A stretch of 64,000 nucleotides of DNA from Chitinophagaceae bacterium C216. GTDB taxonomy: Bacteria; Bacteroidota; Bacteroidia; Chitinophagales; Chitinophagaceae. The position numbers and the translations under genes are program-made. The notes beneath the pieces were generated by a model. That model was not told the DNA's origin. It ran no database searches and saw nothing but the letters and a program-made list of their open reading frames with translations. Where the stretch lies: contig CP144143.1 of assembly GCA_028485475.2 (NCBI GenBank), forward strand, positions 1,426,001-1,490,000. The letters run 5' to 3'. Positions 1 to 64,000 of the stretch are shown piece by piece (positions within the stretch are counted from its first letter, which is position 1; each line of letters begins with the position of its first letter).

Positions 1-898
1 AATCAGGCAAAAAGCTTAAAATTTTTGGTTTTACAAAGGATGCGTGAGCAGAGCCGTGCCGGGCGAAATACTCGGCATGGGTGGTAAGAGCCGCTTCAAA
101 ATCACCCGAAGTTGCCGGAAATACGCCTCCTGCAGGCGTGGTTTTATAAGCGCTATTGTAGATGCCCCAGTCGCCATCGCCGGCTACTTGACAGCCAATT
201 CGGCCTATGGCATAGGCTAGCATCATTACCGGTCCCATTACATCTACAAAGTGAACAAAGGGTATTTTATGCTTGCGTGTGTACAGCCATAGAGCAACGC
301 CGGCACAAATTAATCCTCCATAAAACGTCAGTCCTGCAGCGGAAAAGATCGAAGAAGGATCTTGAATAAAGGTATCCCAGTTTTCAAAAGCGTCGAAAAG
401 TTTGGCACCCACTAGCCCGAAAACCAATGCAATCATGGTCATCTCGCCTACGCGATCGTGTGGCCATACGCGGATAGCGCGTTTTTCGGGTTGTGGCAGT
501 TTTTGTTTATTGCGCTCTTTCCATTTCAGAAAAGCAAACAGTGCCCCCAGTGCAATACCGGTAAACCAGTTGCCGCTTGATGAGAAGATATATTCCTGGG
601 TATTGGTCTTTAGGCTTTCGTCAACAAACGGTAAGGCCAGAATTTTATAACCTAATACAAATCCTAAAATAAAATTGGTAAGCAATTCGCCCCAGCTGGC
701 GGGTTTACCTACAACAATGGTTTCCTCAGTTGGAAACATTACCCCCTCTCTCCCTTTGCGCCGAAGTTCGCGGGTTAAAACAATTGAGCTGATAATGAAA
801 GAAACTGCAACAAAAAAACCGAAAGTGTTCAGGAAATGTAAGAATTTCCATTCTACGCCAAACCAATCGCGAAAGAGGTAGTATAAATTAGGATACAT
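1..898 (-). CDS. lgt: Prolipoprotein diacylglyceryl transferase, 3' end cut by the window
   Basis: Integral inner-membrane enzyme that transfers diacylglycerol from phosphatidylglycerol to the lipobox cysteine of prolipoproteins, the first step of lipoprotein maturation. Reading back from the ATG at 896-898, the frame stays open to the window edge, giving about 299 residues, so the C-terminus is missing. The N-terminus (MYPNLYYLFRDWFG) leads into hydrophobic segments. Around residues 232-241 the diagnostic GRIGCQVAGDGDWG stretch appears; it corresponds to the GRxGN/GC signature of Lgt with its essential Arg, in the GDGDWG form I associate with Bacteroidota. The protein is longer than the E. 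coli enzyme, also usual for this phylum. The lipoproteins in this window (8673, 56503) would be substrates. Family assignment is firm. Confidence 0.9.
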   Translation of the reverse strand, partial: MYPNLYYLFRDWFGVEWKFLHFLNTFGFFVAVSFIISSIVLTRELRRKGREGVMFPTEETIVVGKPASWGELLTNFILGFVLGYKILALPFVDESLKTNTQEYIFSSSGNWFTGIALGALFAFLKWKERNKQKLPQPEKRAIRVWPHDRVGEMTMIALVFGLVGAKLFDAFENWDTFIQDPSSIFSAAGLTFYGGLICAGVALWLYTRKHKIPFVHFVDVMGPVMMLAYAIGRIGCQVAGDGDWGIYNSAYKTTPAGGVFPATSGDFEAALTTHAEYFARHGSAHASFVKPKILSFLPD

Positions 899-1037
899 GC
901 AGTAGGTGATTTTTGTTTTATTAGCGGCAATATTACAACAAACTAGGTTGAAATATCAGCGTTAATAAATTATATACAGCAAAGATGCGTAGCATTATGC
1001 TACGCATCTTCCGTAATAAAGATATAAAAAAATCGTT

Positions 1038-1454
1038 TTAAGCGCAATATTCATCGAAGGCAGCTATGAGATTTTCAGCTATCATCTGCGCCGAGCGTCC
1101 TTCGATCATATGTCTTTCGATGAAATGTACCAATTTGCCATCCTTAAACAAAGCAATGGATGGAGAAGAGGGTGGGTAGGGCAGTAAATGTTCACGAATT
1201 TTTTTTACCGCATCAATATCGTATCCTGCAAAACAGGTTGTGAGATGGTCGGGTTTTTTAGTGGCATTCGCAATAGCCATCAGCACTCCCGGACGCGCAG
1301 TTCCTGCAGAACATCCACATACAGAATTGATTACAACAAGGTTGGTTCCTCCTTTGGCCAGGCTGGCCTCCACATCTTCCGGAGTGAGCAATTCTACGAA
1401 CCCGTTATCGGTGAGCTCCTCCTTCATGGGTTGAACTATTTCAGTGGGATACAT
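1038..1454 (-). CDS. BrxA/BrxB-family bacilliredoxin (YphP/YqiW-like)
   Basis: Small thioredoxin-fold protein of 138 residues, the family's usual length. It carries the CGC motif typical of bacilliredoxins (Cys46 and Cys48, in NSVCGCSAGTARPG). In Firmicutes these proteins remove bacillithiol from S-thiolated proteins; many Bacteroidota also carry the family. The second half (PSIALFKDGKLVHFIERH) matches the conserved C-terminal strand and helix. No signal peptide is seen, so it should be cytosolic. It stands alone, with about 140 bases to lgt and a 295-base gap to the divergent Hsp20 gene. The exact low-molecular-weight thiol substrate in this organism is not known from the sequence. Confidence 0.9.
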   Translation of the reverse strand: MYPTEIVQPMKEELTDNGFVELLTPEDVEASLAKGGTNLVVINSVCGCSAGTARPGVLMAIANATKKPDHLTTCFAGYDIDAVKKIREHLLPYPPSSPSIALFKDGKLVHFIERHMIEGRSAQMIAENLIAAFDEYCA

Positions 1455-1619
1455 ACTTCTATACTGTTTTAAGATTTAAATACATTCAACGCAAATTTAG
1501 AGAAATTGTTTAGTGTAAGCCTGTAAACCTTCTCTCTTATTCGTCGAATTTATCCCCTTCCAGCATGATATATGCTTGAGCGACAAATTTACGATTAGGA
1601 ATAAGGTTTTATGACGGAT

Positions 1620-1654
1620 TGTCATTTTACAAAGGTTGAAAATGACAAAATGTC
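1620..1654. promoter_or_regulatory. Inverted repeats upstream of the Hsp20 gene
   Basis: TGTCATTTT at 1620-1628 and AAAATGACA at 1639-1647 form a perfect 9-base inverted repeat with a 10-base spacer. The right arm continues as GACA-AAA-TGTC (1644-1654), a second, overlapping dyad. It lies about 95-130 bases before the Hsp20 start codon, in the gap between divergent genes, which fits an operator for a heat-shock regulator. It is not the CIRCE sequence. The binding protein is unknown. Confidence 0.45.
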
Positions 1655-1733
1655 TCTATAAATGATATTGGTTCATAGTTTGAATAGAGATAGGCGAAAT
1701 CGATTATTGAATAATATTCCAAAAAACAATAAA

Positions 1734-1740
1734 AAGGAGG
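1734..1740 (+). promoter_or_regulatory. Strong Shine-Dalgarno sequence of the Hsp20 gene
   Basis: AAGGAGG lies 9 bases before the ATG at 1750. Most other starts in this window have no comparable purine core, as is usual in Bacteroidota, so this strong site stands out and fixes the start codon. Confidence 0.7.
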
Positions 1741-1749
1741 ATTGACACT

Positions 1750-2196
1750 ATGAACTTAATAAAATTCAACAGCATTCCTTTTGAAAGAACTTTCAACAGT
1801 CTGGTAGATGATTTCTTTACCGAAATCCCTAGCTTATTTAAAACTGATTTACTGGTGCCGGATAAAAAAGGTTTTGCCCCAGTAAACATTACTGAAAACG
1901 AAAAAAACTATCAGATTGAGGTAGTGGCTCCAGGCTACGATAAGGCCGATTTTAAAATTACTGTAGATGGTAATTTACTTACTATCTCAGCCGAAAAGAA
2001 AATCGAAAGTGAGGAGCAAAAAGGTAAGAGTTTAAGAAAAGAATTCCATTTGCGCTCTTTTAGAAGGGTATTTACTATTGATGATAAGATTGATACAAAT
2101 AAAGTTGAAGCAAAATATGTTAATGGTATCTTAATAGTAACCCTTCAGCGCAAGGAAGAAGCTAAAGCAGCGTCAAAAGAAATAGAGGTACAATAA
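1750..2196 (+). CDS. Hsp20/alpha-crystallin family small heat-shock protein
   Basis: ATP-independent holdase chaperone of 148 residues. The N-terminal arm (FNSIPFERTFNSLVDDFF) is followed by an alpha-crystallin domain from about residue 47 (PVNITENEKNYQIEVVAPG) to the end. The conserved strand pairs are visible (DGNLLTISAEKK, then FRRVFTIDD and VNGILIVTLQ). NGILIVTL corresponds to the family's typical G-x-L hallmark, and the short basic C-terminal tail follows. The start is supported by a strong AAGGAGG 9 bases upstream. It is monocistronic: an inverted repeat precedes it and a clear terminator follows at 2231. It probably responds to heat or envelope stress, inferred from the family. Confidence 0.95.
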   Translation: MNLIKFNSIPFERTFNSLVDDFFTEIPSLFKTDLLVPDKKGFAPVNITENEKNYQIEVVAPGYDKADFKITVDGNLLTISAEKKIESEEQKGKSLRKEFHLRSFRRVFTIDDKIDTNKVEAKYVNGILIVTLQRKEEAKAASKEIEVQ

Positions 2197-2230
2197 GCAA
2201 GTTTTTCTCATAAGCAGTTAGTTTTGGTTT

Positions 2231-2262
2231 AAGCCCTGCGTTTCCACGCAGGGGCTTTTTTT
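2231..2262 (+). terminator. Rho-independent terminator after the Hsp20 gene
   Basis: GCCCTGCG and CGCAGGGGC form a GC-rich stem around a short loop, followed by a run of seven T. It ends the single-gene Hsp20 transcript. Confidence 0.85.
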
Positions 2263-2316
2263 AAAGAATATTGAAAGCCTCAGCCCACTTATTCAGGCTA
2301 TTCGACGTCTATTGCC

Positions 2317-2324
2317 TAACTTTG
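2317..2324 (+). promoter_or_regulatory. -7 promoter element of the secreted-protein gene at 2356
   Basis: TAACTTTG is an exact match to the Bacteroidota -7 consensus TAnnTTTG, about 32 bases before the start codon. No good -33 TTTG box is seen, so this is a moderate call. Confidence 0.45.
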
Positions 2325-2355
2325 TAAATTCTGTGAATTCAAACACTTATCAGTT

Positions 2356-3624
2356 ATGCGCAATATCAAGCTGGCCCTTTTATTAGTAGTGTTTTTACTT
2401 TCGTTATCAGTGAGATCGCAGGTGAGACCCGATAGCATAGTATTGAAACCCGCAACTGAAGTGTCCCGCATGGATTCTTTAAGAATAGTGAATTTCAGCC
2501 CCTTTTTCTCATTGCATGTGGATTCCAGTCTCTCTTATAAATTTTTGATTAATAAGGATCCCAAAAAATATTACTGGTTCTTGAAAGAAGCTCCGGTGGG
2601 TTTTAAGATGGATAAAGATAATGGGGTACTTTCGTTTAAATCTAATAAATCATTGTTTCTTGCAGGCCGATTAAAATATGATCAGGAATATCCTGTAAAA
2701 ATTGGTGTGCAAAGTTTGTCTAATCCTTTGGATAGGCTGGATACTACCGTCCGTGTGATCTTTTATAGTACTGATGTAGTATATCCCCGAATTAAACCTT
2801 CGGTGGTAAGTCCAGTTACGATTGTGGAGGGAGATCGACTGAGCTTTAGTGTATTGTGTGAAAACGGTAATTTCCCCATTGATAAGATACTTGTATCCAG
2901 CGATGTGTCCATTGGTAATTTCAAATTGCCCAAAACCTGTGACGATTATTTTGAGTGGGTGCCAGGATATGACTTTGTTACGGATCAAGACCCCAAAGGG
3001 GAGCGTGTCGTGAATCTTGAATTCATTGGTAGTACTAACTTTAACTATGCTGATACGGCTCGTGTAAAGGTGATTGTGAAAAACGGATTAAATTATGATA
3101 TAGCGACAAAAGAATATAATGACGCCCTCAATAATCTAAAAACTTGGATACTTCGATATAAATACACCTTTCTGCAGTTAGACAAAAGGCTTAGAAAAAC
3201 GAAGAACTGGCGGTCGGGATTTGATATTACCACTGCAACAACTACACTTACAGGTACTGTGCTGGCAACAACTGCGGGTGAAAATAAAAGCAAGCAAAAT
3301 ACGGGGAAAATACTGCCCAGCATAGGTGTGGTCGCTATGCCGGTGAAAGAAGCTGCTGCCCCTCAGAGAACAACAGAGCAAAATCAAGCGACGTTGTTGC
3401 GTACGAACATTAAGCGTTTGGATTATATTCTTACCGAAAATCAGCTGTCGGGCGATAGAGATCCTCTCATTTTGGTAAAAACCGAGACGCTGAAAAAAGA
3501 GTTAAGACAAAGTCAGACACAGCTAGCAGAAGTACCTACTGAGATGTCGGAAAATCTTTCGGAGAAACAGCTGAATGAATATTTCGATGATCCGAAAGTG
3601 CAGAAAAAATACAGGCTACGGTAA
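2356..3624 (+). CDS. Secreted protein of unknown function with Ig-like segments
   Basis: I do not recognise the family. The 422-residue product begins with a clear Sec signal peptide (MRNIKLALLLVVFLLSLSVRSQ), cleaved near residue 22. Residues about 55-135 and 145-240 are beta-rich and end in patterns such as TTVRVIFY and ARVKVIVKNG. These resemble tandem Ig- or cadherin-like domains with the 'putative Ig' style PVTIVEGDRLSFSV opening. The last third is helical and polar (YNDALNNLKTWILRYKYTF, then Gln/Thr/Lys-rich), with a Thr/Ala-rich stretch around residues 295-310. No lipobox or T9SS C-terminal domain is evident. A -7 element lies just upstream and it looks monocistronic. The location is probably periplasm or surface; function unknown. 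Confidence 0.75.
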   Translation: MRNIKLALLLVVFLLSLSVRSQVRPDSIVLKPATEVSRMDSLRIVNFSPFFSLHVDSSLSYKFLINKDPKKYYWFLKEAPVGFKMDKDNGVLSFKSNKSLFLAGRLKYDQEYPVKIGVQSLSNPLDRLDTTVRVIFYSTDVVYPRIKPSVVSPVTIVEGDRLSFSVLCENGNFPIDKILVSSDVSIGNFKLPKTCDDYFEWVPGYDFVTDQDPKGERVVNLEFIGSTNFNYADTARVKVIVKNGLNYDIATKEYNDALNNLKTWILRYKYTFLQLDKRLRKTKNWRSGFDITTATTTLTGTVLATTAGENKSKQNTGKILPSIGVVAMPVKEAAAPQRTTEQNQATLLRTNIKRLDYILTENQLSGDRDPLILVKTETLKKELRQSQTQLAEVPTEMSENLSEKQLNEYFDDPKVQKKYRLR

Positions 3625-3689
3625 AAGGCGCCGAACTTGTTAAGAGTTCGCTAAGGTGCGTAATTATTCGCCTTTAAATTTTTTCGGTT

Positions 3690-3734
3690 GAAGAAAATTA
3701 ATTACTTTGCACTTAACACGAATTAATTTTCTTC
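3690..3734. promoter_or_regulatory. Promoter of the Asp/Gly-repeat peptide inside a 14-base inverted repeat
   Basis: GAAGAAAATTAATT (3690-3703) and AATTAATTTTCTTC (3721-3734) are perfect 14-base inverted arms with a 17-base spacer. The spacer starts with ACTTTGC, so a near-consensus -7 box (TTACTTTG, 3702-3709) straddles the left arm and the spacer. Transcription would then start near the spacer's end, so the left arm would not be transcribed and the dyad is better read as a DNA operator than as an RNA hairpin. This reading depends on the promoter call. Confidence 0.55.
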
Positions 3735-3754
3735 ATTCTTTAAAAACGCATTTT

Positions 3755-3979
3755 ATGGAAACAACTTATATCGATCTCTCTCAGGACGAACTGCAAGTAA
3801 CAAGATTGGATGAAACTTCGGCAACAGCACAGGCTTATGACGGAGATGGAGATGGAGGTGCTGACGGAGGCGATGGCGCTGATGGAGATGGCGGAGCCGA
3901 TGGTGACGGCGGAGCAGACGGCGATGGTGGCGCTGACGGAGATGGTGGTGCAGACGGTGATGGTGGAGACGGCGCATAA
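3755..3979 (+). CDS. Candidate RiPP precursor: Asp/Gly/Ala hexapeptide-repeat peptide
   Basis: A 74-residue peptide that I do not recognise from any named family. Residues 1-28 (METTYIDLSQDELQVTRLDE, then TSATAQAY) look like a polar, leader-like segment without a signal peptide. Residues 29-74 consist only of Asp, Gly and Ala, built on DGDGGA: DGDGDGGA, DGGDGA, four exact DGDGGA units, then DGDGGDGA. The tail has 16 Asp and no Lys, Arg, Cys, Ser or Thr. A longer reading from an in-frame ATG at 3707 would place the start inside the promoter dyad, so ATG 3755 is preferred. It has its own promoter and terminator and lies 104 bases before a JmjC oxygenase gene, suggesting that Asp (or backbone) residues are modified. 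Alternative: an unmodified calcium- or metal-binding acidic peptide, since DxDxDG resembles EF-hand loops. Confidence 0.7.
   Translation: METTYIDLSQDELQVTRLDETSATAQAYDGDGDGGADGGDGADGDGGADGDGGADGDGGADGDGGADGDGGDGA
3839..3976 (+). repeat. Hexapeptide-coding tandem repeat (period 18 bases)
   Basis: Encodes 46 Asp/Gly/Ala residues. The four exact DGDGGA units are spelled differently: their third codon bases read TATCAC, TTCCAA, CCTTCT and CATTTA. The peptide sequence is therefore conserved while the DNA is not, unlike a fresh slippage array. Confidence 0.85.
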
Positions 3980-4017
3980 ATCTTATAACGCTTGAGTTCT
4001 ATTAAAAAACTTTTTAC

Positions 4018-4052
4018 AAAGCTGCAGTGATATTCTTTTCTGCAGCTTTTTT
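4018..4052 (+). terminator. Terminator after the repeat-peptide gene
   Basis: AAAGCTGCAG and CTGCAGCTTT form a perfect 10-base stem around a 12-base loop and run into a T tract. It would separate high-level transcription of the small peptide gene from the enzyme genes that follow. A near-consensus -7 box (TACATTTTG, 4052-4060) directly behind it may start the enzyme transcript. Confidence 0.8.
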
Positions 4053-4083
4053 ACATTTTGCATTTACATAAATCATATTTTAT

Positions 4084-5271
4084 ATGACGCGTTTTTTTGA
4101 ATCGATTATCGCACCTTATACTATTGACGATTTTTTTACCCGATACCACGAAAAGGATATTCTATACATTAACCGCAACGATGCATCTTATTACAACCCT
4201 ATACTTACTTCACAGGAAATTTCAGATTATCTGGATAGACAGGATATCTTTTACCCTTCTGTGCGTATGGTAAAAGACGGGAAGGAAGTTCCTAATGGCG
4301 AATACACGCTCAAAAGCACACCTATAGGCCATCACAGAAAAGATGGAATTATCAATACCGATAAAGCTTTTGCACTGTTTAACAACGGTGCTACCTTTGT
4401 AATTCAGGCAGGACAACGTTATTTTAATAATCTTTCTCATTGCTGTTTGCAATTATCGCAAAAATTTAATTCACCCGTTCAGGCCAACTTATACATTACG
4501 CCCAGTCGTTCGCAGGGATTTCATCCGCATTGGGACACTCACGATGTATTTGTACTGCAGATAGCTGGCACCAAAACCTGGCACCTATACGGCTTTGAAA
4601 AAGAACTACCTACCAAGAATCAATCTTTCGTTAGCAAAGATTATAACAAAGAGCCCTTACAAACCCTTCAGATTAAGCCTGGAGATTTTCTATATGTACC
4701 TCGTGGCTATGTGCATGATGCCGTAGCCGATGATGGCGTTTCGGCACATATCACCATCGGTATACTCTCTTTCACCTGGGTACGATTCTTCAACGAAGTA
4801 TTTCCGCAACTGGAAGCGTTTAAAGAATTTAGAGAGGCGGTTCCGTTTTGGAAAGACAATCTTGACGAGCTAATACAAGAAAAGGTAAAACTTCTTACGC
4901 AAAAATTATCAGAGCTGAATTTTAAGGATGGCATAGAGAGGCTCAATAAAAGTTACCGTACTGCACAGCCGCAACCAGTACGTAATTATTTTGAAAGCGT
5001 ATGCAATGTACAGTCTATTCAGCCGCAAACGTCTTTTCGCTTGAATGAAGGGGTACTTTTCTCTTCTGTCGAAAATGATAACGGTTTTGAACTACGTTTC
5101 TGGGGAAAGGCTATCCAGTTAAGCAATGCAGTGCGACCGGTGATTGATTTTATATTTGAGCGCAAGCAATTTACATTAGACGAATTACCAGGCGAGTTGA
5201 ACGAGGAAGTCAAAAAAAAACTGCTTACGCAACTAGTGAAGGAGGGCGTTGTTTATATTGAAGCGTTATAA
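4084..5271 (+). CDS. JmjC-domain (cupin_4) Fe(II)/2-oxoglutarate oxygenase
   Basis: A 395-residue cytosolic protein of the ribosomal-oxygenase-type JmjC family (YcfD, NO66, MINA53), whose members beta-hydroxylate Arg or His side chains in proteins. The iron triad is visible: His149 and Asp151 in GFHPHWDTHDVF, and His211 in PRGYVHDA. Lys164 in QIAGTKTWHLYG is the likely 2-oxoglutarate ligand. The helical middle (about 230-310) and the C-terminal region (about 350-395, FTLDELPGELNEEV then KKKLLTQLVKEGVVYIE) match the dimerisation and winged-helix parts of this family. It starts 104 bases after the Asp/Gly-repeat peptide gene and 11 bases before the ferredoxin-like gene. I infer that the peptide is its substrate. 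A housekeeping ribosomal target is the main alternative, but YcfD-like enzymes do not normally sit beside a repeat peptide. Confidence 0.88.
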   Translation: MTRFFESIIAPYTIDDFFTRYHEKDILYINRNDASYYNPILTSQEISDYLDRQDIFYPSVRMVKDGKEVPNGEYTLKSTPIGHHRKDGIINTDKAFALFNNGATFVIQAGQRYFNNLSHCCLQLSQKFNSPVQANLYITPSRSQGFHPHWDTHDVFVLQIAGTKTWHLYGFEKELPTKNQSFVSKDYNKEPLQTLQIKPGDFLYVPRGYVHDAVADDGVSAHITIGILSFTWVRFFNEVFPQLEAFKEFREAVPFWKDNLDELIQEKVKLLTQKLSELNFKDGIERLNKSYRTAQPQPVRNYFESVCNVQSIQPQTSFRLNEGVLFSSVENDNGFELRFWGKAIQLSNAVRPVIDFIFERKQFTLDELPGELNEEVKKKLLTQLVKEGVVYIEAL

Positions 5272-5282
5272 AGATTATTTTT

Positions 5283-6188
5283 TTGAAACAGATAACTGAT
5301 AAAGACGTATTTTTTTGCAGTGCAGCTTCGCGATATTTTAAAGAGCCACTGGCAGGAACTGCTGCCAACAGCAGCGTTTTTATATTGATAGAGCATTGCA
5401 ATCCTTTTCCGGCAAAAGTAGGGGAGGCGCATTTTGATAAAGCTTGGCTTCAAGGTATACAGAAACTGGCAAAGTCTCTAAAAGGGAAAGTTTTGCTAAT
5501 TCGCAATAAGAAAACCAATTTCAGAGACTGTCGTATCATTTTTGTCGATTGTAAGAAATGCGCCTACTTTACTATTCAACTACCTATTGAGCAGGTGGCT
5601 ACGGTTCGTCTTGCAGATTACATACATTCCGAGTCTACTGAATGGGAGACCGACCCGTTTTTTGTAATCTGTACCAATGGGAAAAAAGATAAGTGTTGCG
5701 CTAAGTTTGGATATCCTGTATTCAAGTTTTTTGAGGCTTTCAATACCGATGTGCAAGTATGGGAGAGTTCTCATGTAGGTGGAGACCGCTTTGCGGCTAA
5801 TGTTGTGGCCTTGCCTTTTGGTATTTATTATGGACATGTAGTAGTAGAAGATGTAGGCCATATTATGGTGCGCACCTTGCTTAGAAAAATTTACAAGAAT
5901 AAATACAGGGGATTAAGCCGTCGCTCATTTTTTGAGCAATCTGTAGAATGTTATGTGCGTGAGTATCTGCAAAACTATGATATCGATTTTGACATTAGCA
6001 TGAAACTCCTGCATCATGAAGAAGACCGATATACCGTAGGGGTAAAGACTACCAGCAATTTTCACTGCGAAGTAGTGCTGCTAAAAGAGCGTATCGATTA
6101 TCCGCACTTGCTTACCTGTAAATCGAGGGCGCCGGAAACTATTGTAAAGTACAGATTGCTAGAGTTAAAGCCCTTCGACGTTATATAA
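5283..6188 (+). CDS. Sucrase/ferredoxin-like (Suc_Fer, Apd1-type) thioredoxin-fold protein
   Basis: A 301-residue protein of the sucrase/ferredoxin-like family (Pfam Suc_Fer-like), a thioredoxin-fold [2Fe-2S] group related to yeast Apd1. Diagnostic stretches are ICTNGKKDKCCAKFGYP (Cys130, Cys138, Cys139) and WESSHVGGDRFAANVVALP (His164), which hold the likely cluster ligands and conserved core. The N-terminus FFCSAASR is also typical. The C-terminal ~90 residues are less conserved. The best start is a TTG 11 bases after the JmjC stop codon; I see no better upstream ATG, so translational coupling is likely. It overlaps the end of convergent nth by 8 bases. Redox partner or electron donor for the neighbouring oxygenase is an inference from position only. 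Confidence 0.85.
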   Translation: MKQITDKDVFFCSAASRYFKEPLAGTAANSSVFILIEHCNPFPAKVGEAHFDKAWLQGIQKLAKSLKGKVLLIRNKKTNFRDCRIIFVDCKKCAYFTIQLPIEQVATVRLADYIHSESTEWETDPFFVICTNGKKDKCCAKFGYPVFKFFEAFNTDVQVWESSHVGGDRFAANVVALPFGIYYGHVVVEDVGHIMVRTLLRKIYKNKYRGLSRRSFFEQSVECYVREYLQNYDIDFDISMKLLHHEEDRYTVGVKTTSNFHCEVVLLKERIDYPHLLTCKSRAPETIVKYRLLELKPFDVI

Positions 6189-6831
6189 GCGTAACATTTT
6201 TGTGAAACCATGCGCAGGCCTGTTGTAATCCGCATTCGCGGCATTTGGGGTTGCGTGCCATACAAGTATAACGTCCATGTAATATCAGCCAGTGATGGGC
6301 TTTATGAATCAACGAGGGGTCAATATTTTTAACCAGCTCCTTTTCTACAGCCAAGGGTGTGCTCGCTTTGGGTGATACAAGTCCTATTCTTTTGCTTACC
6401 CGGAATACATGTGTGTCTACAGCCATATTGGGCTGCTTTTCAATTACCGAAGTAATCACGTTAGCGGTTTTGCGCCCTACTCCCGGCAGCGTAGTTAATT
6501 CCTGTACGGTCATAGGTATTTCGCCGTTAAATTCTTCCACAACCTTCTTAGCCATTCCTACCAGATGTTTGCTCTTATTGTTAGGATAAGAGATGCTTTT
6601 GATAATAGGAAACACTTCTTCCGGAGTGGCTTTACTTAGGCTGTATATATCCGGATATTTTTGAAAAAGATGCGGTGTGGTCAGGTTCACACGCTTGTCG
6701 GTACATTGTGCGGATAATATTACAGCTACCAACAATTGATAGGGGTTATCATATATCAACTCCGTTTCAGGTTCGGGCATATGTTCCGAAAAATAATCAA
6801 TAACAAACCGATAACGCTCTTTCTTTGTCAT
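6181..6831 (-). CDS. nth: Endonuclease III (DNA glycosylase/AP lyase)
   Basis: Base-excision repair enzyme that removes oxidised pyrimidines and cuts the AP site. The 216-residue length is typical. The helix-hairpin-helix LPGVGRKTANV carries catalytic Lys121, and VDTHVFRV carries catalytic Asp139. The C-terminal [4Fe-4S] ligands Cys190, Cys197, Cys200 and Cys206 show the C-x6-C-x2-C-x5-C pattern. SAQCTDKRVN near residue 40 is also characteristic. Its last 8 bases overlap the convergent Suc_Fer gene, with no terminator between. It appears to be a single housekeeping gene; upstream is a 116-base gap before the end of manA in which I see nothing notable. Confidence 0.96.
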   Translation of the reverse strand: MTKKERYRFVIDYFSEHMPEPETELIYDNPYQLLVAVILSAQCTDKRVNLTTPHLFQKYPDIYSLSKATPEEVFPIIKSISYPNNKSKHLVGMAKKVVEEFNGEIPMTVQELTTLPGVGRKTANVITSVIEKQPNMAVDTHVFRVSKRIGLVSPKASTPLAVEKELVKNIDPSLIHKAHHWLILHGRYTCMARNPKCRECGLQQACAWFHKNVTLI

Positions 6832-6947
6832 CCTTACATTTAAAAAAGACCCAATGATTCTTGCAATGCCCTTATTGGGATTGCGTTATTGATAAGATGG
6901 TGAAGATGCTTGGCTGCGCTGTGCGTATTAACACATTGGTATATCTA

Positions 6948-8150
6948 CTATTTCGCCGCGGCTTTGAACAGCCAAGAATCTTCCAGCGCCTTAACGGTTA
7001 CTTTGGCTCCGGCAAATGCAGCAGCAGCAATATTACCACGATGCAGGGGTACAGTAGTCTTTTTCGCTTTCAGTGTCACGTTGCCCTCCATCAATAGGAA
7101 TATTTCGGTAGTGGCAATATCCAATTTTATGGATTCGCCTTTTTTTAATTTATAAGAGGCCAGTGCAAAATCTTTCACGGGCGCTTTGTATTGCTGGCTG
7201 GCAGTACGCGCCTTTTTAATGATTTTGGGATGCGTGGCTTCGCATTTGGTGTGTTTAAGCAATTCTGCAGTGTCGATGTGTTTAGTAGTAAGACCGCCAC
7301 GCAGAACATTGTCACTGCTGGCCATGATTTCTACATTGTAACCCTCTAAATAGGCATGGGGTACGCCCGCATCTTGGAAGATAGCTTGTCCTGGTGTAAG
7401 ATGTACTAGGTTGAAGAAATAAACCGAAAAGATGCCGCGGTCTATTACGCCAGGTCTGTCAAATGTAAGTGCAGCACGAGCCGCCCAGAAGTTTTCATCA
7501 TTTTTCTGCAGCACACCGTTTTGATATAAAGGTATGATGCGTGCTAACAAGGGATGCAGTACTTCATTTACTTTTTCCTGTGGCATTTCCATAACTGTCT
7601 TATACAGTCCTGCGTAACCTTTCTTTTTAAATATCGGTTTCAAAAATTTCAATTCTTTGGTCTGAGTGAGTATAGCTTCCATTTCTTCTTCGGGCTTAAA
7701 CCCATGTAGCAGATAGAACTCACTCATGGCTACCATCAACTCGGGTTTATGATTGGTATCCTTGTAATTTCTGTGAGGCGCATCCAGCGGAATGCCTTTT
7801 TTGTTCTCTTCCTCAAAGTCAATGACTGCCTGCTTTTTGGAAGGATGTACTTGAATCGAGAGCATATCTTTCACGTCCAGCACTTTCAGCAAGTAAGGCA
7901 TATTACCGAAGGTCTTCAGTATCTTTTTGCCCAATGTTTTCTCGGGTTGTTGCTGAATATAATCTCTCAGTAATACTTCGGACCCGTCATCCAAGGTAAT
8001 TTTACAATTAGCTTGAGGATGTACGCCTAGCCAGTATTCGGCATAGGGCTCCATATTAGGGTTCTCAATTTCTAGAAGTGAAGGAATGTAATGAATACCC
8101 CCCCAGTCGTAATGCTTAATATCTCCGCTTAATGGTGCTAACACTTGCAT
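6948..8150 (-). CDS. manA: Mannose-6-phosphate isomerase, class I
   Basis: Zinc enzyme that interconverts mannose 6-phosphate and fructose 6-phosphate, linking glycolysis to GDP-mannose and glycan synthesis. From ATG 8148-8150 (MQVLAPLSGDIKHYDWGG) it has 400 residues. A longer reading from 8198 would overlap the divergent YraN gene and adds an unconserved tail, so it was not chosen. Zinc ligands are visible in QVHPSKKQ (Gln and His), NHKPELMVA (Glu) and AGVPHAYLEGYN (His), and the catalytic-site region GGLTTKHID follows. The cupin C-terminal domain is present. The rc reading upstream holds TATCTTTA, a near -7 box, in the 36-base gap to yraN. Firm family call. Confidence 0.94.
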   Translation of the reverse strand: MQVLAPLSGDIKHYDWGGIHYIPSLLEIENPNMEPYAEYWLGVHPQANCKITLDDGSEVLLRDYIQQQPEKTLGKKILKTFGNMPYLLKVLDVKDMLSIQVHPSKKQAVIDFEEENKKGIPLDAPHRNYKDTNHKPELMVAMSEFYLLHGFKPEEEMEAILTQTKELKFLKPIFKKKGYAGLYKTVMEMPQEKVNEVLHPLLARIIPLYQNGVLQKNDENFWAARAALTFDRPGVIDRGIFSVYFFNLVHLTPGQAIFQDAGVPHAYLEGYNVEIMASSDNVLRGGLTTKHIDTAELLKHTKCEATHPKIIKKARTASQQYKAPVKDFALASYKLKKGESIKLDIATTEIFLLMEGNVTLKAKKTTVPLHRGNIAAAAFAGAKVTVKALEDSWLFKAAAK

Positions 8151-8186
8151 AGTATAATTTGTAGTAACTTGTTGTAAAGATAGGAA

Positions 8187-8543
8187 ATGGCGGCACATAA
8201 TCAGTTAGGAAAGGCCGGGGAAGCCATGGCCGTAAAGTTTTTTACGCAAAAAGGCTATCTCATTGTTTGTCGTAACTGGCGTTATGGCAGGCATGAAATT
8301 GACATTATCGCCACGAAAGACAATAAATTGCATTTTATTGAAGTGAAGACCAGAAGCTCATCCCGTTACGGCTATCCGGAGGAGAGCGTAACTGCGAAAA
8401 AATTTGCGTCTTTGAAGGCTGCTGCCGATGCATATTTATTTCAGCACCCGGGTTACAAATGGATACAGTATGATGTATTATCCATTACACTGCATAAAAA
8501 TAGACCTCCTGAATACTTTTTGCTCGAAGATGTTTTTATGTAA
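8187..8543 (+). CDS. YraN family (UPF0102) putative endonuclease-fold protein
   Basis: A 118-residue protein of the UPF0102/YraN family, which has a restriction-endonuclease-like (Holliday-junction-resolvase-like) fold but no settled function. The conserved core is visible: GKAGEAMAVKFF, then NWRYGRHEIDIIA with the Glu-x-Asp pair, and LHFIEVKTRSS with the Glu-x-Lys of the PD-(D/E)xK motif. The length is the family's usual. It is divergent from manA with a 36-base gap. Cytosolic, no signal peptide. Molecular role unknown in this organism. Confidence 0.93.
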   Translation: MAAHNQLGKAGEAMAVKFFTQKGYLIVCRNWRYGRHEIDIIATKDNKLHFIEVKTRSSSRYGYPEESVTAKKFASLKAAADAYLFQHPGYKWIQYDVLSITLHKNRPPEYFLLEDVFM

Positions 8544-8564
8544 TACGGTTTATAAAAAAATGTG

Positions 8565-8572
8565 TAGGTTTG
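8565..8572 (+). promoter_or_regulatory. -7 promoter element for the lipoprotein/xerD unit
   Basis: TAGGTTTG is an exact TAnnTTTG match about 100 bases before the lipoprotein start. The 5' leader would contain the C/G-rich hairpin at 8600-8619. No good -33 box, so only a moderate call. Confidence 0.35.
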
Positions 8573-8599
8573 TTTTCAGGCATTTAATTTTATGCCATA

Positions 8600-8619
8600 C
8601 CCCCCCTGACAGAGGAGGG
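8600..8619. repeat. C/G-rich imperfect hairpin in the leader of the lipoprotein gene
   Basis: CCCCCCT and AGGAGGG pair around GACAG with one mismatch, which becomes a G-U wobble on the minus strand. It stands out in an AT-rich gap. It could be a REP-like element or a leader structure; no other copy was seen in this window. Confidence 0.3.
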
Positions 8620-8672
8620 TTTAGCTTGTTCAAACAACCTTCAAACTTTAAATAAAAACAAAAACAAACAGT

Positions 8673-9329
8673 ATGAGACTATTATTTTTTGCTTCAGCCT
8701 TTGCAGTAGTAACGCTTGCAGCTTGTAAAGGGGAAGACACTTCATCACAACCATTCTGTGCAGATGAGACTTGTATTGAAGAGCCAATGCTGGTGGAAAG
8801 TACAGCTCCCGGCAAACCTTTTGTGCGAATTAGCTTTAAAGATTGTCAAATAGATTCCATACACTGGGAAAAGAGCGGTGGCGTAGCAAATGATATTATC
8901 TTTAATGAATTTATTGAAAAAACAGTAAAACCTTCCAAGCAGTTTCTTACTTGCGATATTATCGAAGGTAAATACGCATGGGTGAAGTTTAACGATTGTG
9001 CTACAGGGCGTGGCTATCTTTTGAAACTGGGTTTTGATAAAGATGGCGTTACCAGCAAGTTTACCAGTGCGATTAATAATTTCGATCCTAAATTCGCCAT
9101 AGAAGATGGTCTGGTAGCATATTATGACAATACGTTCATTTATGTAGAGGATATGCAAACCGGCCAAATCGCTAAGCAGCTCTTAACAGATACCGGTGTG
9201 ACCGAAATCGATTATGACAATATTCATAGCCTGATTGATTCGGTAAACATCACTAAGACGAATATTTACGCAAAACTTAAAGTAAAAAATCAGGAAATCG
9301 TACATAACAACCCACTCAATTTTAAATAA
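8673..9329 (+). CDS. Lipoprotein of unknown function
   Basis: I do not recognise the family. The 218-residue product has a lipoprotein signal peptide (MRLLFFASAFAVVTLAACKG) with a good lipobox, LAAC, and Cys18 as the lipidated residue. After a short Cys-containing linker (FCADETCIEEP) the mature domain has alternating strands and Cys residues at FKDCQ, LTCDI and NDCATGRGY, suggesting disulfide bonds. The final part is Asn/Ile/Lys rich. It ends 4 bases before xerD, so the two are probably co-transcribed, though I see no functional link. It would be anchored in the inner or outer membrane facing the periplasm. Confidence 0.75.
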   Translation: MRLLFFASAFAVVTLAACKGEDTSSQPFCADETCIEEPMLVESTAPGKPFVRISFKDCQIDSIHWEKSGGVANDIIFNEFIEKTVKPSKQFLTCDIIEGKYAWVKFNDCATGRGYLLKLGFDKDGVTSKFTSAINNFDPKFAIEDGLVAYYDNTFIYVEDMQTGQIAKQLLTDTGVTEIDYDNIHSLIDSVNITKTNIYAKLKVKNQEIVHNNPLNFK

Positions 9330-9333
9330 TCAA

Positions 9334-10242
9334 ATGTGGGAGGCGTATAAAAAAGGCTTTAAAGCGTACTTGCAATTGGAGAAATCGCTTTCTTCAAACT
9401 CTACAGAAGCCTATCTGCGTGATTTGGATAAGCTCACGCAATTTCTTGAGATGAATAATATGGCTAAGAGTCCTGCAGCGGTTACCCTGCAGGACTTGCA
9501 GTTTTTTATAAAGTGGATAGCCGAGATGCAGTTGGCCGATACTTCACAGGCACGGATTATATCGGGGATTAGGGCATTCTATAAATATTGTTTGCTAGAG
9601 AATGTTGTAGAAGAAGATCCATCTATACTACTGGAAGCGCCTAAAACCAAAAGAGCTTTGCCAGATGTGCTCAGTTTTGAAGAAATTGAGCGCATCTTAC
9701 AGCAAATCGATTTAAGTAAGCCCGAAGGTACGCGCAACAAAGCTATTCTGGAAACATTGTACAGTTGTGGCTTGCGTGTGAGCGAAGTGGTGAATTTGCG
9801 CATCTCCCAATTGTATTTGGATGTAGGATTCATACGGGTTACAGGAAAAGGAGATAAAGAAAGGTTGGTGCCTATTGGCGCTGCAGCAGTCAAATACATC
9901 AATCTGTATCGACAAACGGTGCGAGTACATATCGATGTGAAGCCCGGAAATGAAGATATTTTATTTCTGAATCGAAGAGGCACAAAGTTGTCGCGCGTAA
10001 TGATTTTCTTAATTATAAAAGAGCTGGCTCAAAAGGCCGGGATTACCAAAACGATTTCTCCGCATACCTTTCGTCATTCTTTTGCTACACATTTAATAGA
10101 AGGTGGAGCCAATCTGAGAGCGGTACAGGAAATGTTGGGCCATGAAAGCATTACTACCACCGAAATCTATACACATCTGGATAAAGAGTTTCTCAGAAAA
10201 ACATTGGAAGAGTTTCATCCTTCCTTTAGCAGGAATACTTAA
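9334..10242 (+). CDS. xerD: Tyrosine recombinase XerD
   Basis: Chromosome-dimer resolution recombinase that acts with XerC at dif near the terminus. The 302-residue protein has an N-terminal SAM-like core-binding domain (about 1-100) and a C-terminal catalytic domain. The full catalytic set is visible: Arg148 (SCGLRVSE), Lys172 (TGKGDKER), His244 and Arg247 (HTFRHSFATH), His270 (LGHESITT) and nucleophile Tyr279 (EIYTH). GLRVSE and the overall length favour housekeeping XerD over a phage integrase, and there are no flanking att repeats or phage genes. It follows the lipoprotein gene by 4 bases. Confidence 0.92.
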   Translation: MWEAYKKGFKAYLQLEKSLSSNSTEAYLRDLDKLTQFLEMNNMAKSPAAVTLQDLQFFIKWIAEMQLADTSQARIISGIRAFYKYCLLENVVEEDPSILLEAPKTKRALPDVLSFEEIERILQQIDLSKPEGTRNKAILETLYSCGLRVSEVVNLRISQLYLDVGFIRVTGKGDKERLVPIGAAAVKYINLYRQTVRVHIDVKPGNEDILFLNRRGTKLSRVMIFLIIKELAQKAGITKTISPHTFRHSFATHLIEGGANLRAVQEMLGHESITTTEIYTHLDKEFLRKTLEEFHPSFSRNT

Positions 10243-10317
10243 CGTTACCGCTTAATATTTTCCTATTAAATAAATCTTTCTATATTGCTATCTTAATTCT
10301 ATAAAAAAATGACTGCC

Positions 10318-11151
10318 ATGAAACGAATTGTTTTGTCCATTGTGTTATTGTGTGCTCTGCATTTGGGAAATGCTCAGCAGCTCGTGTTACCAGCACCTAG
10401 TCCGGCTCAAACCGTTAAGCAAGACTTTGGCTTGTCTTATATAGAACTCTCTTATAGCCGTCCGGCTGTACGCGAAAGGAAGGTTTTTGGAGACCTGGTT
10501 CCATACAACAAAGTATGGCGTACCGGTGCAAATGGAGCCACTACATTGACATTCGGTGATGAAGTAAGTATTGGTGGTAAACGAATTCCGGCAGGTAAAT
10601 ATGGTTTGTTAAGTATTCCGGGTGAAAAAGAATGGGTGTTGATTATTACCAAGCAAACCAATGTGACCAGCCCAGCAGCCTATAAACAAGAGGAGGATGT
10701 GGTAAGGGTGGTAGCAAAACCTCAAACGCTGGCTAATAAGGTAGAGAACTTTACTATTCAGTTTGAAAACATTCAGCCGGAGTCTTGTGAGTTGCAAATC
10801 ATCTGGGATAAAACAATGGTAGTATTGCCCATCAAAACCCATATTGATGCAAAAGTGATGGCTGCAATAGATGCTTCCATGAAGTCGGATAAGCCTGCCT
10901 ATTTTCAGGCAGCTACTTATTATTTCGAGAGTGGCAAAGATTTAAATAAAGCTATTGATTGGTTTGCTAAGGCAGCAGAACAACAGCCTAATGCGTTCTG
11001 GATAAAATATCAGTATGCGCGGGCCCTTGCTAAAGCCGGAAAAAAGGACGAGGCTGCTAAAGTTGCACTGCAGTCGAAAGAGCTAGCAGCGCAAGCTAAA
11101 AATGATGATTATGTTAAGTTGAACGAGAAACTATTAGCCTCGTTGAAATAA
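10318..11151 (+). CDS. DUF2911 domain protein with TPR-like C-terminus, secreted
   Basis: A 277-residue secreted protein starting at ATG 10318, where a Sec signal peptide (KRIVLSIVLLCALHLGNAQ) begins; ATG 10309 three codons earlier is the alternative. Residues about 25-165 are a DUF2911 domain, recognisable from LSYSRPAVRERKVFG, then VWRTGANGATTLTF and IPAGKYGLLSIPG. Residues about 185-270 form helical TPR-like repeats (AIDWFAKAAEQQPNAFW, ARALAKAGKKDEAAK). DUF2911 proteins are common in Bacteroidota and their role is unknown. The next secreted-protein gene follows by 34 bases, so they probably share a transcript. Confidence 0.88.
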   Translation: MKRIVLSIVLLCALHLGNAQQLVLPAPSPAQTVKQDFGLSYIELSYSRPAVRERKVFGDLVPYNKVWRTGANGATTLTFGDEVSIGGKRIPAGKYGLLSIPGEKEWVLIITKQTNVTSPAAYKQEEDVVRVVAKPQTLANKVENFTIQFENIQPESCELQIIWDKTMVVLPIKTHIDAKVMAAIDASMKSDKPAYFQAATYYFESGKDLNKAIDWFAKAAEQQPNAFWIKYQYARALAKAGKKDEAAKVALQSKELAAQAKNDDYVKLNEKLLASLK

Positions 11152-11185
11152 AATGGGACAATTTATAATCCTAAATAGCACTTCT

Positions 11186-12052
11186 ATGAAAAGGCACTTC
11201 TTCTTAATTCTGGCTAGTACGCTGCTGGTATTAGCTGTGAATGCTCAAAATTATTCCATCCATTTTCAGCCGAAGAAAAATGATGCGTATGATGTACGTA
11301 CCACTTTGAAATCTACTATTACGCAGCAAGTGATGGGAGAGGAGATGACGGTAAATATGGGAATGGATATGAATTCGGTGTATAGTTTCGACGATGATGG
11401 AGCTAATAAAACTCTACACATTACGTATGACAAAATGAAAGTAGATATGAATATGCTGGGTATGGCAACTACTATCAATAGTGAAGATGGTATGAAGCAA
11501 AGTGCCATACTAAAACAACTGAAGGGGAAGACCGTAAGTTTAAGCATAACCCCTCAAGGAGATATAGTAAAAGTTACGGGCGCTGAAAATTTGCTGGATG
11601 GCATCGATGCTGATCCTTCTCAAATCGAAACCATTAAAGGTATAGTAGGTAGCGATGCTGTGAAAAGCTCTATGGCTATGAGTATGGGTTTTTACCCGGG
11701 TAAGCCGGTAAAAGTAGGGCAAACTTGGACTAAAACCATTACCCTTACTCATCCATATGAGTTAGTGTCGGAAAGTGCCTATACACTAAAACGTGTAGAG
11801 GGTAAAAAAGCATTCATTGAAGTATTGAGCAAACTACATACTCCCGCCGATGCTAAAATGGAATACGGAGGGATGACGATGTCGGTACATCTGGAAGGAG
11901 ATGTTACAGGTACTTACGAAGTGGATCTGGATACAGGGTTATCGGTTGTTAGTATCACGAAGCAGAATATGAAAGGAGATATCGAAGCCATGGGGCAAAA
12001 GATTCCTATGACAGTTACTACTGAGATGAACAGCACATCTGTGAAACACTAG
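11186..12052 (+). CDS. DUF6263-like secreted protein
   Basis: A 288-residue secreted protein read from ATG 11186, where the signal peptide KRHFFLILASTLLVLAVNAQ starts. An upstream start at 11153 would put a polar extension before the signal peptide and was not chosen. The mature part is rich in beta strands and Met, with regularly spaced motifs such as GEEMTVNMGMDMNSVYSF, then KVGQTWTKTI and GTYEVDLDTGLSV. These are typical of the Bacteroidota DUF6263 group. No catalytic motif is visible. It lies directly after the DUF2911 gene and before a strong terminator at 12076, so the two genes form a small unit of envelope proteins of unknown role. Confidence 0.8.
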   Translation: MKRHFFLILASTLLVLAVNAQNYSIHFQPKKNDAYDVRTTLKSTITQQVMGEEMTVNMGMDMNSVYSFDDDGANKTLHITYDKMKVDMNMLGMATTINSEDGMKQSAILKQLKGKTVSLSITPQGDIVKVTGAENLLDGIDADPSQIETIKGIVGSDAVKSSMAMSMGFYPGKPVKVGQTWTKTITLTHPYELVSESAYTLKRVEGKKAFIEVLSKLHTPADAKMEYGGMTMSVHLEGDVTGTYEVDLDTGLSVVSITKQNMKGDIEAMGQKIPMTVTTEMNSTSVKH

Positions 12053-12075
12053 GATGGCAGAAATACATTTATTGG

Positions 12076-12114
12076 AAAATGAAAGGCTGCTGTAAGGCGG
12101 CCTTTCATTTTTTA
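12076..12114 (+). terminator. Terminator after the DUF6263-like gene
   Basis: AAAATGAAAGGC and GCCTTTCATTTT form a perfect 12-base stem with a 13-base loop, followed by further T residues. Confidence 0.88.
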
Positions 12115-12352
12115 GTCCAGTATCAAATGCTTTCGAGTTGTATTTAATTATATTTAATTTTGTTTAAAAATATTTTTATTTATCTTTAATATTGTTACGT
12201 TTGTTCCAGTGAGGAGTGATTATAGGTTGCTTGGGAATGTTATAAACGATTGAGTTTTTTGTTTTATAGCGATTGCAAACTGAACAGTACGTGTAGTAAA
12301 ACAGGTTTGTTTCGTAAATGAAATAGTGTTTTCGAAAACTTAATAAGTCATA
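12115..12352 (+). promoter_or_regulatory. AT-rich upstream region of the MFS/phosphodiesterase operon
   Basis: No gene is seen here. An exact -7 element TACGTTTG lies at 12196-12203, which would give a leader of about 150 bases. A perfect 12-base palindrome with central CG, GTTTTCGAAAAC (12328-12339), lies 14 bases before the start codon. A short CG-centred palindrome resembles LacI-type operators, but the regulator is not in this window. Confidence 0.45.
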
Positions 12353-13588
12353 ATGCGTATTAGGCCTGAAACAAGACGCTGGTTGATTGTTGCCGTTATT
12401 TTTCTAGCGATTGTATTTAATTATGTCGACCGGCAAATCGTGTCTGTTTTAAAACCGATGTTAAAGTCGGAGTTTAATATTGATGACGATGGGTATGCTT
12501 TAATTGTAAATGTATTTACCATTTGTTATGCGCTGATGTATCCGGTGGCGGGATGGTTGGTAGACCGTTTTGGTGCCGGTAAAGTGATGCTATACGGGGT
12601 GTTGACATGGACGCTGGCTTGTATCGGAGGAGGGATTTCTAGAACTTTAGGACAATTTACTTTTTTCAGGGGATTATTAGGTATTGCTGAACCTTCCAAT
12701 TTCCCCGCACAAATACGGGTAGTGACGGTCTGGTTTTCGGATAAGATGCGTGCTACTGCTAATAGCTTGTGTGTAGCCGGTAGTTCCGTGGGGGCCATCA
12801 TTGCACCCCCGCTTATCGCATGGCTTGCGCTTTCTTATAATTGGCAGACAGCGTTTATAGTGTCTGGATCTGTAGGGTTGATAATTGTCATTTTATGGGC
12901 TCTGATTTATCGGGATCCACCTGCTGAGGTATTGGCTAAAAATGTGAAAGCTTCTGCTACGCAGGTGAATACTGAGGCTTTTAAATGGTCTCAGTTGTGG
13001 AAGACTCGCAGTCTATGGGGTATATTGTTGATACGTTTTATTAGCGACCCGGTATGGTATTTCTGTTTGTTCTGGTTGCCGGGGTATTTGCAGGAAAACT
13101 CAGGCCTTAGTTTGGCACAGGTAGGCATGTTTGGTTGGATTCCATTCTTATGTGCAGATCTGGGAGCTATTGGCACATCGGCTTGGTCGGACAGATTGGT
13201 GCGCCGTGGGAAGGCGCCACTTCAAGCACGTAAAATCATGCTTACAACAGTATCGCTTGCGGCTCCGTTGTGCTTATTGATCTCTTATGTATCCCATAAT
13301 CCAGTGCTGACCATCTGTTTGTTCAGCGTTATAGCCATAATGTGCTTGACCTGGGTGTTCAATACACCGGTGGTGATGAGTGAAGTATTCCCCGTAAAAA
13401 ATGTAGCCAGCGTGTTGGGAATAGCCGGAGGGTTCGGGGCTGCCGGGGCTGTGTTGTTCAACTATTTTGTAGGACAGCTTATCGGCACTTTGGGTGCAGG
13501 CAAGATTTTTACATTCATGGCTTTTTTACATCCCATTGCAGTACTACTGCTGTGGACTGTCATTAGAAAAGAAAAACCTCAATCATAA
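12353..13588 (+). CDS. MFS transporter, anion:cation symporter/hexuronate-like
   Basis: A 411-residue inner-membrane transporter with 12 predicted membrane helices. The first helix VAVIFLAIVFNYVDRQIVS carries the N-Y-x-D-R motif typical of the ACS family (ExuT/GudP-like sugar-acid transporters). The MFS signature between helices 2 and 3 is visible as GWLVDRFGAGKVM. The central loop (about 195-220) is hydrophilic. The FAD oxidoreductase gene follows by 6 bases, so the substrate is probably oxidised after uptake. A sugar acid or polyol freed by the phosphoesterases later in the operon is a reasonable guess; the substrate cannot be read from sequence. Confidence 0.88.
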   Translation: MRIRPETRRWLIVAVIFLAIVFNYVDRQIVSVLKPMLKSEFNIDDDGYALIVNVFTICYALMYPVAGWLVDRFGAGKVMLYGVLTWTLACIGGGISRTLGQFTFFRGLLGIAEPSNFPAQIRVVTVWFSDKMRATANSLCVAGSSVGAIIAPPLIAWLALSYNWQTAFIVSGSVGLIIVILWALIYRDPPAEVLAKNVKASATQVNTEAFKWSQLWKTRSLWGILLIRFISDPVWYFCLFWLPGYLQENSGLSLAQVGMFGWIPFLCADLGAIGTSAWSDRLVRRGKAPLQARKIMLTTVSLAAPLCLLISYVSHNPVLTICLFSVIAIMCLTWVFNTPVVMSEVFPVKNVASVLGIAGGFGAAGAVLFNYFVGQLIGTLGAGKIFTFMAFLHPIAVLLLWTVIRKEKPQS

Positions 13589-13594
13589 AATAAT

Positions 13595-14998
13595 ATGGAA
13601 ACCAATAGTACTAAAAAGATAGTAGAACCGTCAAGAGAAATAAACGTGCGTTATGAAACCGATGTATTGGTAGTAGGTGGTGGACCTTCGGGTATTATGG
13701 CTGCTTTGGCTGCTGCAGAGGAAGGACATAAAGTAATGCTTATTGAAAGCAGAAGTTTTGTAGGTGGTAATATGACGATAGGTCTACCTATACTAGGTTT
13801 CTTAGGACAAAAAGGAAATCAGATTATTAAAGGGCTACCACAAAAATTTATCGATCGTTTAAAAGAAGTTCAGGCGGCCAGCGAACACCGACCCTGCCCG
13901 CTACATATGAGTTTGACCCTTGTAGAGCCTGAAGCTGTAAAGACGGTAGCACTCAAAATGCTGATTGAAGCAAATGTGCAGGTATTGTTTTATGCTTTCT
14001 TTGCAGGAATAGTGCAGGAAGGGGATGATCTAAAAGGTGTTATTATTGAAAGTAAGGCCGGTCGAGAAGCTATTCTAGCTAAAGTAGTTATCGACTGTAG
14101 CGGTGATGCCGATGTTGCTTATAAAGCAGGTGTTCCATGCGAGTTTGGAAATGAACAGGGAGGGGTACAACCACCTACATTGATGTTCTGCATGGGTGGA
14201 GTGGACACGGAGGAGCTGCGCCTCAGTATTGCTCAGGAGCCTCGCACGTATTTAACAGATTTTATCCCTGCCGAATATTTTGGACAAAACAATCAGTTTG
14301 TACTAGTAGGCTTACGCAACCTGATGAAGCAGGCTAAGGAAGCAGGAATGCAATTGCCTACCGAACGTACTATTTTGATTACAGGTTTACGCAAAGGTGA
14401 GATATGGGTAAATATGACAAGGGTGAATGGTGTGAATGGAACCGATCCTGCAAGCCTGACGCAGGGCGAGATTCTGGGACGCCAACAAATAGAAGATGTA
14501 CAGGAGTATTTGATTAAGTATGTTCCGGGATTCGAAAATGCATACTTCGTAAGAACCGCACCCTTCCTTGGTATTCGTGAAACCCGTAGAATACGTGGGT
14601 TGTATACAATGACCCGCGAAGATATATTGAGTTGTCGTCATTTCGAAGATGCAATTGCTGTGGCTAGCTATCCTCTGGATATTCATCATCCGGTAGGAGG
14701 CGATTGTACGTTGGAGTGGTGTGGCGATTGCTACGATATTCCTTATCGTTCTCTGATACCTCAAAAAATAAAAAATCTAATTGTCGCGGGCCGTGCTATC
14801 TCTACTACACATGAGGCAATGTCGGCAATCCGAGTAATGGCACCTTGTATGGCTATGGGAGAAGCCGCCGGACGCGCAGCCAAAATGGCTATCAAGAATA
14901 AAGTGCAACCGGCAGATATTGATGTGAAAGCGTTGCAACAGGAGTTATTAGCCAAAGGTGCTTGGTTGCGAACTGAAAGTGTGGTGCCTGCTGAATAA
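13595..14998 (+). CDS. FAD-dependent oxidoreductase (FAD_oxidored family)
   Basis: A 467-residue flavoprotein of the FAD_oxidored group (Pfam PF12831 type). The N-terminal Rossmann motif is VLVVGGGPSGIMAALAAAEE, followed by the glutamate-ended strand VMLIESRSFVGGNMT. The second FAD motif VVIDCSGDADVAYKAG and the C-terminal LIVAGRAISTTHEAMSAIR are characteristic. No signal peptide, so cytosolic. Family members often sit in carbohydrate or polyol catabolic operons and oxidise hydroxyl groups. It lies 6 bases after the MFS gene and 44 bases before the GDPD gene, where a weak hairpin (ATGAAA/TTTCAT) is present. Substrate unknown. Confidence 0.87.
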   Translation: METNSTKKIVEPSREINVRYETDVLVVGGGPSGIMAALAAAEEGHKVMLIESRSFVGGNMTIGLPILGFLGQKGNQIIKGLPQKFIDRLKEVQAASEHRPCPLHMSLTLVEPEAVKTVALKMLIEANVQVLFYAFFAGIVQEGDDLKGVIIESKAGREAILAKVVIDCSGDADVAYKAGVPCEFGNEQGGVQPPTLMFCMGGVDTEELRLSIAQEPRTYLTDFIPAEYFGQNNQFVLVGLRNLMKQAKEAGMQLPTERTILITGLRKGEIWVNMTRVNGVNGTDPASLTQGEILGRQQIEDVQEYLIKYVPGFENAYFVRTAPFLGIRETRRIRGLYTMTREDILSCRHFEDAIAVASYPLDIHHPVGGDCTLEWCGDCYDIPYRSLIPQKIKNLIVAGRAISTTHEAMSAIRVMAPCMAMGEAAGRAAKMAIKNKVQPADIDVKALQQELLAKGAWLRTESVVPAE

Positions 14999-15042
14999 TT
15001 GCTGAAATGTGGTAACACCAATATGAAATCAATTTTCATGTA

Positions 15043-15963
15043 ATGAGAAAATATATATGGATTGTTTGCTGTAGTCTGTTGTGGAGCCTGTCAGGCGCTT
15101 CACAGACGTTGAATACTTTTAACATTAAAAACACCAAGGAGCTTCGCGAATTCTTTACCTATTCCAAGGATCGCATTCCTATGATATGTGGTCATAGAAG
15201 CGGGGCACAATCGCTCTATCCCGAAAATACCATCGCCGGTATGGAATATGTGTTACAACACATGCCTGCTTTTTTTGAAATAGATCCGCGCCTTACCAAG
15301 GATAGTGTCATTGTGGTGTTTCATGATGCAACATTGGAAAGGACGACTAACGGTAAAGGGAAGTTGATAGATTATACTTGGAAAGAAGTGCAGCAGCTGC
15401 GATTAAAGGATAGTAAAGGAAATCTTACCGACTATCGCATTCATACACTTGATGAAGTATTGCAATGGGCCAAGGGGAAAACGATTCTGATGTTGGATAA
15501 GAAAGACGTGCCCTTTTCGATGATCTACGATGCCATCAAAAGGAATAAAGCCGAGCACAATGTACTAATATCGGCGTATGAACCGGAAGAAGCAGCATAT
15601 TATTACAGCCGCGATCCTAATCTGATGTTTGAAGTGTTTGTTTCCAATGAAGAACGGTTACGAGCCTACGAAGCTACCGGAGTGCCTACAAGCAATATGG
15701 TGGCTTATTTTGGTCAGCCTAAGAAAAAAGCTTTTTACGATTTGGTACATAGTAAAGGCATGATGGTGATCATTTTTACAGCAAAGATTATGGAAAAGGA
15801 AGAAGATGAAGCAATAAGAGTACAATCGTATAAGAAGGTAGTACAACAGGGAGGTGATATTCTGCTAAGCGATAGGGCTCTTGAGGCTTATGAGTCGATA
15901 CGAGAGTTTATACCTGCAAAAAGTTCAAAATATAAATTTCTCAGACAGATAAAGAAACGATAA
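15043..15963 (+). CDS. Glycerophosphodiester phosphodiesterase (GDPD), secreted
   Basis: Hydrolyses glycerophosphodiesters to glycerol 3-phosphate (or a polyol phosphate) and an alcohol. The 306-residue product has a signal peptide (RKYIWIVCCSLLWSLSGASQ). The GDPD catalytic set is visible: His in MICGHRSGA, Glu in PENTIAG, Glu and Asp in FFEIDPRLTKDS, and His in VVFHDATLERTTNG. MLDKK later supplies the usual Asp-x-Lys. It is expected in the periplasm or at the surface, which suits release of a phosphodiester-derived nutrient for the MFS importer of the same operon. Confidence 0.92.
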   Translation: MRKYIWIVCCSLLWSLSGASQTLNTFNIKNTKELREFFTYSKDRIPMICGHRSGAQSLYPENTIAGMEYVLQHMPAFFEIDPRLTKDSVIVVFHDATLERTTNGKGKLIDYTWKEVQQLRLKDSKGNLTDYRIHTLDEVLQWAKGKTILMLDKKDVPFSMIYDAIKRNKAEHNVLISAYEPEEAAYYYSRDPNLMFEVFVSNEERLRAYEATGVPTSNMVAYFGQPKKKAFYDLVHSKGMMVIIFTAKIMEKEEDEAIRVQSYKKVVQQGGDILLSDRALEAYESIREFIPAKSSKYKFLRQIKKR

Positions 15964-16031
15964 CTAAGGTTTAATGGTAAGATAATCTTTGTTGCTACCT
16001 TACCTGTTACAGCTTTAATAAATTGCATATC

Positions 16032-16943
16032 ATGAATGGAAGAAGAAAATTCTTAAAGAACCTCGCTTCTTTAGCAGCTATTCCTGCATTATCTCTGAAA
16101 GAGCTTAAAATCGGCACGCATGTGGCTGAAAAAAGTTTCAGGGTAATGAGTTGTAATATTCGAGTAGCTCTGGATGAAGATGAAAAGAAAGGAGTAGGCT
16201 GGTCTTCCAGGAAAAACATTTGTCTAAAAATCATTGAAAGCAAAAAACCAGATATTATTTGCTTACAGGAAGTATTGCGAGTACAGGCAGATGATTTCAG
16301 GAAGCATTTTTCTTCTTATCAACTTTTTGGATTCGATGGTCCTGAAATGGATGTACATCCTACAGGTTATCATGGGATTGCCAAAAATCCTATTTTGTAT
16401 TCCAAAGCTCGGTATGAGCTGCTTTCGGGTGGTGCATATTGGTTGTCAGAAACGCCGTTGATTGCAGGAAGTAAGTCTTGGGATACTGCCCGCGCTCGAA
16501 ACATGTGTTGGGTTCGTCTTAAGGATAAAATTTCAGGAAAACAGTTACGGGTAGTCAACTTGCATTTAGACCATGTGTCTGCTCAGGCTAAAACTGAGCA
16601 ACTGAAATTGGTAGTGGAAGAAAGTGCTCAATATTTGCCTGAGTTTAATCAGATAATGGCCGGAGATTTCAATAGTCGTTACCAGAGTAAGGTGCTGGAA
16701 TCGGCTCGAAAAGGCGGTTGGAAGGAAAGCTATGAAACTATTCACGGCGAAAAAGAAGCCGGCTTTACTGCCCACGAGTTTCAAGGACTGAATTATGAGA
16801 AGGGCCCATCTAAAGGTAGAATAGATTATATCTGGTACAGAGGAAAAATTAAACCTCTTGCTACAACTATTGTCAAAGATCACATCAACGGTAAATACCC
16901 CAGTGATCATTTCTTTTTGCAATCTGATTTTATAATGGAATAA
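16032..16943 (+). CDS. Endonuclease/exonuclease/phosphatase-fold protein, Tat-exported
   Basis: A 303-residue DNase I-like hydrolase. From ATG 16032 the N-terminus GRRKFLKNLASLAAIPAL is a classic twin-arginine signal (RRKFLK), so it should be exported folded. The metal and catalytic residues are visible as the Asn in SCNIRVAL, the Glu in CLQEVL, the Asp and Asn in AGDFNSRY, and the terminal SDHFFL. The family includes phosphodiesterases, sphingomyelinases and inositol-phosphate phosphatases. Given a GDPD upstream and a metallophosphoesterase 12 bases downstream, a phosphoester-cleaving role fits better than DNA repair. The exact substrate is unknown. Confidence 0.87.
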   Translation: MNGRRKFLKNLASLAAIPALSLKELKIGTHVAEKSFRVMSCNIRVALDEDEKKGVGWSSRKNICLKIIESKKPDIICLQEVLRVQADDFRKHFSSYQLFGFDGPEMDVHPTGYHGIAKNPILYSKARYELLSGGAYWLSETPLIAGSKSWDTARARNMCWVRLKDKISGKQLRVVNLHLDHVSAQAKTEQLKLVVEESAQYLPEFNQIMAGDFNSRYQSKVLESARKGGWKESYETIHGEKEAGFTAHEFQGLNYEKGPSKGRIDYIWYRGKIKPLATTIVKDHINGKYPSDHFFLQSDFIME

Positions 16944-16955
16944 AACTATATGCTA

Positions 16956-18062
16956 ATGAAAAAATATCTTATTCCCACGCTGGTTTTTTTATTTATTACG
17001 ATAAGTGTTTTTGCGCAGCAAGATTATAAAAAGCCCACTCTTGAAAATAAAGACTCTTGGTCGTTAATTCTAATTCCGGATATTCAGAATTATGTAAAAT
17101 GGAACCGAAATACTCCTATTCTGGATTTAATGATGGCGTGGATAGAAGATAATATTGATTCGCTAAACATTAAAATGGTGATGTGTGCGGGCGATCTAGT
17201 CGAGACTGATGAAAAAATTGCCAACGATAATAACGGCGATCGTACCACGCAACAGCAATGGGAGACAGCATCTAAAGTATTTTCGAGATTGGATGGAAAA
17301 GTGGCTTATATTGCCGCTACCGGTAATCATGATTACAGTATTGACCGAATGGGAAATCGATCAACTCGATACAATGATTTTTTCACTATTGAAAGGAATC
17401 ATCTGAACAAAAAATATCTAGTTCAGCATGGAAAAAATGAGCAGGGAAGACCCTCTCTGGATAATGCTGCTTATGAGATTAAAAACCTAAATGGAAAGGA
17501 TTATTTATTTCTAACACTGGAGTATGGTCCTCGCGATTCAATGCTTACTTGGGCTAAGAAAATTGTGGACCTAAAGCAGTACCAGAATCATCGCGTAGTG
17601 TTGCTTACGCATAATTATCTTAACACGAAGGATAAACGTACTACCAGTGAAATAAAGTGGAGATTTTTGGAACCTTATATCATAAACAATGCAACTGTGA
17701 AAGCTCCTGCTATACCATTACCCAATGCCAACAACGGAGAGCAGATATGGCAAAAATTGGTAGAACCTGCTTCTAATATCGAGTTGGTATTATGTGGACA
17801 TATTTCAGGCGAAGGTTATCGTAAGGATAAAAACAAGGCAGGAAAAACCGTGCATCAAATGTTGTTTGATGCACAGTCGATGGGAGGTGGACATAGAGAA
17901 GGAAATGGCGGTGATGGTTGGTTGCGCATTCTAGAATTTATGCCCGATGGTAAAACGGTGAAGGTGAAAACTTTCTCACCCTTGTTTGCAGCTTCGCCAT
18001 CTACAAGGCATTTGGCCTGGAAAAAAGATGAGCGAAATGAATATGTGTTTAAGTTTGATTAG
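16956..18062 (+). CDS. Calcineurin-like metallophosphoesterase, secreted
   Basis: A 368-residue product from ATG 16956 with signal peptide KKYLIPTLVFLFITISVFAQ. The metallophosphoesterase blocks are visible in order: IPDIQNYV (about residue 45, with Gln where many family members have His), CAGDLVE, TGNHDY, LLTHNYL and CGHISGEG. The P-D-x-Q-N-Y form is one I associate with a secreted subfamily of these enzymes. The last block has GHIS instead of GHxH. It ends the operon and is followed by a hairpin at 18087. It would remove phosphate from a product of the two upstream phosphodiesterases, inferred from context. Confidence 0.86.
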   Translation: MKKYLIPTLVFLFITISVFAQQDYKKPTLENKDSWSLILIPDIQNYVKWNRNTPILDLMMAWIEDNIDSLNIKMVMCAGDLVETDEKIANDNNGDRTTQQQWETASKVFSRLDGKVAYIAATGNHDYSIDRMGNRSTRYNDFFTIERNHLNKKYLVQHGKNEQGRPSLDNAAYEIKNLNGKDYLFLTLEYGPRDSMLTWAKKIVDLKQYQNHRVVLLTHNYLNTKDKRTTSEIKWRFLEPYIINNATVKAPAIPLPNANNGEQIWQKLVEPASNIELVLCGHISGEGYRKDKNKAGKTVHQMLFDAQSMGGGHREGNGGDGWLRILEFMPDGKTVKVKTFSPLFAASPSTRHLAWKKDERNEYVFKFD

Positions 18063-18086
18063 ACGGGATAAAATGTAATATATAGC

Positions 18087-18128
18087 AAGCCCATAGGAAA
18101 TCTTATTGAGAATAACTCCTATGGGCTT
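18087..18128. terminator. Hairpin between convergent operon end and glnS
   Basis: AAGCCCATAGGA and TCCTATGGGCTT form a perfect 12-base stem with an 18-base loop between the ends of two convergent genes. The T tract is weak on both sides, so the terminator role comes from position and stem strength. Confidence 0.65.
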
Positions 18129-18157
18129 ATCTATGTTTTGCAACTAGAGATTAAAAA

Positions 18158-19834
18158 TTAGGCTTTGGACGCAGCTTTGGCCCAAGTATCTTTTAATGTT
18201 ACAGTTCTGTTGAACACCAATTTGTCTTTAGGGCTTTCTTTATCTAATACGAAATATCCTTTTCTTAAAAACTGGAAGCGGTGTTCCAGGGCTGCTTCTT
18301 GTAAAGAAGGCTCAGCCAGTGCATTGGGAACCACATTTAACGAGTTCGGGTTGATATAAGCTGTATAATTTTCAACACTACCCGGATCCTCGATAGTGAA
18401 TAAACGATCATACTCGTTTACAGTAATCGTAATATATTCTTTTGCATTTACCCAATGCAGCGTTCCTTTTACATGGATACCCGATGTATCTTCACCGCTC
18501 TTGCTTTCAGGAATGTAAGAACAGTTCAGTTGTATAATATTACCTGCATCATCCTTTATCACTTCATCACATCGGATGATATAGGCATGTTTTAAGCGAA
18601 CCATTTGTCCGGGGGCTAGCCTGAAGTATTTTTTAGGCGGGTTTTCCATGAAGTCCTCCCGTTCAATATATATTTCATTACTAAAGCTGATGTCACGATA
18701 ACCTGCATTCGGATCTTCGGGGTTATTTTCTGCTTTTAGTAGCTCACTTCCTTTTTCATAATTAGTAATCACCACTTTGATGGGATTAAAGACAACCATT
18801 CTGCGAAGCGCAATTTTATTGAGATGTTCGCGCGCACAAAACTCCAGCAAACTCATGTCCACCATATTCTCGCGTTTACCCACACCGATGCGCTCACAGA
18901 AGTCCCGAATGCTTTCAGGAGTAAAACCGCGACGTCGAAAACCCGCAATAGTTGGCATACGCGGATCATCCCAGCCGCTAACATACCCAGCAGTAACCAG
19001 ATGCAATAATTTTCTTTTGCTGGTAACGGTATGACTCAAGTTCCTTCTAGCGAATTCGTATTGTTTGGAAGGATAAATTTCTAGTTTTTCGATGAGCCAG
19101 TCGTAAACTTCGCGGTGTGGTACAAACTCCATCGTACATATGGAATGTGTAACACGTTCGATGGAATCGCTTTGCCCATGCGCAAAATCATACATGGGAT
19201 AAATACACCAAGTATCTCCCGTACGATGATGATGTGCGTGCTTGATACGATACAAAATAGGGTCGCGCATCAGCATATTAGGCGATGCCATGTCTATTTT
19301 AGCGCGCAGTACTTTTTCCCCATCTTTATATTTTCCGGCACGCATTTCGGCAAAAAGCTTCAGATTCTCTTCCGGGGTGCGGTCCGCATATTTGTTGCGA
19401 TATCCCGGTTGAGTGGGCGTACCTTTTTGTTCGGCTATCTCTTCACTGGTACTATCATCTACATATGCCAGTCCTTTTTTGATCAGTCTTTCGGCATATT
19501 CATACAGCTGTTCGAAGTAATCCGATGCATAAAGCTCATGCTTCCACTCGAAGCCCAACCATTTAATATCTTCCTTAATACTTTCTACGTATTCGGTATC
19601 TTCTGTGGTGGGGTTGGTGTCGTCGAATCGCAAATTGGTGTAGCCTTTGTATTTACGGGTTAAACCAAAATTTAGGCAGATACTACTTGCATGCCCAATA
19701 TGCAGATAGCCGTTCGGTTCCGGAGGAAACCGCGTTACTATTGAGTCATATTTACCTTCTGCCAGGTCCCTTTCTATGATTTCTTCAATGAAGTTAAGGC
19801 TCTTTTCTTCCTTCACATGATTTTCTTCGCTCAT
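18158..19834 (-). CDS. glnS: Glutaminyl-tRNA synthetase
   Basis: Charges tRNA-Gln with glutamine directly. The 558-residue length matches bacterial GlnRS. RFPPEPNGYLHIGHASS holds the HIGH motif (residues 45-48), and VTSKRKLLHLV holds the class I KMSKS equivalent in the TSKRKLL form. FDDTNP and IRDFCERIGV are typical for GlnRS. The C-terminal anticodon-binding beta barrels (about 340-545) are complete. An exact -7 box (TAAATTTG on the minus strand, 19857-19864) lies just upstream. Presence of glnS implies that this organism does not rely only on the GatCAB transamidation route for Gln-tRNA. Confidence 0.97.
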   Translation of the reverse strand: MSEENHVKEEKSLNFIEEIIERDLAEGKYDSIVTRFPPEPNGYLHIGHASSICLNFGLTRKYKGYTNLRFDDTNPTTEDTEYVESIKEDIKWLGFEWKHELYASDYFEQLYEYAERLIKKGLAYVDDSTSEEIAEQKGTPTQPGYRNKYADRTPEENLKLFAEMRAGKYKDGEKVLRAKIDMASPNMLMRDPILYRIKHAHHHRTGDTWCIYPMYDFAHGQSDSIERVTHSICTMEFVPHREVYDWLIEKLEIYPSKQYEFARRNLSHTVTSKRKLLHLVTAGYVSGWDDPRMPTIAGFRRRGFTPESIRDFCERIGVGKRENMVDMSLLEFCAREHLNKIALRRMVVFNPIKVVITNYEKGSELLKAENNPEDPNAGYRDISFSNEIYIEREDFMENPPKKYFRLAPGQMVRLKHAYIIRCDEVIKDDAGNIIQLNCSYIPESKSGEDTSGIHVKGTLHWVNAKEYITITVNEYDRLFTIEDPGSVENYTAYINPNSLNVVPNALAEPSLQEAALEHRFQFLRKGYFVLDKESPKDKLVFNRTVTLKDTWAKAASKA

Positions 19835-20157
19835 ATTTGTAGAACTTGAGTATCTGCAAATTTAACTTTTTTTAGACAGCTTTAATCAATGTATTTTCCC
19901 AAACATTCTATTTCAGTCAACTAGATCGGATCTGTATTTAGTTCGTATAAATATTGCGTACAATCAATTGACCGAGTGCATCAATCGTTTGTTTATTTTC
20001 TTATCTTCATAGAAAATAGTTGCTTAGCTAACTAAATATATCCGTAAGACGGTTGCATGATTATGACGCGTTGAATGAGCGTTTAGTTGTAATCAAAGTT
20101 CATATTTCGAGAGCTTTTTACGTAAGAGCATTGCGGCCGGTTTTAATAGCAAAAGCC
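19835..20157. promoter_or_regulatory. Divergent intergenic region between glnS and fadN
   Basis: For glnS, the minus strand reads TAAATTTG (19857-19864), an exact -7 element, with a TTG at 19887-19889 22 bases away as a possible -33 box. For fadN I see no clear -7 box. A plus-strand frame open from 20053 extends fadN upstream, but its sequence is unlike the family, so I treat it as non-coding leader. No RNA gene is recognised. Confidence 0.4.
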
Positions 20158-22542
20158 ATGAAAAGAACAATTAAAAAAGTTGCTGTTTTAGGTAGCGGTG
20201 TTATGGGTTCCCGTATTGCTTGTCATTTTGCGGGGGTTGGTATTCCGGTGTTATTATTGGATATGCCGGCTCCGTTACCACCTGAAGGACAATCCACATC
20301 TTATGACAAGAATAAACTGGTGAATGAAGCCTTACAAGCCGCTTTGAAGAGCAACCCCTCGCCGGTTTATACTCGAGACGTGGTTAAAAAAATCACCACA
20401 GGTAACTTCGATGATAATATGAAGGATATCGCTACCTGTGATTGGGTGATAGAAGTGGTGGTGGAAAGATTGGATGTGAAGCGAGCCATTTTCGATCAGG
20501 TAGAGCAATACCGCAAGCCCCAGACTCTAATAACAACTAATACTTCTGGCATTCCCATACATTTGATGGCAGAGGGTAGAAGTGATGACTTCAGAAAACA
20601 TTTCTGTGGTACGCACTTTTTCAATCCGCCACGTTATCTACGTCTTTTGGAAATCATTCCTACGGCCGACACAGACCCGGAAGTTGTGCAATTCCTCATG
20701 GATTTTGGAGATGTGATACTGGGTAAGACCACTGTGCTGTGCAAGGATACTCCAGCATTTATTGCCAACCGCATTGGCGTATTCAGTATTATGTCTGTTT
20801 TTTCACTGGTAGATAAGCTGGGATTAACCATTGATGAAGTAGAGCTCCTTACGGGGCCGATAATAGGGCGTCCCAAATCTGCTACTTTTCGTACGGCAGA
20901 TGTAGTGGGTATTGATACCTTGGTAAAAGTGGCCAACGGAATATATGAAAACTGCCCTTCAGATGAAGCGCGCGAGTTATTTAAAATACCGGAATGGCTG
21001 CATAGCATTGTAGCCAATAACTGGCTAGGAGATAAAACTGGGCAGGGTTTCTTTAAAAAAATGCCCCCTACACAGGAAGGAGAAAAACAAATCTATTCGC
21101 TGGACTTAAAAACACTGGAATATAAGCCTAGAGTAAAAGCAAAATTTGCTTCAGTCGATGCTGCTAAGCCGGTTGAGGATTTGTCGGTAAGGCTGAAAAT
21201 GCTGTTTCAGTCACCCGATAAAGCCGGAGAATTTTACAGACATTTTCACTACGGGCTGTTTTCTTATATCAGTCATCGTATTCCGGAAATAAGTGAGGAG
21301 TTTTATCGCATAGATGATGCTTTAAAAGCCGGATTTGGATGGGAGATCGGCGCATTTGAAACATGGGATTTGCTTGGGCCTGAAAAAGTAGTGGCCGATA
21401 TGAAAGATGCGGGCTATGCCGTAGCTCCCTGGGTAGAAGCCATGATTGCTGCGGGACATAAAACATTCTATAAATCCGAACAGGGTAAAACTTTGTTTTA
21501 TGATGTTGCAACAGCGAAATATATACCCATATCCGGTAAGGAAACGCTCATCCTTCTTAAAAACTATGCTGATAAATTAATTTGGAAGAATAACAGTTGT
21601 AAGCTCTATGATATTGGAGATGATGTGTTGGCGCTGCAATGGAATACCAAGATGGGAACTATTGGAGGCGATGTGTTAAGCGGCATTCAGACGGCTATCG
21701 ATAAAGCCGAAAAGGATTATAAGGGGCTTGTAATAGCCAATGATGGTACAAACTTCTCTGCAGGCGCCAATGTGGGCATGATATTCATGCTGGCTGTGGA
21801 GCAGGAGTTTGATGAGCTGGACTTTGCTATTCGGTCCTTCCAAAATACGATGATGCGGGTACGCTACTCTTCAGTTCCGGTAGTAGTGGCGCCGCATGGG
21901 CTTGCATTAGGTGGTGGTTGTGAATTGAGCATGCACGCAGATAAGGTATGTGCCGCAGCTGAAACGTATACGGGATTAGTAGAACTAGGTGTTGGTGTGA
22001 TACCTGGGGGCGGAGGGACCAAAGAGTTTGTATTGCGCGCAGCGGATGATGTGCAACCCGGCGTTCCGGAAAACATTCCTTTGCAGAATCGTTTTATAAC
22101 TATTGCAACTGCCAAAGTTGCTACTTCTGCATTCGAAGCTTATCAATTAGGTATTTACCGTAGCGGACAGGATGAGGTGGTGATCAATCAGGATCGTCGT
22201 ATTACAGAAGCAAAAAACCGTGTTATCAGTTTGTATGATGCGGGATATGTGCAACCGGTACCCCGCAACGATATCAAAGTATTAGGTCGTAGTGCACTTG
22301 GCGCTTTGCTGGCTGGTATTCACGCCATGCAGCGGGGTAATTATGCCACCGAGCATGATGCTAAGGTGGCCCGGAAGCTGGCCTATGTGATGTGTGGTGG
22401 AGACCTTAGCGAACCTACATTGGTATCGGAACAATATTTGTTGGATCTAGAGCGTGAAGCATTTCTTTCGTTATGCGGAGAAAGAAAAACACTGGAGCGT
22501 TTGCAAAGTGTAATTAAAACCGGCAAACCGATACGCAATTAA
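20158..22542 (+). CDS. fadN: 3-hydroxyacyl-CoA dehydrogenase/enoyl-CoA hydratase fusion (FadN-type)
   Basis: Two-activity beta-oxidation enzyme of 794 residues. The dehydrogenase comes first: KVAVLGSGVMGSRIACHFAG is the NAD-binding motif at about residue 6, HFFNPPRYLRLLEIIP follows, and the C-terminal 3HCDH domain reaches about residue 400. The enoyl-CoA hydratase/isomerase comes last: NDGTNFSAGANVGM for the oxyanion hole near residue 540, then LALGGGCELSMHAD and GVGVIPGGGGTKEF. This order and length match Bacillus FadN rather than E. coli FadB, in which the hydratase is first. ATG 20158 is chosen because the family consensus begins there. The thiolase and acyl-CoA dehydrogenase usually paired with it are not adjacent. 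Confidence 0.92.
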   Translation: MKRTIKKVAVLGSGVMGSRIACHFAGVGIPVLLLDMPAPLPPEGQSTSYDKNKLVNEALQAALKSNPSPVYTRDVVKKITTGNFDDNMKDIATCDWVIEVVVERLDVKRAIFDQVEQYRKPQTLITTNTSGIPIHLMAEGRSDDFRKHFCGTHFFNPPRYLRLLEIIPTADTDPEVVQFLMDFGDVILGKTTVLCKDTPAFIANRIGVFSIMSVFSLVDKLGLTIDEVELLTGPIIGRPKSATFRTADVVGIDTLVKVANGIYENCPSDEARELFKIPEWLHSIVANNWLGDKTGQGFFKKMPPTQEGEKQIYSLDLKTLEYKPRVKAKFASVDAAKPVEDLSVRLKMLFQSPDKAGEFYRHFHYGLFSYISHRIPEISEEFYRIDDALKAGFGWEIGAFETWDLLGPEKVVADMKDAGYAVAPWVEAMIAAGHKTFYKSEQGKTLFYDVATAKYIPISGKETLILLKNYADKLIWKNNSCKLYDIGDDVLALQWNTKMGTIGGDVLSGIQTAIDKAEKDYKGLVIANDGTNFSAGANVGMIFMLAVEQEFDELDFAIRSFQNTMMRVRYSSVPVVVAPHGLALGGGCELSMHADKVCAAAETYTGLVELGVGVIPGGGGTKEFVLRAADDVQPGVPENIPLQNRFITIATAKVATSAFEAYQLGIYRSGQDEVVINQDRRITEAKNRVISLYDAGYVQPVPRNDIKVLGRSALGALLAGIHAMQRGNYATEHDAKVARKLAYVMCGGDLSEPTLVSEQYLLDLEREAFLSLCGERKTLERLQSVIKTGKPIRN

Positions 22543-22551
22543 AAGGTATCT

Positions 22552-23211
22552 ATGGGTACTGCAGAAATTCAATCTCATAAAACGATTCTAATTCGCTCGC
22601 ATATTGTCACTTATGGCAATGCAGCAGACCCGAAGATTACGGAACAAATACGGGATGAAATCGAAACCATGTGGAACGCGCCGCAGGGTAAAATCTATTT
22701 TGATAAAGAGGTGTACATAGTACAGTTTAGCATTACTGCGGAGTATAACCCGGAGATTACCCCCTTAGAGGTTTTGAGTAACGATAATCCCCGCAATAAT
22801 TATTTTCGTATCGAGGAGTTTGCTTACGGTAATATTTCGTTTGTTGATGGAATAGGCTGTAATTCTGGATACTTCAAGCTGGAGAACCTGTATAGGGGAT
22901 CCACAACAGCGGCACATGAATATGGTCATACTCTCGGATTGGAGCATCCATCAGACTTAGATTTTCGAGGCAAAGGAGCTCCAGGCATCATGTATCCACG
23001 GGGTACTTTAGTAGATCCACAATATCAGTACGACCCTACAAAACCAGCGGGTGTAACGGGTGGTACACTGCATCCTATGTATCGGAAGGTAAGACAGCAG
23101 CAAGATATTGAAATGCTGAAAATACATCGGTTGGACTTTTCAGATAGTATAGCCGTTATAGGAGAATTTAGTAGCGTGTGGCATCCTGATCATCTTGAAA
23201 TTTCGTATTGA
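22552..23211 (+). CDS. Small cytosolic metzincin-type zinc peptidase
   Basis: A 219-residue protein with a full metzincin signature: HEYGHTLGLEH gives His122, Glu123, His126 and His132 (HExxHxxGxxH), and GIMYPRG provides the Met-turn at Met147. There is no signal peptide, pro-domain or lipobox, unlike matrixin-type or secreted M10/M12 enzymes, so it appears to be intracellular or exported in an unknown way. The N-terminal half (about 10-100) is an alpha/beta region with ILIRSHIVTYG and YIVQFSITAEYN. It starts 9 bases after fadN and shares its terminator, so the two are probably co-transcribed. I do not recognise the specific family, and the substrate is unknown. Confidence 0.8.
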   Translation: MGTAEIQSHKTILIRSHIVTYGNAADPKITEQIRDEIETMWNAPQGKIYFDKEVYIVQFSITAEYNPEITPLEVLSNDNPRNNYFRIEEFAYGNISFVDGIGCNSGYFKLENLYRGSTTAAHEYGHTLGLEHPSDLDFRGKGAPGIMYPRGTLVDPQYQYDPTKPAGVTGGTLHPMYRKVRQQQDIEMLKIHRLDFSDSIAVIGEFSSVWHPDHLEISY

Positions 23212-23227
23212 ACAAAAACTTAGGTAT

Positions 23228-23258
23228 AAAAAAACCGGCATTAAGCCGGTTTTTTTAT
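23228..23258. terminator. Bidirectional terminator between metzincin and TonB receptor genes
   Basis: AAAAACCGGC and GCCGGTTTTT form a perfect stem around ATTAA, with A and T runs on either side. It serves both convergent genes. Confidence 0.88.
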
Positions 23259-23272
23259 TGTGCTCCACTTTA

Positions 23273-26200
23273 TTAGTTGAATGTGTATCTAATACCAAAT
23301 TGCATGTAGTAAGTGGAAGTGATTGTCTGGTTAGTGCGGTAGGGATCTCTGATGATATCACCGTTGGCACTGTTAATTCTGAATTGAGGTCTGCCATCAG
23401 GTGCTGTACCTGCAGGAACCAGAATATTGGAGTTAGCGATCTTATAAACGCCCCAGTGGGGGTTGAACAGATTGCCGACATTAAATACATCCCAGAACAC
23501 TTCCAGTGAGTGTTTCGCACCGCCTAAGCCATTGAATATTTGCTGAGCGAATCTCAGGTCAAATTGATTTCTCCAAGGCAGTACTGCACCGTTTCTCTCT
23601 GCATACATACCTTTTCTTTTTCTTAGGTATTTATCTTTTTCAATGAAGTTCATAAAGATCTCCATTTGTTCTTCGGGAGTATATGTTTTACCTCCGTATG
23701 CAGAACCGCTAGCAGTAACGAATACAATCTCACTTGGGTCTTTCGGAACATATATCAGATCATTAACCTGACCATCGTTGTTGAAGTCGCTGGAGTAAGA
23801 ATAAGAGTATCTACCCTGATGTCCTCCTGTGTAGAACAGGGTTACAGAAGTTTTCAGGTTGCCAATCCAGTTGTTGCTATAGGTAACCGAACCCACCAGA
23901 CGGCTAGGCAACACGTTGCTGGTATAGGAAAGTGATGGTTCGTTGGGGTTGCCAGTGTTTTGGAAAGGCAGCGACCACAGATTCGCAATTTGGTCACCAC
24001 TTCCATCGCCGAAGTTTTTAGCTCCACTTCTAGTGTATGCGATGGTGGCAGAGAAGCCTCTCTCAAACAGTTTAGTTAATGATACGGTTGTAGCCCAGTA
24101 ATGACCACCTTTTGCATTCTTCATTACAATCGCATCAAAACCGCTGGTACCACTAGGATCAATTACCCTATTGCCATTAACATCTGTGATTAGTTTATTG
24201 ATATATCTATTCGCTCCTGAAGGGAAGATGTATCTATTGTCTGGATATCCGGCTATATTCATGCGAGTAGGATCTACTAAGTTGGCATTCATTGCTACTA
24301 CGCCATTGATGTCCTTATTGTAGATACCTTCGATAGTACCGATGATGTTCCAAGGTAATTTCACGTCCAAAGCCAAGCTCGACTTCCAGGTTGACGGGAA
24401 TTTCAGATTGGAAGCCATCGCTGATACGCTTGAAGGAATGGATGTTCCTGCTTGAGGTAAGGTAGATGGATAATTAGCCTTGATATCCGGGCTGAAGTTA
24501 GGCATGTTGGGATCTCCTGCCTGATAGCTTTGCAGGAACTGCAACATACCGGCATCACCCGACTGCGCCACAATCCATACGTAAGGGATTCTTCCGGTGA
24601 AAATTCCGGATCCGCCACGTAATACCAGAGAACGATCGCCTAAGATATCATAGTTAAATCCGAGGCGAGGAGACAACATGGCTGTAGTCTTGGGTAGGCT
24701 ACCTGTATTAATTTTCAGACCATTAGCAAATGTAGCTTCTGCCACCAGCGGGTGTGTCTTTATCTCTGCTACGTTTGGATAAGAAGGCAGTTCCACTCTC
24801 AGTCCGGCCATTAACTTAAAGTTTGGAGTGATGTTAAACTCATCCTGTAAGTATAAAGACCACTGAGCAAATTTAAAGCTGGGGAAAGCTTGAGATCCAT
24901 CCTCAGTAAGCGGGAACGTTAAAGCATAGTTGATGGGTTTGGCACCGTTTACAAAGTCTTCCCATGATGCAAAGGTATAAGCACCGGTACCAAATCTTTG
25001 GAACCCGTTTTTGGTGCGGCTGGTTTCGTACTGGATACCTCCGGTTAAAGTGTGGTCTCCTAGTGTATAGCTCGCATCATAATTGAGGGTAAGCGTTTTA
25101 ACATCCCTTAAGTTTCCGAAAGTGAAAGGTTCGTATCCAAAAGTTGTAAGTACGTTATTGCCACTTAAGCCACCTTCATTACTTAGAATATCTACTAGCG
25201 GGAATAAACCTCCGGGAGAGCTTCTAGGTGCGTTTTGGTGTACATAAGAAGCTCTGAAAGAATGGTTCAGATTACCAATTTTACCGTTGTATTCCAATGT
25301 TCCTGTGTACAGGTTATCTTCTTGGAAATAGTTGGAGTTGGCAAAGTGCATTGCGGTATTGGCAGTTCTGCTACCTGCGTAGGAAATCCCTTGGTTTGTA
25401 GTAGATGCACTAATTAAAGAAGGCGTTTTAGATTCTACCTGTGAATATCGGAAGTTGATTTTATGCCCTGTAGCAATGTTCCAGTCGATTCTTCCGAACA
25501 TTTTAGTATTATCACTCTTATAGGAATATCCCTGATAAGGTCCGGGATCATATCCATAATTACTGATCAGGTAGTTACGTACACTATCCAAGAAAGAGGC
25601 TCTCGGTCTAGCTACGTTGGTATTGGAAGGTGACCAGGGGTTGCTGGGTGTCTGCGCGATTTTAGTAGGTCCCGGTTCTGTTTGCTTCATCTGTTCGAAG
25701 TTCAAGAAGAAGAACAGTTTGTTTTTGATGATAGGACCTCCCAAGCTAGCTCCATACTGTTGAATTTTTAAAGGAGCGATGTTGGTAATGTTAAAGTCTT
25801 CGACTCTATAACCTTGCTGTTTATCAGATCTGCCGGTATAAAAAGCAGTTCCGAAAAACTCGTTTCTACCGGAACGGGTAACTGCATTGATAGCGGCACC
25901 AGTAAACCCTGTCTGACGAACATCGTAAGGGGTTACGTTTACGGTAATTTGTTCAATCGCGTCCAAGGAGATAGGAGAACCACCAGCAGGTACATTTTGA
26001 CCAATACCGAACTGGTTGTTAAAGTTAGCACCATCTACGGTGAAGTTGTTAGAGCGATAGTTACCACCACCAATAGCGGTTCCGTTGGCCTGAGGAGCCA
26101 GGCGGGTAAGATCGTTCACACTTCTGCTGATGGATGGTAGGTTTTCAATTTGGGTTCGGGTTACGGTGGTGGAAGTTCCGATACGGTTCCTTTTCATTAA

Positions 26201-26575
26201 CGCATTGGCTCTACCTACCACAAGTACCTCTTCCATTGTCTGTCCGGCTTGCTGCAGTTTTACCTGCAATACGTAAGGCTGACCCAGTTCAAGATATACA
26301 TCTTCCTGAACATCGGGTGCGAGTCCTACATAACTAATTTCAATTTTGTAAGGACCGCCTACGCGAACATTTCCTAGGTTGATATTACCATTATCATTGG
26401 TTACGCCCTTGTATACAGTACCTGTGGGCGTGTGGGTTGCAACAACAGTAGCTCCTTGTAAGGGTGCTCCTGCATGGTCGGTAACTTTTCCTGTAATACT
26501 ACTAGTAGTTACCTGGGCCCGAAGTGCAACTGTAAAAATAATTAGTGTGATAGAGAGAAGGATTTTTTTGAGCAT
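23273..26575 (-). CDS. Oar-like TonB-dependent outer-membrane receptor
   Basis: A 1100-residue outer-membrane protein. Signal peptide (LKKILLSITLIIFTVALRAQ), then a carboxypeptidase-regulatory-like domain (about 25-110, ITGKVTDHAGAPLQGATVVA). A TonB-box-like or linker region (MEEVLVVGRAN) follows, then a plug (about 130-250, IENLPSISRSVNDLTRLAPQ and NNFTVDGANFNNQFG) and a long beta barrel ending in MQFGIRYTFN with a terminal aromatic-x-Phe-Asn. The pattern SRSVNDLTRLAPQ and VTPYDVRQTGFTGA is typical of Oar-like receptors. No SusD partner is adjacent, so it is not a SusCD pair. The ligand is unknown. Confidence 0.92.
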   Translation of the reverse strand: MLKKILLSITLIIFTVALRAQVTTSSITGKVTDHAGAPLQGATVVATHTPTGTVYKGVTNDNGNINLGNVRVGGPYKIEISYVGLAPDVQEDVYLELGQPYVLQVKLQQAGQTMEEVLVVGRANALMKRNRIGTSTTVTRTQIENLPSISRSVNDLTRLAPQANGTAIGGGNYRSNNFTVDGANFNNQFGIGQNVPAGGSPISLDAIEQITVNVTPYDVRQTGFTGAAINAVTRSGRNEFFGTAFYTGRSDKQQGYRVEDFNITNIAPLKIQQYGASLGGPIIKNKLFFFLNFEQMKQTEPGPTKIAQTPSNPWSPSNTNVARPRASFLDSVRNYLISNYGYDPGPYQGYSYKSDNTKMFGRIDWNIATGHKINFRYSQVESKTPSLISASTTNQGISYAGSRTANTAMHFANSNYFQEDNLYTGTLEYNGKIGNLNHSFRASYVHQNAPRSSPGGLFPLVDILSNEGGLSGNNVLTTFGYEPFTFGNLRDVKTLTLNYDASYTLGDHTLTGGIQYETSRTKNGFQRFGTGAYTFASWEDFVNGAKPINYALTFPLTEDGSQAFPSFKFAQWSLYLQDEFNITPNFKLMAGLRVELPSYPNVAEIKTHPLVAEATFANGLKINTGSLPKTTAMLSPRLGFNYDILGDRSLVLRGGSGIFTGRIPYVWIVAQSGDAGMLQFLQSYQAGDPNMPNFSPDIKANYPSTLPQAGTSIPSSVSAMASNLKFPSTWKSSLALDVKLPWNIIGTIEGIYNKDINGVVAMNANLVDPTRMNIAGYPDNRYIFPSGANRYINKLITDVNGNRVIDPSGTSGFDAIVMKNAKGGHYWATTVSLTKLFERGFSATIAYTRSGAKNFGDGSGDQIANLWSLPFQNTGNPNEPSLSYTSNVLPSRLVGSVTYSNNWIGNLKTSVTLFYTGGHQGRYSYSYSSDFNNDGQVNDLIYVPKDPSEIVFVTASGSAYGGKTYTPEEQMEIFMNFIEKDKYLRKRKGMYAERNGAVLPWRNQFDLRFAQQIFNGLGGAKHSLEVFWDVFNVGNLFNPHWGVYKIANSNILVPAGTAPDGRPQFRINSANGDIIRDPYRTNQTITSTYYMQFGIRYTFN

Positions 26576-26764
26576 GTAACTGAGTTTTAATATGGCAAAG
26601 AAACATAATAAATTTTAACATTTCCTTGCTATATGTTAACAAATTGTAAACGGATTAAGAGGTTTAAAGAAATTGACTGCAATCAACCGTACAGTTTATT
26701 TTATTATTTGTTATATTTAACGGGATTTTTTGAGAAATTTTTAATGAACCGTTCATGTTTTTAA

Positions 26765-26794
26765 TAAAAAAACCTGCCATTCCAGGCAGGTTTT
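26765..26794 (-). terminator. Terminator after the M42 peptidase gene
   Basis: On the minus strand AAAACCTGCC and GGCAGGTTTT form a 10-base stem around a 6-base loop, and a run of T follows. Confidence 0.85.
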
Positions 26795-26822
26795 AAAGTA
26801 TTATGAAAATAGTTAATCGGTA

Positions 26823-27941
26823 CTACAAGTATTTTAGATTTGTTTTTGGGCTTAACTGCAGCAAAGTTTCGTACATAAGCCTTATGGTATTTTCGATATC
26901 ATCTTTATGCACCATTTCTACTGTAGTATGCATGTAGCGCAATGGTAATGAAATCAATACAGAAGGACATCCATCGTTGGCATAAGCAAATGAGTCGGTG
27001 TCAGTACCAGTGCTACGGCTTAATGCTCGCCATTGCACAGGGATATTTTTCTCTTCCGCAATTTTCTCCACAAAGGCTAAGAGTTTGTTATGAATAGCCG
27101 GACCATAAGCCAGTGACGGACCTTTACTGCAGGAAATATCTCCTTCTATTTTTTTATTGATTAAGAAGTGATTAGTATCGTGTGTAACATCGGTAATGAT
27201 AGCCACATCGGGTTTAATACGGCGCGCAATCATCTCTGCTCCGCGTAATCCAATTTCTTCCTGAACGGCATTTACAATATACAAGCTATAAGGGAGCTTC
27301 TTTTTGTTTTCTTTAATCAATCTAGCTACTTCAGCAATCATAAAACCACCTGCACGATTATCGAATGCCCGACCTACATAGAAATCATTGGCCAGTTCAT
27401 CAAAGCCGTCTTGATAAGTAACTACCGCTCCGATATGAATCCCTAGGGCTTCTACCTCTTTTTTGCTACGTACGCCACAATCGATACACAGGTTTTCTAC
27501 TTTAGGCTGGGTCTCATTATCCTTGCCAATACGGGTATGAATAGCCGGCCATCCAAATACACCTTTTACGATGCCTTTTTTGCCATGCACATATACCCGC
27601 TGACCTGGTGCAATTAGATGGTCTACGCCACCGTTTCTTTTTAGGAATAATAGTCCACTTTCGTTAATATAGTTTACAAACCAACTAATTTCATCGGCAT
27701 GCGCCTCGATAACTACTTTAAAAGGCTGGCCGGGATTGATAACACCTACAGCTGTTCCATAAGGGTCAGTAAAATATTCATCAATATAGGGTTTCAGATA
27801 GTCCAACCATACCTTCTGACCTGCACTTTCAAAACCTACCGGAGAAGGGGTATTGATGTAATCTTTGAGGAATTGTAGTGAGGTTGGTGTAATAACTTGT
27901 TTTTGAGTGGTTTTCTTTTTCGTATTTGTAGACTTTGCCAT
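26823..27941 (-). CDS. M42 family glutamyl aminopeptidase/deblocking aminopeptidase
   Basis: Di-metal aminopeptidase of 372 residues, likely a cytosolic oligomer that trims peptides. The metal and catalytic positions are visible: EAHADEISWFV (His, Asp), GRAFDNRAGGF (the Asp that bridges the metals), NAVQEEIGLRGAEMI (Glu pair), TDVTHDTN (Asp) and the C-terminal YMHTTVEMVHKDD (His). The PA-like insertion around residues 95-160 (GKKGIVKGVFGWPAIH) is usual for M42. The N-terminus is a short basic, Thr/Lys-rich tail. It stands alone, with its own terminator. Confidence 0.93.
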   Translation of the reverse strand: MAKSTNTKKKTTQKQVITPTSLQFLKDYINTPSPVGFESAGQKVWLDYLKPYIDEYFTDPYGTAVGVINPGQPFKVVIEAHADEISWFVNYINESGLLFLKRNGGVDHLIAPGQRVYVHGKKGIVKGVFGWPAIHTRIGKDNETQPKVENLCIDCGVRSKKEVEALGIHIGAVVTYQDGFDELANDFYVGRAFDNRAGGFMIAEVARLIKENKKKLPYSLYIVNAVQEEIGLRGAEMIARRIKPDVAIITDVTHDTNHFLINKKIEGDISCSKGPSLAYGPAIHNKLLAFVEKIAEEKNIPVQWRALSRSTGTDTDSFAYANDGCPSVLISLPLRYMHTTVEMVHKDDIENTIRLMYETLLQLSPKTNLKYL

Positions 27942-28106
27942 AAATCAATTGTATGAAGTTCAAATGTAAATAATAATACTGGATGTGAATATAGAAATAA
28001 ATGGGGAAAATGCAGGTCTGATGGAGCGAAAAGCCCTCTATAAAATTTATTTTATCGCATGCAGCCTTTTTAGTTTTTAGCGCGTCTTTCAAAAAAACAA
28101 AAGGGA

Positions 28107-28865
28107 ATGAAGCGTTTTTTATTTTCAGCCTTTTGGGTAGTTTTTTTCTTTCTTTTTTATAGCGAGATTAATGCACAGCGGGTACGCTATTATCGCCCCT
28201 ATCCAGTATACCGCACGCGTCCTGTGATAGCGGTGGGAGTAGGTGGATTATTTGGCGGTTATTGGGGACCTGCTGTGGGTGTGGGCGTGAATGTGGTATT
28301 GCCCCCTCCCGGAGCCAGAACTCATCATTTGCCTGCAGGGGCTGTGAGAAAAGAAATTAACGGTATTACTTATTATTATAAAAACAATACTTATTTCCGC
28401 GAGCGAGAAGATGGCGGATTTGAAGTGGTGGAACCACCGGTGGGAGCGACACTACATAGAATTCCCATCGGTGCTAAGTTGACAAAAATTAACGGGAAGT
28501 ATTACTATGAGAAGGATGGGGTGTTCTATTACAAAGACAGGGACGATGCCGGTAATACCGTATATATCATAAAAGGTAAGAATGGTGAGTTGTACACCGA
28601 TGAAAAAGAGGATGCAGAAAGAACACCATCTTATCGTTACGAAGAATCATCGGGAGATGAAGTGCCATCCCATTCTTCTAAAGATAGCTCTAGTTTCTAT
28701 TTTATTGAGCCGGAAATTGGAGATCGTTTTGAGCAGTTGCCTAAAAATTCGAGAGAGGTAATTGTGGATGGTGAGAAACAATATGTTTCACCTAATGGGT
28801 TTTATTATAAAGAGGTGAGAGAGGATGGAAAGGTTCTCTATGAAGTGGTAAAAAAGAAGCCGTGA
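28107..28865 (+). CDS. DUF6515-like secreted protein with three tandem repeats
   Basis: A 252-residue protein with signal peptide KRFLFSAFWVVFFFLFYSEI(NAQ). A short Arg/Tyr/Pro segment and a Gly-rich stretch (about 42-65, VGVGGLFGGYWGPAVGVG) are followed by three copies of a module with the pattern 'PP-G-G-x-x-x-x-LP-x-G'. They begin at LPPPGARTHHLPAGA, at EPPVGATLHRIPIGA and at EPEIGDRFEQLPKNS. Each continues with an N/D-G-x-x-Y-Y strand and a final Y-x-V-V strand. This matches the Bacteroidota DUF6515 pattern. Between copies two and three is an acidic, Ser-rich linker (about 165-205). Role unknown; it is probably on the cell surface or in the periplasm. Confidence 0.83.
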   Translation: MKRFLFSAFWVVFFFLFYSEINAQRVRYYRPYPVYRTRPVIAVGVGGLFGGYWGPAVGVGVNVVLPPPGARTHHLPAGAVRKEINGITYYYKNNTYFREREDGGFEVVEPPVGATLHRIPIGAKLTKINGKYYYEKDGVFYYKDRDDAGNTVYIIKGKNGELYTDEKEDAERTPSYRYEESSGDEVPSHSSKDSSSFYFIEPEIGDRFEQLPKNSREVIVDGEKQYVSPNGFYYKEVREDGKVLYEVVKKKP

Positions 28866-28882
28866 TTGTTTTTTTTGTTTTG

Positions 28883-28917
28883 AAAAAGAGCCATCGTATT
28901 AACGACGGCTCTTTTTT
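28883..28917. terminator. Bidirectional terminator between DUF6515 and TonB receptor genes
   Basis: AAAAAGAGCC and GGCTCTTTTT form the outer stem, and TCGT/ACGA an inner stem around ATTA, with A and T runs on the two sides. Confidence 0.85.
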
Positions 28918-28919
28918 TA

Positions 28920-31373
28920 TTAAAACTCTTTTTCTCCAATTTCACTCTGTGGTAGTTTAATTTTTCGGTTTTTTCTAAGGAGATTAAAGCCCACCGAAAG
29001 TTGTAGTTGGTCAGGTTCATAAATGTAATTAGTGGTTGTATAAAAGTCGTTACCCCAAGTGGTAATACGCTGGCGGTTAGATATCTTCATGCCGGCATCT
29101 ATATTCAGCCATTGCAATTGGAAATACCATCGTTTATCAGTCGTTGTTTTTTTCACCGTAAAATGCGGTGTTAAAAACGCACCATCTTCCCCTTGCGCCG
29201 TAGCTCTTAAGGAAAGATAGTTAACGCTTAATTGCAGTAACCAATTTTTGGGCAATGCGAACGACTGTGTACTATTGATACTGTATACCCATTTTTGATT
29301 GTTTACAGGGATGGTTCCATGAAAAATGGCCCCTTTGATTTTGTATTTGTATAGGTTGCCGCCTAATAAAAAGCGCCATACGTGGGTAAGCTGCCAATCT
29401 AAATTTGCCTCCACACCGGTTTGTGTGGCTTTTCCTGCATTTGTGAACACTCTATTTAAAATGGTATCATTAAATACTTTGTTTACGCGTTGAATAGGGT
29501 TCAGTATTCGTTGGTGATATAAAGTGATAAAAAAATTACCTCTTTTTAAACCTTGTTCTACACCCAGCTCATAAGTCCCTGTGAGTTCGGGAAGAAGATT
29601 CGGGTCACCTTGTTCCAGCGTTTCAGAGTGTTCTCTTTCGGGGAAGGGATTGAGCTCATAATTATTGGTTCGTTTGATACGTCGATTATACCCTGCTTTT
29701 ATCACACCTTTATTCCATGCGGCGTAGCGCAATTGTACGGATGGAAAGAGATTGGTAAGAGATAGCTTGTTGTTTTCACTGCTCTGTGAAAAATATAAGT
29801 TTCGCTCGGAGTGTTCCAATCGTAGTCCTGCTGAGTAGTTTAATTTATCAGCTCTACCACTGTATTGTACATATCCGCCATGAATATGATTCTTTACATC
29901 GACCTTACTTGGAAATGTAGGATCGGTTTCAAAATCATTAGAACCATTGATTTTAGTAAGATACAAAAAGTCGCCATTTTGTATATCGTATCTGTACTGA
30001 TATCCTATTTGAAGATTGCCATTAGCAATGTCTTTAGAGTAGTCTACTTTTCCTCTGTATGCTTTTAATGGATTGGTGCTAGGATTTACCGTATATTGAA
30101 TGGTATCTATTAGCTGCGGATATTGGAGATTAAGATTGTATGTGGTACCCGATAGTTTAGCCTGTTCAAATAACCCAGAGAAACTGATTTTAGAGTTATC
30201 TTCAAAGGTATGTATATAGTCTAGGTTGGCTAATGTAAAAATTCCTTCTTTATTCTGTGTATTTTCGTTGAAATAATTAAAGTAGGTGATCGCCCCTGTA
30301 TTTAAATTTTCTCGGGAGTTATGATACAATAGATCGGCTACCCGGCTTTGATATTTTTTTCCGATATAGAAGCCCGTTGAAAAGGTATTGGAAGAATTAG
30401 CTTGGAAATCCACAGCCATTCTGGCACCATAATTATATCTTTTATAACTCCGCTCTCCTGTAGAAGGGAAGGATGTTTTTACCTCGTCAATGATAGTGTA
30501 TACATCCCCCTCTCTAAATCCTGCCAGATCATTGCGCAAATAGTTGATACCTGCATTTATGTTCCATTTATTTTTATTATACCCTGCTAAAACATCGAAG
30601 CCATAACGTTTAGGATGGTTGTAACGTTTATTGTCGAAATCATTAATAGGGGGTGCGCCTCCCATAAGATTGGCCTGAATGATCCAACCGTCCTCTACAC
30701 TATCTTTTGTTACAATATTAATAATCCCACTTTTCCCATCAGCATCATAAGCGGCAGAAGGGCTTGTAATGAGTTCTATATCTTCAATGGCTCCTGCCGG
30801 TAATTGGCTCAATACAAAGCTAGGATCTCCCTGTGTAGGTTTGCCATTAATTAGCACTAAAAAGCTGTTGGACCCTCGAAAGGAGATGGTCCCATTAGCG
30901 TCTACCGAAATGGCGGGTAGATTGCGAATTACGTCCACCGCTGTTCCATTAGCCGCATTGGTAAACTGAGAAGATTTATATACTTGTCTATCTACTTTAA
31001 ATGATACAGGAGCTTTACGTCCTTCCACCACCACAGCTGCTAAGGAATAGGATTGGGGCAATAAGTAAAGTATGCCTAGGTCGTAGGTTGGCTGTATTTC
31101 TAATGGTAGCGTTATTTCTAGAGGTTGAAAATTAATATGACTAATTATTATTTTCCCCTTTGATATGTGGGGTGTAGTTATCTTAAAGTAGCCCTTATCA
31201 TTGGTTTTTTCGCTTTTTATTATTGAGCCGTTAGCACTTAGTACTTGTATGGTAGCGGCGGGGAGTGGTTTTTGTTCTACACTATCTACAATAGTTCCAC
31301 TTATTACAGATTGGGCGTTTAAAGACAAGGAGAGGGCACATATCCATGCCATGAATAGTAATCGTTGTGTCAT
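28920..31373 (-). CDS. TonB-dependent receptor with OMP_b-brl_3-type barrel
   Basis: An 817-residue outer-membrane protein. Signal peptide (TQRLLFMAWICALSLSLNAQ), carboxypeptidase-like domain (about 22-105, ISGTIVDSVEQKPLPAATIQ), plug (about 125-220, with VIRNLPAISVDANGTISFRG, then FLVLINGKPTQGDPSFVLSQ and AYDADGKSGIINIVTK). The beta barrel then has the style of the 'outer membrane beta-barrel' family (PF14905 type). The C-terminus ends in a polar Lys/Glu tail rather than the usual terminal Phe. An AraC-type regulator gene lies 74 bases upstream on the same strand and probably controls it. No SusD gene. The ligand is unknown; iron complexes, peptides and small sugars are all possible. Confidence 0.91.
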   Translation of the reverse strand: MTQRLLFMAWICALSLSLNAQSVISGTIVDSVEQKPLPAATIQVLSANGSIIKSEKTNDKGYFKITTPHISKGKIIISHINFQPLEITLPLEIQPTYDLGILYLLPQSYSLAAVVVEGRKAPVSFKVDRQVYKSSQFTNAANGTAVDVIRNLPAISVDANGTISFRGSNSFLVLINGKPTQGDPSFVLSQLPAGAIEDIELITSPSAAYDADGKSGIINIVTKDSVEDGWIIQANLMGGAPPINDFDNKRYNHPKRYGFDVLAGYNKNKWNINAGINYLRNDLAGFREGDVYTIIDEVKTSFPSTGERSYKRYNYGARMAVDFQANSSNTFSTGFYIGKKYQSRVADLLYHNSRENLNTGAITYFNYFNENTQNKEGIFTLANLDYIHTFEDNSKISFSGLFEQAKLSGTTYNLNLQYPQLIDTIQYTVNPSTNPLKAYRGKVDYSKDIANGNLQIGYQYRYDIQNGDFLYLTKINGSNDFETDPTFPSKVDVKNHIHGGYVQYSGRADKLNYSAGLRLEHSERNLYFSQSSENNKLSLTNLFPSVQLRYAAWNKGVIKAGYNRRIKRTNNYELNPFPEREHSETLEQGDPNLLPELTGTYELGVEQGLKRGNFFITLYHQRILNPIQRVNKVFNDTILNRVFTNAGKATQTGVEANLDWQLTHVWRFLLGGNLYKYKIKGAIFHGTIPVNNQKWVYSINSTQSFALPKNWLLQLSVNYLSLRATAQGEDGAFLTPHFTVKKTTTDKRWYFQLQWLNIDAGMKISNRQRITTWGNDFYTTTNYIYEPDQLQLSVGFNLLRKNRKIKLPQSEIGEKEF

Positions 31374-31447
31374 AAAAGCTTGTTAGAGATCACGAAGTTG
31401 CGTAGAAGCAACCTATTTGTGTGGTCTATTTGAAAAAAATATGGTAT

Positions 31448-32263
31448 TTATGGATGCTTTCTTAAGAAAGAAGGCGTGGTGCCTGTATTTTTCTTATAAT
31501 ATTTAGAAAAGTGTGAGTTGTCTTTAAAGTTAAGGAGGTATGCAATTTCCGAAATAGATAGTTGGGTGTATAACAAAAGCCTTGTCGCTTCTGCGATTAC
31601 ATGTGAAGCAATTATTTCTGCTGCAGCCTTGCCCGTTTCTTTTTTGCAGGCAGCATTTAGATTTTGTGGTGTGGTATGAAGTAGCTTTGCATAATGTGAT
31701 ACTGTATTCATCTGATTTTTGGATGAGATCAGTAGTTGGATAAATGAAGCATACAAACTTCCGGCCTGAGGTTTTGACACTGATGCTGTACGCAACACTT
31801 TTGCAAGTAAGGCTTTGAGAAGACTTAAAAATGTGATATCGGGATAAGTATTCAATTTTAGCTCCTCTTCCAACAGATGAAAGATGTGGCTAATAGATGG
31901 TGCTTCCTGAGAAGGTTCACTTAATTTGGTGTATTGATGAAGTTGGGTAAATAAATATTTTAATTCCGGGTCAAAATATTGTTCTGCAAATTCTTTTTTA
32001 AGAATAAGTACAAATCCTTCGGGTTCTACTGTGATATCCCAAAAATGTAATTGATCCTGTCTGATTACAAAAAGAACGGGTGGCTCAATAGGGAAGGTTT
32101 CAGCATCTATAGTATGCGAACCTTTTCCTTGAGATAAGTAGATTAATTCCAAGTAGCTATTATGCTTGTGAGGGTTGGTTTTTCTAATATTTTTTCTAAA
32201 AGTTTGAACCTTTATCCCTGTGCTATCCTTGGCTTTGTCTTTGATTTCGATATTCGATGGCAT
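31448..32263 (-). CDS. AraC family transcriptional regulator
   Basis: A 271-residue regulator. The N-terminal cupin-like sensor domain (about 25-115) shows HKHNSYLELIYLSQGKGSHT and VLFVIRQDQLHFWDI. The C-terminal double helix-turn-helix (about 165-270) shows MNTVSHYAKLLHTTPQNLNA and LSISEIAYLLNFKDNSHFS, ending with YYKKNTGTTPSFLRKHP, all typical of AraC/XylS. The TonB receptor gene follows on the same strand. An inverted repeat (ATTCGAT/ATCGAAT, 32284-32301) lies about 20 bases before the start codon and could be the autoregulatory site. The inducer is unknown. Confidence 0.93.
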   Translation of the reverse strand: MPSNIEIKDKAKDSTGIKVQTFRKNIRKTNPHKHNSYLELIYLSQGKGSHTIDAETFPIEPPVLFVIRQDQLHFWDITVEPEGFVLILKKEFAEQYFDPELKYLFTQLHQYTKLSEPSQEAPSISHIFHLLEEELKLNTYPDITFLSLLKALLAKVLRTASVSKPQAGSLYASFIQLLISSKNQMNTVSHYAKLLHTTPQNLNAACKKETGKAAAEIIASHVIAEATRLLLYTQLSISEIAYLLNFKDNSHFSKYYKKNTGTTPSFLRKHP

Positions 32264-32283
32264 GCATTGTTGTTGTATCTTTC

Positions 32284-32301
32284 ATTCGATTGTTATCGAA
32301 T
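32284..32301. promoter_or_regulatory. Inverted repeat upstream of the AraC regulator
   Basis: ATTCGAT and ATCGAAT, perfect 7-base arms with a TGTT spacer, end about 20 bases before the AraC start codon. A candidate autoregulatory operator, although AraC proteins often bind direct repeats. Confidence 0.35.
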
Positions 32302-32333
32302 AAAAAAATCCCTTTTCATAAAGGGATTTTTTT
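32302..32333 (-). terminator. Terminator after gltD
   Basis: AAAAAAATCCCTTT and AAAGGGATTTTTTT pair around TCAT, leaving a T run on the minus strand after gltD. Confidence 0.85.
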
Positions 32334-32353
32334 ATTTATGATATTCTTTTTGT

Positions 32354-33859
32354 TTATTGAAAATTCATTAGTATAGAACTTTCTTTGCTTTCCAGTAGGG
32401 AAGTACCCATCAGGTATTCGTCGACTTTGCGCGCGCATTCGCGTCCTTCGCTGATTGCCCATACTACAAGACTTTGACCCCGACGCATATCGCCTGCAGT
32501 AAATACCTTAGGTATATTAGTAGCATATTTCCCTTCTTCAGCTTTTACGTTGCCACGGTTATCCAATTCTACACCCAATTCTTCCAATAATCCCTGATGC
32601 AGCGGATGTACGAATCCCATGGCCAGCAGCGCCAGTTCACAGGGGATTTCTCTTTCTGTTCCCGGAACTTCGGTAAAGCGGGCAGGCTGACTAGGAGCTG
32701 GTGTAGACCATTCCACATCTACTACTTTTAACGCTTTAAGATGCCCGTTTTCGTCGCCGATGAACTCTTTGGTAGAAATGCTCCAGTATCTCTGTGCTCC
32801 TTCTTCATGGCTGGTAGTAGTTTTAAGTAATATGGGATAAGTAGGCCATGGCATCGAAGGAGTTCTCTCTTTCGGAGGCATGGGTAGCAATTCGAACTGT
32901 GTTACAGAAGCTGCTTTATGACGATTGCTGGTGCCTACGCAGTCGCTACCGGTATCTCCACCACCAATCACCACTACGTTTTTACCGGTTGCTAATACTT
33001 CTTCGGTAAGAATATTGCTCTCGATGTCTTTGTGTGCTAAGAAATCTTTTCCGGCTACGCGCTTATTATTTTGCTTCAGGAATTCCATTGCAAAATAAAC
33101 ACCTTTCAGGTTACGTCCTGGAATAGGAAGATCGCGAGGTACAGTAGAGCCACCGCAAAGTACGATAGCATCGTACTGACGCATGATATCGCTCACCTTA
33201 ACATTTACCCCCACGTTAGCGTGACATCTGAATTCTACTCCTTCCTCCTGTAACAAAGCAATACGCCGGTCTACCACCCATTTTTCCAGCTTGAAGTCTG
33301 GAATACCATAGCGTAATAAACCTCCGGGTTGTTCATCGCGTTCAAATACGGTTACAGAGTGACCTGCGTAGTTCAGTTGTGCCGCTGCCGCCAGACCTGA
33401 CGGTCCGCTACCGATAACGGCAACTTTTTTGCCGGTTCTAACGTTAGGTACTTTTTTAGTAACGAAGCCTTTTTCGAAAGCGATTTCGATAATATGTTTT
33501 TCGATCTCTTCAATGGTTACAGGAGGTTGATTGATACCCAGTACGCAACTCATTTCACATGGTGCTGGGCAGATGCGTCCTGTAAACTCAGGAAAGTTAT
33601 TAGTGGATGCTAATATTTCGTATGCTTCGCGATAATCTTTTCTATAAACGGCGTCATTAAATTCGGGAATAACGTTTCCGAGCGGGCAACCACTATGACA
33701 GAAAGGTATGCCACAGTCCATACAACGGGCTGCCTGGTTGTTTAACTTTTCCTCAGGGAAAAGCTCCACGAATTCGCGATAGTGTTGGATTCGCTCCTCC
33801 ACCGGCTTTTTGGAAGGAAGCTCCCTAGTAAATTCTAAAAATCCTGTTGGTTTGCCCAT
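32354..33859 (-). CDS. gltD: Glutamate synthase small subunit
   Basis: NADPH-oxidising flavoprotein subunit that supplies electrons to GltB in the GOGAT reaction. The 501-residue length is usual. The N-terminal Cys clusters are visible: CMDCGIPFCHSGCPLGN and GRICPAPCEMSCVLG, which bind [4Fe-4S] centres. The FAD motif VAVIGSGPSGLAAAAQLNYA is followed by the NADPH motif VVVIGGGDTGSDCVG. The C-terminal VFTAGDMRRGQSLVVWAISE is characteristic. It lies 99 bases downstream of gltB on the same strand and would be co-transcribed. Confidence 0.97.
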   Translation of the reverse strand: MGKPTGFLEFTRELPSKKPVEERIQHYREFVELFPEEKLNNQAARCMDCGIPFCHSGCPLGNVIPEFNDAVYRKDYREAYEILASTNNFPEFTGRICPAPCEMSCVLGINQPPVTIEEIEKHIIEIAFEKGFVTKKVPNVRTGKKVAVIGSGPSGLAAAAQLNYAGHSVTVFERDEQPGGLLRYGIPDFKLEKWVVDRRIALLQEEGVEFRCHANVGVNVKVSDIMRQYDAIVLCGGSTVPRDLPIPGRNLKGVYFAMEFLKQNNKRVAGKDFLAHKDIESNILTEEVLATGKNVVVIGGGDTGSDCVGTSNRHKAASVTQFELLPMPPKERTPSMPWPTYPILLKTTTSHEEGAQRYWSISTKEFIGDENGHLKALKVVDVEWSTPAPSQPARFTEVPGTEREIPCELALLAMGFVHPLHQGLLEELGVELDNRGNVKAEEGKYATNIPKVFTAGDMRRGQSLVVWAISEGRECARKVDEYLMGTSLLESKESSILMNFQ

Positions 33860-33958
33860 TTGTTATATAAGATTTCTAATTTTTTGATATTGAGATTAAT
33901 TACAGAAGGAACATAGATGATCGGAAATCCAATCAGCTATGTTCCGCATGGTAGTCGT

Positions 33959-36900
33959 TTATGCAGTTTGTTTTTGTGCTACTCTGGCCTGCATAACTTT
34001 CTTGTACTCGGTTGGATATACCTTTACAAAGTTTTTAAGCTGGTTTTCAAAGTCGTCCAGGATAAACTTAGCTACGGTACTTTCGGTGTACTTATAGTGC
34101 CTTTCTATGTATTGTTGTAGGAAAGTCACATCGTCCGCTTCTAAGGGATCCAGTTCTACCATTTCCATATTACAGTTACGAGCAAACTTTTGTGCTGCAT
34201 CGTAAATGTAGGCGATACCACCGCTCATACCGGCTGCGAAGTTCCTACCGGTTTCGCCCAGTATAATGGCTCTACCTCCGGTCATGTATTCGCAACCATG
34301 ATCACCCACGCCTTCCACAACTACTATAGCACCGGAATTACGCACGGCAAATCTTTCACCGGCTTTTCCACGGATATAGGCTTCGCCGCTGGTAGCTCCA
34401 TAAAAGGCTACGTTACCGATAATACTATTTTCTTCCGGAACGAATCCTGCTTTTTTATTAGGATAGATGATTAGTTTGGCACCACTTAAACCCTTACCAA
34501 AATAGTCATTTGCATCGCCTTCTAACTCCAGCGTAATTCCTTGATTACAGAAGGCTCCGAAGCTTTGTCCAGCGGTACCTTTCAGTTGCAGGTGAATGGT
34601 ATCTTCGGGAAGGCCTGCATCGCGATACTTTTTGGTAAGTTCGTGCGACAGTACGGTACCTGCGGCACGGTCGGTGTTTACGATATCGAAAGAAGCTTTT
34701 ACCGGAGTACCGTTTTCCAGCGCCGGTTTGGCAGCTTCAATAAACTTCCAATCGATGATGGAATCCAAACCATGATCCTGCTCTTCGCAGTGATAAATTG
34801 CTACACCTTCTTCAGCAGGCTCTTTATAAAGAATAGGAGAGAGATCCAGATTTTTATATTTCCAGTGATCAATTCCCTCTCTTACTTTCAGCTCATCTAC
34901 CTGACCTACCATTTCATCGATAGTTCTGAAGCCGAGTTCAGCCATCAGTTCACGTACTTCTTGAGTCAGGAACTTGAAGAAGTTGACTACAGCCTCTACA
35001 GTTCCAGAGAAGCGTTTTCTAAGATCGGGGTCTTGAGTGGCGATACCTACCGGACAGGTATTCAGATGACATTTACGCATCATAATACAACCTTCTACCA
35101 CTAGGGCTGCAGTAGCTATACCCCATTCTTCGGCACCCAGCATGGTGGCGATAATGATATCACGACCACTACGTAACTGACCATCGGTTTGCAATACTAC
35201 ACGACTGCGTAGTTTATTTTTCACCAGGGTTTGCTGTGTTTCGGCCAGACCCAGTTCCCAAGGCAGACCTGCATGGCGAATAGAGCTTAATGGAGAAGCT
35301 CCAGTACCACCGTCGTGTCCTGAGATTAATACTACATCGGCCTTAGCTTTTGTTACCCCTGCAGCAATAGTTCCTACACCGGCTTTACTTACCAGTTTTA
35401 CATTGATGCGTGCATGACGGTTGGCATGCTTCAAATCGTGTATTAATTGAGCTAAGTCTTCAATAGAGTAAATATCGTGGTGTGGGGGAGGAGAAATCAA
35501 TCCTACACCCGGAGTAGAGTGTCGGGTACGACCAATCCACTCATCCACTTTATGCCCTGGAAGCTGTCCACCCTCACCGGGTTTTGCACCCTGAGCCATT
35601 TTTATCTGCAGTTCATCTGCTTCTGTAAGATACAAGCTGGTAACACCAAAGCGACCACTAGCTACCTGTTTGATAGCACTACGCATGCTGTCGCCGTTTT
35701 CAAGTGGTTTATAACGAATCTCGTCTTCACCACCTTCACCGGTATTGCTTTTACCTCCTAGTCTGTTCATGGCTATTGCCAAGGTAGTGTGTGCTTCCCA
35801 GCTGATAGAGCCGAAGCTCATTGCACCAGTAGCGAACCTTTTATAAATGTTTTCAGCAGGTTCTACTTCTTCTATTGGAATAGAAGGACGCGTGCGTTTG
35901 AAGTCGAGCAGACTGCGGAGTGTGATTGCTTTTTTGCTTTGCTCATCGATAAGCTTGGTGAACTTCTTAAACAAGTTGTAATCGCCCATTCTTGTTGAGT
36001 ACTGCAACAAGTGGATGGTTTGCGGATTGAATAAGTGGGCTTCACCTTTGCGTTTCCATTGATAGAAACCTCCAGTGGGTAGCATGTCCACCGGCAACTG
36101 TTTACGAGTGAATGCAAAGCTATGTTTTGCCAATGCTTCACGGGCAATTTCGTCCAAGCCCATACCCTCGATACGTGAAGTGGCATTGGTAAAGTAGGTG
36201 TTTACTACATCTTTATTGATACCGATAATTTCGAATATCTGTGCTCCTTGATAGGACTGTAGGGTGGAGATTCCCATTTTAGAGAATACTTTCAACAATC
36301 CTTCATTTACAGCTTTGATGTAATTTTTCTCAAGTTCTTCTACAGATTTATCGGTCTTTATCTTACCGGTTTCTTTTAACAGTTTAATTGTAGAAAGTGC
36401 CAAGTAAGGATTGATGGCGGTAGCACCAAAGCCCAGCAAACATGCATAGTGGTGTACTTCCCATACATCACCGGCTTCAACAACTAAACCTACTTTTCCA
36501 CGCAGGCCTTTTCTGATAAGGTGATGATGCACTGCCGAAACTGCGAGCAGCGAAGGGATCGCAGCATGCTGACCATCGATAGCGCGGTCTTGCAATACCA
36601 ATACCTCGAAGCCGTCATTTACTGCATCTTCGGCATAACGGCACAATCGGTCCAATGCACGGCGTAAAGATCCGGGCTTACCATCGGCTACGAAGTAACA
36701 CTGCAGGGTTTTGGCCTGGAAGCTTCCTGTATCGATACTGCGCAACTTCTCCAGCTCGTAGTTGGTTAATACAGGCTGCTTCAGTGCCACAACGTGGCAG
36801 TCTTTTTCATCTTCAATTAGCAGGCTTCCATTATTACCCACGAATGTTGCTAACGACATTACCATCCGTTCACGGATAGGATCGATGGGCGGGTTGGTTA

Positions 36901-38473
36901 CCTGTGCAAATAATTGTTTAAAGTAATGACTTAAATGTTGAGGTTGATCGCTCAATACAGCGAGCGGAGCATCTACACCCATGGATCCTACCGGCTCTTT
37001 ACCATCGGTAGCCATAGGCATGATGATGTTTTCTATATCTTCTGAGGTATAACCAAATGCTTTTTGATATTTAAAGATTTGTTCAGAACTAAGATCGCTG
37101 AACATTACGCGAGGCTCAGGAAGCTCATGCAAACGGATTTTATATTTGTTCAGCCATTCGCCATAAGGCTTTCTGGAGCAGATATCGCGTTTTAGTTCAT
37201 CGTCGCTAATAATGCGGCCCTGTTCCATATCCACTAGGAACATTCTGCCAGGCTGCAATCTTCCTTTTTCTATTACGATACTCTGATCTACCGGTAAAGC
37301 TCCTGTTTCGGAACCCATGATTACACGTCCATCGTTAGTAACGCAGTAGCGCGATGGGCGTAAGCCGTTCCTATCCAGTGTAGCACCGATGATTTTCCCG
37401 TCGGTGAATGAGATAGAAGCCGGGCCATCCCATGGTTCCATCAAGCAGGCATGGAACTCATAGAAGGCTTTCTTTACTGGATCCATGTCTTCATTACCAT
37501 CCCATGCTTCAGGTATTAGCATCATCATTACATGGGGTAATGAACGGCCGGTCAGATACAGCAGCTCTATCATATTATCTAAACATGCAGAGTCGCTCTG
37601 ATCGTTGCTCACGATAGGTACCAGCATATCCATTTCTTCGTCGCTAAACAAAGGCGATTCGAAGCTGGACTCAGCGGAGCGTAACCAGTTTAGATTACCT
37701 TGTAAGGTATTAATCTCTCCGTTGTGTGCAATAAAGCGGAAAGGTTGTGCCAATCTCCAAGATGGGAATGTATTGGTCGCAAACCTAGAGTGTACTAATC
37801 CAAATGCACTTACTACACGTTTATCGGAAAGATCAGGAAAGTATTCACGTACCTGATGGCTAGTAAGCTGCCCCTTATAAATTAAGGTGCGGCATGATAG
37901 AGATGCTATGTAGAAACCAATGGGATCTTTCTTAACTGCGTTACTGGTAATGTGGGTTGCGTACTTGCGTAATACAAACAGCTTACGTTCGAACTCGATG
38001 GCTGTTTTTACACCAGCAGGACGCTCTACAAAAACCTGCTCGATAGTAGGCTCGACCTCTAGGGCGCTAGGGCCAATGTCTGAGTTATTTACCGGCACCT
38101 TGCGCCAGTGTATAACACGCATGCCCAACTTTTCAGCAGCCCTGTTGAAGATGTCGCGGCATTCTTCTCGTGTTCGTGATTCTTTAGGGAAGAATACCAT
38201 ACCTACAGCATACTCTTCAATAGCAGGGAGTGTAATACCTAAGTGGAGACATTCATCGTAGAAAAATTCATGGGGGATCTGAATCATAATTCCTGCCCCA
38301 TCACCTGTGTTGGCTTCACAACCACAGGCTCCTCGATGCTCCATATTTTCTAAAATCGTAAGCGCGTCTGAAATAGTTTGATGGTTCTTGTTACCTTTAA
38401 TATTGGCGACAAAACCAATACCACATGCGTCGCGCTCGAAGGCGGGGTCATAGAGACCTTTGTTTTTTGTCAT
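33959..38473 (-). CDS. gltB: Glutamate synthase large subunit
   Basis: Makes two glutamates from glutamine and 2-oxoglutarate. At 1504 residues it is full length. Processing just before Cys17 ([12 protein letters not shown]) would expose the N-terminal nucleophile Cys of the class II amidotransferase domain. The central and FMN-binding synthase domains follow. The [3Fe-4S] ligands are visible in [19 protein letters not shown]. The C-terminal GXGXG beta-helix domain (about 1250-1430) is visible in [17 protein letters not shown] and [16 protein letters not shown]. GltD follows. The 284-base gap upstream is AT rich with no clear promoter match. Confidence 0.97.
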
Positions 38474-38757
38474 ACCTTACGTTCCTCTTATAAATTTTTT
38501 ACATAAAAATTTAGCTTTTCAATATGGAGCAGGCAATCGTGAGCCATGTAAAATAGTTAAAAAATCGTCAAAAAGGATAAAAAAAATAAAGAAATTTCCA
38601 AATTATTGAATTTTTACAAAAGTTTGCCGTTTTTCTTAGATTTTATTTAATTGAAAAGTGCTGTTTTCTTACTTCAATTCCTGCAACGAGAAGTTGCGTT
38701 TAGGGCATAAAAATCCTTCTCCTTCTCAGGATATTGCCAAGAAAATGAGATGATGAT
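38474..38757. promoter_or_regulatory. AT-rich gap between gltB start and ilvA end
   Basis: It must hold the gltB promoter on the minus strand, but no exact -7 element with a spaced -33 box is visible. No gene or strong hairpin terminator was recognised for ilvA, which ends at 38758. Confidence 0.3.
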
Positions 38758-40002
38758 TTATACTAGGTAGCTGAATAAAGAGTCGTCTTTGTTTAGTTCT
38801 TTAAACTGTATATTCAGTTTTTGCATGCGCTCGATGAGGTGGTTGTAATCGTTTTTGTTTTTCAATTCAATGCCAATGAGTGCCGGCCCACTTTCTTTAT
38901 TAGTCTTTTGCATGTATTCAAAGCGTGTGATATCATCGTCTGGTCCCAGTACATTATTTACAAACTGTTTTAAAGCACCGGGTCTTTGTGCAAAGTTGAT
39001 AAGAAAGTAATGTTTTAATCCTTCATACTGTAAGCTACGCTCTTTGATTTCCTGCATGCGGTCGATATCATTATTGCTACCACTTACAATGCATACTACA
39101 TTCTTACCTTCTATATCGTCCTTTAAGAAATCAAGGGCTGCAATAGAAAGTGCGCCGGCAGGTTCTACAACAATAGCATCTCTATTGTACAGTTCCAGAA
39201 TGGTGGTGCATATTTCCCCTTCCGGCACTAGAATTACATTATCAAGAATGTCCTGGCAAATTGCAAAAGTTATATCACCTACTCGTTTTACAGCTGCACC
39301 ATCCACAAAGCGGTCGATGTTGTTTAATTCAACGGGATGGCCGGCTTTCAGTGCTTCCGTCATGGAAGGAGCGCCTTCTGGTTCGGTGCCGATGATTTTA
39401 GTGGCAGGACTGATTGTTTTGATATAGCTGCCAGCACCCGCACAGAGGCCTCCACCGCCAATAGGAACAATGACGTAATCGATATCTTTCAGTTGTTCAC
39501 ATATTTCATATCCCACAGTAGCCTGTCCTTCGATTATTTTTTCATCATCAAAAGGATGGATAAAGGTCATGTTGTTTTCTTCCGTAAACTTTTTGGCAGC
39601 ACTGGCACAGTCGTCATAGGTATCACCAGTGAGGATAATTTCAATATTGTCCTCACCAAACATTTTGGTTTGTGTAATTTTCTGCTTGGGAGTAATGGAA
39701 GGCATAAAAATGGTGCCTTTAATATTGAGGGCTTTGCAGCTGAAAGCAAATCCTTGTGCATGATTACCTGCACTGGCACACACCACTCCACAGTCGAGTT
39801 GTTCTTGAGGCAAAGAGCTCATCAAGTTATAAGCACCGCGTAGCTTATATGATCGTACCAGTTGAAGATCTTCGCGCTTTAAATATATATTGGCTTTATA
39901 GCGACGACTTAAAGATATGTTCAGCTGTAAGGGCGTTCGGGTAACTACGGATTGGAGTCTTTGTGCGGCGGCAGTTACAGCTTCGACTGTTACGGAATGC
40001 AT
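38758..40002 (-). CDS. ilvA: Threonine ammonia-lyase (biosynthetic threonine dehydratase)
   Basis: PLP enzyme that converts threonine to 2-oxobutanoate, the entry step to isoleucine. Of its 414 residues, about 1-320 are the PLP fold: YLKREDLQLVRSYKLRGAYN holds the Schiff-base Lys, SAGNHAQGFAFSC the phosphate cradle, and PIGGGGLCAG the glycine loop. A single ACT-like domain (about 330-410, YFLINFAQRPGALKQF) is present, so it is the short form with one regulatory domain, and isoleucine feedback is likely. It stands alone on the minus strand, with an exact -7 box (TATTTTTG on the minus strand, 40035-40042) upstream, separated from the main ilv operon by a plus-strand gene. Confidence 0.95.
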   Translation of the reverse strand: MHSVTVEAVTAAAQRLQSVVTRTPLQLNISLSRRYKANIYLKREDLQLVRSYKLRGAYNLMSSLPQEQLDCGVVCASAGNHAQGFAFSCKALNIKGTIFMPSITPKQKITQTKMFGEDNIEIILTGDTYDDCASAAKKFTEENNMTFIHPFDDEKIIEGQATVGYEICEQLKDIDYVIVPIGGGGLCAGAGSYIKTISPATKIIGTEPEGAPSMTEALKAGHPVELNNIDRFVDGAAVKRVGDITFAICQDILDNVILVPEGEICTTILELYNRDAIVVEPAGALSIAALDFLKDDIEGKNVVCIVSGSNNDIDRMQEIKERSLQYEGLKHYFLINFAQRPGALKQFVNNVLGPDDDITRFEYMQKTNKESGPALIGIELKNKNDYNHLIERMQKLNIQFKELNKDDSLFSYLV

Positions 40003-40034
40003 ATGTTTATGATAAATGTTATTAAATAGTTCAG

Positions 40035-40042
40035 CAAAAATA
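40035..40042 (-). promoter_or_regulatory. -7 promoter element of ilvA
   Basis: The minus strand reads TATTTTTG, an exact TAnnTTTG match, 33 bases before the ilvA start. No clear -33 box. Confidence 0.4.
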
Positions 40043-40123
40043 CAAACATGGGTTGGATACGGTTATGAGAAATCTTTTTTAAAGCAGAACTTGTTGCATA
40101 TTTGCATAACCTAATTCTGTTTG

Positions 40124-41269
40124 ATGAAACTGCATTCGAAACACTCGGCACCTCGCCTGAATATTTTTACGTCCATGACCAACCTTGCGCGTGAGGAAAA
40201 TGCTTATAATCTCTCGCAAGGGTTGCCTGATTATCCTATAGCGCAGGAGCTGCATGTATTACTACAAGAAGCCGTTGTGAATGGATATAATCAGTATGCT
40301 CCCATGCAAGGATTGGTTGAGTTGCGCGAGATGATTGCTCAGGAACTAAATGAACGGTATAATACGAATTTCTGCTCGCCGCATGTGGTGACGATCACGC
40401 CAGGGGCTACATATGGTATTTATACTGCGCTTACAGCCTTAATAGATAAAGGTGATGAAGTGATTTATCTGGAACCTGCTTTCGATTGCTATCTTCCAGC
40501 TATAGAAATTAACGGTGGGGTACCGGTAAAAGTTACATTAGATGCTGCCAATGGTTTTAAAATGGATTGGCAGCAGCTTGCAGACGCCATCACAGAGAAA
40601 ACCAAAGCTATACTGATTAATACGCCGCATAATCCTACGGGGTACGTTTGGACGAAAGACGACTGGCAACAGCTGGCATTGTTGATTCAAGACAGGGATA
40701 TTTATGTGGTTTCGGATGAAGTGTATGACAGTATTGTTTATGATGGATATAAGCATGTTCCCGGATTTTTGCAAGAAGGTTTGCAGGATAAAGTCATTTC
40801 TATTTATTCATTCGGTAAAACCTTTCATATTACTGGATGGAAGGTGGGATATTGTGTGGCTTCAAAGGAAATTACAGAGGCATTTCGTTCTATACATCAG
40901 TATCTAACTTTTAGTGTTAATACACCTGCCCAGTATGCACTTGCAAAATATTTGGAAATATATGAAAGAGAAGCTGCCGCGAAGTTATTGCAAAACAAAA
41001 GGGATTTGCTAATGGAGGGGATGCAACAATCTCGCTTCAAGATGCTCAATAAGAGCATCGGCACTTATTTTCAGTTATATGATTATAGTGCCATTAGTGA
41101 TATCGATGATGTAGCATTTGCTCAGTGGTTGACTAAGGAGCATAAAGTCGCTACCATACCACTGAGCGCGTTTTATAAAGCTCCACAAAATTCCAAAGTT
41201 ATTCGTCTTTGCTTTGCAAAGGAAGATAACGTGATAAAGGCTGCTACGGAAGCTTTGCGTCGTGTGTAG
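40124..41269 (+). CDS. Methionine aminotransferase-like class I aminotransferase (YbdL type)
   Basis: A 381-residue fold-type I PLP enzyme starting at ATG 40124. NLSQGLPDYP near the start, TPGATYGIYTAL, NTPHNPTGYVW, SDEVYDSIVYDG and the Schiff-base Lys in SFGKTFHITGWKVGY define the class I/II aminotransferase fold. LSQGLPDYP and YNQYAPMQGLVELRE match the YbdL/methionine aminotransferase group, which uses Met and other hydrophobic or aromatic amino acids. It is alone on the plus strand between ilvA and a ModF-like gene, overlapping the latter's 3' end by 26 bases. A role in the methionine salvage pathway or in aromatic/branched-chain transamination is possible. Confidence 0.9.
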   Translation: MKLHSKHSAPRLNIFTSMTNLAREENAYNLSQGLPDYPIAQELHVLLQEAVVNGYNQYAPMQGLVELREMIAQELNERYNTNFCSPHVVTITPGATYGIYTALTALIDKGDEVIYLEPAFDCYLPAIEINGGVPVKVTLDAANGFKMDWQQLADAITEKTKAILINTPHNPTGYVWTKDDWQQLALLIQDRDIYVVSDEVYDSIVYDGYKHVPGFLQEGLQDKVISIYSFGKTFHITGWKVGYCVASKEITEAFRSIHQYLTFSVNTPAQYALAKYLEIYEREAAAKLLQNKRDLLMEGMQQSRFKMLNKSIGTYFQLYDYSAISDIDDVAFAQWLTKEHKVATIPLSAFYKAPQNSKVIRLCFAKEDNVIKAATEALRRV

Positions 41270-42701
41270 TAGTGGTACGTTCTACAATACGACCTTCTTG
41301 TAATACTAGTCTGTGAGTTAGACAGCTGGGTAATAGTGATTCGAAGTGCCCAACGTATATAATCGTTATACCGTTTTTGCTGATTTCGTCTATTAAGTCG
41401 TTGAAGTATTGCGTCTGTTCATTATCCAATCCTTGGCAGGGTTCATCCAGCACTAGTAGTTGCGGGTTCTTGATAATGGTACGTCCCAACAATGCCAGTC
41501 GTTGTTTGCCCAAGGGCTGGGTTGCCAGCAGCTCATTTTTTACATCGTACAGATCGAGAAAGTGTAACAGCTCTTCTAACTGTACTTTTTGAGAATACCT
41601 CAAAGGTTGATACAATCCATTGGCGTCAAAGAATCCGGAGGCTATACTATCTGCCACACTTGCGGTGGTATCGAAATACCAGTGCAACTCTGGAGATATC
41701 ATGCCAATACGTTTTTTAATGTCCCAGATGCTTTCGCCACTGCCGCGTCGTACGCCAAAAAGTTTTATGTCATGTGCATATGCCTGTGGGTGGTCGGCGG
41801 TAATGAGACTTAATAAAGTAGATTTGCCTGAGCCGTTAGGGCCTTGCAGAAGCCATCGTTCTCCAGCATTCACTTCCCAATTGATGTCGCGGAGTACATA
41901 CTTTTCATCATAATGGATGTTTACATCCTTCATGCTGATTAAATTTGTGCTGGTATACTCAGGTGATGTTTTTAGAAAATCGGGCAGCGGTTTCAATGCC
42001 TTTTTAATGCTTGTAGGAAGATGATCTCCTAATGCTAGTTTGCCATGGTTCATTGTTGCAAAGTGCAAATCTCCTTCTGGTAGTTCTGGATCGTTGCCTA
42101 AAAGCAACAGCGTACCTCCCGCCTGCGTGTAGGTGTAAAACAAATTATTCAATGTTTTTCGGGATGCGGTATCTAATCCAGTATAGGGCTGATCTATAAT
42201 CAGCAGTTGTGGCCGCAGCCATAGGGCTTTAATCAGCTGTAGTTTTTTATGTTCGCCACTGGAAACTTCAAAGAGCTGCTCATCCAATACTTTTGAGTAG
42301 TTAAAAGCAGCAATGAGTTTGTCAAGAGTTTCTCTTTGTAAAGCATGTGTTGCTCCGAATACTTCTAGTTCACGTTCAATTGTTAAAGTTTCTCTTCGTT
42401 GCTGGCGATTATAGCGTTGTTGATAATAAAAATTTCGATCCCCTTCAAGGTTAGTAAAACGATACCAGTTCTCTACATATAATGTCTGTGCGGGAAGAGG
42501 GCTGTTCTCGTCATACTGTATATGGATACCACCCATATATTTTATTCTTCCTGCAATTGCTAGTCCTAATGTGGTTTTCCCACTCCCGCTTATACCACGT
42601 ATGATCCAACAACTGCCTGCATCAGCCTTAAATGCTATATTGTCTAATACAGTTTTAGTACCGTAATGTACCGATAGGTTTTCAATCCTCAATCTCGTCA
42701 T
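41244..42701 (-). CDS. ModF-like tandem ATP-binding cassette protein
   Basis: A 485-residue protein with two ABC ATPase domains and no membrane segments. Domain 1 (about 1-230) has Walker A GISGSGKTT, a diverged signature SSGEHKKLQL and Walker B LLIIDQPYTGLD. Domain 2 (about 255-485) has Walker A GPNGSGKST, signature region QPLGKQRLALLGR and Walker B LLVLDEPCQGLD. The arrangement matches ModF (PhrA), sometimes near molybdate genes, but none are seen here. It follows ilvC by about 120 bases that contain two strong hairpins, so it may be a separate transcript. Function unknown; no permease partner. Confidence 0.88.
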   Translation of the reverse strand: MTRLRIENLSVHYGTKTVLDNIAFKADAGSCWIIRGISGSGKTTLGLAIAGRIKYMGGIHIQYDENSPLPAQTLYVENWYRFTNLEGDRNFYYQQRYNRQQRRETLTIERELEVFGATHALQRETLDKLIAAFNYSKVLDEQLFEVSSGEHKKLQLIKALWLRPQLLIIDQPYTGLDTASRKTLNNLFYTYTQAGGTLLLLGNDPELPEGDLHFATMNHGKLALGDHLPTSIKKALKPLPDFLKTSPEYTSTNLISMKDVNIHYDEKYVLRDINWEVNAGERWLLQGPNGSGKSTLLSLITADHPQAYAHDIKLFGVRRGSGESIWDIKKRIGMISPELHWYFDTTASVADSIASGFFDANGLYQPLRYSQKVQLEELLHFLDLYDVKNELLATQPLGKQRLALLGRTIIKNPQLLVLDEPCQGLDNEQTQYFNDLIDEISKNGITIIYVGHFESLLPSCLTHRLVLQEGRIVERTTTTHDAKLP

Positions 42702-42720
42702 GGAACAGATATAAAATTTA

Positions 42721-42764
42721 ATTGCCGCGAGTGCAACAAAATTAGTTTGTGCACTCGCAGCAAT
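42721..42764 (-). other. Long hairpin between ilvC and the ModF-like gene
   Basis: Plus-strand arms ATTGCCGCGAGTGC and GCACTCGCAGCAAT, with inner arms ACAAA/TTTGT, form a 19-pair stem with one bulged base and a 5-base loop. The single mismatch becomes a G-U pair in the minus-strand RNA. It could be a terminator, a processing site or a leader structure of the ModF-like gene. Confidence 0.6.
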
Positions 42765-42788
42765 GTTTATAGTTGTGTATTTATAGCA

Positions 42789-42808
42789 TAGCCCGGGGAA
42801 CCGGGCTA
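42789..42808 (-). other. Second hairpin just after ilvC
   Basis: TAGCCCGG and CCGGGCTA form a perfect 8-base stem with a 4-base loop. It begins 16 bases after the ilvC stop codon, reading on the minus strand. There is no T run, so it looks more like an mRNA-stabilising or processing hairpin than a classical terminator. Confidence 0.55.
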
Positions 42809-42824
42809 CGAAATATGTGAAATA

Positions 42825-44306
42825 TTAAGATGCTTTGATAGACTTCATTGCTGTCATTGCTTTACGCAATACACGACCTACGTCTTCAACGGGGTGATTG
42901 CGGATAGCCTCGTTGATTTTAATCAGCAACTGGTTGTCTACCGAATTGTCTTTACCTTCATTAAAGTTTTTACCTACTAAGTCGGTATCCACTTTCTTCA
43001 TAAAATCTGCCAACAACGGTTTACAAGCCTGATCAAACAGGTAACAACCATATTCAGCTGTATCAGAGATGACGCGGTTCATTTCGTAAAGCTTCTTACG
43101 AGCAATTGTGTTGGCGATTAGCGGGGTTTCGTGTAATGACTCATAATAGGCAGATTCGGGTTTAATGCCTGCATCCACCATGGTTTCGAATGCTAGTTCC
43201 ACGCCCGCTTTGATGAAGGCCACCATTAGGGTGTAGTTATCAAAATATTCCTGTTCGCTAATAGGCATATCTCCTGCTGGAGTTTTTTCAAATGCAGTTT
43301 CAGCAGTTTCAGCTCTCCATTTCAGCAATTTGGCATCACCATTTGCCCAGTCCTCCATCATGGTTTTGCTGAATTCACCGCTGAGGATATCGTCCATGTG
43401 TTTTTCGAACAATGGGCGCATGATGCTTTTCAGCTCCTCAGCCACCTCAAAGGCTTTTATTTTAGCTGGATTGCTCAGGCGATCCATCATGCCTGTAATA
43501 CCGCCGTGCTTCAATGCTTCGGTAATAACTTCTACTCCATATTGTACGAGTTTGGCAGCATAGCCGGGGTCGATACCTTTTTCAATCATCTTATCGAACG
43601 ACAAAATCGAAGCTGTTTGTAGCAGACCACAAAGAATGGTTTGTTCTCCCATTAGGTCTGATTTCACTTCAGCCACAAAAGATGATCTCAGTACACCGGC
43701 ACGATGTCCGCCGATACCTACACAGTAGGCTTTGGCCCACTCTAAGCCTTTTCCTTCCGGATCGTTTTCGGGGTGTACGGCGATAAGCGTAGGCACTCCA
43801 AAGCCGCGCAGATATTCCGCTCTTACCTCGCTACCCGGGCTTTTGGGAGCCACCATAATTACGGTAATATCCTTACGTATTTGCATGCCTTCTTCTACAA
43901 TATTGAAGCCATGTGAATACGATAATGTAGCACCTTTTTTCATCAATGGCATAACCGCGTTGATAACGCTGGTGTGTTGCTTGTCGGGTGTAAGATTGAT
44001 TACCAAGTCAGCGATAGGAATCAGCTCTTCGTACGTACCTACTTGAAAGTTGTTGTCGGTAGCATTTTTCCAACTTGCTCTTTTTTGCTCTATAGCTTCT
44101 TTTCTCAAAGCATAGGAAACATCCAGTCCGCTATCTCTCAGGTTTAACCCTTGATTTAAACCCTGAGCACCACAACCTACGATAACGATTTTTTTTCCTT
44201 TCAGCGCATTAACACCATCTGCGAACTCATCTTTATCCATGAATTCACAAACACCTAATTGTTTTAGCTGCTCTCTGAATGGTAACGTGTTAAAATAATT
44301 CGCCAT
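42825..44306 (-). CDS. ilvC: Ketol-acid reductoisomerase, class II (long form)
   Basis: Converts acetolactate or acetohydroxybutyrate to the dihydroxy acids with NADPH and Mg2+. At 493 residues it is the class II form with a duplicated C-terminal knotted domain. The Rossmann motif is [20 protein letters not shown], and [16 protein letters not shown] is the NADPH-phosphate-binding region. [11 protein letters not shown] supplies metal-binding Asp and Glu, and [20 protein letters not shown] is typical. It follows ilvN and a DinB gene in the ilv operon. The start [14 protein letters not shown] is the usual one for this form. Confidence 0.97.
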
Positions 44307-44327
44307 TGTTGTTTTAATATTTAAGAT

Positions 44328-44789
44328 TTATGATTTAAGGATTCTTTTATAGTCTTTTATAATCTGCCAATGAAGTGTGTTGTGCATAGCAATGGTTGTC
44401 AGCATATCGTTAATGTTTGTTATAGGTACACCAAAAGTTTGGGTAGTATAAGTGTTGATATGGCTGAATTTATTTGCATCTAATGCCGCACGTACTTCAG
44501 CGGTAAAATTATCAGCTAAAGATATTAATTCGTTTATTTCTTCCTGCGATACAGGTCCTTGGGGGCTGCTACCTCTTTTATATTGCTCTACATATGGTAG
44601 TTGAATGCTTGTGTCGGCCCCGGTGGCAAGAAATGCCAGACTGTAACTACTGATTACAATATGGCCAAAGTTCCAGGCTATATTGTTATTAAAGCCTTCT
44701 GGAATTTTATTAATAACATCCAACTCCGTTTCGGAGACGATTTCAACTATTTTTTTATTTATAGTATTTATGTTGTCGAGAATAAACAT
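44328..44789 (-). CDS. DinB/DUF664-like four-helix protein inside the ilv operon
   Basis: A 153-residue cytosolic protein with the DinB_2 four-helix pattern. The metal-binding His residues of the family are visible in NIAWNFGHIVISS (first) and in MHNTLHWQII (H-x-x-x-x-H region at the end). DinB-superfamily proteins include thiol-dependent metal-ion enzymes, such as the bacillithiol transferase group, and many members have no known role. The gene lies 25 bases after ilvN and 21 bases before ilvC, so it belongs to the branched-chain operon by position. I see no link to the pathway chemistry. Confidence 0.85.
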   Translation of the reverse strand: MFILDNINTINKKIVEIVSETELDVINKIPEGFNNNIAWNFGHIVISSYSLAFLATGADTSIQLPYVEQYKRGSSPQGPVSQEEINELISLADNFTAEVRAALDANKFSHINTYTTQTFGVPITNINDMLTTIAMHNTLHWQIIKDYKRILKS

Positions 44790-44814
44790 ATCTGTTTTAA
44801 TGAACTAAAATAAA

Positions 44815-45402
44815 TTACATTGTGAACACTTTGTCATTTTGATTGAGATATTCGTTCTCGACGGCTTCTTCACCTGGCTCTTTAGCTTCAAATTCTTTGA
44901 TTTTTTTGTGAAAGCCTTCGCTTTTTTTGATGATAGCTACACGGGCGCCACGTACAAACTCAATGAGATTATATTTTTCAAATACTTTCACCAGTCTGTC
45001 AGTTTCCTCTCTGTGTCCTGTGCATTCAAACACGGTATAGTCGTTATTGATTGAAACGACTCTTGCTCCATACTCTCTCAGAATGCGTTCTACGACCATC
45101 TTATCTGTAACCTCAGAGGTAGGAACTTTGTATAATGCAAGCTCTTGCCATACAATTTCCTCGTTCAGGTTGTAGTAAGCTTTTAATACATCTACCTGTT
45201 TCTCTATTTGGCGACAAAGTTTTCTTACGACTTCTTCTGTTTCGTCAATCACGATATTGAAGCGATGGATACCAGGAATCTCGGACGCAGAGGTGCTTAA
45301 GGAGTCAATGTTGATTTTACGTCTGGAGAAGATAATGGTAATGCGTGCCAGCAAACCTGTTCGGTCTTCAGCATAAACGGTAATTGTATATTGCTGTTTC
45401 AT
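44815..45402 (-). CDS. ilvN: Acetolactate synthase small (regulatory) subunit
   Basis: Regulatory subunit that binds valine and activates IlvB. The 195-residue length is longer than E. coli IlvN (IlvH-like size). The N-terminal ACT domain is visible in QYTITVYAEDRTGLLARITI and NIDSLSTSASEIPGIHRFNI. The second, C-terminal domain (about 75-165) has the expected RILREYGARVVSINNDYTVF. The tail (about 170-195) is acidic. It lies 57 bases downstream of ilvB, and is therefore co-transcribed. Confidence 0.95.
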   Translation of the reverse strand: MKQQYTITVYAEDRTGLLARITIIFSRRKINIDSLSTSASEIPGIHRFNIVIDETEEVVRKLCRQIEKQVDVLKAYYNLNEEIVWQELALYKVPTSEVTDKMVVERILREYGARVVSINNDYTVFECTGHREETDRLVKVFEKYNLIEFVRGARVAIIKKSEGFHKKIKEFEAKEPGEEAVENEYLNQNDKVFTM

Positions 45403-45459
45403 TTTGTTAATAGTTAAATTGAGTTCAACTGTTTTACTGCAATCGGGGCTACAACCTTT

Positions 45460-47196
45460 TTATTTTAATCGAATTTCTGCCACACTACATCCCTGTGGTA
45501 CCATGGGGAACACGTTATTTTCACGGCCTACCATTACTTCCAGCAAATAGCTACCATTGTGTTCCAGCATGGTTTTAAGTGCAGTCTTTAGATCATCGCG
45601 TTTGCTTATAGAATTACCTTCTATTCCATAAGCTTTGGCTAATGTAACGAAGTTTGGACTAGTAATATTTACAAAGGAGTATCGTTTGTCGTGGAACAGT
45701 TGCTGCCACTGACGTACCATGCCTAAGAATTCATTGTTCAATATTAGAATTTTTACGGGTGCGCCAAACTGCATAATGGTACCCAGTTCTTGCAATGTCA
45801 TCTGAAAACCTCCGTCGCCAATAACAGCAATTACTTCTCTATCAGGTGCGCCATATTTGGCCCCTATAGCGGCCGGCAGGCCAAAGCCCATGGTTCCCAA
45901 TCCACCAGAAGTAATATTGCTTCGGGATTGATTGAATTTTGCATAGCGACAGGCTACCATCTGGTGTTGGCCTACGTCTGTAACGATGATGGCTTCACCT
46001 TTAGTAAGCTCATTGAGTTCTCTTATAACCTCAGCCATGCTCATTATATCGCCCTGAGGATACATTTCTGGTTGAATGCATTGATTGTATTCTTCCTCGG
46101 CGTATTCTTTAAACTTATTTAACCAGGCAGTATGCTCTTTCTTTTCGATTAATGCAGTAAGGAGTGGTAATGTTTCCTTACAGTCGCCCCATACAGGCAC
46201 AGTGGTCTTTACATTCTTGTCAATCTCTGCAGGGTCAATATCTAAATGGATTACTTGTGCCTGTTTGGCGTATTTGTCTAGACGTCCGGTTACGCGGTCA
46301 TCGAAACGCATACCTACAGCGATGAGTACATCACATTCATTGGTTAGAACGTTGGGACCGTAATTACCATGCATACCCAGCATACCTACGCCCAGCGGGT
46401 GGTCGGTAGGAATAGCACCTTCTCCCATAATGGTCCATGCCGTAGGAGTACCGGCTTTTTCAATAAACGCTTTGAACTCTTTTTCGGCATTGCCCAATAT
46501 TACTCCCTGACCAAAAATTACGAAGGGTTTTTCCGCTTTATTAATAAGCTCGGCCGCTTGTTCAATGTACTCTTTGCGCACGATAGGTTTAGGGCGATAG
46601 CTGCGAACATGGGTACATTTTTGATAAGGGGCTGCTTTGAATAATTGAAGCTGTGCGTTTTTGGTGATGTCTATCAGTACCGGACCCGGACGGCCACTGC
46701 GGGCAATATAGAAAGCCTTAGCCATTACCGAAGGAATTTCGCTTGCATCGGTAACCTGATAGTTCCACTTGGTAACCGGCATGGTGACGTTGATTACATC
46801 GGTTTCCTGAAAAGCATCAGTACCTAACAGATGTGCGAACACCTGACCTGTGATACATACAATAGGAGTGGAGTCTATCTGAGCATCGGCTAAACCTGTT
46901 ACCAGGTTGGTGGCACCGGGGCCACTGGTAGCAAAAGCCACACCTACTTTCCCGCTGGCACGTGCATAACCCTGTGCGGCATGAATACCTCCCTGTTCAT
47001 GACGGACCAGTATATGTTTGATTTTATCGTTATAATCATAGAGTGCATCATAAATAGGCATTATAGCACCGCCCGGATATCCGAATATGGTATCCACGCC
47101 TTCAGCTATTAATGCTTCCAATACAGCTACACTACCGCTGATTTCTTTTACTTCGGGTGCGGTTGTTTTTGTTTGTGGTGTTGTTGCTGTTTCCAT
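45460..47196 (-). CDS. ilvB: Acetolactate synthase large (catalytic) subunit
   Basis: ThDP enzyme that condenses two pyruvates, or pyruvate and 2-oxobutanoate. From ATG 47194-47196 (METATTPQTKTTAPE) it has 578 residues; a longer start at 47238 adds a poorly conserved tail. The catalytic Glu lies in VRHEQGGIHAAQGYARASG. The ThDP-binding motif is GDGGFQMTLQELGTIMQFGA with LILNNEFLGMVRQWQQ. The middle FAD-binding domain is present. Part of the leuA-ilvD-DinB-ilvB-ilvN-DinB-ilvC cluster. Confidence 0.97.
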   Translation of the reverse strand: METATTPQTKTTAPEVKEISGSVAVLEALIAEGVDTIFGYPGGAIMPIYDALYDYNDKIKHILVRHEQGGIHAAQGYARASGKVGVAFATSGPGATNLVTGLADAQIDSTPIVCITGQVFAHLLGTDAFQETDVINVTMPVTKWNYQVTDASEIPSVMAKAFYIARSGRPGPVLIDITKNAQLQLFKAAPYQKCTHVRSYRPKPIVRKEYIEQAAELINKAEKPFVIFGQGVILGNAEKEFKAFIEKAGTPTAWTIMGEGAIPTDHPLGVGMLGMHGNYGPNVLTNECDVLIAVGMRFDDRVTGRLDKYAKQAQVIHLDIDPAEIDKNVKTTVPVWGDCKETLPLLTALIEKKEHTAWLNKFKEYAEEEYNQCIQPEMYPQGDIMSMAEVIRELNELTKGEAIIVTDVGQHQMVACRYAKFNQSRSNITSGGLGTMGFGLPAAIGAKYGAPDREVIAVIGDGGFQMTLQELGTIMQFGAPVKILILNNEFLGMVRQWQQLFHDKRYSFVNITSPNFVTLAKAYGIEGNSISKRDDLKTALKTMLEHNGSYLLEVMVGRENNVFPMVPQGCSVAEIRLK

Positions 47197-47243
47197 AATA
47201 ACTTTCTTTTTATTTATCGCACCATGCGATAAGGTCAAGACTT

Positions 47244-47738
47244 TTATGATTGTCGGTAAAAGTTTAATAAGTCGGTAGATGCTACTTCCGTAAAGCCCAC
47301 TTGCCTCAGCATGGTTACCAGTTGTCCTCTGTGATACGTGCTGTGATTGAACATATGAGCAAAGACCTGATAGTAAGGTTTTGCATCAGGGGTTCCGTTC
47401 AATGTTTTAAAATGCAGAGGCGCATGGAGCTTGCTTTCTTCAAAAGTCTCTAGGAAGGTTTTTATATCTCTGAACACATTTCTCCAAATATCCACAAGCT
47501 CTTCTTTTGTTCCGCTGAACGATGACTGCAACCATTCTGTGTGTTCGAGCTCCTGAAACCTTTGCAGCCAAATATTTTCGGCACTGACGACATGTAGTAC
47601 GGTTGCCTCAATACTGTTAAAGCTGCTTGTCACCTGTTGGCCCCACTGCTCGTTGCTTAATTGCAGGATCCAGTTACAAACTTGGGCGTTAGCCCAAGCA
47701 TTGTATGAAGCTAGCTCTTTGAAATACTCTTTTGTCAT
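47244..47738 (-). CDS. DinB family four-helix protein inside the ilv operon (second copy)
   Basis: A 164-residue protein from ATG 47736-47738 (MTKEYFKELASYNAW), 3 bases after the ilvD stop, so translation is probably coupled. It has the DinB pattern ELASYNAWANAQVCNWI, then VLHVVSAENIWLQR with the first His, and HMFNHSTYHRGQLVTMLRQ with the remaining His residues of the metal triad. That last motif is the classic DinB/YfiT signature. It shares only the fold with the other DinB gene in this operon (44328), so they do not look like a recent duplication. Function unknown; possibly thiol- or metal-related. Confidence 0.88.
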   Translation of the reverse strand: MTKEYFKELASYNAWANAQVCNWILQLSNEQWGQQVTSSFNSIEATVLHVVSAENIWLQRFQELEHTEWLQSSFSGTKEELVDIWRNVFRDIKTFLETFEESKLHAPLHFKTLNGTPDAKPYYQVFAHMFNHSTYHRGQLVTMLRQVGFTEVASTDLLNFYRQS

Positions 47739-47740
47739 TT

Positions 47741-49423
47741 TTAATCTTCGTCGGTTACACATCCCTCAGAAGCATCTTTCACCAGTTTTGCGTATTTGTA
47801 CAATACCCCATTGGTGGCTTTAAGCGGCGGGCGTTGCCAGTTGGCTTTGCGCCTTGCTATTTCCTCATCCGGGACTTTTAACGTGATTTTATTATTGACA
47901 GCATCAATTTCAATAATATCATCATCTTGTACGAATGCGATTAAACCGCCTTCATAAGCTTCCGGAGTTACGTGACCTACCACAAACCCATGCGTACCCC
48001 CACTAAATCGTCCATCAGTAATAAGCGCTACTGATTTTCCTAATCCTGCTCCGATAATCGCACTTGTAGGTTTCAGCATTTCGGGCATACCAGGAGCACC
48101 TTTAGGGCCTTCGTTTTTGATGACGACGACATCTCCGGGTTTTACTCTGCCATTGGCAATGCCTTCAATTAATTTCTTTTCCCCGTCGAATACACGAGCA
48201 GTTCCTTCAAAGCGCTCCCCTTCTTTACCACTGATCTTTGCTACACTACCTTTTTCGGCGAGGTTTCCGTATAAGATTTGTAAATGTCCTGTTTTCTTGA
48301 TGGGTTTATCGAGCGGCATTACGATATCTTGCGAGTCAAAATCCAAGTCTGGAACATTTTCCAAGTTCTCTGCAATGGTTTTACCGGTAACGGTAAGACA
48401 ACTACCATCGATAAATCCGTTCTTCATTAAATATTTCATCACGGCTGGTATTCCGCCGATTTTATGTAAATCCTGCATCAGGTATTTACCACTGGGTTTG
48501 AAATCTGCCAGCACTGGTGTTTTATCACTGATTTTCTGAAAATCATCCTGTGTCAAGGGCACGTTAACGCTTTTTGCCATGGCCAGCAGGTGTAATACGG
48601 CGTTGGTGCTTCCTCCCAATGCAATTACAATGGTAATCGCATTTTCAAAAGCCTTACGAGTCATGATATCGCGAGGCTTGATATCTTTTTCCAGTAAGAT
48701 GCGGATGTATTTACCGGCTTCTCTACACTCGCGCCTTTTTTCTTCACTTAAAGCCGGATTACTACTGGAATAAGGAAGGCTCATACCCATTGCTTCGATT
48801 GCAGAAGCCATTGTATTAGCCGTATACATACCTCCACAAGCTCCAGCACCCGGACAGCTTCTTTTTACAATTTCTTTAAAGTCGTTTTCGTCAAGCGTTC
48901 CGGCTATTTTTTGGCCCAATGCTTCAAAAGCCGAAACAATGTTTAGATCCTGACCTTTATAATGACCGGGGGCAATGGTTCCTCCATATACCATGATGGC
49001 TGGGCGGTTCAAGCGCCCCATGGCCATTAGGGAACCGGGCATGTTTTTGTCGCATCCGGGAATAGCAATCAATCCATCATAATACTGAGCTCCACAAACG
49101 GTTTCGATGGAGTCGGCAATAATATCACGGCTTACCAGCGAATAACGCATCCCGTCGGTACCGTTACTCATTCCATCACTGACGCCGATTGTATTAAATA
49201 TCAAACCTACGAGGTCGTTTTCCCAAACTCCTTTTTTTACTTCTGCTGCCAGCTCATTCAGGTGCATATTACAGGGATTACCATCGTACCCCATGCTTAC
49301 GACACCCACTTGGGCTTTTTTAAGGTCTTCTTCTGTTAATCCTAAGGCATATAGTTGAGCCTGCGCGGCAGGCTGTGTAGGGTCTTGCGTAATGGTTTTC
49401 GAGTATTTATTTAGTTCGCTCAT
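47741..49423 (-). CDS. ilvD: Dihydroxy-acid dehydratase
   Basis: Fe-S enzyme of 560 residues that dehydrates dihydroxy acids to the 2-keto acids of valine, leucine and isoleucine. Cluster-binding Cys residues are visible in [27 protein letters not shown] and [33 protein letters not shown] is the conserved middle motif, and [16 protein letters not shown] with [11 protein letters not shown] complete the C-terminal domain. The gene follows leuA after 139 bases with no strong hairpin between, so it may share the leuA transcript or have its own promoter. Confidence 0.97.
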
Positions 49424-49562
49424 AAAATAAATAATGTTCTAAAAGTATGTATGATCCGCTTGTAATTATGTTAAAGGCTAACTACGTGTTCAGTTTTGCT
49501 TGTACTGCAACAGGTAGTGGCAGACAATATTGCTGCTGATTATAGTAATGATTTTGCGATGA

Positions 49563-50726
49563 TTATTCGGCAAGTGCTTTCATTTTATCCGCAATTACAA
49601 TGAGGTCTGCATCTTCTACTTCTTTCTTTTCATCAGCAATGCGTAAGAATTGCTGATAAAGTTCATCTACCTGATTGCGGTCGAAATTATATCCTAGATT
49701 CTTAAATCGGTAAGCCAATGCACTGCGTCCGCTGCGGGCTGTAAGCACAATACGCGATGTATCGGCACCTACTTCATCAGGAGAAATGATTTCATAAGTG
49801 GAAGCTTCTTTTAAGAAGCCGTCTTGATGTATTCCTGAAGAGTGAGAGAATGCATTGTCACCGACGACGGCCTTGTTAGGCTGGACGACCATACGCATGG
49901 TTTCTGAGACAAGACGACTCATCGGTAATAATTTAGTAGTGTCGATATTGGTATAGAGGTTCAGTTCGGGATGTTTTTTGATAATCATCACTACTTCTTC
50001 CAGAGAAGTATTACCGGCCCTTTCTCCAATTCCGTTGATGGTACATTCGATCTGGCGTGCCCCCGCCATGGCACCGGCGATGGAGTTGGCTGTTGCAAGT
50101 CCCAAATCGTTATGACAATGACAGGATAAAATAGCTTTATCGATATTGGGAACATTGTTGATCAAGTAGGCTATTTTTTCCTGATACTGATGCGGCAGGC
50201 AGAATCCGGTAGTATCTGGAATATTTACCACTGTGGCGCCGGCTGCAATTACCGCTTCGGTGAGCTGTGCTAAAAACTGAATGTCGGCACGGCCAGCATC
50301 TTCGGCATAAAACTCTACATCAGGTACCAGATTGCGCGCCAGTTTTACAGCAGCTACGGCCCGTTCCAATATGTTTTCTCTAGTGGAGTTAAATTTGTAT
50401 TTGATATGATTGTCTGAAGCTCCTATACCTGTGTGAATACGAGGTCTAACGGCAGGTTTTAATGCTTCTGCGGCTACTTCAATATCTTTTTGTACTGCAC
50501 GGCTTAGACCGGCTACTGTAGCGTTTTTTATGGCTTTTGAGATTTCTTCCACAGATTTAAAATCCCCCGGGCTGGAGATTGGGAAACCAGCTTCGATAAT
50601 ATCTACACCTAAAGCCTCCAGCTTTAAGGCAAGCTTAATCTTTTCTTCGGTATTAAGTTTGCATCCTGGAACCTGTTCTCCATCTCTGAGGGTTGTGTCG
50701 AAAATAAATACTTTGTCTTGTGCCAT
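49563..50726 (-). CDS. leuA: 2-isopropylmalate synthase-type condensing enzyme (short form)
   Basis: First committed step of leucine synthesis: acetyl-CoA plus 2-oxoisovalerate. The 387-residue protein has the TIM-barrel motifs [16 protein letters not shown] and [20 protein letters not shown], with metal-binding His residues in the second. [15 protein letters not shown] follows, and the helical subdomain with [14 protein letters not shown]. It lacks the C-terminal LeuA allosteric domain (~120 residues) present in E. coli LeuA, so leucine feedback must work otherwise. The position at the head of the ilv cluster supports isopropylmalate over citramalate or homocitrate, but short LeuA-like proteins can be either. 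No leuBCD in the window. Confidence 0.9.
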
Positions 50727-50770
50727 AAATTTTAAAGCATTATAAATGAATAAAATTTCAGAATTTTAGC

Positions 50771-50799
50771 ACAGCTATTCAGCCTTTATAAATAGCTGT
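50771..50799 (-). promoter_or_regulatory. Inverted repeat in the leuA leader region
   Basis: ACAGCTATT and AATAGCTGT, perfect 9-base arms with an 11-base spacer, lie 45-73 bases before the leuA start codon in the gap to a divergent gene. Reading on the minus strand, TTTACTTTTA just upstream resembles a -7 box, which would place the repeat in the leader RNA. It could also be an operator shared by both genes. No T tract follows, so it is not a typical attenuator. Confidence 0.45.
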
Positions 50800-50901
50800 C
50801 AATAAAAGTAAACATTCCTATATTGTGCAGGAAACCCAATTAAAAAGGATTTACGCCATATAAATTTTGTTATTCTTTGATATCTTATTGATTTTCAATC
50901 T

Positions 50902-52476
50902 ATGACAAGTGTAAAAATTACAATGCCCAGTAGAAGTACAGATACGTTGTTTCAATTAGTAAAGTCTCTTCAGAAATCAGAAAAGAGAAATTTGAAGCTT
51001 TTTGTGAAAAGGAATTCCGGTTCGGAAAGCTTCAAGAGTATACAGCTATTTGATGCCTTGGACAAGATGCAGGAATACGATGAAGCTTTGCTGCTTAAAA
51101 AGGTGCCCAGTGTGAGTAAAGCGCAACTGTCTAATACCAAAGCATTATTATATCGTCAGATATTAAGTAGCCTGAGGGTACTCAAAGAAGATCGCAACAT
51201 TGACCAGCAATTACATGAAATGCTGGATTTTGCCCGCATCTTGTATAATAAAGGTTTGTATCATCAGACCTTGAAAATGCTGGAAAAAATTAAGGACATG
51301 GCACGTACGCATTATCAACTTACGTACTTACAACAGGCGCTCTTCTTCGAAAAGAAAATAGAAGCTTTATATATCACGCGCAGTCTTACTACAAAGGCTG
51401 ATGAACTAACTGATGAGTCGCAGAAGGTCAATACTACCATCAGCAGCATCAATAGTTTGTCCAACCTTACTTTACAACTATATGGCTGGTATATACAAAA
51501 TGGTCATGCCCGTAATGAAAAAGACATGAAAGTGGTGCAGGCTTTCATGGACTTGCATCTTAAAACGGATATTGGAGACAGTTTTTATGAAAAGGCTTAT
51601 CTATATCAGAGTTATGTTTGGTATGCCTATATCCGACTCGATTTTCTGATGTATTATCGATACAGCCAAAAATGGGTAGATCTCTTTGAGCAAAACCCCA
51701 AAATGATAGAGGCAGAAACAATTATGTATGCCAAGGGAATGCACAATTTGATGGCAGCACATTTTAATCTGCTAAATCACGATAAGCTGGCTGCCACCAT
51801 CAAGAAGTTTAAAAAATTTGCGCAGAGCAGTTTAGTGCAGAATATCGATAACAACCGCATTGTAACGTATGTGTATTTGTACACGGCAGTAATCAATCTG
51901 CATTTTCTGGAAGGAACTTTCCAAAAAGGGTTGAAAATGGTGCCTTTCCTGGAGGAGATGCTGGTGAAGTATGGGAAATACCTCGATCGTCATAGAGTGA
52001 TGGTGTTCTACTACAAAATCGCCTGTCTGTATTTTGGCAGTGGCGATAACAGTAAGGCCATAGACTATCTGAACAGAATTATCAATCAGAGAGATGATTT
52101 ACGGACTGACTTACAGTGCTATTCTAGACTGTTGCATCTTATTGCGCATTACGAGTTGAAAAACTATAATCTGCTGGAGTATCTGATTAAATCCGTATAT
52201 CGTTATATGGCTAAGATGCAGAATTTGAGTAAAGTGGAGGAAGAAATCTTTGCCTTCTTAAGGCGTGCATTGAAGTTCAATGAAAAGACCATCAGGCCTG
52301 AGTTTGAGAAGCTATTGGCTAAGCTGAAGAAGTATCAGGAAAATCGCCTAGAAGCTCGAGCTTTTGCCTATTTGGATGTTATCAGCTGGCTGGAAAGCAA
52401 AATATCCGGCATAAATGTGCAGGATGTAATTCGATCTAAATATCTGCGTGCAAAAAGAGGAAAATATACCCGTTAA
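50902..52476 (+). CDS. Helical-repeat protein of unknown function (Bacteroidota)
   Basis: A 524-residue, almost wholly helical protein without a signal peptide. A conserved-looking N-terminal segment (about 15-85, LFQLVKSLQKSEKRNLKLFV and LSNTKALLYRQILSSLRVLK) precedes degenerate TPR-like pairs (for example YNKGLYHQTLKMLEKIKDM and SGDNSKAIDYLNRIINQRDD). The C-terminus is Lys/Arg rich (LRAKRGKYTR). Proteins of this shape are widespread and uncharacterised in Bacteroidota; I know of no assigned role. ATG 50923 (MPSRSTDT) is an alternative start. It is divergent from leuA, with the inverted repeat at 50771 between them. Confidence 0.8.
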   Translation: MTSVKITMPSRSTDTLFQLVKSLQKSEKRNLKLFVKRNSGSESFKSIQLFDALDKMQEYDEALLLKKVPSVSKAQLSNTKALLYRQILSSLRVLKEDRNIDQQLHEMLDFARILYNKGLYHQTLKMLEKIKDMARTHYQLTYLQQALFFEKKIEALYITRSLTTKADELTDESQKVNTTISSINSLSNLTLQLYGWYIQNGHARNEKDMKVVQAFMDLHLKTDIGDSFYEKAYLYQSYVWYAYIRLDFLMYYRYSQKWVDLFEQNPKMIEAETIMYAKGMHNLMAAHFNLLNHDKLAATIKKFKKFAQSSLVQNIDNNRIVTYVYLYTAVINLHFLEGTFQKGLKMVPFLEEMLVKYGKYLDRHRVMVFYYKIACLYFGSGDNSKAIDYLNRIINQRDDLRTDLQCYSRLLHLIAHYELKNYNLLEYLIKSVYRYMAKMQNLSKVEEEIFAFLRRALKFNEKTIRPEFEKLLAKLKKYQENRLEARAFAYLDVISWLESKISGINVQDVIRSKYLRAKRGKYTR

Positions 52477-52590
52477 GCTTTTTATATAGCACATCGGTAG
52501 GATTATATTGTAAGAAGACGTCGATAATATTTTCGTTTACACTCTTAAGCGTCCTGTTTGTGCTGAGGCAATAATGGCGTACAGTTTCCT

Positions 52591-52598
52591 TATCTTTA
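52591..52598 (+). promoter_or_regulatory. Possible -7 element of trpB
   Basis: TATCTTTA matches seven of eight TAnnTTTG positions and lies 27 bases before the trpB start. No spaced -33 box, so tentative. Confidence 0.3.
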
Positions 52599-52624
52599 CA
52601 GCCCCTAAAACGTATTTGACAATA

Positions 52625-53818
52625 ATGCAATCAAGTTATAAAGAACCCAACGAGCTGGGTTACTACGGCGAATTTGGCGGTGCTTATATTCCGGAAATGC
52701 TATATCCCAATGTGGAAGAGCTTCGTGTCAATTATCTCGAAATTATCCATAGTGCTTCTTTTCAAGAAGAATATAAGGGTTTGCTGAAGGATTATGCCGG
52801 ACGTGAAACTCCCTTGTATTATGCATCTCGTTTATCACAGAAGTATAATACTAATATTTATTTGAAGCGTGAAGACCTCTGTCATACAGGAGCCCATAAA
52901 GTGAACAATACTATAGGCCAGATATTGGTGGCAGAGCGTTTGGGTAAAAAGCGCATTATAGCCGAGACTGGGGCCGGACAGCATGGTGTGGCCACGGCAA
53001 CAGTGTGTGCGCTGAAAGGACTGCAGTGTATTGTGTATATGGGTGAAAAAGACATTGAGCGTCAGGCCCCCAATGTGGCTCGTATGAAAATGCTAGGAGC
53101 TACGGTGGTACCAGCTACCAGCGGCAGCCGCACTTTAAAAGATGCTACGAATGAAGCCATTCGTGATTGGATTAATCATCCCGAAGAAACGTTTTATATT
53201 ATAGGAAGTGTAGTGGGACCTCATCCTTATCCGGATATGGTGGCCCGCTTTCAGAGTGTTATCAGCAGTGAGATTCGTACACAGCTGAAAGAGAAAACAG
53301 GTACGGAGTTACCTAAGGCCGTTATTGCTTGCGTAGGAGGTGGAAGTAATGCCGCAGGTACTTTCTATCATTTTCTAGATGAACCTTCAGTAGATATCAT
53401 CGCTGTAGAAGCAGCAGGTTGTGGAGTACATTCTGGTAAAAGTGCTGCAACGACTCAATTGGGCCGTCCAGGTATTCTGCATGGTAGCAAAAGTTATGTA
53501 ATGCAGACCGAAGACGGTCAGGTAGTAGAACCTCATAGTATTTCTGCCGGACTGGATTATCCCGGTATCGGACCGCTACATGCGAATTTACACGCCACCG
53601 GGAGGGGTAAGTTTTTGAGTGCAACCGATCAGGAAGCATTGGATGCAGCTTTCGAATTAGCGCGTCTGGAAGGTATTATTCCTGCCTTGGAAAGTGCCCA
53701 TGCGTTGGCTGCATTGAATAAAGTGCAATTTGCGAAAGAGGATAATGTTGTGATATGCCTTAGTGGTCGTGGAGATAAGGATATGGATACTTATATGAGA
53801 GTGATGGCCACAAGCTAA
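52625..53818 (+). CDS. trpB: Tryptophan synthase beta chain
   Basis: PLP enzyme joining indole and serine. Starting at ATG 52625 ([19 protein letters not shown]) gives 397 residues, the normal length; an upstream start at 52574 adds unconserved residues. [20 protein letters not shown] holds the Schiff-base Lys, [17 protein letters not shown] the conserved Glu-x-Gly-Ala-Gly-Gln-His loop, and [12 protein letters not shown] the phosphate-binding glycines. It is followed by a GNAT gene and trpA in one unit. The remaining trp genes are elsewhere in the genome, if present. Confidence 0.97.
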
Positions 53819-53839
53819 ACACTTTTTAGAGAGAAAGGA

Positions 53840-54451
53840 ATGCACAGTTCGGATACCATGAATATTGATTTTGCCAAGGATTATATTTTAGAGGATGAGC
53901 GTGTACTATTGAGGCCGCTGCAATTAGGTGACGATGCGCATTTGAATATTTTTTATGAACAGGAACCCGATCTGTGGAAGTATTTTCCTATAGGCTCAGC
54001 ACCGGTAGATCATGGAATGAAATATTATGTAGAACAGGCAGTGCAGGCTAGAGTAAACGGATTGTATTATTCCTTTATCGTATTTGACAAAATCAAGAAC
54101 GCTTATGTCGGTTCTACGAGGTATTATGATATATTTCCGGTGCATAACGTGCTGAGCATAGGTAATACATGGTATGGCAAGGAGTTTCAAGGTACTGGTT
54201 TGAATAAGCATGCCAAATATCTATTGTTACAATTCGCTTTTGAGAATATAGGCGCTGTGCGTGTACAGTTTGAGGCTGATAATACCAATGAAAAAAGTAT
54301 AGCGGCTATGAAGAGCATTGGGTGTACAGTAGAAGGTGTATTGCGCAGTAATAGAGCGATGCATGGAAGAAGAAGAGATACCATTGTGCTCAGCATATTA
54401 AAAGAAGAATGGTTGCAGCATGTAAAGGATCATCTTAGAAGAAAATTATAA
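53840..54451 (+). CDS. GNAT (RimJ/RimL-type) N-acetyltransferase
   Basis: A 203-residue acetyl-CoA-dependent acetyltransferase. The GNAT motifs are visible: VLLRPLQLGDDAHLN near the start, YSFIVFDKIKNAYVGSTRYY as strands 3-4, and TWYGKEFQGTGLNKHAKYLL (the Q-x-x-G-x-G/A acetyl-CoA loop, here GKEFQGTGLN). VRVQFEADNTNEKSIAAMKS ends the fold. It fits the RimJ/RimL-like subgroup with the usual GVLRSNR motif near the end. It lies 21 bases after trpB and 14 bases before trpA, so it is probably co-transcribed. ATG 53858 (MNIDFAKDY) is an alternative start. The substrate is unknown. Confidence 0.88.
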   Translation: MHSSDTMNIDFAKDYILEDERVLLRPLQLGDDAHLNIFYEQEPDLWKYFPIGSAPVDHGMKYYVEQAVQARVNGLYYSFIVFDKIKNAYVGSTRYYDIFPVHNVLSIGNTWYGKEFQGTGLNKHAKYLLLQFAFENIGAVRVQFEADNTNEKSIAAMKSIGCTVEGVLRSNRAMHGRRRDTIVLSILKEEWLQHVKDHLRRKL

Positions 54452-54465
54452 ATGCAATTATATTG

Positions 54466-55257
54466 ATGAGCAGAATAAAGCAATTATTTGAGCGTAAGAA
54501 CAATCATGTACTGAATATTTATTGTACTGCCGGCTTCCCCAAGTTGGATAGTACATTACCCGTGATGAAGGCTTTGCAAGAAAGCGGTGCCGACATCATT
54601 GAGTTGGGGATGCCTTACAGCGACCCACTAGCCGATGGTGTTACCATTCAGAATAGCAGTACGGTGGCTATCGCCAACGGTATGAATATGCGGGTACTGT
54701 TTCAGCAGTTAAAGGACATGCGTAAGGCACCGGAAGAGGGAGGTATTGGTAATGACATACCTGTGGTGCTGATGGGCTATATGAACCCGGTACTGCAGTA
54801 CGGCTTTGAAAAATTCTGTGCCGATGCAGCTGCAGTAGGAGTAGACGGACTCATTTTGCCGGATATGCCACCTCATGAGTTTGAAGGAGTGTACCGCTCT
54901 ATTATTGAAAAGTATCAGTTGGATTTTATTTTTCTGGTAACTCCCGAAACTTCGGAAGAGCGTGTTAGAAAACTCGACAGCTTAAGTAGTGGGTTTCTCT
55001 ATGCCGTGTCTTCGTCCTCTACCACCGGAGGTGAAAAAGATTTTGAGCAAGTGGCAAAATATTTGCAAAAGTTACAGAGTTATAAATTGAAGAACCCGAT
55101 TATGGTAGGTTTTGGTATTAAAGACAAACAGTCGTTTAATAAGGCCTGCCAATATGCCAATGGGGCCATTATAGGTTCGGCATACATCAAGTTTATTCAG
55201 CATGCTCAGTCGCCCGAGGTGATTACAAAGAGTTTTGTGCAAAGCATTATCAATTAA
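54466..55257 (+). CDS. trpA: Tryptophan synthase alpha chain
   Basis: Cleaves indole-3-glycerol phosphate to indole and glyceraldehyde 3-phosphate and passes indole to TrpB. It starts at ATG 54466 (MSRIKQLFERKNN), 263 residues. Catalytic Glu in ADIIELGMPYSDPLADG and Asp in GVDGLILPDMPPHE are visible, and GFLYAVSSSSTTGG and VGFGIKDKQ are the phosphate-binding motifs. Separated from trpB by the GNAT gene. Confidence 0.96.
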   Translation: MSRIKQLFERKNNHVLNIYCTAGFPKLDSTLPVMKALQESGADIIELGMPYSDPLADGVTIQNSSTVAIANGMNMRVLFQQLKDMRKAPEEGGIGNDIPVVLMGYMNPVLQYGFEKFCADAAAVGVDGLILPDMPPHEFEGVYRSIIEKYQLDFIFLVTPETSEERVRKLDSLSSGFLYAVSSSSTTGGEKDFEQVAKYLQKLQSYKLKNPIMVGFGIKDKQSFNKACQYANGAIIGSAYIKFIQHAQSPEVITKSFVQSIIN

Positions 55258-55362
55258 GTAAGACATCGCGTACTGCAACCATGAATTTTATTATTGCGTC
55301 TATCGTGTTAATTTTAAAGAGTGGTTGAGCACGTTTCTATCGCAAATTTTAAATAAAAATTA

Positions 55363-56436
55363 ATGAGGATTATTATTTGTATTCTGTTCCTGTGGTTGCC
55401 TGTGCTATCTTGGGCACAAAAGCTTAGCTTGTCAGGAATGTTGAAAGGATTACCTGATAGCACTAAGATTGTATTGGTAGATCTTCAGAACCCCGGGACA
55501 CCTTTGGCTGAAACGTTCTCAAAATCCGAAGCTTTTACTTTATCTGCATCGCTTGCAGAACCATCGATAATCGGGTTAAGTATAGGCGATTCCACCAGAA
55601 CAGCTTTGTTTGTTGGCAATGAGGACGTAAAACTTACAGGTTCTTTACAGCAATCACCTGATGAATGGGAATACACCGGTTCATCGATACAAAACTCTTT
55701 TATAGATTATCAAAATACTTTTGCTCCCAAGTTTAAAAACTTAAATGCGCTGGTGATGGAGTTGCAGAGTCAGGATGGTACACTTGTGGGCAATAAGAAA
55801 TTGCAAGACGCACTTGATGATATTCAAAATGCTGTTGATGCTTTTATTGCCAAGTATCCGGCTTCTCCTGTGAGTACATTGGCTATTTTATCAATCATTG
55901 GTATTACGGATAATACAAGTCTGCTCGAAAAACGCGCGAAAAGCCTAAAAGAGGAGGCTTTAAATAATGTACTGGGCCAGCAATTGAAGAAAGCAATTGA
56001 GGATGCTCGTTTTAATGCAGTAGGAGAGACGGCGTTGGATTTTTCACAAACCGATACTGCCGGAAATATGGTATCTCTGGCACAGTTCAGAGGTAAGTAT
56101 GTATTGGTAGATTTCTGGGCTAGCTGGTGTGGTCCTTGTCGCAGAGAAAATCCTTTCCTAGTAAAAGTCTTCGAGAAGTATAAGGATAAAAACTTTACAA
56201 TTCTTGGTGTTTCGCTGGATGAGGACCGTGATGACTGGCTCGATGCAATTAAAAACGATGGGTTAAAATGGACACATGTAAGCGATTTGAAAGGGTGGGG
56301 TAATGAGGTAGCAGTAAAATATCGCATTTCAGCCATTCCTCGTAACTTTCTGATAGATCCCGAAGGAAAAATTATCGCCAGAGACTTAAGAGGAGATGCC
56401 TTGGCTGAGAAGCTCAAAACTTTATTCGGAGAATAA
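55363..56436 (+). CDS. DUF4369/TlpA-like thioredoxin-family protein, exported
   Basis: A 357-residue exported thiol oxidoreductase. Signal peptide (RIIICILFLWLPVLSWAQ), then an N-terminal beta domain (about 25-110, DUF4369-like: LSGMLKGLPDSTKIVLVDLQ). A helical linker (about 110-215) leads to the thioredoxin fold (about 225-357). The redox motif is WASWCGPCRRENPF, and the cis-Pro loop is YRISAIPRNFLIDPEG. These proteins reduce disulfides in the periplasm, often for cytochrome or lipoprotein maturation. No ccm or res genes are adjacent, so the partner is unknown. Confidence 0.92.
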   Translation: MRIIICILFLWLPVLSWAQKLSLSGMLKGLPDSTKIVLVDLQNPGTPLAETFSKSEAFTLSASLAEPSIIGLSIGDSTRTALFVGNEDVKLTGSLQQSPDEWEYTGSSIQNSFIDYQNTFAPKFKNLNALVMELQSQDGTLVGNKKLQDALDDIQNAVDAFIAKYPASPVSTLAILSIIGITDNTSLLEKRAKSLKEEALNNVLGQQLKKAIEDARFNAVGETALDFSQTDTAGNMVSLAQFRGKYVLVDFWASWCGPCRRENPFLVKVFEKYKDKNFTILGVSLDEDRDDWLDAIKNDGLKWTHVSDLKGWGNEVAVKYRISAIPRNFLIDPEGKIIARDLRGDALAEKLKTLFGE

Positions 56437-56502
56437 TAGAGGATTGTTTTTAAGTAATTTTAGCATTACAATTGTTGCTCATATAACTATAATTTTAATC
56501 GT

Positions 56503-56988
56503 ATGAACAAACTACAGTTTTTAAGATTGTCCCTATTTGTGGTGATCTTAGGGTTGAGCGCTTGTTCAACCAGTAAAAATGCAATTGCTCCCAGAAAAGA
56601 TTTTGTAGGTAATTGGGAAATTATCTCTGTAAGAGTAGAGGGAGCTGAAGGAAAATTGAACATAACTGCATTTGACGATGCGGATTTAAACTGTTTTAGA
56701 GGTAGTACCTGGTATTTGCCTAGCAATGGCTACGGTTCTTATACCATAAACAATGGTGAGTGCCCGTCAGGTGCCCGCCAGATTTTGTGGTCGCAGCGCG
56801 TAAACGGAGGAGCCACTTTATTCAACTTTAAAAAGATGGATGGTGTAAGGAAAAAAGACTCTAAGGATATCCTCGAGGGTTACTCACTAGAAGTCACTTC
56901 TTTTGAAGGAAACAGCTTTACACTGCGTAGCCCTGTTCTATTCGAAGGGAAAACGATTTATATCGTATATGAATTCTCAAGACGCTAA
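56503..56988 (+). CDS. Lipocalin-like lipoprotein
   Basis: A 161-residue lipoprotein with signal NKLQFLRLSLFVVILGLSAC and Cys21 as the lipobox residue (LSAC). The mature domain begins with FVGNWEIISVRVEG, the G-x-W motif of the lipocalin-like family (DUF4923/lipocalin_4 type). It continues as an eight-strand beta pattern, with a Cys pair (LNCFRGSTW and NGECPSG) that probably forms a disulfide. It ends in IYIVYEFSRR. It probably binds a small hydrophobic ligand or is structural; the ligand is unknown. It is monocistronic with a strong terminator at 57015. Confidence 0.85.
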   Translation: MNKLQFLRLSLFVVILGLSACSTSKNAIAPRKDFVGNWEIISVRVEGAEGKLNITAFDDADLNCFRGSTWYLPSNGYGSYTINNGECPSGARQILWSQRVNGGATLFNFKKMDGVRKKDSKDILEGYSLEVTSFEGNSFTLRSPVLFEGKTIYIVYEFSRR

Positions 56989-57014
56989 TTAGCTGATAAT
57001 TATCAAAGAATATT

Positions 57015-57041
57015 AAATCCGGCTGGGAGGCCGGATTTTTT
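57015..57041 (+). terminator. Terminator after the lipocalin-like gene
   Basis: AAATCCGGC and GCCGGATTT form a perfect 9-base stem around TGGGAG, ending in a T run. Confidence 0.88.
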
Positions 57042-57152
57042 ATTTTGTTTTGTAGAAATGCCGTGTCCACTATGATAATAATATATGTGTAAGGCCAATA
57101 TACATTTCTGGTGTAAAAGAAGCATTTGTAAGATATATAAGCTAAGTATATA

Positions 57153-57183
57153 TTGCTCAGTGTCGCCACAATGCTTATCTTTG
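57153..57183 (+). promoter_or_regulatory. Promoter of yidC
   Basis: TATCTTTG (57176-57183) is an exact -7 element. A TTG at 57153-57155 lies 20 bases upstream, the right distance for the -33 box. This is the clearest Bacteroidota-type promoter in the window. Confidence 0.65.
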
Positions 57184-57189
57184 CGCCTC

Positions 57190-57208
57190 CCCGAAGGAGT
57201 TCTTCGGG
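57190..57208 (+). promoter_or_regulatory. 5' leader hairpin of yidC
   Basis: CCCGAAG and CTTCGGG form a perfect 7-base stem around GAGTT, starting 7 bases after the -7 box, so at or near the 5' end of the mRNA. It may protect the transcript or affect translation. Confidence 0.45.
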
Positions 57209-57227
57209 CAAAAAATGTAAGCTTATA

Positions 57228-59075
57228 ATGAAGTTTGATCGTAACACCGTCATAGGGTTTGCACTTTTAGCGTTACTCTTTTTCTTTTATTTCTATTACA
57301 ACTCCAAGCAATACGCTGCAATACAAAGGGAGCAAGCAATTAAGGACTCGATTGAGAGGGCCATGCGTCCGCAGGTGGACACTGCTGCAGCATCTTCTGA
57401 TGCTGCTAATATTCAGGCGCAATGGTACGCAACCAGAGCTGGTATTTTTCAGCAGGCTGTTGCGGGAGAAGAAGAACTCGTAGTAGCGGAAAACAGTGTG
57501 TTTAAAATTGCATTTACTAATAAAGGTGGCCAACCTAAATATGTGGAGCTGAAAAACTTCAAAAATACAGCTAACAACCAGCCGGTACGATTGGCAGCAT
57601 CCGACTTCGATCAATTGATTTATACTATCAATACTGCTCCGAATCAAAGTATGCTTACCAACGAGCTGTATTTTAGTGGAGGTAAGGTAGAGCAGGGACC
57701 ATCCGGTTCGCAAATTGTAACCTTTGAACTAAACGGAGGCGATAGTGCCAGCACACGCAATTATATTACGCATCAGTATATCATTTATCCTAACAGCTAT
57801 AAAGTTGATTTCAATATTTTACTATCACAACCCCGTAGTCTACTTACTGATGGAAAACTTAATCTGACCTGGCAGTATGAAGCTGCTCAGCAGGAAGCCG
57901 ATCTGGAATTTGAAAAACAAAATACACAGATAGGTTATATGGAAAACGGTAGCTTTGACTACCATTCCATAGGTCGTACCAACAGCGTGGGTTTTGATGA
58001 AACGGTTGAGTGGATTGGTGTAAGACAACGTTTCTTTAATACTTTCCTTATTGCAAAAGACAAGTTTGCGAAAGGACGAATGGATTGGACCATGCCTAGC
58101 GATACAGGCCATGTGGTAGTGCGCTCTACTGCTAATATGCAGTTGGCCGTAAATGCCGGCGCTCAAGCTACTGTGCCATTAAGCATCTTCTATGGTCCAG
58201 CAGATTACAATATATTGAAACGTGAGGGAGGAGGTTTAAGTAAGCTGATTAACTTGGGCCAAGGTGTATACGCTTTTGTGAGGCCGATTAACCAGTTTAT
58301 CATTATCCCCATTTTTAATTTCTTCAAGGGATTTGTAGGAAGTTATGGTATTATCATCGCCTTATTGACCTTAGTAATACGGTTACTTATTTCGCCACTT
58401 ACCTATAGTAGCTATCTCAGTGGCGCTAAAATGAAAGCCCTGCGACCGGAAATTGCCAAGCTGAAGGAAAAATTTGGCGATGACCAACAGGCGATGAGTA
58501 TGGAGCAAATGAAGCTATTTAGAGAGGCAGGGGTAAATCCATTAGGAGGTTGTGTGCCGGCATTGTTGCAAATTCCTATATTCTTTGCTTTGTATAGCTT
58601 CTTCAGTTCTAATGTAGATCTGCGTGCTGTAGACTTTTTATGGGCAAACGATTTATCGGCATATGACGATCCTATTAAATTTGGATTCAATATACCGCTG
58701 TTAGGTAGTCACCTTAGCTTATTTACTATCGCGGCAGTGGTAACCAGTTTGCTTATCTCTTTATACAGCATGAGTCTAACTCCGGACCAAAGCAATCCGA
58801 TGATGAAATACATGCCTTATATTATGCCTGTATTTCTATTGTTTATCTTCAACAAGCTTCCATCGGCGCTCACCTGGTATTATACCGTATCTAACATTAT
58901 TACATTGATATTACAGTTCGTTATTCAGAACTATATTATCGATCATAATAAAATATTGGCCAAGATTGAAGAGAACAGGAAAAAGCCTAAAGTCAAGTCG
59001 AAATGGCAAGAAAGGCTAGAGCAAATGCAGGAGCAACAACGCCAATTACGAGAGCAACAGCAGAAAAGAAAATAG
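57228..59075 (+). CDS. yidC: Membrane protein insertase YidC
   Basis: Inserts and folds inner-membrane proteins with and without SecYEG. From ATG 57228 (MKFDRNTVIGFALLALLFFF) it has 615 residues. An N-terminal membrane anchor is followed by a large periplasmic beta domain (about 60-360) and the conserved five-helix core (about 370-590). VRLLISPLTYSSYLSGAKMK carries the conserved Arg in helix 2, and FREAGVNPLGGCVPALLQIP is the diagnostic cytosolic hairpin/helix segment. The C-terminus is basic and Gln-rich (QEQQRQLREQQQKRK). It has its own promoter, leader hairpin and terminator. Confidence 0.97.
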   Translation: MKFDRNTVIGFALLALLFFFYFYYNSKQYAAIQREQAIKDSIERAMRPQVDTAAASSDAANIQAQWYATRAGIFQQAVAGEEELVVAENSVFKIAFTNKGGQPKYVELKNFKNTANNQPVRLAASDFDQLIYTINTAPNQSMLTNELYFSGGKVEQGPSGSQIVTFELNGGDSASTRNYITHQYIIYPNSYKVDFNILLSQPRSLLTDGKLNLTWQYEAAQQEADLEFEKQNTQIGYMENGSFDYHSIGRTNSVGFDETVEWIGVRQRFFNTFLIAKDKFAKGRMDWTMPSDTGHVVVRSTANMQLAVNAGAQATVPLSIFYGPADYNILKREGGGLSKLINLGQGVYAFVRPINQFIIIPIFNFFKGFVGSYGIIIALLTLVIRLLISPLTYSSYLSGAKMKALRPEIAKLKEKFGDDQQAMSMEQMKLFREAGVNPLGGCVPALLQIPIFFALYSFFSSNVDLRAVDFLWANDLSAYDDPIKFGFNIPLLGSHLSLFTIAAVVTSLLISLYSMSLTPDQSNPMMKYMPYIMPVFLLFIFNKLPSALTWYYTVSNIITLILQFVIQNYIIDHNKILAKIEENRKKPKVKSKWQERLEQMQEQQRQLREQQQKRK

Positions 59076-59080
59076 TTTAA

Positions 59081-59111
59081 AAATCCGGGTTATTGACAGC
59101 CCGGATTTTTT
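59081..59111 (+). terminator. Terminator after yidC
   Basis: AAATCCGGG and CCCGGATTT form a 9-base stem around a 10-base loop with a T run behind. The stem is nearly the same as that at 57015, flanking yidC on both sides. Confidence 0.87.
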
Positions 59112-59169
59112 GTAAGCAACTAATTTTTTATCTTGTATCGTCTAATACAAATACTGAATAAGGTTAGAT

Positions 59170-59829
59170 ATGAAAATGAAACTTTTAATACTGCTGCTAT
59201 TCACCGCGCAATATACATTTGCCCAAAAACGGCTTACCGAAGCCGTAATTTACTACGATGTAGTGATCAACACCTCCAACGAGACGCCTCAAGCTGCTGA
59301 TATGCTGGATGGTTCTACTAATATTATTTATGTAAAGGGCAATCTGAACCGGTCTGATTTTATCAGTTCACTGGGATCCCATTCTACAATATTTGACGCC
59401 AAGGACGGATCGGCAGTAAACATCAGAGATTATGGAAATAAGAAATTCATGATTACTTACACTCCCGAGGAGTGGAAGGTGTATAATAAGAAATACGAGA
59501 GTATTACTTATAAGATAGAAAACGAATTCAAAACTATAGCGGGTTATAAGTGCCAGAAAGCGATTGGTAAGCTTTCGGATGGTACTACGTTTACGGTGTA
59601 CTTTACCAAAGACCTCTTACCCTTAAATGCCGATTTTCAGTATATCAATAAAAATCTTCCGGGCTTGGCCATGCAGTATGATGCTACAAGAAGTGGCACA
59701 AAGGTAACCTTTACCGTTTCTAACATAGAGTTTTCAACCGTACCCATGGCAAAATTTGATATTCCCAAAACAGGGTATAGGGTAATGTCTTATACAGAAT
59801 TCAGGAAGCAAAATCCTTCTGGAAAATAA
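59170..59829 (+). CDS. GLPGLI-like secreted protein
   Basis: A 219-residue secreted protein with signal peptide KMKLLILLLFTAQYTFAQ. The mature part is beta-rich and has the arrangement of Bacteroidota GLPGLI/DUF4412-type proteins: an early ITYTPEEW-like strand set, then FKTIAGYKCQKAIGKLSDG with its conserved G-Y-K-C. TTFTVYFTKDLLP follows, then NLPGLAMQYD in place of the GLPGLI motif. No lipobox or catalytic motif. Function unknown. A bidirectional terminator follows at 59847. Confidence 0.75.
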   Translation: MKMKLLILLLFTAQYTFAQKRLTEAVIYYDVVINTSNETPQAADMLDGSTNIIYVKGNLNRSDFISSLGSHSTIFDAKDGSAVNIRDYGNKKFMITYTPEEWKVYNKKYESITYKIENEFKTIAGYKCQKAIGKLSDGTTFTVYFTKDLLPLNADFQYINKNLPGLAMQYDATRSGTKVTFTVSNIEFSTVPMAKFDIPKTGYRVMSYTEFRKQNPSGK

Positions 59830-59846
59830 ATGTGTTAAAACATGAT

Positions 59847-59878
59847 AAAAAAATCCCGCTGATCAGCGGGATTTTTTT
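59847..59878. terminator. Bidirectional terminator between two convergent secreted-protein genes
   Basis: A perfect palindrome: AAAAAAATCCCGCTGA pairs with TCAGCGGGATTTTTTT without a break, with A and T runs on the two sides. Confidence 0.9.
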
Positions 59879-59891
59879 ATAAGATTTAAAA

Positions 59892-60251
59892 TTACTTCGC
59901 TGAATAATTCCTTAAAACTTCGTTAGGATTGAATGTAAGTTTGTTCAGAATAGCTTTTTTCTTGTGGGGCAATACGTAGCTGTTCTGGCTTTTCTGAAAT
60001 GTAATGTTATTAGCCCAGTTAAAGCTGCTATTCTTACTAATTTCAGAGGGAACATCAATGATGTTTTCACCCTTGAAATACATGCCAGAGCGCAGAGTAA
60101 AGGATTGGTTCAGTTTTTCTTTCTTACTTCCTATGGTATAACCTTTTGGTTTTTCTTTTCCATAGGTATCAGCATATACTTCCTCTGCGGCTATGGCAAC
60201 AACCGAAAAGGAAAATATAAACGCTACGTTAAAAAATAATGCCTTTAGCAT
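59892..60251 (-). CDS. Small secreted protein of unknown function
   Basis: A 119-residue product from ATG 60249-60251 with signal peptide LKALFFNVAFIFSFSVVAIA, cleaved near Ala25. A longer start at 60293 would add a non-hydrophobic Tyr/Cys-rich extension and was not chosen. The mature part is Lys/Asn/Ser rich, with TLRSGMYFKGENIIDV, then FNWANNITFQKSQNSYVLP and KAILNKLTFNPNEVLRNYS. No recognised domain. It shares the terminator at 59847 with the convergent GLPGLI-like gene. Function unknown. Confidence 0.65.
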   Translation of the reverse strand: MLKALFFNVAFIFSFSVVAIAAEEVYADTYGKEKPKGYTIGSKKEKLNQSFTLRSGMYFKGENIIDVPSEISKNSSFNWANNITFQKSQNSYVLPHKKKAILNKLTFNPNEVLRNYSAK

Positions 60252-60452
60252 AATTTTACAGTTATTAAAATATCGCACACTACAAAGATACATATTTTTA
60301 CCATAATATACACTTAACTTTAGGATTTTGTTAACATTTTTTTAAGTAGTCCAAGTTTTTCACATTTGAGGAAAACTAACCCGTTATCAAGTTGTTGTAA
60401 TGTTATACATTTATTGTGGACTTGATTTAGTGTGTAATTAAAAAGACTTTGT

Positions 60453-61874
60453 ATGAAGGAATTTTACGACGAGGAGAGAGACGAGCTGGAAGAATTGTTG
60501 CAGCAATATGACAATTTGCGAAAAGGGAAGGCAGTTTCTTACCTTGAGGAAGAAGCTTTTGAAAAGCTTATTGAGTACTTCGAATCGCAGGAACAATATA
60601 TAAAAGCATACCAGGCGGTAGAAATCGCCATTGAACAGTTCCCTTATTCTGCAAGCTTTCTTATTAAAAAAGCCGATCTTTTAATGAATAAGCAACGCTA
60701 CCAGGAGGCACTGGAGCTGTTGGATCAGGCTTATATCTTCGATAAGAATCATATAGATCATTTTATACTTAAAACGGAAGCTCTTCTGGCTCTGGATCGG
60801 CAGGAAGAGGCGGTAACTTTGCTTAACGAAGCTTTACAACATTTTGAAGGAGAGGAGAGAATTGATTTGCTGTTTGAATTAGCCGATGTTTATGATGATT
60901 ACGAAGACTTTGATAAGGTATTTGACTGCCTAAAGGAAATATTGCTGCAGGATCCTAATAATGAGGAAGCACTTTATAAAATTTGCTTCTGGACCGATTA
61001 TACCGGCCGCAATGCCGAAAGCATTGAGTTGCATAAAAAAATTATCGACGAATCTCCGTACAACGAACTGGCTTGGTTTAACCTGGGGGCCGCTTATCAG
61101 GGCATCAAGCTTTATGAGAAAGCTATTGATGCCTATCAGTATGCATTGGCCATAGATGAAAAAATGGATTATGCATACCGCAATATTGGAGATGCATACA
61201 TCCGACTGCGCAAGTATAAAGATGCCATTGAGTATCTTGAAAAAGTAGTGGAGCTGTCAAAGCCCGAGGATGTGATTTATGAGGCGATGGGCTATTGTTA
61301 TGAGAAAATGAAAAACTACGCGCAGGCAAGATTCTACTATCGTAAGGCTTATCATCTCAATCCAGAGGTAAGCCATCTGCTTTATAAAATTGCCTACACT
61401 TACTTTCAGGAAAATAAATATGAACAGTGTGTGAAGCAGCTGGAAGTAGTGTTGAAAATGAAGCAGAATAAGGCAGAGTACCACATTTTGATGGGCCAGT
61501 GCAAAATGTTATTGGGCTATACCAAGGAAGCTATTCAATACTTTACCCATGTGGTACGTTTAAAACCCAAGTCCTCCAAAGGTTGGGAAGCATTAATTCG
61601 CTGTTTGTATTGTGTCTATTACTACGAACAAGCATTGGATCAAACCGAGCAGGCATTAATTATGACCGGAGGGAGACCTATTTTTCTATACTTCAAAGCG
61701 CTGATTCATCTGGCGTTGGGTAAGAAAAAACAAGCCTTAATTTATCTGGAAGAAGCATTAATTCAATCTCCTTTACAATTAAAGAAAATATTGCAAGTAG
61801 AGCCATCTATTTTACAACACCAACAGGTGGCAGATCTTATACTGAAATATAAGAAACGTAAAAAAGGCAATTGA
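60453..61874 (+). CDS. Tetratricopeptide-repeat protein
   Basis: A 473-residue cytosolic protein made of TPR units. An acidic start (KEFYDEERDELEELLQQYDN) is followed by about ten TPR pairs, for example AYQAVEIAIEQFPYSASFLI, then YQEALELLDQAYIFDKNHID, LYEKAIDAYQYALAIDEKMD and YKDAIEYLEKVVELSKPEDV. The C-terminus is basic (KYKKRKKGN). Such proteins are scaffolds; no specific partner can be named. It is alone on the plus strand upstream of comA-aroE, with a gap of about 125 bases that holds the comA -7 element. Confidence 0.9.
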   Translation: MKEFYDEERDELEELLQQYDNLRKGKAVSYLEEEAFEKLIEYFESQEQYIKAYQAVEIAIEQFPYSASFLIKKADLLMNKQRYQEALELLDQAYIFDKNHIDHFILKTEALLALDRQEEAVTLLNEALQHFEGEERIDLLFELADVYDDYEDFDKVFDCLKEILLQDPNNEEALYKICFWTDYTGRNAESIELHKKIIDESPYNELAWFNLGAAYQGIKLYEKAIDAYQYALAIDEKMDYAYRNIGDAYIRLRKYKDAIEYLEKVVELSKPEDVIYEAMGYCYEKMKNYAQARFYYRKAYHLNPEVSHLLYKIAYTYFQENKYEQCVKQLEVVLKMKQNKAEYHILMGQCKMLLGYTKEAIQYFTHVVRLKPKSSKGWEALIRCLYCVYYYEQALDQTEQALIMTGGRPIFLYFKALIHLALGKKKQALIYLEEALIQSPLQLKKILQVEPSILQHQQVADLILKYKKRKKGN

Positions 61875-61969
61875 TATTGAAAGGTATTTATTATATCGGC
61901 GATAGATTTTTTATAGCTGATATGATAAAGTGGGCCCTAGTTATGCACTCATTTTTGAGTAATATATAA

Positions 61970-61977
61970 TACATTTG
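61970..61977 (+). promoter_or_regulatory. -7 promoter element of comA-aroE
   Basis: TACATTTG is an exact TAnnTTTG match, 23 bases before the comA start. No properly spaced -33 TTTG is seen. Confidence 0.45.
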
Positions 61978-62000
61978 CCGCTATACTAATTTAACCAGGG

Positions 62001-62771
62001 ATGAAGTTTAATCTGACTCAATTACCGGAAAGAAATAAGCAACCCCGAAAATCCGGTCTTACAATGGTGATGGATAAAGGCTTAAGCCTTGAAGAAGCAA
62101 GAAACTTTATGAGCGTTGCGGCTCCGCATGTAGATTTAGTAAAACTGGGGTTCGGTACAGCAGTCGTTACTCCCCATCTCGAAGAAAAAATAGCTTTGTA
62201 CAAATCGCATGGCATGGCCGTGTATTTCGGGGGTACCTTGTTTGAAGCATATGTAATCAGAAATCAGTTTGAGGATTATATTGCTACCTGTAAAAATTTT
62301 GGAATTGATTACATGGAAGTAAGTGATGGTTCTATTGTAATTCCTCATGCTGAGAAGTGTAGTTATATTGAAAAACTCACCCAATATGGGACCGTATTGA
62401 GTGAGGTAGGTAGCAAAGATGCCACTCATATTATTCCTCCTTACAAATGGATCGAATTGATGAAAGCAGAGTTGGAAGCCGGTTCTTCCTATGTTATTGC
62501 GGAGGCCAGAGAAGGAGGTAATGTGGGAATCTACCGCGGAAGCGGAGAAGTAAGAGAGGGTTTGGTGCAGGAAATCTTAACACAGATTCCTTCTGAGCGT
62601 ATTATCTGGGAAGCGCCTCAGAAAGAACAGCAGCTGTACTTCCTCGAACTGATAGGTTGCAATGTCAATCTAGGAAATATTCCGCCTAATGAAGTGGTAG
62701 CATTGGAAGCTATGCGCATCGGCTTGCGTGGGGATAGTTTCTATTTTTATCTCGATAAAAAAACATCGTAA
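62001..62771 (+). CDS. comA: Phosphosulfolactate synthase (ComA)
   Basis: Adds sulfite to phosphoenolpyruvate to make (R)-2-phospho-3-sulfolactate, first known in coenzyme M synthesis. The 256-residue TIM-barrel protein matches the family throughout: RKSGLTMVMDKGLSLEEARN at the start, VDLVKLGFGTAVVTPHLEEK, then VYFGGTLFEAYVIRNQFEDY, YMEVSDGSIVIPHAEK, YVIAEAREGGNVGIYRGSGE and the C-terminal NLGNIPPNEVVALEAMRIGL. Sulfolactate-type compounds in Bacteroidota could feed sulfonate or sulfonolipid synthesis; that link is inferred. Its stop codon overlaps the aroE start by 1 base (TAATG), so translation is coupled. Confidence 0.92.
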   Translation: MKFNLTQLPERNKQPRKSGLTMVMDKGLSLEEARNFMSVAAPHVDLVKLGFGTAVVTPHLEEKIALYKSHGMAVYFGGTLFEAYVIRNQFEDYIATCKNFGIDYMEVSDGSIVIPHAEKCSYIEKLTQYGTVLSEVGSKDATHIIPPYKWIELMKAELEAGSSYVIAEAREGGNVGIYRGSGEVREGLVQEILTQIPSERIIWEAPQKEQQLYFLELIGCNVNLGNIPPNEVVALEAMRIGLRGDSFYFYLDKKTS

Positions 62772-63499
62772 TGCGGTTATTTGGGCTTATCGGCATGCCG
62801 TTAGCACAATCTTTTTCCAAAAAATACTTTACCGAAAAGTTCGAGAAGGAAGGTATTGCCGATTCGATGTATGAGTTATTTCCATTGGAAGAGATTCATC
62901 AACTGTCGGATTTGCTGTTGCGGCATTCCAATTTGGAAGGGTTGAACGTTACCATTCCTTACAAAGAGCAGGTATTGCCCTATTTGCACGCCATAGATGA
63001 AGAGGCAAAAGCCATAGGTGCGTGTAACTGTATCAAAATAAAAGATGGGAAACTTACCGGCTTCAATACCGATGCGCCCGCTTTTAGGGAGTCGTTATTG
63101 CAACAGTTGCAACCGCATCACAACAAGGCATTGGTACTGGGAACAGGGGGTGCAGCCAAGGCTGTAGTACATGTGCTGCGCGGTTTAGGTATACCATTCA
63201 CCTATGTGTCTCGCAGTTCGGGTAGCGGTTTGGTTTATGAAGAACTTTCCCGGGAAATTATGGAAGAGTATCCCCTCATTATTAATACTACGCCGCTAGG
63301 CAGTTTCCCCAAAGTGGATACGGCACCGGCTATTCCTTATGAATATCTTACCGAGCGGCACTATTTGTACGATCTGGTTTACAATCCAGCCAAAACGCTT
63401 TTTCTGCAGCAAGGAGAGGAGCGAGGGGCTACTATCAAGAACGGATATGAAATGCTGGTAGGGCAGGCCGAACTAAGTTGGAAAATCTGGAATACATAA
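62771..63499 (+). CDS. aroE: Shikimate dehydrogenase
   Basis: Reduces 3-dehydroshikimate to shikimate with NADPH in the aromatic pathway. At 242 residues it is slightly short compared with E. coli AroE (272). LAQSFSKKYFTEKF gives the substrate-binding Ser pair, LNVTIPYKEQVLPYL the catalytic Lys, and TGFNTDAPAFRESL the catalytic Asp. VLGTGGAAKAVVHVL is the NADPH motif, and NGYEMLVGQAELSWKIW closes the fold. The start ATG overlaps the comA stop codon. A strong terminator follows at 63501. Confidence 0.95.
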   Translation: MRLFGLIGMPLAQSFSKKYFTEKFEKEGIADSMYELFPLEEIHQLSDLLLRHSNLEGLNVTIPYKEQVLPYLHAIDEEAKAIGACNCIKIKDGKLTGFNTDAPAFRESLLQQLQPHHNKALVLGTGGAAKAVVHVLRGLGIPFTYVSRSSGSGLVYEELSREIMEEYPLIINTTPLGSFPKVDTAPAIPYEYLTERHYLYDLVYNPAKTLFLQQGEERGATIKNGYEMLVGQAELSWKIWNT

Positions 63500-63500
63500 A

Positions 63501-63533
63501 ATAATAAAGCCTCGGACACCGAGGCTTTATTAT
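63501..63533. terminator. Bidirectional terminator after aroE
   Basis: ATAATAAAGCCTCGG and CCGAGGCTTTATTAT form a perfect 15-base stem around ACA between convergent genes. Confidence 0.9.
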
Positions 63534-63551
63534 TTTTAAAGAGTATTGCTT

Positions 63552-64000
63552 TTATTTTGCAAGTGACAATGCTTCATTAGCTTTTTGGTACACCAAGGCT
63601 CGCTTTTTTTCGTGCCACCATTTGGGAGCGGTTTTTTTCATGAGGGTATCAATGTTTCGCATACCGAACAGATTCCACACGCCACGCAGTTTTCCGATAA
63701 GGCTTTTCTGTAATGCACGCAGGCTCATGGCAAAACCTGCATCTAGGTATTCCATGTGATGCCAGTAACCGGCCGGCATGAACAGCGTGTCGCCGTGCTC
63801 GAGAATTACCTCATACCCTTTGGCAAGTTTTACTGCAGGGAAGTTCTCATAATCGAAATTTTCGTAGTACCGGGTATAATCGGCCAGACTCAATACTTCC
63901 CAGGGTTTGCGATAAAGTTTGTACTGTTCTTCAAATGGGAAAAGTAATACTCTTTTGCGTCCTACAAATTGGGTGTGCAGTATATGGCTCATGTCGATAT
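63552..64000 (-). CDS. Cupin_8-type JmjC protein, 5' end cut by the window
   Basis: Cut at the right edge: the frame is open past 64000, and the N-terminal ~150-200 residues lie outside. The visible part is the end of a cupin_8 (JmjC/FIH-like) 2-oxoglutarate oxygenase. The first codons read (x)AT-ATC-GAC, which would give the iron-binding His-x-Asp if the first base is C, followed by MSHILHTQFVGRKRVLLFPF. The third iron ligand is the His in DTLFMPAGYWHHMEY. A basic C-terminal helical tail (KKTAPKWWHEKKRALVYQK) follows. The ATG at 63992 is an internal Met, not the start. A second JmjC gene besides the one at 4084; the target is unknown. Confidence 0.85.
   Translation of the reverse strand, partial: IDMSHILHTQFVGRKRVLLFPFEEQYKLYRKPWEVLSLADYTRYYENFDYENFPAVKLAKGYEVILEHGDTLFMPAGYWHHMEYLDAGFAMSLRALQKSLIGKLRGVWNLFGMRNIDTLMKKTAPKWWHEKKRALVYQKANEALSLAK

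Follow-up and report, generated by a model that had tools for sequence, protein, structure and literature searches.

A small peptide gene, a JmjC oxygenase gene and a Suc_Fer-like gene are genetically linked in the window (the whole 64-kb stretch of DNA analysed here) and in related Bacteroidota. On balance we favour the reading that peptide and JmjC enzyme are a RiPP-type pair to which the Suc_Fer-like protein is accessory; guided by the leader, the enzyme would β-hydroxylate Asp residues of the peptide to yield a metal-binding polyanion.

The peptide ORF (ATG at 3755, stop codon at 3977-3979, + strand) encodes 74 residues and has the composition given in the initial annotation: a leader-like N-terminal part of 28 residues (3755..3838) that contains LSQDELQVTR, and a tail of 46 residues (3839..3979 including the stop codon), the presumed core, built solely of Asp (16), Gly (23) and Ala (7). 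At the level of sequence this is a short precursor with separable leader and core, with a putative cleavage between them. The tail DNA is the top-scoring tandem array in the window (TRF score 124). Among seven Niabella copies, pairwise (hence not independent) codon differences in the tail are 421 synonymous versus 12 nonsynonymous, where random change would be expected to give 76% nonsynonymous; the same pairwise counts for the leader are 146 versus 112. A peptide profile search of 17 Niabella genomes gives a single hit in every one of the 15 that carry the JmjC gene and none in the other two. Because of the tail codon differences and the single copy per JmjC-bearing genome, the tail is more than a chance repeat, and selection acts on it. 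Leader and tail are under different constraint. A conserved leader with a variable or expanding tail had been predicted; the tail does change in repeat number from clade to clade in the peptide alignment, but within a clade it is the tail that is more conserved and the leader that is more variable. The 12 aligned peptides have V-T-R-type N-terminal residues in common in addition to the Asp-repeat tail. The leader motif [LI]xx[DE][DE][ILVF], present here as LSQDELQVTR, also occurs in distant peptides and is found in 10/16 (strict) or 14/16 (loose) chosen peptides (shuffled means 0.4 and 0.7), the motif having been derived from the same sequences on which it was later tested.

The peptide, JmjC and Suc_Fer genes occur together in 15 of the 17 Niabella genomes, and the remaining two have no match to any of them. 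All three are also present in Cruoricaptor ignavus, where the peptide tail is DGDGT; this is the sole place outside Niabella where a close form was seen. The three-gene arrangement that was to be sought in related Bacteroidota is thus found at 15/15 Niabella JmjC loci and in Cruoricaptor, with the presumed modifying enzyme beside the precursor across genomes, and a JmjC/Suc_Fer pair lacking the DG peptide, named beforehand as the observation that would count against the proposal, occurs in none of the 16 pairs. Across the 147 genomes of a wider family sample, the peptide profile matches two, both of them cassette carriers. A DGDGxDG pattern search was insensitive (no match in some carriers, for example G001 and G002, and matches elsewhere in G003, G004 and G012) and was superseded by the profile search described above, which covers those 17 genomes. 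The Cruoricaptor JmjC is nested among the Niabella copies (tree support 95/99) and is 62% identical to that of the window; its Suc_Fer is 39% identical, lower than every intact Niabella copy compared, and therefore joint transfer to Cruoricaptor is not clear-cut. The peptide might instead be an acidic product that stays unmodified (binding calcium or another metal, or simply hydrophilic), co-inherited with an ordinary ribosomal oxygenase-like enzyme that hydroxylates another protein. DGD repeats by themselves can bind calcium, but the joint presence or absence of peptide and JmjC in 17/17 Niabella genomes makes this explanation rather improbable.

Between the peptide gene and the JmjC gene lies a terminator-like hairpin with a T run (4018..4052, stem-loop 4018-4049, + strand), which recurs in all 14 intergenic regions examined, a set that excludes loci L014 and L015. 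The stem is 9 bp long, and standard pairs account for 100% of it in 11 of the 14 sequences. In the hairpin alignment (A5, 11 of the 14 hairpins) two pairs are altered on both sides, a covariation equalled by 32 of 500 shuffles, and a consensus terminator scanner gave no score at the site; the hairpin is nevertheless retained as a feature because it is conserved. Rfam has no family within the window at gathering thresholds.

The JmjC protein (395 aa, 4084..5271, + strand) is identified by Pfam, fold and alignment as a JmjC_2 (PF08007) 2-oxoglutarate/Fe(II) oxygenase of NO66/MINA53 type (PF08007 E 3.5e-28; fold match to NO66 at E 1e-29). The His-x-Asp...His triad reported earlier is intact: the metal ligands are H149 (4528-4530), D151 (4534-4536) and H211 (4714-4716). 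Together with K164 (4573-4575), which we take to be the 2-oxoglutarate-binding lysine, they are invariant across the 33 rows of alignment A2, which holds the window and 32 of 59 loci; L020, L027 and L028, broken by a frameshift or stop, and redundant or truncated sequences were omitted. The smaller JmjC alignment A1 (12 rows) likewise omits frameshifted or stop-broken copies of G002, G003 and G012. Residues 317-395 (5032..5271, + strand) are modelled by AlphaFold2 (pLDDT about 90) as strands followed by helices, and this C-terminal winged-helix-like domain is a candidate leader-binding (RRE-like) domain. The protein matches five PHROGs families, all of unknown function, and peptide and Suc_Fer match none; one scan of viral contigs with the JmjC protein gave no match.

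FIH had been put forward as a related model, but the histidyl hydroxylases NO66 and MINA53 are closest and FIH is far lower. By their PDB titles the nearest solved structures are His hydroxylases, which counts against Asp hydroxylation; the fold of the JmjC protein, that of the ribosomal oxygenases, also fits an enzyme that acts on another protein and leaves the peptide unmodified. The peptide could also be the JmjC substrate for another modification, such as Gly or Ala hydroxylation, oxidation past the alcohol, or a change at one site only, within or close to the leader. We regard this as unlikely: the window tail holds solely Asp, Gly and Ala, and to our knowledge only Asp of these three has a precedent among JmjC hydroxylases. 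Oxidation past the alcohol does have a parallel in a graspetide pathway, where SmaO and SmaX take Asp via β-hydroxy-Asp to aminomalonic acid (cited in PMC13097080).

A single-sequence contig scan found no JmjC relatives, and an alignment query found the 59 loci. The distant JmjC loci (23-32% identity) number 49 and come from Acidobacteriota, Gemmatimonadota, Planctomycetota, Opitutaceae and Acetobacteraceae. An acidic-tailed small protein adjoins the JmjC gene in 38 of these 49 (Asp in 36, mainly Glu in 2), many of the 38 being near-identical Acidobacteriota bins; these proteins have a similar N-terminal motif, mostly with a twin-arginine-like stretch. Seven loci have no such peptide (L058, L063, L066, L072, L075, L076 and L077) and four are not judgeable. 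In a composition test, whose thresholds were set after the peptides had been seen, 25 of the 50 loci (Cruoricaptor and 24 distant ones) have Asp-rich ORFs close to JmjC, versus one Asp-rich ORF in 663,259 bases elsewhere. JmjC beside an Asp-rich peptide recurs in other phyla, and the proposed class as a whole was seen in seven phyla, four of them represented by single loci.

Asp is not strictly kept, since the tails of L029 and L037 consist mostly of ESEG repeats (those of L030, L048 and L054 are short), and these two Glu-rich tails lend something to a modification other than Asp hydroxylation; against it, D-x-D is common to the DG, Tat-D and Streptomyces clavuligerus tails. In the unrooted tree the DG clade is not sister to the Tat-D clade, and the shared tail could therefore be convergent. 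The S. clavuligerus relative has a 48-aa peptide with the leader LEPDEIEV and the core ADNDP/ADPDP, and genes for S9 peptidase and ABC transporter proteins lie in its neighbourhood; other JmjC relatives are found in RiPP-like contexts with NHLP-type leader peptides or radical SAM/SPASM maturase-like proteins. PF08007 neighbours were surveyed through two exact patterns, PHWDTHD and L[DE]RQD[IV]FY. Both the differently built Asp-rich peptides beside distant JmjC genes and the relatives that adjoin RiPP-type precursors or maturases speak against an unmodified peptide. The earlier proposal that the tail is the JmjC substrate is strengthened by the co-occurrence in Niabella and Cruoricaptor and by the Asp-rich peptides beside distant JmjC genes.

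No Suc_Fer gene was found at any of the 49 distant loci. PepSY_TM genes are present at 27 of them (Pfam verified on 3), and in 21 of the 23 loci measured the PepSY_TM gene follows that of the peptide on the same strand; loci L001-L028 have no PepSY_TM match. This family alone was taken from the neighbour clustering, which yielded many spurious reading frames in GC-rich loci. A heme-type ABC ATPase gene lies near the JmjC gene of L069. The PepSY_TM family includes ferrisiderophore reductases.

The third cassette gene starts with TTG 11 bases after the JmjC stop codon, as first noted, and encodes a Suc_Fer-like thioredoxin-like ferredoxin homologue (5283..6188, + strand) whose part from 5304 matches PF06999 at E 5.7e-23. 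It contains a CX8C motif (5670, 5697) and an HX3D motif (5772, 5784). Apd1/Aim32-type Suc_Fer proteins, for which the CX8C motif has been described (PMC8482512), share with it the PF06999 domain and CX8C, but HX3D replaces their HX3H in 10/10 aligned cassette copies (alignment A3, 10 rows, without L027). In another genus of this phylum 3/3 Suc_Fer copies do have HX3H, and a fourth copy above the cut-off (L099) has no such motif. HX3D argues, at the level of motifs, against a standard Apd1-type cluster. A search with the AlphaFold2 model (pLDDT 71) returned no fold match at E 0.001, and a PDB sequence search gave weak matches only, to [2Fe-2S] ferredoxins (best E 0.0042).

Among the 11 cassette loci compared, no additional gene family (counting ORFs of at least 90 aa) recurs in more than 5, and so no conserved protease or exporter was found, in line with the initial remark that none is adjacent. 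RiPP clusters commonly, though not universally, include a leader protease and an exporter. A bacteriocin or other antimicrobial RiPP, with these two encoded elsewhere in the genome, is very improbable: the S. clavuligerus neighbourhood does offer a peptidase and a transporter, and the close form was seen outside Niabella in Cruoricaptor only, but no further family reaches more than 5 of the 11 cassette loci and the tail is near-constant within a clade, which is unexpected for an arms-race peptide. The only models passing cut-offs in the three cassette proteins are JmjC_2, Cupin_8 and Suc_Fer-like, and NCBIfam matches none of the three. Graspetide, lanthipeptide, sactipeptide and lasso peptide were rejected, the cassette having no ATP-grasp, Lan enzyme, radical SAM or lasso cyclase, as was an anti-phage defence system (PADLOC models matched by 0/3 proteins).

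In the favoured reading, Asp hydroxylation of a ribosomal precursor, the JmjC protein would recognise the 74-residue peptide by its N-terminal part (LSQDELQVTR), probably through the winged-helix-like domain at the enzyme's C-terminus. The JmjC domain would then hydroxylate the tail repeatedly with Fe(II), O2 and 2-oxoglutarate, most likely at the β-carbon of Asp in D-x-D units. We infer a polyanionic product rich in β-hydroxyaspartate that would most likely be an iron or copper ligand; this metal function is drawn from the distant relatives. The Niabella Suc_Fer may supply iron or redox for the JmjC enzyme or for the product. In other phyla the same logic would apply to a substrate that looks exported and lipoprotein-like, often with a metal-reductase-like PepSY_TM protein next to it. 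More tentatively, and with the odds against it, these systems could together be one class of poly(β-hydroxyaspartate) peptides, genetically encoded and spread across phyla, in which a JmjC enzyme with an RRE-like domain hydroxylates D-x-D repeats many times to give metal-chelating polymers. In Niabella the polymers would carry no obvious signal for export; elsewhere they would be Tat-exported lipoproteins that work with metal reductases of the PepSY_TM family. We found no description of such a class in the literature searched. If true, the β-hydroxyaspartate siderophores would have a ribosomal counterpart, and the systems would be a RiPP class of simple, repeated chemistry needing two or three genes; the class would also give a role to a PF08007 clade encoded beside small peptides and tie peptide hydroxylation to metal handling.

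Among known systems, NO66 and MINA53 (PF08007) share with the JmjC protein the fold, the HxD...H triad, a lysine that follows the Asp by 13 residues and a C-terminal winged-helix-like domain, seen here in the model. They act on ribosomal-protein histidines (PDB titles), whereas the JmjC clade described here adjoins small Asp-rich peptides. RRE-JmjC (PF08007) fusions reported with RRE-Finder in 2025 are JmjC_2 proteins that carry an RRE-like domain and whose bacterial homologues occur in RiPP-like contexts (PMC12710340); the available text gives them a short remark, without an Asp-rich precursor family or an association with Suc_Fer or PepSY_TM. BipG, likened here by description and not by sequence, is a JmjC protein to which a hydroxylation in the biphenomycin RiPP pathway is ascribed, but it is named an ornithine hydroxylase, works in a multi-enzyme pathway and is presented in the accessible part of its report with no mention of Asp repeats (PMC12707348). 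PesHI is an MNIO that modifies one Asp, and the portions available to us mention no repeat tail for it or for SmaO of the graspetide pathway; both nevertheless place β-hydroxyaspartate, the residue proposed here, in a ribosomal peptide (PMC13060819, PMC13097080).

The three genes that the initial annotation had grouped as a candidate RiPP-type cassette are real. In this genome, a single contig of 3.34 Mb of which the window spans positions 1426001-1490000, a peptide gene (3755-3979) with no family match above cut-off precedes a JmjC gene (4084-5271, PF08007 above cut-off) and a Suc_Fer gene (5283-6188, PF06999 above cut-off). The tail of this Asp/Gly-repeat (DG) peptide is composed of 16 Asp, 23 Gly and 7 Ala. 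At 6181-6188 the Suc_Fer gene has an 8-base 3'-end overlap with a convergent gene (6181-6831), which we take to resemble endonuclease III. The sole tandem repeat row of the window beyond the peptide gene lies at 43298-43344 (22-bp unit, 2.1 copies).

The JmjC protein (AlphaFold2 model, pLDDT 90.5) finds its best PDB matches in NO66 (E 1e-29) and MINA53; YcfD (E 3e-18) and FIH (E 2e-9) rank lower. H149, D151, K164 and H211 are unchanged throughout 33 aligned rows, and residues 317-395 are predicted to form a winged-helix-like end domain.

At a cut-off of E 1e-30, JmjC is found in 15 of 17 Niabella genomes (including the window's own, which we assign to this genus), and all 15 carry a DG peptide in front of it and a Suc_Fer sequence behind it, the peptide profile matching exactly once per genome. 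Neither peptide (profile search) nor JmjC (E 1e-30) nor Suc_Fer was found in the other two, G007 (99% complete) and G013 (only 74%). The JmjC copies of G002, G003 and G012 are disrupted by frameshift or stop, and the Suc_Fer of G003 is likewise fragmented. Disrupted JmjC copies occur in N. defluvii, N. hibiscisoli and N. ginsengisoli (loci L014/L017/L027, L015/L028 and L004/L020), where assembly errors are possible. No JmjC was detected at E 1e-30 in 43 other genomes of the family, and 39 genomes from the order gave one match (25%); the peptide profile matched 2 of 147 genomes in the family sample, both cassette-bearing Niabella. In the phylum sample JmjC matches came from 6 of 395 genomes, the window's own and five distant ones; in the ~4-kb stretches around these five Suc_Fer was not found, nor was a DG peptide among the listed forward-strand ORFs.

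The one close relative seen elsewhere is in Cruoricaptor ignavus (Weeksellaceae), whose family sample has JmjC matches in 4 of 296 genomes, close in Cruoricaptor only. All three genes are present (JmjC 62%, Suc_Fer 39% identity), the peptide having a DGDGT tail. A tree of 37 JmjC rows places the Cruoricaptor enzyme inside a group formed by the window and six Niabella rows (95/99; whole DG clade 100/99), which points to horizontal transfer; any direction assigned to it would be inferred. All three genes may or may not have moved jointly, as the intact Niabella Suc_Fer copies compared are 52-72% identical to the window's, all above the value for Cruoricaptor. The genes flanking the cassette vary between clades, and in 11 cassette loci compared (ORFs of at least 90 aa) no fourth family was present in more than five.

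The initial annotation expected a conserved leader with a variable or expanding tail, a pattern seen only in part. Between clades the tail does vary in repeat number and in its Ala/Ser/Thr spacers, with D-x-D retained. Within Niabella, however, pairwise, non-independent counts from seven copies with ungapped 69-aa peptides give 421 synonymous and 12 nonsynonymous differences in 882 comparisons of tail codons, but 146 and 112 in 567 comparisons of leader codons; random single changes would give nonsynonymous shares of 76% (tail) and 82% (leader). A leader motif, [LI]xx[DE][DE][ILVF], occurs in 10 of 16 peptides and in a looser form in 14 (shuffled means 0.4 and 0.7; observed counts never attained in 20,000 shuffles). 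As the motif was derived from these same sequences, hand-picked from more than 50, the counts are description rather than a test.

Each of the 14 intergenic regions compared (the set without L014 and L015) has a hairpin followed by T between the peptide and JmjC genes. In 11 of these sequences 99 of 99 pair cells are standard and two pairs are changed on both sides; this pairing pattern was attained in 32 of 500 shuffles, and a consensus scanner gave the hairpin no score. Such a hairpin would allow more peptide than JmjC enzyme to be made, a surplus that is common among precursor genes.

Evidence from outside the clade comes from an alignment-based scan of genome contigs, which recovers solely genes with the exact pattern PHWDTHD or L[DE]RQD[IV]FY and is therefore not a census. 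It gave 59 JmjC loci, 10 close (nine Niabella and Cruoricaptor) and 49 distant (23-32% identity). When whole loci were searched by pattern, 31 of the 49 proved to encode a twin-arginine-like motif with an Asp-rich tail after it; in every case the match lay no more than 750 bases upstream of JmjC. Seven more were added by eye (L029, L037, L054, L055, L056, L065, L048), giving 38 of 49, fewer of them independent since many are near-identical Acidobacteriota bins. L065 is truncated before its leader, and tails are short in L030, L048 and L054. L029 and L037, upstream of JmjC, have mainly ESEG tails where their relatives have DSDQ, so that Glu replaces Asp and acidity is retained. The 38 loci cover Acidobacteriota, Gemmatimonadota, Planctomycetota, Opitutaceae and Acetobacteraceae (one locus in each of the last three). 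Four of the remaining 11 are truncated upstream (L067, L070, L073, L074), and in the other seven no acidic-tailed peptide was found. A composition test that did not use the leader motif, with thresholds chosen after the peptides were seen, detects small Asp-rich ORFs no further than 1 kb from JmjC at 25 of 50 loci (94 kb; Cruoricaptor and 24 distant loci) and one Asp-rich ORF in 663 kb of remaining sequence. Two of six Tat-type peptides narrowly pass the NCBIfam twin-arginine signal model (L069 18.0 and L071 17.1 vs 16.7), and in our reading the Tat-type peptides carry a putative lipobox.

None of the 49 distant loci yielded a Suc_Fer gene. Within the phylum the family is uncommon: 5 of 296 genomes, the window's own counted, score over cut-off, and the ~3.5-kb stretches around the other copies contain no JmjC match. 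Apd1/Aim32 proteins use CX8C and HX3H, according to the part of the source available (PMC8482512); the cassette proteins share CX8C but have HX3D (10 of 10 aligned rows). HX3H itself was seen in three Suc_Fer copies belonging to a single further genus of this phylum, and no such motif was seen in a fourth over cut-off (L099). We therefore take the Suc_Fer protein as accessory, possibly with an altered cluster.

In the distant set, and there alone, 27 of 49 loci (between L029 and L069) have a PepSY_TM homologue near JmjC and the Asp-rich peptide; three were verified against PF03929, and where coordinates were measured the gene lies directly 3' of the peptide gene, in the same orientation, in 21 of 23 loci. 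Members of this family include periplasmic ferrisiderophore reductases and one proposed copper reducer, as far as the source was accessible (PMC13038864). In one Gemmatimonadota locus (L069:7870-15416) a PepSY_TM homologue, an SDSDG-repeat peptide and JmjC are followed by genes for a binding protein, a permease, an ATPase and a HutX-like protein, a possible iron or heme uptake operon. Of these, the ATPase clears the cut-off of a heme ABC transporter model (297 bits, 261 required); the matches of the HutX-like protein, the FecCD-type permease and the periplasmic binding protein to their families stay below cut-off. Several siderophores bind iron through beta-hydroxyaspartate. Because of this chemistry, the PepSY_TM neighbours and the heme-type genes of L069, we hypothesize a metal-handling role for the peptide; the Niabella locus itself offers no sign of one.

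Relatives of the JmjC enzyme adjoin varied peptides and maturases, so the family is not restricted to Asp-rich peptides. In Chitinophaga niastensis a radical SAM/SPASM maturase-like protein adjoins JmjC (TIGR04463, 203.6 bits, under the model cut-off). Beside JmjC, two Bacteroidota genomes (L080, L081) encode several precursors of the NHLP (nitrile hydratase-like leader) type; the assignment is by score in one, at 48.4 bits and so short of the 50.9 cut-off, and by resemblance in the other. The tree places G352 (L108:6098-8249) nearest among the non-cassette relatives; it has tandem JmjC genes beside a divergent 57-aa peptide with a GG motif (MKKIQL...VWGGNDGG...). A plasmid scan gave JmjC relatives in 45 of 72,556 records, of which five were examined. 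On the S. clavuligerus plasmid (L111:3784-5179) a 48-aa peptide, beginning MDDKKTSLEPDEIEV, precedes JmjC; it has a leader LEPDEIEV and a core of ADNDP/ADPDP repeats (ADNDPSDPPIAIADPDPFDPVI), and with S9 peptidase and ABC transporter genes nearby the locus looks like a small RiPP cluster. The JmjC relative is accompanied by radical SAM genes in Rhizobium and Mycetohabitans, a LanM gene in Pseudanabaena and a GG-type peptide in Dolichospermum.

That JmjC and the peptide are an enzyme-substrate pair is well supported by these genomic comparisons; the reaction, its site and the function of the system we infer. In the titles and abstract openings of open-access literature, with subscription papers mostly outside, no description of JmjC enzymes with Asp-repeat precursors was found. 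In the portions of the sources available, BipG provides a JmjC precedent (PMC12707348), and Asp hydroxylation has precedents in PesHI (PMC13060819) and in SmaO, as cited in PMC13097080.
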